From: Nanobdellota archaeon
GTDB taxonomy: Archaea > Nanobdellota > Nanobdellia > SCGC-AAA011-G17 > GW2011-AR17
DNA: 32,431 nucleotides
Direction of reading: 5' to 3'
NCBI GenBank assembly: GCA_013329215.1
Contig: DUKS01000011.1
Span: 1-32,431, forward strand
Position numbers and translations under genes: made by a program. This document shows, in pieces, positions 1 through 32,431 of the stretch. The stretch's first letter is position 1, and every line of letters begins with the position of its first letter. The notes below the pieces were generated by a model, which searched no databases, had not been told where the DNA came from, and saw only the letters and a program-made list of their open reading frames with translations.

Positions 1-141
1 GAACAGGTGGTTTTGCGAAAAATCTCTGGGTGCTTAAGAAATGAAAAAGGGATAACAGCCAATGAAACCATTATGAGCCTAATCACAACATGGAAGCAAA
101 ATGGCTTAAATCCCTTTACAGAGCTTAGAGCCGCCCTCTAA
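1..141 (+). mobile_element. C-terminal end of an IS66-like transposase (partial CDS)
   Basis: An open frame enters at base 1 and runs 46 codons to a TAA at 139-141. The peptide carries RKISGCLRNEKG followed by a TWKQNGLNPFTELRAAL-type ending. This resembles the C-terminal tail of IS66-family DDE transposases, where an R-x-S-G-x-x-R-x-x-x-G segment is followed by a helix with TWKxxGxxxxxEL. Only the tail is visible, so the catalytic core and the left end of the element lie outside the window. I could not identify a terminal inverted repeat in 142-168. The family call rests on a short motif; another transposase family is possible. Confidence 0.55.
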
Positions 142-168
142 GCTTTCCACATACGGCAATAGAATACA

Positions 169-176
169 TTTATAAA
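169..176 (+). promoter_or_regulatory. TATA box for the transglutaminase-like gene at 199
   Basis: A TTTATAAA box is centred 26.5 bases before the ATG at 199. Archaeal transcription starts about 26 bases after the box centre, so the mRNA should begin at the start codon. This excludes the ATG at 180, which reaches a stop after nine codons. Confidence 0.75.
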
Positions 177-198
177 TACATGGAAAATACCGGTTTGC

Positions 199-945
199 AT
201 GGGGCTTGACGAGTGCTCAGACGAATCTTTTGAAGGTGAATTAAGCGCGCTGAAAAAGCGAATGCACAGGAATAAGGTTCTCGGCGGGCTGGCTGGTGCG
301 GTTGTTGCCCTGGGGCTTTTAGCAGGGCATGCTATAATGTACCGTGAAGCTGCAAACGAGATGTGGGATATTGCGGTTGAAGAATCAATAAACAGGCCTT
401 CCGCGGCAGAGATTGAAGGTATTGCTAGGGGAGTAGATACTCCTGAAGATGCTTTTTCAAAAATAAATGCAGACATAGCGTTCGTATCGGATTTTGACAA
501 AATCAGGCTCGGGAGGCATTATTGGCTGTCTTTGCAGGAAACATACGGGGAAAGGCGGGGCGACTGTGCGGGCGGGGCAATCGCATTCGCAGCAATGCTA
601 AGCGACGACCCGAAATACAGCGTAAAGCTTGTATGCCTGCGAAGGCCGCAAGCAGACCGCCGGCCTAACCACATGATTGCGGCTTATGAAAGCAACGGGC
701 TCTGGGGTGCTGTGTCATTCAACAACAAGACTGCGAGCGGGGAAGAGCAGGAAATATTCATCCCGGCCTCATTTACAGACATTGGGTCTGTAATAGAATA
801 CTTTGACACTGAATATGCAGGCAGCATTTTTGAAAGCTATTTCACAGTAGGGTTTGATGAAGAAGAGCTCAAGTTTGGCAGGGGGCTGCATGATTCCGAG
901 CAGGATAGGTCGCCGCCGATTATGTTTGGGCAGGACGGAGATTAA
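199..945 (+). CDS. membrane-anchored transglutaminase-like protein
   Basis: 248 aa. Residues 1-27 are polar and basic near the membrane, 28-47 form one hydrophobic helix, and the rest should be extracytoplasmic (signal-anchor topology). Residues about 105-180 fit the papain-like transglutaminase core: Cys123 in GDCAGGA on a helix, His158 in PNHM, and an Asn/Asp position near SFNN (173-176). The family hydrolyses or cross-links peptide amides; the actual substrate is unknown. The TATA box lies 26.5 bases upstream, so the mRNA is leaderless and the ATG at 199 is well supported. It follows a transposase tail and precedes an unrelated gene with its own promoter. The third catalytic residue is unclear, so activity is uncertain. 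Confidence 0.6.
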   Translation: MGLDECSDESFEGELSALKKRMHRNKVLGGLAGAVVALGLLAGHAIMYREAANEMWDIAVEESINRPSAAEIEGIARGVDTPEDAFSKINADIAFVSDFDKIRLGRHYWLSLQETYGERRGDCAGGAIAFAAMLSDDPKYSVKLVCLRRPQADRRPNHMIAAYESNGLWGAVSFNNKTASGEEQEIFIPASFTDIGSVIEYFDTEYAGSIFESYFTVGFDEEELKFGRGLHDSEQDRSPPIMFGQDGD

Positions 946-969
946 CGAACATTTAAATAGGTAAGGGCA

Positions 970-976
970 TATATAA
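970..976 (+). promoter_or_regulatory. TATA box, leader and SD site for the gene at 1034
   Basis: TATATAA at 970-976 would start transcription near 999, leaving a leader of about 35 bases with an SD site GGGAG at 1024-1028, five bases before the ATG. A second box, TTTAAATA at 952-959, could give a longer leader. This differs from the leaderless layout of most neighbours. Confidence 0.5.
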
Positions 977-1033
977 CAAATAACAACGCAAAATTGCTTT
1001 GCAGCAGCCACAGAAACCTGTAAGGGAGAATAA

Positions 1034-2209
1034 ATGGAAACAAACAGATTCCAATCGCTTGTGCGCCAGGACTATGAATACATGAGGCGCGCTATTTCTC
1101 TCTGCATAAGCTATCGCGCAAGGGAGCTCCTTCTTATGCAATCAGTAGAAGGCCATGCGATACAGGGCGACGGGGCGTTCAAGGAAACAGTGTGTGTACT
1201 AAAAACAAGGGGGGGCAGGAAACGGAAGGTATACCTGAAGGAACAAAGAGAACCATTGAAGTTTCCTGAAACAACAATAGATGATGTAGTTAATGCACTG
1301 GGTCATGATACTGCAGCAATCAAAGAAGAAAGGCAGCAGCCCATAACTGCAGTGATAGACTTTTTCCACAGGCTCATGGCAGGGGAACAACTCACCAGCT
1401 ATACAGACAGAAACGGCAAACCCCTGTTTGGGATGACTTTTCTAGAGGGCATGAGATTGGAAAACCCGGCGCACACAATCATAGGCGGTTACTTTGGCGG
1501 AAGAATGGACAAGTATATCGGCTGGAGGCAGGAATCAGAAAAAGTATATGGCGTTCAAACCGGCGGCGGGGAATGCATAGGCATTAACAGGAGAAAAGCG
1601 AAAGAGGCAGGCATCGCGCTTGAGCAGCTTGCAACAAAAGAGCATACGCAGGAAGAAGTTGCTGCACTCATCGCAAAAGGAATCCTGTGCTGGGATGTGG
1701 AATCAGGCCCTGATATTGTAAGCGGGTATGTGAGGTGCAAGCAAGGATTTGGCACAAGCGACGACCTTGCTGTCTTGCTGGCTGGCCGCCTGTTCAGCTA
1801 TGACGCGGCAATCGGGCTTTTCCTTGCAGATGCGATTGACACATGGGACAAGTATGTGCCATTTATCCATAAAAGCGGGCAGGATGAGAAGCTTGGCGAA
1901 GAAATTTGTGGCCAAGCGGCAAGCATCAGCAAAAATGTCCCGCAATTCAGGCTGCCTGCAAAAGAAGAAGTCTTAAAGTTCATTGCATTAATTGCAGAGT
2001 CAAATTATGATGTTATGACAAGCAGCTCGCAGAGGTACTTTCTTCAGGTTCCAAGGTATTCAAAGCAATGCGCAATAGAAAGCTATATCAACTATATCCG
2101 CACATGGGAAAGAGGGTCTGAAATGCATGTGGGCCATCCACTAAGCGGGCTTTCAAATCACGGCATGTTTGACAGGTTCGAAGCAAAGTGTGAACAACTA
2201 TATAATTAG
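1034..2209 (+). CDS. protein of unknown function, 391 aa
   Basis: I do not recognise the family. It is a soluble-looking protein without a signal peptide or membrane helix. The N-terminal third is rich in Arg/Lys (GGRKRK near residue 60). A glycine-rich stretch, HTIIGGYFGGRMDKYIGW then TGGGECIGINRRK, lies around residues 140-190. An alpha-helical C-terminal half follows, with several isolated cysteines. The start is fixed by GGGAG five bases upstream. The gene ends in TAG and faces the minus-strand gene at 2217-2717 with seven bases between stops. The real coding frame is clear from length and codon use; no function is offered. Confidence 0.75.
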   Translation: METNRFQSLVRQDYEYMRRAISLCISYRARELLLMQSVEGHAIQGDGAFKETVCVLKTRGGRKRKVYLKEQREPLKFPETTIDDVVNALGHDTAAIKEERQQPITAVIDFFHRLMAGEQLTSYTDRNGKPLFGMTFLEGMRLENPAHTIIGGYFGGRMDKYIGWRQESEKVYGVQTGGGECIGINRRKAKEAGIALEQLATKEHTQEEVAALIAKGILCWDVESGPDIVSGYVRCKQGFGTSDDLAVLLAGRLFSYDAAIGLFLADAIDTWDKYVPFIHKSGQDEKLGEEICGQAASISKNVPQFRLPAKEEVLKFIALIAESNYDVMTSSSQRYFLQVPRYSKQCAIESYINYIRTWERGSEMHVGHPLSGLSNHGMFDRFEAKCEQLYN

Positions 2210-2216
2210 CAAGGCG

Positions 2217-2717
2217 TTAAAGGGCAAGCATCGCCTTATATCCTTCTTCAGGAAGCACTGCAATTACACAACCGTTCATGTCTGTTTGTGATGAGAATAC
2301 ATATGCTTCTCCGCTATCCTGCTTCCCGTTTGCATTGATGTCATAGTAATACTGGTTCTGCAGGAAATCCCCTTCACTGCACAATGAGCCATTCGACTGC
2401 ACCGTGATCGTGCTGATAAGCTTCAGCCTTTGGTTGCCATATCCCGGAATAGGGGCCTGTGTAAAATATATTTCCTTTCCCGGAAGGAAAGAGCCTGAAA
2501 CCGCACCCGTGGCCTTGTCTGTTGTGTTTGCGACAGCAATATACGAGGCAACCACGCCGCGGCTTTCTGCAACAGCAAAACCAGTAATGTTTGCCTCGCC
2601 CCTGAACGCAAAAAAAGCTATCGCGCACAGGAATAATACATTTATTGAGATTATGACTGCGTTTTTCACATAAATAATGTTTATATTCCTGCTTTTATGC
2701 TTTGCCGTCTTTGCCAT
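2217..2717 (-). CDS. secreted or membrane-anchored protein with a Ca-binding-like loop
   Basis: 166 aa. A short basic N-terminus is followed by a hydrophobic helix at about 19-38 and then an ITGF motif. In my experience that hydrophobic-helix plus (I/A)TGF signature is common at the N-termini of secreted proteins in DPANN-type archaea, and the metalloprotease at 17663 also has ATGF. The mature part contains D-I-N-A-N-G-K-Q-D-S-G-E (126-137), an EF-hand or thrombospondin-type calcium loop. Two cysteines (113 and near 152) could form a disulfide. The start is uncertain: the only in-frame ATG is at 2717, but the TATA box at 2733-2740 is centred only about 20 bases upstream. A GTG at 2669 is an alternative that keeps the helix. 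Confidence 0.6.
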   Translation of the reverse strand: MAKTAKHKSRNINIIYVKNAVIISINVLFLCAIAFFAFRGEANITGFAVAESRGVVASYIAVANTTDKATGAVSGSFLPGKEIYFTQAPIPGYGNQRLKLISTITVQSNGSLCSEGDFLQNQYYYDINANGKQDSGEAYVFSSQTDMNGCVIAVLPEEGYKAMLAL

Positions 2718-2732
2718 GCTTGGTTGGAAATG

Positions 2733-2740
2733 TTTATAAA
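2733..2740. promoter_or_regulatory. self-complementary TATA box between two divergent genes
   Basis: TTTATAAA is a perfect palindrome. Its centre is 26.5 bases before the histone ATG (2763), ideal for a leaderless histone mRNA. It is about 20 bases before the divergent ATG at 2717. No other convincing box serves the minus-strand gene apart from an ATATAAA at 2680-2686, so one box may serve both directions. Confidence 0.6.
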
Positions 2741-2762
2741 GAATTCAGGCATAGGAATAGAC

Positions 2763-2975
2763 ATGGCAAATAAATACATACTGTCGGCGTCTGCAATGGA
2801 AAAGCTGCTGAAAAAGGCGGGCGCCCCAAGGGTTGCCGAAGATGCAAAAGAAGAACTAACCAGGGTGCTTGAAGAGCATGCACTAAAGCTTGGGCAGAAT
2901 GCAGTAAGGCTTTCCGCGCATGCAGGCAGGAAGACCGTAAAAGCAGTTGATGTGCGCGAAGCTGTCAGGCAATAA
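2763..2975 (+). CDS. archaeal histone
   Basis: 70 aa, one histone fold (helix-loop-helix-loop-helix), the usual size of HMf-type archaeal histones. Diagnostic features are a short N-terminal helix, AGAPRV-x-x-DA before the long central helix, and the HAGRKTVKAVDV segment near residues 50-61, nearly the HMf consensus for loop 2 and the start of the last helix. It dimerises and wraps DNA in the cytoplasm. A longer reading with 22 extra residues is open upstream, but the TATA box centred 26.5 bases before 2763 sets the start at this ATG. Its last codons overlap the convergent gene ending at 2965. Confidence 0.95.
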   Translation: MANKYILSASAMEKLLKKAGAPRVAEDAKEELTRVLEEHALKLGQNAVRLSAHAGRKTVKAVDVREAVRQ

Positions 2976-3651
2976 AGTCAGCTTCTTTCCTGGTTTCCTT
3001 GCCGTCTATGGTAACAATTCTTACAATTTTTCCTTTTCTCTTTGCCTCAAGCCTTGCCTTTGCAGGGTCGGCTTTAAGCTCGGGAGTGAGGACAATTTCA
3101 TTTATGTACAGTATATGCTTTATCTCAAGCTTCTGGAACTCCTGCTTTACATCCCATGCAAACTCATCAAGCAAATCCAAAGGCAAAGTTGCTGAGCAGA
3201 AACCCGGTTTTATGGCGCCGCCCGGCTTGGGCAGGCTTTTGCCTGCTTTCAGGCTCATCTCTGATGACTTTACGTTAAGCAAAAGGAATGCAGACGAGAA
3301 TTTGTCATACAGGCGCCTCAACTGCTCAGGCGAAAATTCTGCAGAGATTTCTGCTGTGAACAGTTTCCCCCTTTTTGAGTAATTCACCGCCTCGCAGAAG
3401 GGGTCAAGCTCTGGCTTGAAGTCTCTGGCCATGATAATTTTCCCGGAAACAGATGCAGTCTCCCTCATACGCTCTGCTATTATTCCCACAAAATCATTTG
3501 CAAAATCATAGCTTGACTTTACTTTAAAATTATTCCTTCCTTTTGTTATTTCAAACAGGAACCTATCATATTCGCCTTTTCCGTATCTTACAAACTTGTA
3601 GTGTGCCTGGCCGTCTGTTTTTCCGACAAGCATCTGTTTTAGTATATTCAT
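2965..3651 (-). CDS. conserved-looking protein of unknown function, 228 aa
   Basis: I do not recognise a named family. The protein is soluble and mixed alpha/beta. It opens with basic/aromatic strands (HYKFVRYGKGEYDRF) that could fold as a small beta domain, has a Pro/Gly-rich linker (KPGGAIKPG) near 145-155, and ends in a Lys/Arg-rich stretch (KARLEAKRKGK). The start is the ATG at 3651: AAGGAGG at 3660-3666 lies eight bases upstream, inside the preceding gene. A GTG at 3657 is also in frame but only two bases from that SD site. The gene is the second of a two-gene unit with the membrane protein at 3654-4727, so they are probably cotranscribed and may work together. Confidence 0.7.
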   Translation of the reverse strand: MNILKQMLVGKTDGQAHYKFVRYGKGEYDRFLFEITKGRNNFKVKSSYDFANDFVGIIAERMRETASVSGKIIMARDFKPELDPFCEAVNYSKRGKLFTAEISAEFSPEQLRRLYDKFSSAFLLLNVKSSEMSLKAGKSLPKPGGAIKPGFCSATLPLDLLDEFAWDVKQEFQKLEIKHILYINEIVLTPELKADPAKARLEAKRKGKIVRIVTIDGKETRKEADFIA

Positions 3652-3653
3652 GC

Positions 3654-4727
3654 TCACAGCCTCCTTAAGATTGACTCTGCGAAGCTTATCAATGATTCGG
3701 CATCCTGCCTTGTAAGCTCTGAAGAGCGGTATGCAGCTTCGCGATAGTCCGTAAGGTAAGATAATATGTCCGACTTCAGGCCGGCTTCAATGCCGTAATG
3801 GTCCAGCTTTTTCTCAGCCTGCTCTGCAGAAAGCCCCTTCAGCCTGAATGACTTTGAAAGGAATGAGTTCATCGCAAGAAGCGTATCCTTGTATGCCTTG
3901 GAGGGTGTTTGCTTTCCAAGCATGCGCCTTATCTGTTTGAGTTCTGCAGCCGCTCCTGACTTGTCTATAGAAAGCTTAACCGCCTCCTTCTTTTTCGGCG
4001 CAAAAAGCGAGGACCTAAGCGGGCCTGAAACCAAATAGTGCACGTAAAATCCAAGTATGAGTATGGTGCCAATCCCAAGTATTACCAGCGCCAGAAATAT
4101 TGTATCGCCCGGCTGCCGGTATTCTGCAAGCGTGATATTCTCCTGCTTGGTATGGAAGTCAAGCGCAACCGAAGGCAGCGTGCTCTTTTCCTCCATTGAA
4201 AAATCTATTGTTGCCTCATTGTTGATGTCAACTGAAAGCGCATCCTCTGAAAGGGATGACGCAATAACAACAGGCTCTTTCGCAAGGTTGCCTACGATTG
4301 TTTCATACTGTTCCTGCGTGAATGCGTCAGATATCAGCGCAATCTTATCCTTTGATGTGACTTCGGTCAGGTCCCTGATTCTCGGAACAAAAATCTTCGG
4401 CTGCTTTTCTGTTTCATCATCCAGGTATTCCTCTGCTATTGCAAACACAACCTCCTCAATGCCCCTCCAGTCTGGGTCAAACGGCGTAAGCGTTGCAATG
4501 CCGTCAGAACTTATCTCCACCCTTATATGCTGGGTCTTGGCTGCAACAAAATTCGCCTTTCTCCCGAAATAATCAACAAGGTTGAGCTGTATTGTGTCAT
4601 TGCCTGAGACAGCGTGGAACTCTATTGACATCCTGTTCTCCACTGTTGACGGCACTTCAGGTCCTGTTTGCGCAACAGCAGGATATACGACTAAAGCAAG
4701 CAGCACAAGCAAAATCGCCTTTTTCAT
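3654..4727 (-). CDS. secreted membrane protein with a cytoplasmic helical domain, unknown function
   Basis: 357 aa. A signal peptide (MKKAILLVLLALVVYPAVAQ) opens the protein. An extracytoplasmic beta-rich region follows (about 20-205). One membrane helix at about 208-232 is followed by a cytoplasmic, Lys-rich, helical domain of about 125 aa ending in SLISFAESILRRL. The overall plan resembles BatD/DUF4129-type proteins, but I see no decisive motif and leave it unnamed. The start is the ATG at 4727: the box at 4751-4758 is centred 27.5 bases upstream, whereas the ATG at 4745 would be only 10 bases away. It is the promoter-proximal gene of a pair with 2965-3651. Confidence 0.65.
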   Translation of the reverse strand: MKKAILLVLLALVVYPAVAQTGPEVPSTVENRMSIEFHAVSGNDTIQLNLVDYFGRKANFVAAKTQHIRVEISSDGIATLTPFDPDWRGIEEVVFAIAEEYLDDETEKQPKIFVPRIRDLTEVTSKDKIALISDAFTQEQYETIVGNLAKEPVVIASSLSEDALSVDINNEATIDFSMEEKSTLPSVALDFHTKQENITLAEYRQPGDTIFLALVILGIGTILILGFYVHYLVSGPLRSSLFAPKKKEAVKLSIDKSGAAAELKQIRRMLGKQTPSKAYKDTLLAMNSFLSKSFRLKGLSAEQAEKKLDHYGIEAGLKSDILSYLTDYREAAYRSSELTRQDAESLISFAESILRRL

Positions 4728-4750
4728 ATTATGGTTTAAAGCCATTGGCT

Positions 4751-4758
4751 TTTATATA
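4751..4758 (-). promoter_or_regulatory. TATA box for the two-gene unit 4727-2965
   Basis: On the minus strand the box reads TATATAAA, centred 27.5 bases before the ATG at 4727. Between it and the divergent box at 4837 the DNA contains a tandem ACTTGCC repeat near 4809-4822 and nothing else I can name. Confidence 0.7.
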
Positions 4759-4836
4759 GTTTACTGCATCGGGCTTGCCAGGCATCTCGCTTTGCTCCAG
4801 CCCCCACCACTTGCCACTTGCCATACACGCAAAGGC

Positions 4837-4844
4837 TTTATAAG
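4837..4844 (+). promoter_or_regulatory. TATA box for the Cas4-like nuclease gene
   Basis: TTTATAAG centred 27.5 bases before the ATG at 4868, indicating a leaderless mRNA. Confidence 0.7.
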
Positions 4845-4867
4845 CTCCATATAATTCCTATAGCTAA

Positions 4868-5677
4868 ATGATGAGCGTAAGCGCATTAACTTCGTATCTT
4901 TACTGCCGGCGCAAGACATACCTCAACTATGTGCTTAAGATATACGGGGCAGGGAAAAAAGAGGTTCTTTCAGGCAGGATAAAGCATGAAGTGATTGACT
5001 ATGTGAACAAGAACGAAAAAGAGATAGTCGAAGCTATATACGGAGGCTCGCAGGATGACATCGAGCTGGTTTACAGGGGCAATTATTTCAGGGCATTGAA
5101 CTCAATAATTGAAAAGCACAAGGCAGAGATTGAAAAGTTCAGGCAGAAGAAGGAAGATGCTGTTGCAGAGACCTGGCCTGTGCTCCTGAAAGAGGCAAAG
5201 GTAAGGGCAAGGAATGTATTTGATTTTATGCAAAAGCACAAACTGGCCGGGAAAGAGCTTTGGGAAAGGCTTACGCCAAAATACATTTCAGAAGTGCCTG
5301 TTGCTTCATTTTCACTCGGGCTAAACGGCAAGATAGACAAGGTTGAAATGCACTCGGAAGACTGTTTTATTCCATTTGAATTAAAAACAGGAAAAGCGCC
5401 GAAAGAAGGGATGTGGGACAACCACAGGATACAGCTGGCATGCTATATCATGCTTTTGAAGGAGAAATATGCTGCTGTCAATGAGGGGTTTCTTGAGTAT
5501 TTGGATGCAGGCGACAGGAGGAAGGTCGTCCTGAACCCGTTTATAGAGGATGAAGTGAAAACCCTTATCGTGAAAGTGAAAGATTTGCTGGATTCTTCTG
5601 TGCCGCCTGAGAAAGACGGGAATGAGGCAAAGTGCGCAAAATGCGAGCTATGCGAGCAGTGCTCTGCACTGAAGTGA
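4868..5677 (+). CDS. stand-alone Cas4-like PD-(D/E)XK nuclease with Fe-S cluster cysteines
   Basis: 269 aa. The Cas4/RecB-type layout is complete: Cys13 in SYLYCRRKTYL at the N-terminus; His40 in the first helix; the nuclease core with Asp157 (GKID), then Glu171-x-Lys173 (FELKTGK) and Gln189 in the QxxxY-like helix (QLACY); and a C-terminal cysteine cluster C256, C259, C262, C265. Cas4 proteins bind a 4Fe-4S cluster with one N-terminal and three C-terminal cysteines and cut or resect DNA ends. No CRISPR array or other cas gene is visible here, so this is probably a housekeeping or solo member in DNA repair rather than spacer acquisition. One extra C-terminal cysteine is present. Its stop codon abuts the convergent RSH stop with no intervening base. 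Confidence 0.82.
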   Translation: MMSVSALTSYLYCRRKTYLNYVLKIYGAGKKEVLSGRIKHEVIDYVNKNEKEIVEAIYGGSQDDIELVYRGNYFRALNSIIEKHKAEIEKFRQKKEDAVAETWPVLLKEAKVRARNVFDFMQKHKLAGKELWERLTPKYISEVPVASFSLGLNGKIDKVEMHSEDCFIPFELKTGKAPKEGMWDNHRIQLACYIMLLKEKYAAVNEGFLEYLDAGDRRKVVLNPFIEDEVKTLIVKVKDLLDSSVPPEKDGNEAKCAKCELCEQCSALK

Positions 5678-7603
5678 TTATCTCTCTATCTCCCCTATAT
5701 ACACTTTCTTCACGTCTTTTATCCTTTTTATTCTTTTAACAACATCCTGCAGGTGCTGAAGCCCTTTTGATTCCAGTGTAAAGCTGCACTGGACCATCTC
5801 ATTGGATATTGGCTTTGCGCTTGCAGACTTTATCGGCGTCTGCATGGATACAAGCGAATTAAGGATTTCTGCGAACAGGCCGGTCCTGTTTATTGCGTCA
5901 ACCTTTACTTCAACAGTAACACCGCTTACGTCTATCCACGATGCGTCAAGCTTTGACTTTCCGCCCCTTGCAAGCTTTTTGATGTTATGGCAGCCAAGCC
6001 TGTGCACCATCACTTTTCCTGTTTTTGCCGCAAGCGCAACTATCGGGTCGCCGGGCAGGGGATGGCAGCATTTTGCTATCCTAAGCTTTGGGTTGCATAT
6101 CCCTGCAACATTGATAATGCACTCTTCCAGCTCTTTCTTTTCCTCGACAACTGCAGCCGGCGCCTTTGCAGGCACTTTATGCTCTTTTTCAACAAACTGC
6201 CTTATCTTTGTCTTTGCCTTTGATGTCACAACAAACTTCAGCCAGTCCCTCGACGGCCTTTGCAGCTTTGATGTGAGGATTTCAACCTGGTCGCCGTTCT
6301 TTATCTGCGTCCTCAAAGGCACAAATTTACCGTTGACTTTTGCGCCTATGCAGCGGTCCCCTACGCTTGTGTGCACTGCATAAGCAAAATCTATTGCACA
6401 CGCGCCCTTTGGCAGTGATATTGAATCGCCCCTGGGTGTAAACGCAAATATCTCATCCTCAAAAAAGTCAACGTGCAGCATTTCCATGAACTCCTTTGAG
6501 TCCCTCATTTCCTTCTGCCACTGCAGGATTTGCTTCAGCCAATCGAGCTTGCTGTCAAACTTCTGGTCGCCATATACTCCCTTGTATTTCCAGTGCGCTG
6601 CAATGCCTCCCTCTGCAATCTTGTCCATTTCCTCAGTCCTGACCTGTATTTCAACAGGCTGGCCTTCAACCATCACCGCGGTGTGTAGGGACTGGTACAT
6701 GTTGGGCTTGGGCATTGCAATATAATCGTCAAACTCCTCAGGGATTGGCTTCCACAGGTTATGGACAACACCGATTACTTCATAGCATTCTTTTATTGAT
6801 TTTGCAATAACCCTTAATGCAACTTGGTCATATACTGATTCAAAGCAGCAGCCTTTTCGCTTCATTTTCTTGTAAATGCTGTATATGTGCTTGGGCCTTC
6901 CGTACACTGCAACAGGCGCAACCCCGTTTTTGACAAGCTCAGCCACAAGTATTGATTTTATCCTTTCAATCTCCTTTTCCCTCTGCCTCATGCCCTTGTT
7001 CAGCCTTTCTTTTATGTCCCTGAAAATCATCGGCTCGAGCTGCTCAAAAGCAAGGTCTTCCATCTCGGATTTGATTGAATGCAAGCCAAGCTTGTATGCA
7101 ATCGGCGCATAGACATCCATCGCCTCTTTCGCTATCCTTTTCCTCCTTTCCTCCCTTAATGAGCCTATGGTCCTCATATTATGGAGCCTGTCAGCAAGCT
7201 TTATGAAAATAATCCTTATGTCCCTTGCGCTGGCCATTATGACTTTTCTTATGCTTTCAGCGCTTCTTGCCTCCTTGTCCGGGATATCCATCTTTGTTAT
7301 CTTTGTCAGGCCGTCAACAAGCGCCGCAACCTCCTCCCCAAACTCTTTTTTTATTTCAGCCAGCGAAATATCAGTGTCTTCAACAGTGTCATGCAGCAGC
7401 GCCGCGACAATTGAAGGCTCATCCATGTTCAGGCCTGCAAGAATGTAAGCAACATGCAGGGGGTGCTGTATGTAAGGCTCGCCGGAATCCCTCAGCTGGT
7501 CGCCATGGCATTTCTTTGCAAACTCATATGCCCTTTTTACCAGCTCAGTGTCAGCCTTTGAATTGTTTTTGCGTACAGAATCAACGATATCCAGGATGCG
7601 CAT
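5678..7603 (-). CDS. long RelA/SpoT homologue (ppGpp synthetase/hydrolase)
   Basis: 641 aa, the full bacterial long-RSH architecture. The HD hydrolase domain (1-150) has His47, HD 71-72, ED 75-76 and ADRLHN at 137-142, so the hydrolase looks intact. The synthetase domain (about 230-345) has YGRPKHIYSIYKK, Asp259, EFDD at 290-293 and PKPNMYQSLHT. A TGS domain spans about 384-445, a zinc-finger region contains Cys512-Cys513-His514 and Cys538-His539, and an ACT domain closes the protein at 562-640. Long RSH proteins make and degrade (p)ppGpp in response to amino-acid starvation on ribosomes. They are rare in archaea, so a bacterial origin is likely. EFDD is the acidic EXDD form typical of RelA, here combined with a seemingly active hydrolase. 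The TATA box at 7627-7632 lies 26.5 bases upstream, an archaeal-style promoter. Confidence 0.95.
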   Translation of the reverse strand: MRILDIVDSVRKNNSKADTELVKRAYEFAKKCHGDQLRDSGEPYIQHPLHVAYILAGLNMDEPSIVAALLHDTVEDTDISLAEIKKEFGEEVAALVDGLTKITKMDIPDKEARSAESIRKVIMASARDIRIIFIKLADRLHNMRTIGSLREERRKRIAKEAMDVYAPIAYKLGLHSIKSEMEDLAFEQLEPMIFRDIKERLNKGMRQREKEIERIKSILVAELVKNGVAPVAVYGRPKHIYSIYKKMKRKGCCFESVYDQVALRVIAKSIKECYEVIGVVHNLWKPIPEEFDDYIAMPKPNMYQSLHTAVMVEGQPVEIQVRTEEMDKIAEGGIAAHWKYKGVYGDQKFDSKLDWLKQILQWQKEMRDSKEFMEMLHVDFFEDEIFAFTPRGDSISLPKGACAIDFAYAVHTSVGDRCIGAKVNGKFVPLRTQIKNGDQVEILTSKLQRPSRDWLKFVVTSKAKTKIRQFVEKEHKVPAKAPAAVVEEKKELEECIINVAGICNPKLRIAKCCHPLPGDPIVALAAKTGKVMVHRLGCHNIKKLARGGKSKLDASWIDVSGVTVEVKVDAINRTGLFAEILNSLVSMQTPIKSASAKPISNEMVQCSFTLESKGLQHLQDVVKRIKRIKDVKKVYIGEIER

Positions 7604-7626
7604 GCAGGAATAAATGCCTTATTCTA

Positions 7627-7664
7627 TTTAAATAGATTGCCTGCTGGCTGGTAAAGTTTATATT
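7627..7664. promoter_or_regulatory. divergent promoters of the RSH and E1-like genes
   Basis: Two boxes occupy the 83-base gap. TTTAAA at 7627-7632 is centred 26.5 bases before the RSH start (minus strand). TTTATATT at 7657-7664 is centred 26.5 bases before the E1-like ATG at 7687 (plus strand). Both mRNAs should be leaderless. Confidence 0.75.
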
Positions 7665-7686
7665 CTAATCAATATTCGTTCTTAGC

Positions 7687-8634
7687 ATGAGATACTCACG
7701 CCAAACCATCCTCAAGGAAATAGGTGAAGAAAATCAGAAGAAATTACAAGCTTCCAAAGTGGTTATTGTCGGGTTAGGAGCAACAGGAAGCTCTTCTGCC
7801 GAGATGCTTGCCCGCGCAGGCATTGGGACCCTTATTCTCATTGACAGGGATGTTGTTGAATTGTCCAATCTGCAAAGGCAGTCCCTTTTCTCTGAATCAG
7901 ATATTGGCAAGCCGAAAGCGGTTGCAGCAAGGGATTCTTTGCACACGATAAACAGCGAGATAAAAGTGGATGCGTACCCTCTCGACCTTGACCACGATAA
8001 TATTTCAATACTTGATTCCGACCTTATTCTGGACTGCACTGACAACCTGTTTACAAGGTTTTTGATAAACGATTACTGCAAGCAGAACAAAAAGCCGTGG
8101 ATATATTCCGCTGTTGTCGGCACAAAGGGAATGGCAATGAATTTCCTGCCTTCTTCAAAAGTCTGCTTTAACTGCATATTCAGCATGGTTGAAGGCCTGG
8201 ATACATGCTCAACTATCGGCATACTGAACACAGCGCCTTCTGCAATAAGCGCGTTCCAGGCAACGGAAGCAATAAAAATCCTTACAGGGCAGAAAGCTTC
8301 AAGGGATTTGCTGCACATAGATGTCTGGAAGCAAACCCTTGAAAAGATTAAGGTAAAAACAGACAGGAAATGCAGTGTATGCAGGGGGAATTATGAGTAT
8401 CTTGCCGGAAAAAAGCAGGAAATCCTGAAGTTCTGCGGCTCAGGCACTTACCAGATTAAAGGCAAGTTTGATTATGAGGAGCTAAAGCGTAAACTAGCTA
8501 AGGTCGGGAAAGTCACGGACATGGGCATATGCTTCAGGTTCAGCGCAATGACAATATTCCCGGACAGGGCTATTATAAAAGCGCAGACAGAAGAAGAAGC
8601 CAAGGTAATGTATTCCCAAGTCGTGGGAAATTAG
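7687..8634 (+). CDS. ThiF/MoeB/HesA-family E1-like adenylyltransferase
   Basis: 315 aa. The Rossmann-type ATP site is GLGATG (29-34) with Asp53, and Arg64 (NLQRQ) and Asp119 (DCTDN) are in place. Two zinc-binding pairs, C160/C163 and C229/C232, and a candidate thioester cysteine C174 (TCSTIGI) complete the E1 pattern. Such enzymes adenylate the C-terminal glycine of ubiquitin-like or sulfur-carrier proteins (ThiS, MoaD, SAMP) for sulfur transfer or protein tagging. About 75 residues follow the last zinc pair, ending in a small alpha/beta region with an FPDRAIIKA strand, a tail seen in many prokaryotic ThiF-like proteins. No carrier protein is encoded nearby, so the pathway (thiamine, molybdopterin, tRNA thiolation or conjugation) is open. 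The gene overlaps the convergent wHTH gene by four bases. Confidence 0.88.
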   Translation: MRYSRQTILKEIGEENQKKLQASKVVIVGLGATGSSSAEMLARAGIGTLILIDRDVVELSNLQRQSLFSESDIGKPKAVAARDSLHTINSEIKVDAYPLDLDHDNISILDSDLILDCTDNLFTRFLINDYCKQNKKPWIYSAVVGTKGMAMNFLPSSKVCFNCIFSMVEGLDTCSTIGILNTAPSAISAFQATEAIKILTGQKASRDLLHIDVWKQTLEKIKVKTDRKCSVCRGNYEYLAGKKQEILKFCGSGTYQIKGKFDYEELKRKLAKVGKVTDMGICFRFSAMTIFPDRAIIKAQTEEEAKVMYSQVVGN

Positions 8635-8990
8635 TGTTTTATTACAGCTATCTGCTTAATTAGTCTTTTTTCAGCTTCTGAATCTATGAATCTTTCTATC
8701 AAAGCCATCTCAAGCTCAAGCATCTTCTTTACAATAGGATTTTTTGCATCAAGCGTATATAAAACAGTTTTTCCAAACTTCCTTGTCTGCTTTAACACGC
8801 CCGCTTTTTCCAGGTCACTCCAGCAGTAGAACAAAGAGGTTCTTGAGATTCCTGCGCCTTCTGCTATGTCTTTTTTGCAAAAGTCCGTGCCTTTGTTTTC
8901 TATGAGAAAGTCTATAACCCTCATTAAAGGAGAATCTCCCATGAGCTTCAAAAACAGGCTCTTTTCATTGCTTTTTTCCGGTTTTTCCAT
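8631..8990 (-). CDS. winged-helix transcriptional regulator
   Basis: 119 aa. A winged HTH domain spans about 17-85: helices FCKKDIAEGAGISRTSLF (recognition region) and DLEKAGVLKQTRK, with a wing around GKTVLYTL. A helical tail (88-119) may dimerise. It probably controls itself and/or the divergent gene at 9123, since the two share a 132-base intergenic region. A 10-base direct repeat at 8990-8999 and 9010-9019, exactly 20 bases apart, is a plausible binding site. No clear TATA box sits 26 bases before the start; TTTGAAAA near 9014-9023 is the nearest weak match. Its target genes cannot be told from sequence. Confidence 0.75.
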   Translation of the reverse strand: MEKPEKSNEKSLFLKLMGDSPLMRVIDFLIENKGTDFCKKDIAEGAGISRTSLFYCWSDLEKAGVLKQTRKFGKTVLYTLDAKNPIVKKMLELEMALIERFIDSEAEKRLIKQIAVIKH

Positions 8991-9019
8991 AAGATTTTCG
9001 CCTCGTCCGTAAGATTTTC
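8990..9019. repeat. 10-base direct repeat at the wHTH start, candidate operator
   Basis: TAAGATTTTC occurs at 8990-8999 and again at 9010-9019. The 20-base period places both copies on the same face of the helix (two turns). One copy covers the start codon of the wHTH gene, a position suited to autoregulation. Binding is inference. Confidence 0.45.
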
Positions 9020-9090
9020 AAAAGTGCACACAAAACTTATTAATACGAACATATGCCGTGTGCTTAATAAGAAAGAGAAAAGAATGTATG

Positions 9091-9128
9091 TTTAAATACT
9101 TTTCCTTTCAACGTTCAAAAATATGAAC
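9091..9128 (+). promoter_or_regulatory. promoter and inverted repeat of the small wHTH gene
   Basis: TTTAAATA at 9091-9098 is centred 28.5 bases before the ATG at 9123. An inverted repeat GTTCA (9113-9117) ... TGAAC (9124-9128) spans the expected transcription start and start codon, a position at which a bound protein would block initiation. Confidence 0.55.
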
Positions 9129-9401
9129 ATAAAGAAAATGGATAATAATCAGATAAAAGGGAAGATACTGCACAAGCTGCTGAGAGCAGGCAAGATAGAA
9201 GCAAGCCACACAGCAATTGAAAATCTGCACAAGGGCTTTCCAAAGGACATGGCAGGCAAAGTAAAAGATAATGTCAAAGAGCTTGTAAAAGATGGCATCC
9301 TGCTTGAGAAGCATACAATCTATGGCGTGCAGATTTCAATAAATATTGAGCATTCTGAGAAGATAAAGGAATATATTAGAATTTTTCTTATGCAGGATTA
9401 A
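9123..9401 (+). CDS. small winged-helix DNA-binding protein
   Basis: 92 aa. The sequence is a compact wHTH: helix IKGKILHKLLRAGKI, helix HTAIENLHKGFPK, a recognition-type helix AGKVKDNVKELVKDG and a beta wing ILLEKHTIYGVQISIN. The C-terminal helix (EKIKEYIRIFL) may mediate dimer contacts. Small single-domain proteins of this type are common in archaea as local regulators. An ATG at 9138 is also possible but the TATA spacing favours 9123. The last 14 bases overlap the convergent gene ending at 9388. Its target is unknown; the inverted repeat over its own start suggests autoregulation. Confidence 0.7.
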   Translation: MNIKKMDNNQIKGKILHKLLRAGKIEASHTAIENLHKGFPKDMAGKVKDNVKELVKDGILLEKHTIYGVQISINIEHSEKIKEYIRIFLMQD

Positions 9402-9624
9402 TTAGCTTTTTTTTATACGCAGCAACAGCCGCATCTTCCGCAAAGCCAACAACCAAAGAATATATCTTTCCAGCCAATTCATCAATCTGCCTTACAAGCT
9501 CATCTTTCCTGTCGTAAAAAGGCAGCCCGCAATCCGCTGAATTCTCATTCATTCCGGGCACTGCCGTGAGTATTTTGTTCTCAATTGTTTTTCTGTTAAT
9601 GCTTTTGTTTTCCATTTTGCTCAT
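9388..9624 (-). CDS. operon gene 12: small protein, unknown function
   Basis: 78 aa, last gene of the 12-gene minus-strand operon (13836 to 9388). It is soluble and mostly helical, with a short helix DELVRQIDELAGKIYSLVVGFAEDAAVAAYKKK at 41-73 that could form a coiled coil. It starts in an ATGA overlap with the stop of the preceding gene, so translation is probably coupled. I recognise no domain. It overlaps the convergent wHTH gene by 14 bases. Confidence 0.6.
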   Translation of the reverse strand: MSKMENKSINRKTIENKILTAVPGMNENSADCGLPFYDRKDELVRQIDELAGKIYSLVVGFAEDAAVAAYKKKLINPA

Positions 9625-10139
9625 TCTTTTTCCTGTAATTCAGGTTCCAGTTCTGAAAAATTCAAGCCAATGGTGCTATAAGGATATTTGTCCTGCAGTT
9701 CGCAAGCATCATCTACAAGCTGTTTCAGGCTGTAATCAGGCATAAATTCATGGATATCTACCGCTGCCATCAATCCTTCGTGTTCCCCTTCCGTGTCACC
9801 GTCAAGACCAAGCACCGGTTTTGTTATCCTTCCGAGAACCCTTGACTGAATTTTCCTTTCTTCAAGAAGCGCCGCAACTATGCCGAATATTTTATCATCC
9901 GGAAAATACCTGGAAAATGTTTCCTTGCTGAAAGCCAGAAGGCCCATCTCACCCATGCACATATATCTTGTGCCGTCATCTTCCGGAGGATAAGCTATAA
10001 AAGTGGATGTGCGAAAATCCACTTTCTGCCCAAAAGGCACCTTGTCAAGCGAACTCCACTCAACCTGCCGGTAAGTTAATTCTTTATCTGTCATAGGCAA
10101 TATTTCATCAAGCGGCTTTCCGCTTTCTGTATTTACCAT
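9621..10139 (-). CDS. operon gene 11: unknown protein, 172 aa
   Basis: Soluble, acidic protein with no signal peptide or membrane helix. I recognise no family. Central strands carry RTSTFIAYPPEDDGTRYMCMGEMG, followed by a helical region and a C-terminal acidic tail (LEPELQEKE). The start chosen is the ATG at 10139, because AAGGAG at 10149-10154 lies nine bases upstream. The ATG at 10166 is in frame but lacks a clear SD site and would overlap the previous gene by 34 bases. With the chosen start the overlap with gene 10 is seven bases. It follows the transglutaminase-like genes directly and may be their partner or substrate (inference from position only). Confidence 0.6.
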   Translation of the reverse strand: MVNTESGKPLDEILPMTDKELTYRQVEWSSLDKVPFGQKVDFRTSTFIAYPPEDDGTRYMCMGEMGLLAFSKETFSRYFPDDKIFGIVAALLEERKIQSRVLGRITKPVLGLDGDTEGEHEGLMAAVDIHEFMPDYSLKQLVDDACELQDKYPYSTIGLNFSELEPELQEKE

Positions 10140-10717
10140 AAGTAATATCTCCTTCCCTGCTTCCATTCGTCAGGCACTATGAACTGCCCTGTCTTCTCGT
10201 CAATTCCAATCACAGGGGCAATATACGAATTAGTTATCTTTCCTGTTTCATCCTTCCTAAGTGGGTTGTGGGCATCAACAAGATAAGGGCTTCCATTTCT
10301 GTAAACTATATTGAATGCATGCCACCCTGCTCCAACAACTCCTTCCTCTTCAAAAACCCCGCTGATAAGAAATGATGCTTCGCCTTTCTGCGCAGACAAT
10401 TGCACAAGCACTGCCTTTTCAAGGCATTCGCCAAGCTTTGCATTAAACGCCTGTGAAAATGGGATTACCTCCCTGCCGCCAAACAGTTCAAACATATCTT
10501 TCAGCAAAGGCTTATTAAAAGCCCTATAAGCCGGACCGTATGGAACAGTCCCTTCAGGAAAATCCCCCAGCTTCCTGTAAATCTCTTCATCATCAATTTC
10601 ATAGCCCATGCCGGTTGCTTTGCGCACAACAGAGCCTTTTTCCAGCTTGCTTGTTACAACTCTTGGATATGATTCAGCAAGCTCCTCAAGGCACTGCCTA
10701 ATTTCATCTGGATTCAT
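10133..10717 (-). CDS. operon gene 10: transglutaminase/papain-like protein with intact triad
   Basis: 194 aa, cytosolic-looking. The C-terminal half fits a transglutaminase-like cysteine-peptidase core: Cys98 at the start of a helix (GECLEKAVLVQL), His133 in a strand (AGWHAFNIV) and Asp148 after the next strand (PYLVDAHNP). The Cys...His...Asp order and the spacing (35 and 15 residues) are right for the family. Such enzymes hydrolyse or cross-link amide bonds; the target is unknown. The start is supported by AGGAGG a few bases upstream and a 14-base overlap with gene 9. Gene 9 aligns with it around the same motifs but lacks Cys and His, suggesting an enzyme/pseudoenzyme pair. Confidence 0.6.
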   Translation of the reverse strand: MNPDEIRQCLEELAESYPRVVTSKLEKGSVVRKATGMGYEIDDEEIYRKLGDFPEGTVPYGPAYRAFNKPLLKDMFELFGGREVIPFSQAFNAKLGECLEKAVLVQLSAQKGEASFLISGVFEEEGVVGAGWHAFNIVYRNGSPYLVDAHNPLRKDETGKITNSYIAPVIGIDEKTGQFIVPDEWKQGRRYYLW

Positions 10718-11318
10718 CCGGCCTCCTGTAGTCCAAGCCTGTTGCCCGTCTCATATTGCCAACATAACCCCTTGCAGCATCAAGAATAAACACTTCGCCT
10801 TGTGAGTTTGTGTACCTGCACCATGTGAGCCCGGCATTCCGGTCTATGCTCGGGCTTCCGCTTATGAAGCCGTCCCTTTTGAAAAGCTCCAACAGAACGC
10901 CGCAAGCCAAAGCCATGTGCCTGTCAATGCCTGTATGTGTGTTGATAAACACGCCAAGGCTGACTTTTCCGTCATTTTCGCAATGCAGGTGCGTTGCAAG
11001 CATCCGCACAGCCTCCTCGTCCTGAACAGTTATCGCTTCTTTTACAGTATCATGCACTGCCTTCAAAACCAGGCGCTTTACAGCTTCCTTTTCAACAAGG
11101 TGCGTAAGGGCTTTCCTCTTTGCCTGCTCGTAAAGAGCAAGTATTGCAGGCTCAGCCGCAGAATCCACCACCACTGCTTCGCTCTGCTCTGCGCCAAGAT
11201 AAACTCCGCCGTCAATATGAGAATCTCTTTGTATTATGTTCCGGCCTCTGTATGAATTTCCTTCAATCCGGTTTTCAAGCCTTTTTTTCATCCTTTGTGT
11301 TGTGTCCCAGTTTGCCAT
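10704..11318 (-). CDS. operon gene 9: inactive-looking transglutaminase-fold paralogue
   Basis: 204 aa from the ATG at 11318 (AGGT and GGAG sites upstream; a GTG at 11330 is the alternative). The C-terminal half aligns with gene 10: a helix RHMALACGVLLEL, an ISG segment, then AGLTWCRYTN and FILDAARG. In a gapless alignment of the last segment, the His of gene 10 is Thr165 here and the Asp is kept (Asp180). The catalytic Cys position is His134. A nearby Cys139 has no His partner, so hydrolase activity is doubtful. The N-terminal half is helical and charged. It may regulate or bind gene 10 product or the same substrate; this is inference. Confidence 0.55.
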   Translation of the reverse strand: MANWDTTQRMKKRLENRIEGNSYRGRNIIQRDSHIDGGVYLGAEQSEAVVVDSAAEPAILALYEQAKRKALTHLVEKEAVKRLVLKAVHDTVKEAITVQDEEAVRMLATHLHCENDGKVSLGVFINTHTGIDRHMALACGVLLELFKRDGFISGSPSIDRNAGLTWCRYTNSQGEVFILDAARGYVGNMRRATGLDYRRPDESR

Positions 11319-11320
11319 TT

Positions 11321-11692
11321 TTACCTGCACTCCTCATACGGTTTTGAAATGTCATGCCCGCAGGCGCGATAGTTAAAAAAAGGATTCCCGTTTGCATCAA
11401 TCTCAACACTATACAGCCTGCTGATCCCGTCTTTGCCTGTTATGTCCACCAAAGTTTCCTGCTTTCCGTTGCCGTCAAGGTCCTCTGCAAAAGGGCCCTC
11501 TATGCTCTCAGCAGGTATATTGCCTTTTTCAGGCTGGTAATTCCACATTTTCACCTCATCAACCGCCTTGGGCGTTAAAATGCCAAGCACGTAGCCGAAT
11601 ACAATGCCGCAGCCAATGCCAATTCTTAGGCTTTTGGAATGCTCCTTTGACCGCTTTACTGCATTATCAAGAAACTCATTCTTTCCTCTCAT
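11321..11692 (-). CDS. operon gene 8: single-helix membrane protein with Ca-loop-like repeats
   Basis: 123 aa. A basic N-terminal stretch is followed by one membrane helix (about 22-40, Gly-rich: RIGIGCGIVFGYVLGIL). The outer domain carries DLDGNGKQE (71-79) and DANGN (99-103), which resemble calcium-binding or FG-GAP loops, and ends with two cysteines (CGHD ... EECR). By the positive-inside rule the C-terminal domain is outside. It overlaps gene 7 by 17 bases. The same D-x-D/N-G-N-G-K-Q motif appears in the secreted protein at 2217-2717. Confidence 0.6.
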   Translation of the reverse strand: MRGKNEFLDNAVKRSKEHSKSLRIGIGCGIVFGYVLGILTPKAVDEVKMWNYQPEKGNIPAESIEGPFAEDLDGNGKQETLVDITGKDGISRLYSVEIDANGNPFFNYRACGHDISKPYEECR

Positions 11693-12035
11693 CTTGCCCC
11701 TCCCTCATGTCAACGCTTAATAGCTTATACCCCAAAAGGAAAGTCCTGCCCTGCAGTTCCTGGGTGACCGGCATATAGCTTAGTGTTACCTTGTCCCCCC
11801 TATGGAATGTGTTGAATACGCCTCTGTTGTTAACAGTAAATGAAATAGGATTGCCTGTAAAAGTAACATAAGTGTCATATTCTATGAAACTGAGCCTGGG
11901 AAATGCCCTCTCATTAAGCCCGTCACAATCCATCTCATCAGGTATCTCATTCCTGCACAGCCATCTTTCTGTCACTTCTGCATCCTGAGAAACAACACGC
12001 GAAAGGTCTGCAGCCTGCAGGGTTGCAAGTTTCAT
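11676..12035 (-). CDS. operon gene 7: beta-rich protein, unknown function
   Basis: 119 aa, no signal peptide or membrane helix. Predicted mostly beta strands in the middle (SFIEYDTYVTFTG, ISFTVNNRG, VTLSYMPVT) with a charged, Glu/Arg-rich C-terminus. Two cysteines lie at 27 and 37. The start ATG at 12035 is preceded by GAGGAG six bases upstream, formed by the last codons of gene 6. No family recognised. Confidence 0.6.
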   Translation of the reverse strand: MKLATLQAADLSRVVSQDAEVTERWLCRNEIPDEMDCDGLNERAFPRLSFIEYDTYVTFTGNPISFTVNNRGVFNTFHRGDKVTLSYMPVTQELQGRTFLLGYKLLSVDMREGQDERKE

Positions 12036-12037
12036 TT

Positions 12038-12214
12038 TTACTCCTCGTCCCCGTTAAACTGCGTTGACACTCCGCCTACAGATGCAACTATGCCTCTCTG
12101 CTTCAGCTCATTCAGGAAAAATTCCACATTGTTTGCAAGCTGCTCAGGATTAGTCTTGTCAGTGATGTTAACATCAATGCTTATCCTGCTCGGCTTGAAT
12201 TGTTTTGGTTCCAT
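12038..12214 (-). CDS. operon gene 6: 58-aa protein, unknown function
   Basis: A small soluble protein with a strand (SRISIDVNIT), a helix (PEQLANNVEFFLNELKQRG) and a second strand (IVASVGGV). That is the size and order of a half ferredoxin-like or dodecin-like unit that would have to oligomerise. AAGGAGG at 12223-12229 is eight bases before the ATG at 12214 and only two before the ATG at 12220, so 12214 is preferred. Its position between gene 5 (eight bases upstream) and gene 7 shows cotranscription. Confidence 0.55.
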   Translation of the reverse strand: MEPKQFKPSRISIDVNITDKTNPEQLANNVEFFLNELKQRGIVASVGGVSTQFNGDEE

Positions 12215-12227
12215 TTTCATTTCCTCC

Positions 12228-12587
12228 TTACATATAGCTGCGCGCTATTCCCCCTATGAATTTTCCTACTAGATGTAGCGTAAGAGCGCCAACACCTATT
12301 CCTGCAACATTAATTCCGTCTGATACCATACTTGGACCAATTGAAGACATTTCGGACTCTGGCGGATAAGAATATGTAATCTCATGCGCTTTCACACGCA
12401 AAGGCAATGCTGCTGCAGTTGCTGCAAATGCTGTGTAATCTAAAGCCCCTAAGTTGTCATTACCTGTATAGCCTTCTGCGAATCCTTCCGCAAGCCACGC
12501 AAGACCACCAATAGTTAAAGCCGCTTTGTCTGCGACTAAGATTGCCTTGTCCAACTTTTGTCTTGTTTCAGGTTTCATTTTAATCAC
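12228..12587 (-). CDS. operon gene 5: small polytopic membrane protein
   Basis: 119 aa with hydrophobic stretches at about 15-36, 50-63 and 91-114, Gly/Ala-rich, the last ending in ARSYM. The start is a GTG at 12587 whose GTGA overlaps the stop of gene 4; an ATG at 12578 is the alternative. GGAG at 12592-12595 fits the GTG better. No family recognised. Confidence 0.5.
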   Translation of the reverse strand: MIKMKPETRQKLDKAILVADKAALTIGGLAWLAEGFAEGYTGNDNLGALDYTAFAATAAALPLRVKAHEITYSYPPESEMSSIGPSMVSDGINVAGIGVGALTLHLVGKFIGGIARSYM

Positions 12588-12721
12588 TTTGCTCCATTTG
12601 GCGGAGCATGGTTTTGCCTGTCATAGGCTTCTATGCAAGTTGCGCCCCCGCATGTGGAATCAGCAACTGCCAAGGCTAATGTAATCCCTGCCACTGCTCC
12701 GGCTTTCTTGAAAAAGCTCAT
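12584..12721 (-). CDS. operon gene 4: 45-aa membrane peptide
   Basis: This gene is too short for usual gene finders. It starts with an ATGA overlap of the gene 3 stop, preceded by GGGGGAT, and ends in a TGA that overlaps the gene 5 start. It encodes a short basic start (SFFKKAG), one hydrophobic helix (about 8-20) and a Cys-containing tail (STCGGATC, then NHAPPNGAK). Both-end overlaps within a run of overlapping genes make it likely to be real. It could be a membrane-anchored peptide or a small signal-peptide protein. Confidence 0.55.
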   Translation of the reverse strand: MSFFKKAGAVAGITLALAVADSTCGGATCIEAYDRQNHAPPNGAK

Positions 12722-13008
12722 CTTATCCCCCTTATTACTCCCCTCTCATAAAAAAATGAAATATCCCTTAGGACAGTTTCCTGTGATATTCCATGATTGG
12801 CAGCAGTCCTCAGCATTTGCCCTAAATAGACTTCCATAACTGGAAAAGCCCCAAAAAGGCGTTCAAATTTTGCCTGCGCCAACGCAACGCCATAACTCAT
12901 TGTAGGCACCTGCTCTGCCCGCAAAGGCGCATCTGCAATAACCTGTTTCGGGTTAATTTTTAGGAGGCGCTCTTTAAGCACATGAAATACATTAGAGTCT
13001 AATGTCAT
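12718..13008 (-). CDS. operon gene 3: small helical protein, unknown function
   Basis: 96 aa, soluble and alpha-helical. The C-terminal part (TAANHGISQETVLRDISFFYERGVIRGIR) has the look of a helix-turn-helix or a helical bundle, but the match is not strong enough to call DNA binding. AAGGAG lies six bases before the ATG at 13008. Its stop overlaps gene 4. Confidence 0.6.
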   Translation of the reverse strand: MTLDSNVFHVLKERLLKINPKQVIADAPLRAEQVPTMSYGVALAQAKFERLFGAFPVMEVYLGQMLRTAANHGISQETVLRDISFFYERGVIRGIR

Positions 13009-13018
13009 TTTTTTCTCC

Positions 13019-13372
13019 TTACTCCAGCAACATATCCATTCTTACGCAGTGTGCATATCCAATGCTCGCTGCATAGTTCCCCACTAACCGTTCTACAAGA
13101 GATTGCGGTGCTGGTATATAAAGAGGCTGCAAGTCTTTCGGCCCCCCTCTTTCTTTTAGGATATCAGGCCATATCGCGGAACCCACCTCTATTTCTCTGC
13201 GGTCATTATCTATTTGAATATTGCCTGCACCACATATCTTACCGTGGCCATGCAGATACATTTCGACTGCCCGCTCTACTTCTATATCTCCTGCCAGCAT
13301 CTTATAAACCCCGGCCCCATAGTGCATAATTACAAAAGGGAATACTCCTGTTGGCGGATTGTCTGTTTCCAT
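13019..13372 (-). CDS. operon gene 2: unknown protein, 117 aa
   Basis: Soluble-looking, with a His/Gly segment (YLHGHGKICGAG) near 39-50 and a DNDRREIEVG strand following. A Pro-rich PLYIPAPQSL region leads to a C-terminal helix. The two His plus Cys could bind a metal, but there is no recognised motif. It begins two bases after the gene 1 stop and is separated from gene 3 by ten bases. Confidence 0.6.
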   Translation of the reverse strand: METDNPPTGVFPFVIMHYGAGVYKMLAGDIEVERAVEMYLHGHGKICGAGNIQIDNDRREIEVGSAIWPDILKERGGPKDLQPLYIPAPQSLVERLVGNYAASIGYAHCVRMDMLLE

Positions 13373-13374
13373 CT

Positions 13375-13836
13375 TTACTTTCCTCTTCCGTGCGCAGGTA
13401 CTGCGCTTTCAATGTCTTCAACAACATCTTCAAGGTCCGGCACTCTCGGCGGAGCAATTTCAACAGGCGCATCCCTGCATCCTGCGGCTGAAGCTGGCTT
13501 AGGCGGATAATTTCCGCCTTGCGTAACGCTCCCGCCAAGCCTTATGTTTCTGGGCCCCCTGTAATTCTGCTGCGGCACAACAATAATGTACTGCACGCCC
13601 TGCGGGCTGGTATAATTCATCTTATCCTTTACATACTCTACAGTCTGGTTGCCTGCATAATCATTGCCTCTTTTCGGCGCAAGGCTGTGGCCCGGCTTTC
13701 CGACATAATGGCTGTCCAGGTGCCTGTGCCTCGGCGCATCCGGCCCTTCCTGGCGTTTCTTGCATCCCTCTCCTGAAAGAGCTAACACAAGCGCGCTTAA
13801 AATCAGTGTCGCATTTGCTGCGTCTTTTGTATTCAT
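13375..13836 (-). CDS. operon gene 1: secreted lipoprotein-like Pro/Gly-rich protein
   Basis: 153 aa, first gene of the operon. A hydrophobic segment (10-20) is followed by SGEGC with Cys25, a lipobox-like site though not canonical (Glu at -2). The mature part is rich in Pro, Gly, Arg and Tyr/Asn with little predicted structure (YIIVVPQQNYRGPRN, QGGNYPPKPAS) and ends with an acidic helix (DLEDVVEDIESAV). It is probably exported and surface-attached. The gene has a leader of about 50 bases and a strong AGGAGGGGG SD site 9-10 bases before the ATG, unlike the leaderless genes around it. Confidence 0.6.
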   Translation of the reverse strand: MNTKDAANATLILSALVLALSGEGCKKRQEGPDAPRHRHLDSHYVGKPGHSLAPKRGNDYAGNQTVEYVKDKMNYTSPQGVQYIIVVPQQNYRGPRNIRLGGSVTQGGNYPPKPASAAGCRDAPVEIAPPRVPDLEDVVEDIESAVPAHGRGK

Positions 13837-13883
13837 GTTCTTACCCCCTCCTGTGTTTTGAGAGTCAGGAAAACTCTTTACTT

Positions 13884-13905
13884 GTTACTATTTATTAGAT
13901 GTAAC
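13884..13905. promoter_or_regulatory. inverted repeat at the operon transcription start
   Basis: GTTAC (13884-13888) and GTAAC (13901-13905) form an inverted repeat with a 12-base spacer. It lies just downstream of the TATA box, over the expected minus-strand start near 13886, so it may be an operator for the 12-gene operon. Confidence 0.4.
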
Positions 13906-13908
13906 TAA

Positions 13909-13916
13909 TATATAAA
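13909..13916. promoter_or_regulatory. TATA box usable in both directions: operon and candidate RNA
   Basis: TATATAAA reads TTTATATA on the other strand. On the minus strand it would start the 12-gene operon near 13886, giving a leader of about 50 bases. On the plus strand a start 26.5 bases after the box centre falls at 13939, precisely the first base of a strong hairpin. Confidence 0.55.
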
Positions 13917-13938
13917 GCTTGCGGTCTGGAGCTAAAAA

Positions 13939-14053
13939 AGTGCCCTTTATACGCCGTATAAGCACTGAGAATGAGGTTTATAGGCGATAGAACTTCGCCG
14001 AGGAAGGATAGTTACGATTCCTGCAAGAAATAATGCCTGTATAAAGAAAGGCA
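13939..14053 (+). ncRNA. candidate structured small RNA with four consecutive hairpins
   Basis: No coding frame was recognised on the plus strand here. Four inverted repeats follow each other. (1) 13939-13966: AGTGC, a three-base bulge, TTATAC, loop GCC, GTATAA, GCACT, an 11-bp stem. (2) 13983-13999: GGCGA/TCGCC. (3) 14001-14022: AGGAA/TTCCT. (4) 14034-14053: TGCCT/AGGCA. The TATA box at 13909-13916 predicts a transcription start at 13939. The 3' end is unknown; a longer transcript would be antisense to the broken HEPN gene. I see no box C/D motifs and no match to tRNA, SRP or RNase P RNA. The first stem is strong; the other three are short and may be chance. Confidence 0.4.
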
Positions 14054-14055
14054 GC

Positions 14056-14484
14056 TTATTCAGATTCAGCTTCCTGCTTTAGTCTTGCAATAATTCCTCT
14101 AAACTCAAGCTCATTTCTTTTCAGGTAATCACTTCTTGCATTAAATCCGCGGTAGCCAATGCTGTTCCTTACTATCCTAAGCTCATCTATTTTGGCGATT
14201 TCATACTCAAAATCAGGTATAGTTTTTGCAAGATATGCAATAAAGCATATATGGTTCGTGCAATCATACCCTTTCTTCTACAGCAGCGCAAATGCAATCT
14301 CTTTTATTATCTCATAATATCCTTCTATCTTTAAGGCCGCAAACTTTGCTTCAATAGACCTGCTCCAAAATTCCAGGCGCAGCATTGCCATTTTCAGCAC
14401 TTCTTTTGTCCGCTGTATGTCAGGGGGCATGGTTAAGGCCAGTTTATGTCGTATGCAATCATCCCAATCTAACTTCTCTGCCAT
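14056..14484 (-). pseudogene. HEPN-domain toxin-like gene interrupted by an in-frame TAG
   Basis: The frame from the ATG at 14484 gives 68 codons, then TAG at 14278-14280, then 73 more sense codons in the same frame to a TAA at 14056-14058. Joined, the ~142-residue protein reads as a HEPN-type helical domain: GYYEIIKEIAFALL, the stop, KKGYDCTNHICFIAYL, then KIDELRIVRNSIGYRGF. The last segment occupies the place of the HEPN R-x4-6-H RNase motif, with Tyr where His is usual, so even the intact form might not be a classical nuclease. HEPN proteins pair with MNT nucleotidyltransferases as toxin-antitoxin systems, and an HTH-MNT gene lies 129 bases upstream. TAG ends several normal genes here, so this is most simply a nonsense mutation. 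Confidence 0.7.
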
Positions 14485-14613
14485 ATCAAATGTGCTATGG
14501 CGTTCTCATTAATATGGGCTTGTCCCTGATTTTTGCAAATCTTCCGCCCATTTTGGAAATCCCACGGTTTTCCCCGGAAAAACAACCTGAAACCAAGAGA
14601 ATTACCGCAAGAT

Positions 14614-15147
14614 TTACGCAATCTTCAGAAAGCCATAAAGCACTGCCCCATTGACGAGATTATTCAAGAGCCCTTTGTTGGGCAAATCCCGAATGTTAGG
14701 CTCAAACACCAGATGAATAGGCATCCCAAGCTTTTTCTCATAAGCCCCTAAATCCAAGGCCTGCTCTTTCGCCTCCACAAATAGATCTATATCACTGCCT
14801 TTGCTGTATGCGCCCTTTGCGCAGCTCCCGTACAGGATAATCGCCGACGCAAGAGTCTTATTCCATATATAATCGACAATTCCTGATTCCAGCAGCCTGA
14901 ACACAATCTGCCTTTTTTTGTATAACAGGTAATATTCATTGCTTGCATTGGCGTGGTATGTAGGATAAAGGGTGCTTTTGTTTACCGCTATAAGCCTGGA
15001 CTTTTCCAGCTTTCCGATATGGTTAAGTATTGTCGCATGGCTTTTTTTTAACAGCCTCGCCATCTCCCTTAGCCCAAAATCCCTGTGCGGCTCTTCCATG
15101 AAAAGCTCAAGCATCCTGTATTCCGTGTTTTTGAAGATGTTATGCAT
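14614..15147 (-). CDS. HTH-MNT nucleotidyltransferase, antitoxin-like partner of HEPN
   Basis: 177 aa. Residues 1-65 form a winged HTH (FGLREMARLLKKSHATILNHIGKLEKS). Residues about 95-175 form a minimal nucleotidyltransferase: LYGSCAKGAYSKGSDIDLFVE carries the GS-x-x-x-G and D-x-D metal site, and a third acidic residue would be in HLVFEP (Glu). In HEPN/MNT modules the MNT protein neutralises the HEPN protein by AMP transfer or binding, and the HTH fusion adds autorepression. Two perfect palindromes sit directly upstream of its start (15154-15191). The HEPN partner downstream is disrupted, leaving an apparently intact antitoxin without its toxin. It could also act as a plain regulator now. Confidence 0.82.
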   Translation of the reverse strand: MHNIFKNTEYRMLELFMEEPHRDFGLREMARLLKKSHATILNHIGKLEKSRLIAVNKSTLYPTYHANASNEYYLLYKKRQIVFRLLESGIVDYIWNKTLASAIILYGSCAKGAYSKGSDIDLFVEAKEQALDLGAYEKKLGMPIHLVFEPNIRDLPNKGLLNNLVNGAVLYGFLKIA

Positions 15148-15153
15148 ATTTAT

Positions 15154-15191
15154 TGGTTAAAAATATAACCATCTGGTTAATATAATAACCA
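15154..15191. promoter_or_regulatory. two tandem 18-bp palindromes, probable operator of the HTH-MNT gene
   Basis: TGGTTA-N6-TAACCA occurs at 15154-15171 and again at 15174-15191: identical 6-bp arms in all four half-sites, two bases between copies, period exactly 20 bases. They lie 7 to 44 bases before the MNT start, overlapping the AT-rich promoter. This is the layout of a cooperative dimer-binding operator, and the HTH of the adjacent gene is the natural ligand (inference). Confidence 0.75.
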
Positions 15192-15260
15192 TGTATTAAT
15201 AAAGATTTCCATTTCTCTCATAAAAGCCGCTTTCAAGTGAAGCAATAATCTGCTATAGAA

Positions 15261-16985
15261 TTACTTTCTGCTTTTCGGGACAGCCCTTGGTTTATGCGCG
15301 GCAGCTGTCTGTCTTCTCCTTTCCGCTTCTGCCTGCCGTGCCGCACTTTGTGCCTCTTGCTGCTTCTGCCATGCAGCCAGTTTTTTATCTTTCTCTTCCT
15401 GTGCCAAGCGCTCTCTTTTTATTTTTTCTTCCTGTGCCAGGCGCTCTCTTTTTATTTTTGCCTCGCGCGCCATCTCTTCAGTATGCTTGGCTGCTTTTTC
15501 TGCTATCTCTCTTGTCATTCTTTCACTTGCTTCCTTTCTTGCGTTCAGGGTTTTTTTCTCAGCTTCTTTCTTTAAAAATTCCATCCTCTCCTTTTCAGTC
15601 ATTTCTTTTGCCGTGGCCCATTTTTCTTGTTTTAACTCTTCCTGCATCCTTTGCAGCTCGGCTTCTCTTTCCTGCTCAGTTTTTACCGCTTTTTTAGTTT
15701 CAGCTGTGCCAGCCTGAAGTTCCCTTCTTTCTGTGGCGCGCACCGATTTCAATTCTTTCGCAACTCTCAATTTTTCCTCTCTTGCAAGCCTTTCCGCGTT
15801 TTCTCTTTCTGCTATTGCAAGCCTCTCTTTCTCTTCCTTTGCAAGGCGCTCTTTCTTTTCCCTCTCAATCCTTGCGCTCTCTTCCTTCTCCCTTATCTTC
15901 AGCATGTTTGCTTCATGTTCCTGCTTTAATCTTTCCTGATAGAGCCTGTTTTCTTCCGCCTTTATCCTGTCTCTTTCCGCCTGTATCCTCTCCCTATCAA
16001 GCAATTCCTGCGGCGTCGGCTTTTTCAGCGCGTCTTTCAGTTTTTCCTTTCCAGTCTCCCACCATTTTTTCGCGCCTTCGCCCATCCATTTTCTTGCCCT
16101 GTCCCAGGCTTCCCTTCTTTTCCTGATGCTCTCCTCTCTTTTCCTGATTCTGGACTGCTGCCTATCGTTTTTCCTTCTCTCCTTCTCTTCCAGCGCCAGG
16201 CGCTTTCTCTTCTCTTCCTCATCCCTTTCAAGCGTTTTCCTTTTCTGCTTTTCCTCTATCTTGATATTCGCGCCTTTCAGCTTTTCCATCTGCTGCTGGT
16301 GGCTTCTGTCTCTCCATCTTTCCCAGAGGCTAGGCTTTTTTGTTTTTCCCTCTCCGCCTGTGCCTTTATCCTCGCTTTTTTTGCTGCTCGTAAGCAGGTA
16401 GATTAAGAAAAGCACCACAACTGCAACTATAAGCAGTATCCACCAGTTGCCTGAAATCCAGTATGTTGTATCGTCCCATGCCTCAACAAATCCGCCGCTG
16501 AACCCCAATGACCTGAGGAACTGCGGAGAGCCCTTCATCTGCAAAACAGAGAATATCAGAACTGCATAAGCAAGCAAAACAAATATCAGCTTTTTCTTTG
16601 AAAGCTTCCCGTTTGCATCAGTGTCTTCCTTTATGAATATCGTGACAATCGCATAAGGCAATAATGCCAGCGCGGCAAGCCATATCAGGTTGCCGAGCCC
16701 CTTAATCCACATTTCGGGCATGAATTTCATCCCGATAAGGGCTAGTATGGCAGCAACAAGCATGCCTACATTCGCATGCTCCTTAGGGAATGCCTTTTTC
16801 GCGCCAAGCATGAGGAATGAGAACAATATTATGAACAGGCCGAGCTTTACAAATATCCCGCCTGATGTTGTTGCGCCGAAAAGCGTGTCCACGCCCTGCT
16901 CAATGAGCCCTTTTTCAGCAGCAAACACAGAAGGGGCTAATGCAAGAACAGAGCTTCCTATAGTTATTGCTTTAATGGCTCTCAT
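15261..16985 (-). CDS. polytopic membrane protein with a very long charged coiled coil
   Basis: 574 aa. A signal peptide (1-22, cleavage after VFA) is followed by about five membrane helices between 40 and 202 and then roughly 365 cytoplasmic residues of almost uninterrupted Lys/Arg/Glu-rich helix. It contains RER, EEK and REK heptad-like units and two near-identical 11-residue units, IKRERLAQEEK, near 520-545. The tail is Ala/Arg/Lys-rich (AAAHKPRAVPKSRK). The membrane part is paralogous to the next gene (17040-17564): both share KLxLFIxLF, a Met-Pro-x-x-W-I turn, and an ALLPY-type helix. It could anchor a cytoplasmic filament or scaffold to the membrane; function is unknown. The box TTTAAA at 17013-17018 is about 30 bases upstream. 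Confidence 0.7.
   Translation of the reverse strand: MRAIKAITIGSSVLALAPSVFAAEKGLIEQGVDTLFGATTSGGIFVKLGLFIILFSFLMLGAKKAFPKEHANVGMLVAAILALIGMKFMPEMWIKGLGNLIWLAALALLPYAIVTIFIKEDTDANGKLSKKKLIFVLLAYAVLIFSVLQMKGSPQFLRSLGFSGGFVEAWDDTTYWISGNWWILLIVAVVVLFLIYLLTSSKKSEDKGTGGEGKTKKPSLWERWRDRSHQQQMEKLKGANIKIEEKQKRKTLERDEEEKRKRLALEEKERRKNDRQQSRIRKREESIRKRREAWDRARKWMGEGAKKWWETGKEKLKDALKKPTPQELLDRERIQAERDRIKAEENRLYQERLKQEHEANMLKIREKEESARIEREKKERLAKEEKERLAIAERENAERLAREEKLRVAKELKSVRATERRELQAGTAETKKAVKTEQEREAELQRMQEELKQEKWATAKEMTEKERMEFLKKEAEKKTLNARKEASERMTREIAEKAAKHTEEMAREAKIKRERLAQEEKIKRERLAQEEKDKKLAAWQKQQEAQSAARQAEAERRRQTAAAHKPRAVPKSRK
15395..15460 (-). repeat. 33-base tandem repeat within the coiled-coil gene
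   Basis: Two adjacent 33-base copies (starting 15395 and 15428 on the plus strand) encode two copies of an 11-residue heptad-type unit. They differ at only a few bases, which points to recent in-frame duplication. Confidence 0.6.
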
Positions 16986-17039
16986 TTTACGGGTATAGTT
17001 ATAGTGTTTGCATTTAAAAACTTTCCGAGTGGGGCACGA

Positions 17040-17564
17040 TTAATGGCGCTTATGCCCTTCTTCTTCAGCTTTCTTTTTCCCTGCAAACTGCGCAATAACA
17101 AGCAGCGCAAGCGCAGCGCCTATAACTACAGACTGCCACTGGTACATGAAAGTATAGCGCTTCAGCTCTTTCACAGCCTCAAACACAAGCCCGAAACCCC
17201 AGTAGTCAAGCGACAAAAGCACAAGATAAGCCCCGAAGTATGCAGCAACAAGCAGGCCTATCTTAAGCGGGCCCCAGTTGTGGAATATCGCGTCAACAAG
17301 CAGGTAAGGGAGCGCGGCCATTGCAAGCACCCACAGGAATTTTCCAAGAGGCATAATCCACAATAGGGGCATAAGCCTTACCGCAAGCAATGAGATTACA
17401 AGCGAGAACACATTCACAACAAACTTGTTGTCCGGGAAAAGCCGCATTGAGCTTTTGCTGAACAATGCAAAAAGAAGTATGAACAATGAAAGCTTTACTA
17501 TTGCCTCATTCTCATTGGCAACAGAGCCCAAAGCGCCTGAAATTATCCAAGTAAATGCAGACAT
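17040..17564 (-). CDS. polytopic membrane protein, paralogue of the membrane part of the coiled-coil protein
   Basis: 174 aa with about five hydrophobic helices and a short charged tail (KKKAEEEGHKRH). Helix by helix it matches residues 40-165 of the protein at 15261-16985: KLSLFILLFALF, the RLFPDNKFVVNV loop, VRLMPLLWIMPLGKFLW, and AALPYLLVDAIF. It lacks the long coiled-coil extension. The gene lies directly upstream on the same strand, but each has its own promoter-like box (here TTTATTAT near 17587-17594, 26 bases before the ATG). The two may form a hetero-oligomer. No transporter or enzyme motif was seen. Confidence 0.7.
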   Translation of the reverse strand: MSAFTWIISGALGSVANENEAIVKLSLFILLFALFSKSSMRLFPDNKFVVNVFSLVISLLAVRLMPLLWIMPLGKFLWVLAMAALPYLLVDAIFHNWGPLKIGLLVAAYFGAYLVLLSLDYWGFGLVFEAVKELKRYTFMYQWQSVVIGAALALLVIAQFAGKKKAEEEGHKRH

Positions 17565-17662
17565 GTGTTCTTAGGGTATAAGCATGATAATAAATGTTTG
17601 GATAACCGCCCTAAAGGCTTAAGGCGCAATGTTTAAATAAGCTCAAGCATATATCTCGCTTT

Positions 17663-19990
17663 ATGAGCAATAGACTTGTTGTTTTGGTGCTGGCTTTTTT
17701 CTCTATTCTTGCATTTAATGCGCTTGCCATAAGGGAGGAAACAAGCGCAACAGGCTTCACGATGTATTACAGCGACACTGGAAGGCTTTTGCTAAGCATT
17801 AACCCCGATGACTTAAACCAGATGTTTGGCGAAGGCTATTGGGAGGTTTCAAACGGGTTCCTAAGTGTTTATCAAGAGAATATATATGGGGAAAAAATAG
17901 ATTTTGGCCTGTTCGCAGGCGCTATAATTGTAGACAGCAGCAGAGAGACTATTGAAGTTACAAACGGGGCTTACAATTCTCCAAGCTCAAACCCAATTAG
18001 AGTAGAGGGCAGGGATTTCAAAATCTCATTTGCCGGCCGCATCTTGCCCCTCATTAGCATAAAGGACGGAGTGTATATTCAGGGCCATTATTTTGTTGCA
18101 TGCGCTCCGCAAACAGAGGAGAATAAATCATGCGAGCTCGGAGCCCAGGCGGGGGGGTTTGTAAATGCTGCAGGCATTGAAGGGGAGGGATTTATTACAC
18201 ATGCAGACAACCTGCGCTTATTCCTTAGCGAAGGATACGGGGCTCTTCAGGAATATATCCGGAAAAAGAAAGAGGAAGGCGAAGATGTAAGCGCATACGA
18301 TATTTACCCTATCCAAAATATAGACCGCATAACAATAGATGAAAATCCCCACAGCATATTTTCAATGAGCATACTGCCTGCAGAAAATGCGAGGCTCGGA
18401 GAATGGAATATTGATGCTGGGAGTGAAGAATTTGTGGATATTATTGCTATTGAGAAAATGGGAAACTTTTTTATAATCGGTGATGATGTGCAGGCAACAG
18501 CAAGGAACGCCAGCTATGCACCCGTGCTTGGCATGACAACAGGTAAAAGGATGGCTCATAACAGCATCAGCATTGAGCCTTACGGAGCATACATCAGCCT
18601 TGAAAGTGGAACAATATTCGTAACAAACTCGGAAGAAGATTATCATTTGTGCCCGCCCGACTCAAGCTGCCTGCTGTTCAAGGAAAATGCCCTTAAGATT
18701 AAGCCGAGAGCTAACATGAATGAAGACAGCTATACGCCTATATGGATATCTGTCACATTGCCCGAGGCAATCACAAATATTGAAATTGATGCGTTTGACA
18801 CTGCCGGAACAGAGTCCTGGATAAACCACGTTAAGATAAGGAGGGCAGGCGTATCAGCAGAGCTGGCTTTTTACAATGGCGAGGTGCTTGTAAGCCCCGG
18901 CGGCAACTGGTTTGACCTGAAGACAGATTTCAAGGCAGACATTGAAACGGAAGAAGCCCCCTCTCCTGAAGATATTACATTCACGGAAACGGTCCGCTCA
19001 GGCGTATATGATGTGTTTGAATGCACTTACATTGACAGAAAATGCTACCTGAACGGCGTGCAGGTTGGGGGATTTACTCAACAAGCTGCGGTTCATACCT
19101 GCAGCAGGGATTCTGACTGCGATGCAGAAAGGAAATGCCTGTGCCTTGATGAAGATGATAGAGGGCAGTGCGTAGGCAAGGTATGTGCAAAAAAGGCAGC
19201 CTGCACAGACACAAGCTATAATCCGCCGCTGTCTGATATTCCGGGGATCTCAGAGGAGACAAGAAGGGCTATCCGCTCAGCTAGAAAGCTGGATTTTGTT
19301 TTCATCTCAGACGAGTATGATTCAGCAGGCGAATTTAACAGTGACATAAGAAAGGCCGTTGACAACGGATTGTTTGCCGTTTCCCCATTTATGGAAAACA
19401 AGCAGAAATTCCTTATATACAAGATGGACGGCGGCACAATGCCTTTCCTCTTAACCGGTGCAGCGCACACATTTTTATATGAAGCAATTGCAATGCAAAA
19501 ACAGTGCCCGGGAGCAGAAATAGCCGTTGTTCTGTCAAAAAAAGACTTCAACTCATTTGCAATGGATTTGGGAAGCAGCCACTTTGTGGAAATATCCAGG
19601 AAAAACCTATATGATGAAGAAGACGGGGAGCTTACTGTTGCGCACGAGCTTGCGCATGCCATTGGAAATCTGCATGATGAATACTATCTGTATGATAGCA
19701 ATGATCCTGCCTGCCAGTCAGGCATCCCAAACTGCCTGCCTTATGATTGTGAAGGGAGGGAAAACTGCGTTGAAGCAAAAACCTTTTGGGGGCTGGGCCT
19801 TGCAAATAAAGCAAGAAACAGCGGATGGAAAGGCTGTGGGGGCTACTGCAACGACCTGGGCTATGCAGAATACTTGAAGCCTGCTGAAAACTCAGTAATG
19901 GGGTTTCTAAGCAAGCCGGGCCATAGTGAATTCAGCCTGCCTGCAAAGGACTGGCTTAATCTTATGCTGGCGCCTTATAGCATCCTATAG
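17663..19990 (+). CDS. large secreted metzincin metalloprotease, M64 (IgA-peptidase)-like
   Basis: 775 aa. A signal peptide (1-22) precedes an ATGF motif. About 450 residues of beta-rich ectodomain follow, then a cysteine cluster at about 480-515 (CSRDSDCDAERKCLC ... CVGKVC), then the protease. The zinc site is His661-Glu-x-x-His665-x-x-Gly-x-x-His671 followed by DEYY, and the Met-turn is Met746 in NSVMGF. HExxHxxGxx(H/A)DEYY is close to the M64 family. Further Cys pairs lie between 685 and 730. It probably cleaves proteins outside the cell. TTTAAATA at 17632-17639 is 27.5 bases before the ATG. The C-terminus carries no clear membrane anchor, so the product may be released. Confidence 0.82.
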   Translation: MSNRLVVLVLAFFSILAFNALAIREETSATGFTMYYSDTGRLLLSINPDDLNQMFGEGYWEVSNGFLSVYQENIYGEKIDFGLFAGAIIVDSSRETIEVTNGAYNSPSSNPIRVEGRDFKISFAGRILPLISIKDGVYIQGHYFVACAPQTEENKSCELGAQAGGFVNAAGIEGEGFITHADNLRLFLSEGYGALQEYIRKKKEEGEDVSAYDIYPIQNIDRITIDENPHSIFSMSILPAENARLGEWNIDAGSEEFVDIIAIEKMGNFFIIGDDVQATARNASYAPVLGMTTGKRMAHNSISIEPYGAYISLESGTIFVTNSEEDYHLCPPDSSCLLFKENALKIKPRANMNEDSYTPIWISVTLPEAITNIEIDAFDTAGTESWINHVKIRRAGVSAELAFYNGEVLVSPGGNWFDLKTDFKADIETEEAPSPEDITFTETVRSGVYDVFECTYIDRKCYLNGVQVGGFTQQAAVHTCSRDSDCDAERKCLCLDEDDRGQCVGKVCAKKAACTDTSYNPPLSDIPGISEETRRAIRSARKLDFVFISDEYDSAGEFNSDIRKAVDNGLFAVSPFMENKQKFLIYKMDGGTMPFLLTGAAHTFLYEAIAMQKQCPGAEIAVVLSKKDFNSFAMDLGSSHFVEISRKNLYDEEDGELTVAHELAHAIGNLHDEYYLYDSNDPACQSGIPNCLPYDCEGRENCVEAKTFWGLGLANKARNSGWKGCGGYCNDLGYAEYLKPAENSVMGFLSKPGHSEFSLPAKDWLNLMLAPYSIL

Positions 19991-20052
19991 AAAATTCTCA
20001 GGGAAAAGCCCGCAGAAAAGCTTATAAACCACCTCATTTTCACAAGTGGGAT

Positions 20053-20655
20053 ATGGGTATTGCAAAGTATATTGCCGAAATATGGGCAAAGCCAAAGGAA
20101 AACTTAGGCGACGTCTGGAAGCAGAGGCTTATACAGTGGAGAAGGGAGCCTGCTGTTGTAAAGGAAGACGCGCCCGTCAGGCTTGACAAGGCGCGCGCAT
20201 ACGGCTACAGGGCAAAGAAAGGGTATGTAGTCGCAAGAGTAAAGCTTGAAAGGGGCGGAAGAATGAGGCCCATGATAACAAGCGGCAGGAAAAGCAAGAA
20301 CACAAGAAGATTAAAAATTCTGGAGAAAAATTACAGGTGGGTTGCGGAAGAAAGGGCGCAGAAAGAATTCATGAACCTTGAAGTCCTAAGCTCGTATTTT
20401 GTCGGCAAAGACGGAAAACATTTCTGGTATGAGGTCATACTTGTCGACCCTGAAAGGCCGGAGATAAAGGCAGACAGCAGGATAAACTGGATATGCAGGC
20501 CTAAGAACCAGGGAAGAGTGTTCAGGGGGCTTACTTCAGCTGCAAGGAAATCAAGGGGCCTGAGAGTAAAGGGCAAGGGCGCTGAAAAAGTCAGGCCTTC
20601 AATGTCCGCAAACAAGGCAAAGATGATAAGAAGATACGGGCAAAGGCGCGGATAA
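20053..20655 (+). CDS. rpl15e: large-subunit ribosomal protein eL15
   Basis: 200 aa, normal for archaeal eL15. Hallmarks include the N-terminal MGIAKYIAEIW...W-x-x-RL-x-x-WRREP, then RLDKARAYGYRAKKGYVV, KNTRRLKILEKNYRWVAEERA, LNSYFV-like and a C-terminal basic RGLTSAARKSRGLR-KGKG segment. It binds 23S rRNA in the large subunit. The TATA box CTTATAAA at 20021-20028 is 28 bases before the ATG, so the message is leaderless. It stands alone rather than in a ribosomal operon, between a protease gene and a convergent membrane-protein gene four bases away. Confidence 0.95.
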   Translation: MGIAKYIAEIWAKPKENLGDVWKQRLIQWRREPAVVKEDAPVRLDKARAYGYRAKKGYVVARVKLERGGRMRPMITSGRKSKNTRRLKILEKNYRWVAEERAQKEFMNLEVLSSYFVGKDGKHFWYEVILVDPERPEIKADSRINWICRPKNQGRVFRGLTSAARKSRGLRVKGKGAEKVRPSMSANKAKMIRRYGQRRG

Positions 20656-20659
20656 ATTT

Positions 20660-20980
20660 TTATCTTATCACTTTTATTTTCTTAATCTTTTTAGGAGCAG
20701 GTGTTTTAGCTGCATTCATGCCGCCAATGTTCAGCTTTATTATTTTTGCCCTGCCAAAAAGCCAAAACACAATAAAAAGAAGTATCATGAATGCTATAAT
20801 CCCTATCGCCACTAACAGCACTACAGAGCCTATCAGGAATCCCAGCGCTATGACGCCTGCAAACAAAAGTATTGAAAACACAGCAGACACAGCAGGTATT
20901 CTTCTCCAGAGCCTTGTCTTCAAAAGCAGGTAGAGAAAAAGCAGTGCAGATGCAACCAGCGCTATTTTCAGCATGTCCAT
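20660..20980 (-). CDS. small membrane protein, three helices with a basic tail
   Basis: 106 aa. Hydrophobic helices span about 3-21, 31-50 and 50-76, followed by a cytoplasmic Lys-rich tail (PAPKKIKKIKVIR). No family recognised. The start is the ATG at 20980, because TTTATAAG/CTTATAAA at 21005-21012 is centred 28.5 bases upstream. The longer reading to 21043 has a polar N-terminus that would cross the promoter. Confidence 0.65.
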   Translation of the reverse strand: MDMLKIALVASALLFLYLLLKTRLWRRIPAVSAVFSILLFAGVIALGFLIGSVVLLVAIGIIAFMILLFIVFWLFGRAKIIKLNIGGMNAAKTPAPKKIKKIKVIR

Positions 20981-21028
20981 AACTAATAATGATGTGGTTA
21001 ATGGTTTATAAGAATTGCGACGAGCCCG

Positions 21029-21058
21029 TTGGCATTTAGCCAATAGCCGTTAGCCAAT
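21029..21058. repeat. short direct repeat and hairpin in an intergenic gap
   Basis: TTAGCCAAT occurs at 21036-21044 and 21050-21058. The first copy also pairs with an upstream TTGGC (21029-21033). The sequence lies upstream of the promoter of the small membrane protein and downstream of the SWIM gene. No function can be assigned. Confidence 0.4.
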
Positions 21059-21083
21059 GGCGCCACCAGCTACAGGCTACGTG

Positions 21084-22019
21084 CTAATACCAGTTATAGT
21101 CAATTATCTTTTTGTCCCCGGGATGCCATAATGCGGTTTCTTTGCCTTTCGCCGCGGTATAATCGCCAAGAAGCTTTGACCTTTTGCCTGAATTCAAGGG
21201 CTTCCTCATTTTTCCGGTGTTTACGATAACCTGCGCCCTCATCTTGTTCCAGTATCCAACAGCAACTTCCGAAAATATCGGGAATGGCACAGCCCATGAC
21301 GGCACTTTCATGTCTTCCGCAGTCTGGTCTTTAAACAGCCTATTGCGTGTGCAGAACTTGGCAACAGCATAATACGCCGCAACTATATGCTGGCAGAACA
21401 GCCTTTCCTGTAGATATCTGCCTGTTATCCACCATCTCGTGAAATCGCAGTCGCATACAGCCTCAATGCCTGTCCAGAGCTGTTTCTTTGAATCAACGTC
21501 ATATAGTGGCACATTTGATAATTTTACCCTGTGCCTTTCAATTTTCCTTTCTTCAGAAGGAACATCAACATTAAACACAGCCCCAAAGTCTTTAATCACG
21601 CTCTGCCCACGGTATGGCCCAGCTACCTTAATGGGTGCATTCTGCACAGAATAGGCATAAAGCTTCATCCCTTCAATGCATGTGTCAAGCATTGTCCTCG
21701 TTACAGTCAGCCTGTCAAGCCTTGATCTTACCACTATGCTTCCGAACGGGACTTGCGCGTCATGCAAAGCCCTTGCTATAGCCTCTGCAGGCGGCGCCTC
21801 AGGATTAACGCCCGCTCTTGCCTCGTTACCATACTTCAAAAACTTCCTTGTATTATCAAACTGTTTTGGCAATATGGGAAAATCGATATAAAGCGCCTGA
21901 TCCGGAGCAAGGGCGTTTATCCTGTCAACAAGCGAGTCATGGGCCCCGGGGCATATGACTTCCCTGCCTCCTGTTATTTCGGATATCCTTTTGTCCCTGA
22001 AAAATTCCTTTTTGGCCAT
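21084..22019 (-). CDS. SWIM zinc-finger protein, unknown function
   Basis: 311 aa. The key motif is C189-D-C191 ... C209-Q-H211, a SWIM-type CxCx(n)CxH zinc site that in other proteins binds DNA or protein partners. The N-terminal region contains a Gly-Gly-Arg turn and beta/alpha segments (ALYIDFPILPKQF; GSIVVRSRLDRLTVTRTML), and the C-terminus is basic with KLLGDYTAAKGK. No nuclease or helicase motif was seen. The start is set by TTTATAAG at 22042-22049, centred 26.5 bases before the ATG at 22019. This promoter lies inside the last codons of the phospholipase-like gene. The longer reading from 22079 would span its own TATA box. Confidence 0.65.
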   Translation of the reverse strand: MAKKEFFRDKRISEITGGREVICPGAHDSLVDRINALAPDQALYIDFPILPKQFDNTRKFLKYGNEARAGVNPEAPPAEAIARALHDAQVPFGSIVVRSRLDRLTVTRTMLDTCIEGMKLYAYSVQNAPIKVAGPYRGQSVIKDFGAVFNVDVPSEERKIERHRVKLSNVPLYDVDSKKQLWTGIEAVCDCDFTRWWITGRYLQERLFCQHIVAAYYAVAKFCTRNRLFKDQTAEDMKVPSWAVPFPIFSEVAVGYWNKMRAQVIVNTGKMRKPLNSGKRSKLLGDYTAAKGKETALWHPGDKKIIDYNWY

Positions 22020-22032
22020 ACGCCTGTTGAAA

Positions 22033-22980
22033 TCAGGGCTGTTTATAAGCATTTCTGAGCCCTGAGAAATATTCTGCAAACTTTTCCGCTATTGCTCTGT
22101 CATGCATTACAACCATGTTCTCGTCATTGTTTTCATTGCCGTTCTGCGTCGGGTTATAGCTTCCTGTGATTACTGTCTCATTGTCTATGATGAAAACCTT
22201 GTTGTGCATGACGCCATTCCCGTAAACCCAAACACCCGCCTTATTCTCAAGCTTCGGGTAAACAGACCACTTTGTGTTCTGCGACTTGTCAAAAAAGCCC
22301 TTTACAACAACGCCCTCTTTTGTTTTCCCCAGCAATTCATTCGCAATTTCATTATCAGTAAAGCTGTAAACCATGAAGTAAACGCTTTTTTCCGCAGTTC
22401 CTATCTCTTCAAGCAGATGGGTTTGGCAGTTGTCTTCGGGGCAGAAATACGCTTCTGCCCGGCTGCCGTTAAGCACAGCACTTGCAGAGCCTTTTTTTCC
22501 TGCGCCAAACTTTCCGCTGAAAAGCTCTTCGAACTCCTTTGAATACGCCTCAGCCAAAACTTTCGAGTGCAGCACAACAACATTATTCAGGTAACCGCCG
22601 CTTTTCTCATTCGGGTTGAAGCTGCCTGTGATTACAATTGAATCATCCAAGATACAGAACTTGTTGTGCATCAGCCCGCGGTTGTAAGGAGGCTTTGGTT
22701 TGCATTCAATGCCGTTAATGCATTTCCCATCAGAAACAATCCTCGACTCTGTCTCTTTCAGTGCATTTTCAATTCCAGCAGAGTTCAGGGTGTAAAGAGC
22801 GCAGTCTGCTTTTGACGCATTCCGGATGTAAGAGGCAATAATTCCAAAGCAGTCGTCTTCAGGGCAGAAATATGCCTCTGATGCCTTAGAAGACTCACCA
22901 GGGGCATTAAATGAACAGCCCAGCAAGAAGGGAGCCATAATAACCAGAATCCCTGCAATTAAGCATTGGTATTTTTTCAT
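22033..22980 (-). CDS. phospholipase D-fold lipoprotein with two HKD motifs
   Basis: 315 aa. A lipobox LLGC (Cys22) follows a hydrophobic signal, so the protein is probably lipid-anchored outside the cell. Two HxKx4D sites are present: His105/Lys107/Asp112 (MHNKFCILD) and His259/Lys261/Asp266 (MHNKVFIID), each followed by a TGSxNP segment. This is the full catalytic pair of PLD-superfamily phosphodiesterases, whose substrates include phospholipids and nucleic acids (secreted nucleases of the Nuc type). Each half begins with the same AYFCPED-x-C sequence (36-44 and 177-185), showing an internal duplication. A TATA-like GCATAAAA lies about 27 bases before the ATG. An extracellular nuclease role is plausible but unproven. 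Confidence 0.85.
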   Translation of the reverse strand: MKKYQCLIAGILVIMAPFLLGCSFNAPGESSKASEAYFCPEDDCFGIIASYIRNASKADCALYTLNSAGIENALKETESRIVSDGKCINGIECKPKPPYNRGLMHNKFCILDDSIVITGSFNPNEKSGGYLNNVVVLHSKVLAEAYSKEFEELFSGKFGAGKKGSASAVLNGSRAEAYFCPEDNCQTHLLEEIGTAEKSVYFMVYSFTDNEIANELLGKTKEGVVVKGFFDKSQNTKWSVYPKLENKAGVWVYGNGVMHNKVFIIDNETVITGSYNPTQNGNENNDENMVVMHDRAIAEKFAEYFSGLRNAYKQP

Positions 22981-23156
22981 GCCATAATAATCATTCTTTC
23001 CTTTTTATGCGTTGCTGGAAAAAAACATCTGAATTTTCAAAGAGTTTGAAAGAGCATAAAAATCAAACACAAAAATCCGGAAGATTTACAACAAGAATGG
23101 AAAAACGCGTGTTTTTTGAAAGCAATTGTTAAAAGGAAAAAATACCCCGGCAGTTT

Positions 23157-24347
23157 ATGCTCGGGGAAATCATTATATGCACGCTTGCGGGGGTAATGCT
23201 GGGATTGGTAGCGGCATTGCTGCCGGGCATACACTCAAACACGATATCTGCAATGATGGTGGCAATATCCCCCGCTCTCCTCCAATATTTCCAGCCAATT
23301 TCAATAGCAATCATAATCGTATCGATGGGCGTGTCGCAAAGCTTTCTTGAATGCATACCTTCAATCTTTCTTGGCGCTCCTGACGCGGATACTGTGCTTT
23401 CAATACTTCCGGGGCACAGGCTTTTGCTTGAGGGCAACGGCTGCGAAGCAGTCCTCCTGTCAGCGGCGGGCTGCTTTTTTGCATTGCTCTTTTCAATCGC
23501 ATTTGCAGTGCCGACAATCTGGCTTTTCACAAAAGCTTATCCGCTGATTAATCCATACATCGGCTGGCTCATACTTATTGCAGTAATCTACCTTATTGCA
23601 TCTGAAAGGAAGCTGTGGGCTTTGGCAATATTTGCCGCATCCGGGCTCCTGGGATATTTTGTGCTTGATATGCATACGCTGAAAGAGCCGCTTCTACCGC
23701 TTCTCTCGGGATTATTCGGGGTCAGCACTTTACTGCTAAGCATGGGGACGAATACAAAAATCCCAAAGCAGAATCCCCCAAAGCTAAATCTAGGCAAAAG
23801 CTCAATACCAGCTACGTTCCTTTCTTCAGCAACAGGGTGGCTTTGCGCATTTCTTCCCGGCCTGGGCCCTTCACAGGGGGCGATGATTACTTCCGGGCTT
23901 GGAAAAAATGAAGGCAAAAGCTTTCTTTACACGATGGGGGGCATAAGCTCTGCAAATTTTGTCGTAAGCCTCATCACGCTTTATGCAATCGGCAAGGCAA
24001 GAAACGGCGCCGTGGTTGCAATGTCAACGCTTGTTCCTGCAATAGGCGCAAATGAATTAATCCTGTTTCTCAGCATCTGCCTAATGGTAGGTGGAATATC
24101 AATAATGCTTGCAAGCCCCCTGTCAATTATGTTCTCAAGGGCCGTGGAAAAGGTAAACTATAAGCTGCTTTGCATGGCTGTAATAGGAATAATGCTTGTT
24201 GTGGTGATTGGGCTCAGCGGCGTTCTGGGGCTTCTTGTGCTGTTTGCCTCAACTTCAATGGGTGTTCTCGCGAATTTAATAGGAATAAGAAAAAGCAACA
24301 TGATGGGATGCCTGCTGGTGCCTGTCATGCTGTATTTTTTGCTGTAA
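23157..24347 (+). CDS. TctA/DUF112-family membrane transporter
   Basis: 396 aa, about ten to twelve hydrophobic helices. The two halves carry the related Pro-Gly signatures of the family: LLPGIHSNTISAM at 22-34 and FLPGLGPSQGAMI in the second half. In bacteria TctA is the large permease of tripartite tricarboxylate carriers with TctB and TctC. Archaeal single-gene members lack both, and neither is encoded here. The substrate is unknown. The start at 23157 follows a TTAAAAGG box about 25 bases upstream. The gene is divergent from the PLD-like gene with 176 bases between starts, in which I see only the two promoters. Confidence 0.82.
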   Translation: MLGEIIICTLAGVMLGLVAALLPGIHSNTISAMMVAISPALLQYFQPISIAIIIVSMGVSQSFLECIPSIFLGAPDADTVLSILPGHRLLLEGNGCEAVLLSAAGCFFALLFSIAFAVPTIWLFTKAYPLINPYIGWLILIAVIYLIASERKLWALAIFAASGLLGYFVLDMHTLKEPLLPLLSGLFGVSTLLLSMGTNTKIPKQNPPKLNLGKSSIPATFLSSATGWLCAFLPGLGPSQGAMITSGLGKNEGKSFLYTMGGISSANFVVSLITLYAIGKARNGAVVAMSTLVPAIGANELILFLSICLMVGGISIMLASPLSIMFSRAVEKVNYKLLCMAVIGIMLVVVIGLSGVLGLLVLFASTSMGVLANLIGIRKSNMMGCLLVPVMLYFLL

Positions 24348-24382
24348 AAAGGGTATCGGTTCAATTCATTTCGATACAAATG

Positions 24383-24405
24383 TATAAATACTTGGTTATT
24401 AACCA
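24383..24405 (+). promoter_or_regulatory. TATA box and TGGTTA palindrome for the second metalloprotease
   Basis: TATAAATA at 24383-24390 is centred 26.5 bases before a GTG at 24413. Between box and start lies TGGTTA-T-TAACCA (24393-24405). Its half-sites are identical to those of the MNT operator at 15154-15191, but with a one-base spacer instead of six. Confidence 0.55.
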
Positions 24406-24412
24406 TAGTCCT

Positions 24413-25963
24413 GTGAGATATGGTTATTATATCGCAATGATCTTTATTGCATTAGTTATAGGGTCTTCTGCAGTTTTATTTATAGACAATTCCGATGTTA
24501 TCAACGGAAAAGTTATAGGAATAAAGCCAGGCACGCTCCCATTATCCTTAAAAAATAGGTTAATACCAAAAACTACTGAAAGTTTCAGGACTTCAGGATA
24601 TATTAATCGGTGTATCGATTCTGATAGGGGAGAAGATATATCAACAAGGGGCATTGTTACAAAGGGGGGCTTTGAATATCCGGATTTTTGCCAAACTGCC
24701 ATTTCTGTAAATGAAAGCATATGCGTTGGCGAAAGAGTAGAAACACGGCTGATTAACTGCCCTATTGGCATGTGCTTTCATGGCAAATGCACGGATGTTC
24801 TTTGTGTCGATACAGATAATGGAAAAACAAATGAGACAGGACTTACGTACTGGACTAATACAGACAGGAATTCTATTTCTGTGAATCGTGATCGCTGTGT
24901 AAATAGTGATACCCTCAAGGAATATGGCTGCATGAATGGCAGGTTTACTGAAACTGATATTGCCTGTAATTGCGTGGGAACGATATGTACGGATGACTTC
25001 GATACAGATATATGGAATGAATTTCTCAGAAAATTGGATTCAGAGGCATATAGTGACGAGCTTAAGGCATTATATAGAGAGTATTATACCTCTTTAGATA
25101 CAACTCCGGAACAGCTTTTCCAGCGCATGCAGGAGGATGGAATAGGGCAATATTTCTTTAATTTCCGCCCTGTTAACACATCTTTTTACAGCAGGTATAA
25201 GAATTCAGGAAGAGATACGCCACTTATAGTAAATATATTATTTTTATATCCCACAGAATCAGAATGGCAATATAACCCCCTCACTATTACAGCGCGTGCA
25301 GGAGGATTTTCATCTGCGGAAGCCTATCTCAATAATATACAGCAAAAGCTTTCGAATATACTTGGAAGAAACGTAAGGCTTAAGATAATTAATATGAATA
25401 TTTCTTATTCATACTATTTTCTTTGTGAAGAATGTTCAGATATAATACTCGATGGAGAAGGAAGAACCACTATTGATGCAAGCAGGGGAACAGATTATAG
25501 GTTTTATAGTGATTTCCTGTATTATGGAGATAAGACTCCGAGAAATTACCAGATTATTGTGCTAATGTCTAACACAAAAAACAGCCCTGAGGGGGATATA
25601 CGGCTACAGCCTAGTTTTGGCGGTACGGCTATGGGGTTTGATGAATATGGCTCTGTTATTTTCAATGGTGCCATTGGCTTAAGTTCAATCCTGATTCATG
25701 AATTCGGTCATGCAATGTCTTTGCCCCATCCGTTCTATGGAGCATATTTTAGTACAGGGGAAATACACCCTATTCTCCCTTCTCCAAGTGCTATGGAGTA
25801 CCCCCTAAGTTGGGCAAGCCTGTGGCCTTGTTATTACGGCACACTTTATGATACTGATTACTATTCCCCCTTTGAAAGATTTATTCTGGAACCAAGTTAT
25901 GGTTTTAGAAACAGCAGGGGGTATGCCGCGCAGTATATGGACATGATTGAATGCGAAGATTAA
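24413..25963 (+). CDS. secreted zinc metalloprotease (metzincin-like), AT-rich gene
   Basis: 516 aa from a leaderless GTG start. One hydrophobic segment at about 6-24 is a signal or anchor. Cysteine-rich modules occupy about 60-205 (repeated short C-x-G/T-x...C units). The protease domain has His429-Glu-Phe-Gly-His433-x5-His439 (HEFGHAMSLPH) and a Met-turn candidate Met461 (SAMEYP), consistent with a metzincin. The protein is Tyr- and Asn-rich in the catalytic half. A much longer frame is open upstream to 24170, but it overlaps the permease gene and lacks a promoter. Base composition is clearly more AT-rich than the neighbours, suggesting separate acquisition. It probably cleaves proteins at or beyond the cell surface. 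Confidence 0.75.
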   Translation: MRYGYYIAMIFIALVIGSSAVLFIDNSDVINGKVIGIKPGTLPLSLKNRLIPKTTESFRTSGYINRCIDSDRGEDISTRGIVTKGGFEYPDFCQTAISVNESICVGERVETRLINCPIGMCFHGKCTDVLCVDTDNGKTNETGLTYWTNTDRNSISVNRDRCVNSDTLKEYGCMNGRFTETDIACNCVGTICTDDFDTDIWNEFLRKLDSEAYSDELKALYREYYTSLDTTPEQLFQRMQEDGIGQYFFNFRPVNTSFYSRYKNSGRDTPLIVNILFLYPTESEWQYNPLTITARAGGFSSAEAYLNNIQQKLSNILGRNVRLKIINMNISYSYYFLCEECSDIILDGEGRTTIDASRGTDYRFYSDFLYYGDKTPRNYQIIVLMSNTKNSPEGDIRLQPSFGGTAMGFDEYGSVIFNGAIGLSSILIHEFGHAMSLPHPFYGAYFSTGEIHPILPSPSAMEYPLSWASLWPCYYGTLYDTDYYSPFERFILEPSYGFRNSRGYAAQYMDMIECED

Positions 25964-26012
25964 ACCATAGGGCAGATCTGAGGCTGTATTTCCTGCTTTG
26001 ACAAGCATAATT

Positions 26013-26020
26013 ATTATAAA
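26013..26020 (+). promoter_or_regulatory. TATA box for the DUF362 gene
   Basis: ATTATAAA centred 26.5 bases before the ATG at 26043, which fixes that start against a longer reading beginning at 25998. Confidence 0.7.
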
Positions 26021-26042
26021 CCGGCTAAGCCGCTTTTGGGTT

Positions 26043-27197
26043 ATGCTTAGAGTTTCAATTGCCAAATGCAAATCATATGATAAAAGTGAAGTGCTTAATG
26101 CAGTCGAGAACGCGATTTCAGGCATTGGCTTTAAAATAAAGCCGGGCTCAAAAGTGCTTCTCAAGCCAAACGTGCTGATGGGCGCCGCGCCTGAGAAGGC
26201 AATAACAACGCACCCTTCTGTAATTGATGCGGTATGCACCATACTGGATAAAAAGAAATGCAAAATATGGATAGGCGAGAGCTGCGGGCTCGTGAAGAAA
26301 GGAGGTGTGCTTCAGGCATTTGAAGAAGCAGGCATTGCCAAAATAGCAAGAAAGCATGATGCAAGGCTTGTAAGCTTCAGCAAAGAGAAATTAAGGAAAG
26401 TGAGAAACGAACAGGCTGCCTTTGAAAAAGAGATGCATTTGCCTGAAATCCTGTTTAATGTTGACCTGATTATCAGCCTGCCGAAAATGAAAACACACAC
26501 GCTTATGCTGTTTACAGGGGGCGTAAAAAACCTCTTTGGCTGCATCCCCGGAGGCAAAAAGCAGCAATACCATGCAATAACCGGGACTAAGGAGAAGTTC
26601 GCAAACCTTTTGCTTGACATCTGGCTGAATGTGAAGCCTGCGCTTACAATAATGGACGGTATTGAAGGCATGGACGGCAACGGCCCTGGAAACGGCAATA
26701 TAGTGAAGCCGGGCATTATAATTGCTTCTGATAATGCAATAGCGATGGACATTGTTGCGGAACGGATGATAGGGTTTGAAGGCGAAGTCCCAACCAATGC
26801 AATTGCCTTGAAAAGAAAGCTGATAAATCCCGCGGATATAGAGGTTATCGGAGAAGAGCCGCGGCTTAATTTCGTAAAGCCTTCTGCAGCTGTTTCAAAG
26901 CTTCCGGCATGGCTTTCGGGATTTTTCCTCAAAAGGGTTGTTGCTTATCCCCATCCAAATCCGAAAAAATGCAAAAATTGCTGGAACTGCGTTAAAGTGT
27001 GCCCTGTAGGGGCAATGGAAAAAAGAAATGAAAAAGATGGGCCTTACTGTGGCAAGAACAAGTGCATAGCCTGCTACTGCTGCCAGGAGATGTGCCCTTA
27101 CGACGCGATTGAGCTGAAGAGGAGCGTGCTGTTTTCCATTTCGATTAGCGCTTATTACAGGGTTTTAAATTTATTTGAAAAAATGAGAAAAGAATAA
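26043..27197 (+). CDS. DUF362 protein with two 4Fe-4S ferredoxin motifs
   Basis: 384 aa. The N-terminal DUF362 domain (about 1-285) shows KVLLKPNVLMG, THPSVIDAV, LISLPKMKTH and the GVKNLFGCIPGG turn. The C-terminal part has two complete clusters: C310-x2-C313-x2-C316-x3-C320-Pro and C341-x2-C344-x2-C347-x3-C351-Pro. Together this is a small redox or electron-transfer protein of unknown substrate, cytoplasmic with no signal peptide. An additional Cys346 lies next to the second cluster. The protein ends in an amphipathic or hydrophobic helix (SISAYYRVLNLFEKM). It appears to be transcribed alone. Confidence 0.88.
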   Translation: MLRVSIAKCKSYDKSEVLNAVENAISGIGFKIKPGSKVLLKPNVLMGAAPEKAITTHPSVIDAVCTILDKKKCKIWIGESCGLVKKGGVLQAFEEAGIAKIARKHDARLVSFSKEKLRKVRNEQAAFEKEMHLPEILFNVDLIISLPKMKTHTLMLFTGGVKNLFGCIPGGKKQQYHAITGTKEKFANLLLDIWLNVKPALTIMDGIEGMDGNGPGNGNIVKPGIIIASDNAIAMDIVAERMIGFEGEVPTNAIALKRKLINPADIEVIGEEPRLNFVKPSAAVSKLPAWLSGFFLKRVVAYPHPNPKKCKNCWNCVKVCPVGAMEKRNEKDGPYCGKNKCIACYCCQEMCPYDAIELKRSVLFSISISAYYRVLNLFEKMRKE

Positions 27198-27203
27198 CCT
27201 GCT

Positions 27204-27284
27204 ATGGCAATGGTGCAAAATAGGATCACAAAAGAGCATATTGGTCGCAAAGTATCCATTGCTGTTTTAAAAGGCAAGAAATAA
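27204..27284 (+). other. possible 26-aa basic peptide gene
   Basis: An ATG at 27204 opens 26 codons to TAA. The product is basic (ITKEHIGRKVSIAVLKGKK). A TTTATTTG at 27170-27177 is about 30 bases upstream, compatible with a leaderless transcript. It may equally be chance or the remnant of a larger gene; only codon conservation could tell. Confidence 0.2.
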
Positions 27285-27317
27285 GCTTTTTCTGCCCCAC
27301 TCTCACAAGGAGAGAAA

Positions 27318-27356
27318 GATATATATATATGAGAAGAGATTAACATATTCAGGTGA
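27318..27356 (+). promoter_or_regulatory. promoter and SD site of the large cysteine-rich gene
   Basis: An alternating AT tract (27319-27330) would start transcription near 27351. The mRNA would begin with AGGTGA (27351-27356), an SD site placed at its very 5' end, seven bases before the ATG at 27364. Confidence 0.5.
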
Positions 27357-27363
27357 AACCCAT

Positions 27364-30048
27364 ATGAAAAAAACAATCCTATTCTGTTTAGCCGCGCTTT
27401 TAATGCTAACTGTTGCTGTTTCTGCCATTGATGCTGAAAATACACGCTATGCATGTGAAGACATAGGCGGGTTTTGCCAGAGAGGCAGTTGCCCTTCACC
27501 ATATGTTAACGCGACTATTAATGGAGAATGCGGTGAATTGGTAACCGCGGACGGGCAAGTCTATAGGACCAGTGATTATAATATCTGCTGCAAGCTACCA
27601 ACGGTTTCATCCCCTGATGCAAACGGCAATATCGTCTGCGGCGGGGGCAGCGACATGGAACGTACAGAATATAATCCAAGGGAATTAGAAGTGGTGTCAC
27701 CATTACATATAACGAAAACCAGGTGCGAACAGCAAGGCAATGTATATTTATTCAGCGGTCTTTATCTATCCAGTGATATATATTTATCAGCTCAAGAGTC
27801 TTTACACACGGATATACCATATAATATTGAAAAGACGGCTGCCTGCCCGAATGGGGAATTTATAAGCGGGGGCGTGGTTTCAGGTGATATAACAGCTGAT
27901 TCAGCCAGGCATATGCTGAGGATTGAAAATGGCCAGTTTGTATCACGGGACGGATGCAATACATTCGGGGAATACTACCACAACCAGCCTTCAGACTTTG
28001 TCATGGGCGGCGACACAATAGCTGTAAACTTTGCAGACGAAGATGCCCCCCGCGCCACTGTTTCAGGGCACGCATACATCTTATGGGGGGATGTTTTTTT
28101 CGGCTGTCCTGAAAAGGATTCCAATGGAAGGGCAGCTACCTGCTCATTGTCAGCTGAAATGCGTTACCTGAATAGTGAAGCAGATGGCGTTAATCAGGCA
28201 GGAAATGAAATGCTTTCATTAAATTATGTCAATGTTAATGGGAATGGATTTATCAGCGAAAGGCTGGGGTTAGAAACATTCAATAGCCGCGTACCGCCTG
28301 AGACTATTGACAAGCTGAAAGAGAAGGTGCCAGGGCTGGTTGTAATCCCATTGGGCAATATGAAAAATATAGTCTTAACCAAGTCTTTTGAACAGGGCAG
28401 CGCTTATCCTTATATAATAACTGCAAAAACAGCGGCAGACGGCTCAAGCACATTCAATTACTTAAAGATAAAATCAAGCAGCACAAAGCCCGTGAATATT
28501 GATGCAATAGGCAGCGGCAGGGAAAGGCGCGCGTTAACAGAAGAAATAGGAATATCCGCGTCGGATACTGGCGAAACCGCAACAATTGATATAACAGCAG
28601 ACGCAGCGAGAGTTTCAGAAAAAAAGCAAACTGCTTTTGGTGTTGATGCAGGATGTGGCTCTGCCGCAGGCTCCAGTCGCGCTGCAATTAATGTATTTAT
28701 CGGCGATAAGAAACTGGTAAAAGCCACTGTATGCAATCAAATAGCAATTATCCCGCCGCTTCCGGCAGGAGCAAGCGCTGCAATATCCCCTGCATATGAT
28801 AACCATGCCGGGCAAATAAGCCTGAACAAGGAAACAAGGGAGATAACACTGAGAAGAGACGGAAATGACTATGGAGATTTAGAGTTGGGAATGCTGCCGG
28901 GATATGATAAGTATGTGCAAAGTAGTGCGTATCATAGTGATAATGACGCTGAAATTATCTGTGTGGGAACCCCCTCTGTAATAAGCGTTTCCAACAGGCT
29001 GGGCAATGCAAGGCTGGAACTAAGCGACGATACCGTTGCGATAAAGCCTGAAGGAAAGCTATTTGCACACTTAGGATTCGGATTTACAGCAGGCTTGTGC
29101 AATACAGAGACGACAAGAATAGAAACATTTGAATGCAATGCCGCCGGGGAATGCACGCTTGACGGCACAAGAGTTACCGGAATAATGGAAGGGCAGCAGA
29201 TAGGCTCTGCTTTGCAATCGAGAAGGCAGGCAAATCCCCAAAGGAGGGCAGCAGGAGAAGGGCAGAAGGCGGCAGGGGAAATATTAGGATATGAATATGG
29301 CAGCTGTTCTTCCAACAATGACTGCCAAAGAGGATTGACGTGCTTCAACAGGCTATGCAGGGCGACTTGTTCTGAAAGGAATGGATTTTCAGCAGATGAA
29401 GGGTGCTTTATCAGCGTAGCCCTAAACAGCAAATGCGTAACGCAAAGCAGCGGACAAAGGCTCTGTGAAGTTGAATGTAATACAAACAGTGACTGCAGTG
29501 CCATGGACTCACCTTCCGTATGCACAAACGGAGAATGCCTTCCTGCAAGTGAACTTCCTCCTTTTTCCGAGGATGCAAAAGCGGCGGGAGAAGAGCAGAA
29601 AGGAATTTTTACAAGAGCGTGGGACGGGATAAAGGGTGTCTTTGGCGTTAGCGCAAAAACCGCACAAGAAACAAATGCGTGCGCAGCAGCCGGAGGAAGA
29701 TGCAGGGACAGATGCTATTTTGACAGTGAAGATACCTCAACTTCAGGGGCTGCAAATGACGCTTGCTTCCTGACGCCGATAGCAGGGCAGCCCATTGAAA
29801 CAAGGCGCTGCTGCATTCCGAAACAAGAAGAAGGGCAGAATGGATGCGAAATGATTGGCGGCACTTGCAAGGCAGAGTGCGACTACAGCTGGTGGAATGT
29901 GCTTATTAACAGGGGAGGCTCTGAAAGGCCGGTAAGCCGCGACCAAATCCCGGCAGCGTATTTATTCTGCAACAGGGGGGACTCCTGCTGCATGCCGCTC
30001 AGCGCATGCGTAGAAGCAGGCAGCGGGCATCTCTGCGAGGATTATTAA
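27364..30048 (+). CDS. large secreted cysteine-rich protein, unknown function
   Basis: 894 aa. Signal peptide 1-21 (MKKTILFCLAALLM...). Three copies of a module C-x-x-x-GG-x-C-x3-4-C ... CC occur: one at the N-terminus (C31, C38, C43, C75-C76) and two at the C-terminus (from C773 and from C828). The middle (about 90-590) is a beta-rich ectodomain with few cysteines. Before the C-terminal modules lies a stretch of disulfide-knot-like motifs (SCSSNNDCQRGLTC; CNTNSDCSAMDS) resembling the cluster in the protease at 17663. A short Arg/Gln-rich linker (RRQANPQRRAAGEGQ) lies near 620-635. No catalytic motif was seen. It is probably a surface or released adhesin or structural protein. Confidence 0.75.
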   Translation: MKKTILFCLAALLMLTVAVSAIDAENTRYACEDIGGFCQRGSCPSPYVNATINGECGELVTADGQVYRTSDYNICCKLPTVSSPDANGNIVCGGGSDMERTEYNPRELEVVSPLHITKTRCEQQGNVYLFSGLYLSSDIYLSAQESLHTDIPYNIEKTAACPNGEFISGGVVSGDITADSARHMLRIENGQFVSRDGCNTFGEYYHNQPSDFVMGGDTIAVNFADEDAPRATVSGHAYILWGDVFFGCPEKDSNGRAATCSLSAEMRYLNSEADGVNQAGNEMLSLNYVNVNGNGFISERLGLETFNSRVPPETIDKLKEKVPGLVVIPLGNMKNIVLTKSFEQGSAYPYIITAKTAADGSSTFNYLKIKSSSTKPVNIDAIGSGRERRALTEEIGISASDTGETATIDITADAARVSEKKQTAFGVDAGCGSAAGSSRAAINVFIGDKKLVKATVCNQIAIIPPLPAGASAAISPAYDNHAGQISLNKETREITLRRDGNDYGDLELGMLPGYDKYVQSSAYHSDNDAEIICVGTPSVISVSNRLGNARLELSDDTVAIKPEGKLFAHLGFGFTAGLCNTETTRIETFECNAAGECTLDGTRVTGIMEGQQIGSALQSRRQANPQRRAAGEGQKAAGEILGYEYGSCSSNNDCQRGLTCFNRLCRATCSERNGFSADEGCFISVALNSKCVTQSSGQRLCEVECNTNSDCSAMDSPSVCTNGECLPASELPPFSEDAKAAGEEQKGIFTRAWDGIKGVFGVSAKTAQETNACAAAGGRCRDRCYFDSEDTSTSGAANDACFLTPIAGQPIETRRCCIPKQEEGQNGCEMIGGTCKAECDYSWWNVLINRGGSERPVSRDQIPAAYLFCNRGDSCCMPLSACVEAGSGHLCEDY

Positions 30049-30057
30049 GCAGATTAA

Positions 30058-30102
30058 GGGAATATTCAGTTAAGAATAATAATATTCCCTCTTCCTTTTT
30101 TT
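30058..30102 (+). terminator. hairpin plus T-tract after the cysteine-rich gene
   Basis: GGGAATATT (30058-30066) and AATATTCCC (30081-30089) form a perfect 9-bp stem with a 14-base loop, followed by a pyrimidine run with seven T at 30096-30102. It starts nine bases after the stop codon. T-rich tracts terminate archaeal transcription; the stem is an added feature. Confidence 0.6.
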
Positions 30103-30129
30103 ATTGTGTAGAAAGTATGAAATACTTTA

Positions 30130-30187
30130 TGTATTCGAAAATGCTTTGCATTTTCGGATATCCGAAACGCCTTGCGTTTCGAATACA
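30130..30187. repeat. branched palindromic element, copy 1
   Basis: Outer arms TGTATTC (30130-30136) and GAATACA (30181-30187) enclose two hairpins: GAAAATGC-TTT-GCATTTTC (30137-30155) and GAAACGC-CTT-GCGTTTC (30164-30180). They are separated only by the palindrome GGATATCC (30156-30163). Every base from 30130 to 30187 except the loops is in a perfect stem or palindrome, giving a three-way-junction or cloverleaf fold in either strand. It lies between a terminator and the small MNT gene. Confidence 0.75.
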
Positions 30188-30189
30188 CT

Positions 30190-30221
30190 CAAGAAAGCTG
30201 AGAATTAGCGAAGCTTTCTTG
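30190..30221. repeat. 10-bp perfect hairpin next to branched element 1
   Basis: CAAGAAAGCT (30190-30199) pairs with AGCTTTCTTG (30212-30221) around a 12-base loop and is followed by five T. It could be a terminator for plus-strand transcription or part of the same element. 30222-30281 holds nothing else that I recognise. Confidence 0.55.
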
Positions 30222-30281
30222 TTTTTCTTATTATTCCCTTGTCTTCAAGTTCTGCAATCACCATACTTATTTTTACATAAA

Positions 30282-30290
30282 TTTATATAA
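30282..30290 (+). promoter_or_regulatory. TATA box for the small MNT gene
   Basis: TTTATATAA centred 27 bases before the ATG at 30313; leaderless mRNA. Confidence 0.7.
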
Positions 30291-30312
30291 GGATCTATGC
30301 CAATCTAACTAT

Positions 30313-30639
30313 ATGAACATACCAAAAACCCTGCTTAAAACCAAATACAGAAAAGAAATGTGGGCGAATTCGCAAAGAATCATTAAGAAACTGGAAAAAG
30401 TCCTGCCGGTTTCATCTGTATACCTCCGCGGCAGTTTCACAACAAAGAAAGAAAGGCCTGCGGATGTTGACTTTATTGTTTTACTCCAGACTAAGGAAAG
30501 CAGGCAAAACTCCAAATGGTCAGTAGATTTTGTTGTTGCCCCTGAAAATAAATATGGGAATCTTGTCCTGAAAGATGCTGAACAATGGATGAAACAAAAA
30601 TATGGCTCTAAAAAAACAGCAGTTATTAAATTGAAATAG
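30313..30639 (+). CDS. small MNT-type nucleotidyltransferase
   Basis: 108 aa. The nucleotidyltransferase signature is VYLRGSFTTKKERPADVDFIVL (Gly-Ser, then D-x-D at about 55-57), with a third acidic residue in WSVDFVV (Asp about 77). The N-terminal helix is basic. Size and motif spacing fit the minimal nucleotidyltransferases that act as antitoxins with HEPN proteins, but no HEPN gene is adjacent, and there is no HTH fusion as in the protein at 14614. It is framed by two branched palindromic elements (30130-30187 and 30651-30739). It could be an orphan antitoxin or an independent transferase. Confidence 0.7.
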   Translation: MNIPKTLLKTKYRKEMWANSQRIIKKLEKVLPVSSVYLRGSFTTKKERPADVDFIVLLQTKESRQNSKWSVDFVVAPENKYGNLVLKDAEQWMKQKYGSKKTAVIKLK

Positions 30640-30650
30640 TCAGTCGTCTC

Positions 30651-30739
30651 TGTGGGCTGCGAGCATGCTGGAAAATCCCACTGGATTTTCGGCACCCCGA
30701 AAATGCTCGGCATTTTCAAGGGAAGCGAGTATGCCCGCA
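30651..30739. repeat. branched palindromic element, copy 2
   Basis: Outer arms TGTGGGC (30651-30657) and GCCCGCA (30733-30739) pair with one G-T wobble. Inside are GAAAATCC-CACT-GGATTTTC (30671-30690) and GAAAATGC-TCG-GCATTTTC (30699-30717). The second inner hairpin has the same 8-bp stem as in copy 1. The plan (outer stem with two GAAAA-type inner hairpins) is shared, while the other arms differ in sequence but keep pairing. Confidence 0.7.
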
Positions 30740-30747
30740 CTGTTGCT

Positions 30748-30765
30748 CAACCTGACTGCAGGTTG
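30748..30765. terminator. 7-bp hairpin between convergent genes
   Basis: CAACCTG-ACTG-CAGGTTG at 30748-30765, immediately before the stop of the DUF155 gene. It may mark transcript ends in both directions, but there is no T-run. Confidence 0.35.
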
Positions 30766-30767
30766 CG

Positions 30768-31550
30768 CTACATCCACCAGACTTCATAGACAAATATAAG
30801 TATCTCTATTGCTATAAGAATAATCACAACCCACTCAAGGATTTCCGCTTTCCTGTTGTTCAGGATGTCAAGCATCACCTCTGAATTGTTCTGTATGAAC
30901 TCCAGCTTGTACTGGATGTGCTTAAACCTCTCTTCAAGCTCAAACACCCTTCTAAGCCTGTTAAACAGCCACTCCACTTCCTCGCTTTCCCATGCGGCAG
31001 CCGGCTCTTCAAGCAGGGCCATCTTGGACACAATTGTTTCAACTATTGTATTGTTTGTGCCTATTATCTTCAAAAGCTCCTTGCTGCCCCCCTTGAGCCT
31101 GCCGTGGTCCTTAAGCTGCCTGTTCAGCGCTGCAAAGCTGTTCACAATGCCGTCAACCTTGTTCTCGTAGTTTTCAAGCGCTACAGACTGCGCAAGCATC
31201 CTGGCGACAATCTCTATGGTTTCAACAGAAACGTTCTTCAGCTTTACCTGGCTGAACTCAACAGCATTTTTCATATGCTCAGCAACAGTGTACTCGTCCC
31301 ACAGCTTGTCTTTCTCAATTTGTATCCCCAGGCCGCGCAGGTTTTTGATGGTGGCGCTGACCATTACATCCTCAACATCATAGAAAACAAGCACGCCGAA
31401 AGAATAAACGAATACATATTTCTTTGGCGCTATTTCAAAAACAGCCCTTTCCCTTTTTTCTGAAATAGCTTTATACTTTAAAACATCCTTAACCTTCGGG
31501 ATAGGCAGCTCTGGTGCAACATACCCTGCTTTCAGCTTGTGCTCCGTCAT
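30768..31550 (-). CDS. RMD1/DUF155-family membrane protein
   Basis: 260 aa. The N-terminal region (1-110) has beta strands typical of the DUF155 core (AVFEIAPKKYVFVYSFGVLVFYD). The conserved C-terminal segment (about 210-260) contains RLRRVFELEERF, KLEFIQNNSEVMLDILNNRKAEILEW and ends in one membrane helix (VVIILIAIEILIFVYE). This ending is diagnostic of the RMD1/Sif2/YagE-like family. Eukaryotic members are mitochondrial or membrane-associated; the molecular role is poorly defined. The tail-anchored layout places the bulk in the cytoplasm. TTATATA at 31575-31582 is 28 bases before the ATG and is shared with the Nudix gene. Confidence 0.82.
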   Translation of the reverse strand: MTEHKLKAGYVAPELPIPKVKDVLKYKAISEKRERAVFEIAPKKYVFVYSFGVLVFYDVEDVMVSATIKNLRGLGIQIEKDKLWDEYTVAEHMKNAVEFSQVKLKNVSVETIEIVARMLAQSVALENYENKVDGIVNSFAALNRQLKDHGRLKGGSKELLKIIGTNNTIVETIVSKMALLEEPAAAWESEEVEWLFNRLRRVFELEERFKHIQYKLEFIQNNSEVMLDILNNRKAEILEWVVIILIAIEILIFVYEVWWM

Positions 31551-31574
31551 AGCTATAACTTATGGCTCGAAAAG

Positions 31575-31582
31575 TATATAAG
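31575..31582. promoter_or_regulatory. TATA box shared by the DUF155 and Nudix genes
   Basis: TATATAAG reads CTTATATA on the other strand. Its centre is 28.5 bases before the DUF155 ATG (31550, minus) and 25.5 bases before the Nudix ATG (31604, plus). No second box lies between the two starts. Confidence 0.6.
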
Positions 31583-31603
31583 GGTTGCCTCTGTGGCTAT
31601 GTT

Positions 31604-32062
31604 ATGCCTGATAAAGTGCTATATGACAGGACGAACAGTATCAAAACATCGAGGCATATGTATTATAGGAGAGTTGCATTATTTGTTTTAAGAGATAAGG
31701 ATGGAAGGGTTCTTCTTCAATATAAAGACAAAAACGCACCATTTTTGCCTGAGCATTGGGCATTTTTCGGCGGAGGCATTGACGAAAATGAAACCCCGGA
31801 AGAAGCAGCCAAAAGGGAAGCAAAAGAAGAGATAGGGATTGAGCTTGACAACATTAGATTTTTTAGAAGGTACGAATTCCAAGAAGAAAAGGGGCTATAT
31901 GAAAAGTTTGTTTTTATTGCTCCATTAGAGCATTCGCCTGTATCTTTGAAAAAGCAACAGGAAGAAGGGCAGGATTTGGGGCTGTTTTCTTTTGAAGAAT
32001 TAAAAAAGTTAAAGGTTTCAAATAATGACAGGGCTATTCTTAAAGATTTATTTAATAAATAA
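31604..32062 (+). CDS. Nudix hydrolase
   Basis: 152 aa. The Nudix box is complete: G57-x5-E63-x7-R71-E72-x2-E75-E76-x-G78 (GGGIDENETPEEAAKREAKE...). These enzymes hydrolyse nucleoside diphosphates linked to another group, such as damaged NTPs, NDP-sugars or dinucleotides; specificity cannot be read here. The preferred start is the ATG at 31604, from its spacing to the TATA box at 31575-31582. The longer reading from 31562 would include the box and adds a short Cys-containing N-terminus of low complexity. It is divergent from the DUF155 gene. Confidence 0.88.
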   Translation: MPDKVLYDRTNSIKTSRHMYYRRVALFVLRDKDGRVLLQYKDKNAPFLPEHWAFFGGGIDENETPEEAAKREAKEEIGIELDNIRFFRRYEFQEEKGLYEKFVFIAPLEHSPVSLKKQQEEGQDLGLFSFEELKKLKVSNNDRAILKDLFNK

Positions 32063-32177
32063 CTGGAAGTTCTTCATCAGCTTTACAAAGTTATATTAAA
32101 CGATAAAGCCCGATTAGCATAATCACTATGAATTCATTAATAAGCTATTTAAACCATAAATTTTAAGCAATATGCTT

Positions 32178-32431
32178 ATGGTATACAAAGTAAAGGATAT
32201 TTCTTTAAAAGACGCGGGGAAAAAGAAGATTCAATGGGCAGAAGACCACATGCCCGTCCTTAAGGCGCTTAAAGAGCAGAATGAAAAGCAAATGCCGCTC
32301 AAGGGATTAAAGATAGCAGGCGCAATACATGTCACAAAAGAAACAGCTGTTTTAATACGGACGTTAAAAGCATTGGGCGCGCAGATTGCATGGTCCGGCT
32401 GCAACCCGTTAAGCACCCAGGATGATGTTGC
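32178..32431 (+). CDS. ahcY: S-adenosylhomocysteine hydrolase, N-terminal part
   Basis: The gene runs off the end of the window; about 84 residues are visible. VKDISLKDAGKKKIQWAEDHMPVL, LKGLKIAGAIHVTKETAVLIRTL and LGAQIAWSGCNPLSTQDDV match the N-terminus of adenosylhomocysteinase. The family splits S-adenosylhomocysteine to adenosine and homocysteine with bound NAD, in methyl-cycle recycling. The start at 32178 is 27.5 bases after the centre of TTTAAA (32148-32153); an ATG at 32172 is in frame and only two codons longer. Confidence 0.93.
   Translation, partial: MVYKVKDISLKDAGKKKIQWAEDHMPVLKALKEQNEKQMPLKGLKIAGAIHVTKETAVLIRTLKALGAQIAWSGCNPLSTQDDV

Follow-up and report, generated by a model that had tools for sequence, protein, structure and literature searches.

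A promoter and 5' leader that are nearly invariant in four species of one genus precede the minus-strand operon at 9388-13836 of the window (the whole 32,431-nucleotide stretch of contig DUKS01000011.1 analysed here), and this leader is the main new finding of the analysis. Behind the fixed promoter-leader, the operon has a fixed core of g1, g6, g8, and g9 in constant order, with exchangeable genes (g2-g5, g7, g10-g12, and a JAMM-signature protein in the congeneric genome G003) between and around them, an anatomy of which there is little doubt. The many orphan genes of DPANN archaea defy one-by-one guesses at their roles. The operon is best read, still tentatively, as a vertically inherited, genus-specific envelope module that is under regulation in a DPANN archaeon, itself probably host-associated, with its cysteine-protease-like enzymes in the cytosol.

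Promoter, leader, and operon layout

The TATA box of the operon promoter, TTTATATA (13909..13916, minus strand), is kept in the four species, and the leader block (13844..13891, minus strand) starts approximately 25 bases after it. The leader holds an inverted repeat, AGAGT-N7-ACTCT, at 13861-13877 and a Shine-Dalgarno (SD) sequence, AGGAGGGGG, at 13844-13852. Over its roughly 50 bases, 45 of 49 gap-free aligned columns are invariant in the four species, compared with 17 of 69 and 23 of 147 fourfold sites, and synonymous sites of the same species are close to saturation. Each genome in the genus holds one copy, and none was found in 16 further relatives. The first gene after the leader differs between genomes; the G002 leader and core lie on separate contigs. 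An Rfam search of the leader gave no match up to E 5, no described RNA family or riboswitch fits, and no upstream ORF was seen within the leader upon inspection of its sequence.

The leader may gate the expression of the whole unit in one of two ways, namely, as a DNA operator just past the transcription start, through the repeat AGAGT-N7-ACTCT, or as an RNA element whose UCCUG would pair with the SD and hide it until a signal frees it. A UUUUCCUG-CAGGAGGGG pairing that involves the SD is predicted, of ordinary stability and with one pair broken in G002 among the four sequences. Because folding was no better than that of shuffled sequences in three of the four species, and no covarying pairs were seen among the four, SD hiding is put forward as a hypothesis only.

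The first-pass annotation had described a unit of 12 near-touching genes, and this was borne out, as the 12 open reading frames (45-208 aa) are separated by no more than about 10 bases or overlap slightly. Comparison with orthologues in the congeners gave dN < dS for g2, g4, g6, g8, g9, g10, and g12 (weakest for g12, g8, and g2), and these are therefore real genes, while for g3, g5, g7, and g11 it is the place in the operon and the SD that suggest a gene. Starts are better trimmed to 12578 (g5), 12214 (g6), 11318 (g9), and 10139 (g11). SD-like 4-7-mers precede 11 of the 12 genes, those of g2, g4, and g12 being 4-mers only, and g5 has only a distal GGAG upstream. The unit had also been described as SD-driven amid mostly leaderless genes; its SDs are indeed mostly clear and mostly missing from the first genes of flanking units, but SDs ahead of internal operon genes are normal in archaea, and an internal gene of this window (p230) is preceded by AAGGAGG, so that what is unusual is only that the first gene has an SD leader.

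Gene content and order across the genus

In all four species, g1, g6, g8, and g9 occur in the same order at the same site, the arrangement being g1-g6-g8-g9-[g10]-[g12] with g10 and g12 optional. The genes g2, g4, g10, and g12 were found in some of the four genomes, and g3, g5, g7, and g11 in this genome only. In G002, g2 and g4 stand in a different order, and in G003 the JAMM-signature gene sits in the middle of the operon. A thiF gene adjoins the operon in all four species, on the opposite strand and with its own start; its dN is 0.08-0.19, against 0.3-1.1 for g2 and g8. A second operon, present in two of the genomes, carries a g2 paralogue along with lipoprotein-like genes and encodes a phosphoesterase-like protein. 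Toxin-antitoxin-like genes lie next door, neighbours include nucleotidyltransferase/HEPN-like and RelE-like genes, and foreign-looking ATPase genes are inserted near the operon in G002.

The genes are thus not scattered in related archaea, and the earlier view of one multi-part system stands insofar as they belong together, with their order kept at the same site in four species; a fixed twelve-part machine does not, as four genes only are constant and a third occur in one species only. Mere co-transcription, in which unrelated small genes share a promoter with no joint action, would explain why four of the 12 genes are confined to this genome and why G002 has a different g2/g4 order, but it is made unlikely by the core, which keeps its content and order in the four species and follows an invariant leader.

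Since the operon occupies the same site in all four genus genomes examined and scans of viral contigs gave no relatives, it is chromosomal in this DPANN ('Nanoarchaeota') lineage and not recognisably part of a mobile element. A virus or plasmid origin was rejected: the viral-contig scans were empty for g6, g9, g10, the JAMM protein, and the leader, and the operon contains no mobility gene. Family searches of its products recognised neither an integrase nor a replication or capsid gene, in line with the earlier remark that replication and capsid hallmarks were missing, and the suggestion of an integrated element is not supported, in view of the shared locus, the lack of viral relatives and mobility genes, and a GC content like that of the flanks. 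Repeats between operon genes are short and chance-like, with none that resemble cassettes. Another possibility is a domesticated remnant, in which a common ancestor acquired the block from an old integrated plasmid or virus, the mobility genes were lost, and loss or exchange of cargo is under way in the present species. High gene turnover, the toxin-antitoxin-like neighbours, the ATPase genes inserted in G002, and a g6 without relatives outside the genus speak for it; the empty viral scans, the flank-like GC, and products that include no integrase, replication, or capsid gene leave it improbable.

A defence system was rejected as well, as PADLOC gave no match. Defence genes show a patchy spread, and the core at one site in four of four species is unlike them. 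This and the very strong purifying selection on g6 render it quite doubtful that the operon is a conflict or defence locus, with toxin-like enzymes and membrane proteins directed against invaders or competitors and silenced by the leader, a reading to which fast gene turnover, the nucleotidyltransferase/HEPN-like and RelE-like neighbours, and an FHA-fused homologue in another family would lend themselves.

Transglutaminase-fold proteins and the JAMM protein

Pfam searches of all 12 proteins and PHROGs searches of 10 gave nothing significant or above the curated cut-off. The two proteins previously called transglutaminase-fold, g9 and g10, do both fall within the transglutaminase superfamily. 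The g9 protein (204 aa; 10704..11318, minus strand; model pLDDT 90) was compared in alignments of 4 and 11 homologues, of which ten retain Cys, His, and Asp; in this genome, Asp stands in place of Cys and Leu in place of His. The g9 family as a whole thus shows the Cys-His-Asp arrangement, while g9 of this genome is a predicted pseudoenzyme, and the term protease-like pair is right at the superfamily level but not for g9 here. The g10 protein (194 aa; 10133..10717, minus strand) has an intact Cys98-His133-Asp148, invariant in three homologues; homologues occur in G003, G014, and G070, and the protein is truncated in G002. At least one intact triad, in g9 or g10, is present in every congener, and whether the transglutaminase-fold proteins act as enzymes is judged about evenly balanced.

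The g10 profile matched a Transglut_core protein of G002 (E 8.5e-7), and both proteins are linked to Transglut_core via intermediates. The g9 proteins of the congeners, and g10, share Cys-His-Asp order and spacing with the transglutaminase-like superfamily (PF01841 Transglut_core; DUF553 PF04473), to which paralogues link them; they differ in that no member reaches a Pfam cut-off (DUF553 was sub-threshold for two homologues, and no model exceeded its curated cut-off for g9 and g10 of the window), that PDB sequence searches with both profiles gave no significant match, and that g9 here has lost Cys and His. Fold searches of the g9 model gave nothing significant, the insignificant top matches including deubiquitinases, and a direct g9-g10 profile comparison, with very few sequences, gave no alignment. 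Homologues of g9 in the genome contigs were found by an alignment scan, a single-protein scan being empty. Symbiotic prokaryotes have small cysteine proteases of transglutaminase-like type, the CPR-C4 and vasohibin-like proteins, and CPR-C4, like g9, has 32 residues between Cys and His (PMC9108980); it differs in using Cys-His-Leu(carbonyl) instead of the Asp of g9 and g10, and the sequence and fold matches listed did not include it.

In G003, the JAMM gene lies directly before g9. Its product carries the JAMM/JAB signature E, HxH, S/T-x-x-D, with E24, H80-T-H82, and D102 invariant in four homologues and an HxH-to-S spacing longer than usual; JAB models of Pfam or NCBIfam did not match it within E limits of 1 or 0.5. 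Prokaryotic operons are known in which JAB peptidases, papain-like peptidases, and ubiquitin-like proteins occur together (PMC1779556), and the JAMM-signature gene beside a cysteine-peptidase-fold gene, with thiF near, resembles them. In an intracellular protein-modifier or deconjugation system, the transglutaminase-fold and JAMM proteins would act as isopeptidases, g6 would be a small modifier or a cofactor, and the activating enzyme would come from thiF, which adjoins the operon in four of four species; the deubiquitinases among the insignificant matches of g9 point the same way. Such a system is nevertheless not probable: no ubiquitin-like protein was found here, g6 lacks a C-terminal diglycine and its low-confidence model is mainly one helix, the JAMM gene occurs in one of the four species only, and thiF lies outside the operon, being read from the other strand and from a start of its own.

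Envelope proteins and other small products

The predicted exported g1 protein (153 aa; 13375..13836, minus strand; homologues in G001, G002, and G003) begins with a short hydrophobic segment ending in GC-K, also hydrophobic in the congeners; this fits its earlier description as lipoprotein-like, but the residues ahead of GC do not match the textbook lipobox [LVI][ASTVI][GAS]C. At least three membrane proteins had been proposed, and segments are clear in g5 (116 aa; 12228..12578, minus strand), with two by hydropathy and no homologue at the congeners' loci, and in g8 (123 aa; 11321..11692, minus strand), with a transmembrane anchor at residues 21-39; the 45-aa g4 (12584..12721, minus strand) is a short form of a membrane protein that measures 93-94 aa in G001 and G002, whose N-terminal half it matches at 73% and 53% identity, respectively. 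The reported Ca-loop was confirmed in g8 as DLDGNGKQE, and both the transmembrane segment and D-x-[DN]-x-[DN]-G-x-x-[DE] are retained in all four species. Family searches recognised no exporter or adhesion domain among the operon proteins, and a role in secretion, suggested at first, was not upheld, as no component was recognised.

The most conserved operon protein is g6 (58 aa; 12038..12214, minus strand), with 79-100% identity and dN 0.00-0.12 in the four species; outside the genus, 60 genomes gave only sub-threshold matches. The g2 protein (117 aa; 13019..13372, minus strand) has homologues in G002 and G003 and paralogues in the second operon, and g12 (78 aa; 9388..9624, minus strand) is 59% identical to a G001 protein. 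Among the genes confined to this genome, g3 (96 aa; 12718..13008, minus strand) has an HTH-like C terminus (NirdL-like HTH, E 0.017, below cut-off), g7 (119 aa; 11676..12035, minus strand) matches a second-operon protein very weakly (E 0.08-0.09), and no significant homologue of g11 (172 aa; 9621..10139, minus strand) turned up in the four genomes.

Proposed role of the operon

The envelope module remains the best reading, its anatomy observed and its function inferred. In its favour are the site and order kept in four species, the single-copy leader ahead of different first genes, the anchor and Ca-loop of g8 and the hydrophobic start of g1 in the congeners, the high dN of g2 and g8, the links of g9 and g10 to Transglut_core with an intact triad in every congener, and the second operon. 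The products of g1, g4, g5, and g8 would be anchored at or outside the membrane, and g1, g8, and the soluble g2 may change fast in the manner of surface components facing a partner cell. Fast-evolving surface proteins were reported for Nanoarchaeota in a study of population SNPs in other lineages (PMC6142677), and the small anchored proteins here likewise diverge faster than neighbouring housekeeping genes; the parts of that study drawn on here describe no such operon or leader. Meanwhile, g6 and the transglutaminase-fold proteins would remain cytosolic, where the cysteine-peptidase-like enzyme that is active (g9, or else g10 if g9 is dead) may trim, deamidate, or cross-link a protein, perhaps one encoded by the operon itself. 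These enzymes have no export signal, so that action on surface proteins is not required, which counts against the envelope module, as do the lack of a textbook lipobox in g1, of a recognised exporter or adhesion domain, and of leader folding better than shuffles in three of four species, and the separate contigs of leader and core in G002. Surface remodelling or host-cell contact is the most likely role, although as yet a speculative one. It is possible, at a similarly speculative level, that the conserved promoter-leader governs this genus-specific surface module by SD occlusion or as an operator, with cargo swapped behind a frozen head and core and with g10 having taken over the active peptidase role from g9 in this species.

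A conserved control element thus binds a defined set of orphan genes in which the leader, g1, g6, g8, and g9 are constant and the rest exchangeable, and with these parts separated, a few proteins become worth testing. If the leader does hide the SD, it would be a concrete example of a leader controlling translation, and this in a lineage in which the other first genes of this window mostly look leaderless.

The operon and its site across the genus

As described in the first-pass annotation, twelve ORFs of 45-208 aa (g1 to g12 in transcription order) form a minus-strand unit at 9388-13836, in which neighbours overlap slightly or are separated by about ten bases at most; the preferred start sites are 12578 for g5, 12214 for g6, 11318 for g9, and 10139 for g11. 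Its Shine-Dalgarno (SD) pattern was also borne out: SD-like motifs precede 11 of the 12 genes (4-mers only at g2, g4, and g12; a distal GGAG at g5), and the flanking first genes mostly have none. In archaea, an SD is usual before internal operon genes, and p230, an internal operon gene in the window, is preceded by one; the notable feature is therefore the SD leader on the operon's first gene. The operon is real, conserved, and lineage-specific, with an ordinary outline, and its single unexpected feature is a frozen leader combined with changing first genes.

Contig 54 of a 1.4-Mb genome carries the window. Because its congeners' named records are MAGs with the label Nanoarchaeota or Nanoarchaeia, the source is a DPANN archaeon. 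The three other genomes of the genus that were compared (G001, G002, and G003) all carry the operon at the same site, between a nucleotidyltransferase/HEPN-like pair and thiF, the upstream side in G002 being cut by a contig end. The window's order, leader-g1-g2-g3-g4-g5-g6-g7-g8-g9-g10-g11-g12, corresponds to leader-g1-g4-g6-g8-g9-g12 in G001, to leader-(unrelated gene, contig end) and g1-g4-u81-g2-g6-g8-g9-truncated g10 in G002, and to leader-114-aa membrane protein-g1-g2-g6-g8-JAMM-g9-g10 in G003, where u81 and JAMM are extra genes. We infer that the G002 leader is linked to the core genes, though each is on its own contig. In all four genomes g1, g6, g8, and g9 are constant; no counterpart of g3, g5, g7, or g11 was found in the operon loci of the congeners. 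The locus combines a fixed site, a constant core, exchangeable genes, and a frozen leader.

Beside the nucleotidyltransferase gene, the HEPN-like gene (14058-14484, minus) reads TAG in frame at a codon that specifies Tyr in congeners; because TAG ends 5 of 36 window genes, it is probably broken. G002 alone carries a pair of ATPase-like genes, accompanied by partial copies of thiF, between thiF and the wHTH gene (L008:4670-7447), as if inserted. Two related membrane proteins are encoded at 15261-17564 (minus); one of them ends in a long, charged tail whose length varies in congeners (574 aa for the protein in the window, 807 aa in G001).

The leader

The leader (13844-13891) follows a conserved TATA box, and in its block ATAGTAACAA..AAGAGTTTTCCTGACTCT..AAACACAGGAGGGGGTAA 45 of 49 gap-free columns are invariant across the four species, compared with 17/69 fourfold-degenerate sites in thiF and 23/147 in relA (with a 25% rate as reference, a binomial test gives P of about 6e-23, an approximate figure as sites are non-independent). 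It is single-copy in each of the four genomes and absent from 16 further relatives and from the viral contigs scanned. The gene that follows it varies: the window genome and G001 have g1 there, G003 has a membrane protein, and G002 an unrelated protein, so coding constraint does not account for its conservation. In the consensus fold, pairing between UUUUCCUG and CAGGAGGGG would mask the SD; the fold has ordinary stability in three of four species, zero covarying pairs, and one pair broken in G002, and no Rfam family matches the leader. Alternatively, a DNA operator may lie just past the expected transcription start, in the form of the inverted repeat AGAGT-N7-ACTCT.

Transglutaminase-fold proteins

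Neither g9 nor g10 exceeds the Pfam cut-off. The g9 profile retrieves a paralogue in the window's genome (E 1e-5), and that of g10 retrieves related proteins in G002 (E 8.5e-7; itself Transglut_core, 4.6e-9) and G001 (E 4.2e-5). When 11 g9 proteins, from DPANN archaea as well as several bacterial MAGs, are aligned, all keep Cys, His, and Asp except the window copy (Cys to Asp, His to Leu). All three are retained in g10, so that the triad is intact in g10 in the window genome, in g9 in G001 and G002, and in both in G003, whose g10 lacks about ten C-terminal residues; judged by sequence, every congener thus keeps at least one intact-triad protein. The g9 model is predicted with confidence (pLDDT 90) but has no significant match among solved structures, the top insignificant ones including deubiquitinases.

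In G075, from another family of the order, a g9 homologue is fused to two FHA domains (L046:5289-6647), which suggests phosphoprotein targeting. Some g9 homologues adjoin putative metallopeptidases (motifs HEYSH and HELLGH; no Pfam confirmation), paralleled in G003 by the JAMM-signature gene beside g9. A homologue of the JAMM-signature protein in G052, from another family of the order, overlaps a Cdc48-like AAA ATPase gene (L053:1471-3487). Adjacent radical-SAM-like and transglutaminase-like genes with a nitrilase-like gene (L048:4693-8888 in the window genome; L049:3999-7330 in G001) form a possible peptide-modification cluster. Another transglutaminase-like protein (by motif) and an unknown 391-aa protein are encoded at 199-2209 (plus), without Pfam matches; the pair is kept in G001 and G003.

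Selection

Between congeners, dN is 0.00-0.12 for g6 (79-100% identity), 0.14 for g10, 0.18-0.36 for g9, 0.6-0.9 for g2, and 0.3-1.1 for g8, with dS mostly about 1 or higher and at times saturated; neighbouring thiF has a dN of 0.08-0.19. For g9, the window copy differs from each congener by 0.34-0.36, nearly twofold the 0.18-0.22 among congeners, consistent with the absence of its catalytic Cys and His.

Putative surface parts and proposed role

A TM segment and Ca-loop are found in g8 of all four species; in complete g1 copies the N terminus is hydrophobic and GC comes after it, with no canonical lipobox, and g4 (45 aa) corresponds to the N-terminal half of a protein of 93-94 aa in G001 and G002. 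A second operon, at one chromosomal site common to the window genome (L066:3232-6184) and G003 (L067:3063-6398), encodes a paralogue of g2 together with several lipoprotein-like proteins and a metallophosphoesterase-like lipoprotein (by motifs), making an envelope setting for the main operon more likely. The leader may regulate the whole unit, g1, g4, g5, and g8 may act at the envelope, and the intact-triad enzymes might work as cysteine peptidases, deamidases, or cross-linkers. The whole operon may serve surface remodelling or host contact, beside which stand four rival readings: a domesticated element, an intracellular modifier system, a conflict system, and mere co-transcription. The proposed role draws mainly on general DPANN biology and on the many non-synonymous SNPs reported for Nanoarchaeota hypothetical surface proteins (PMC6142677).
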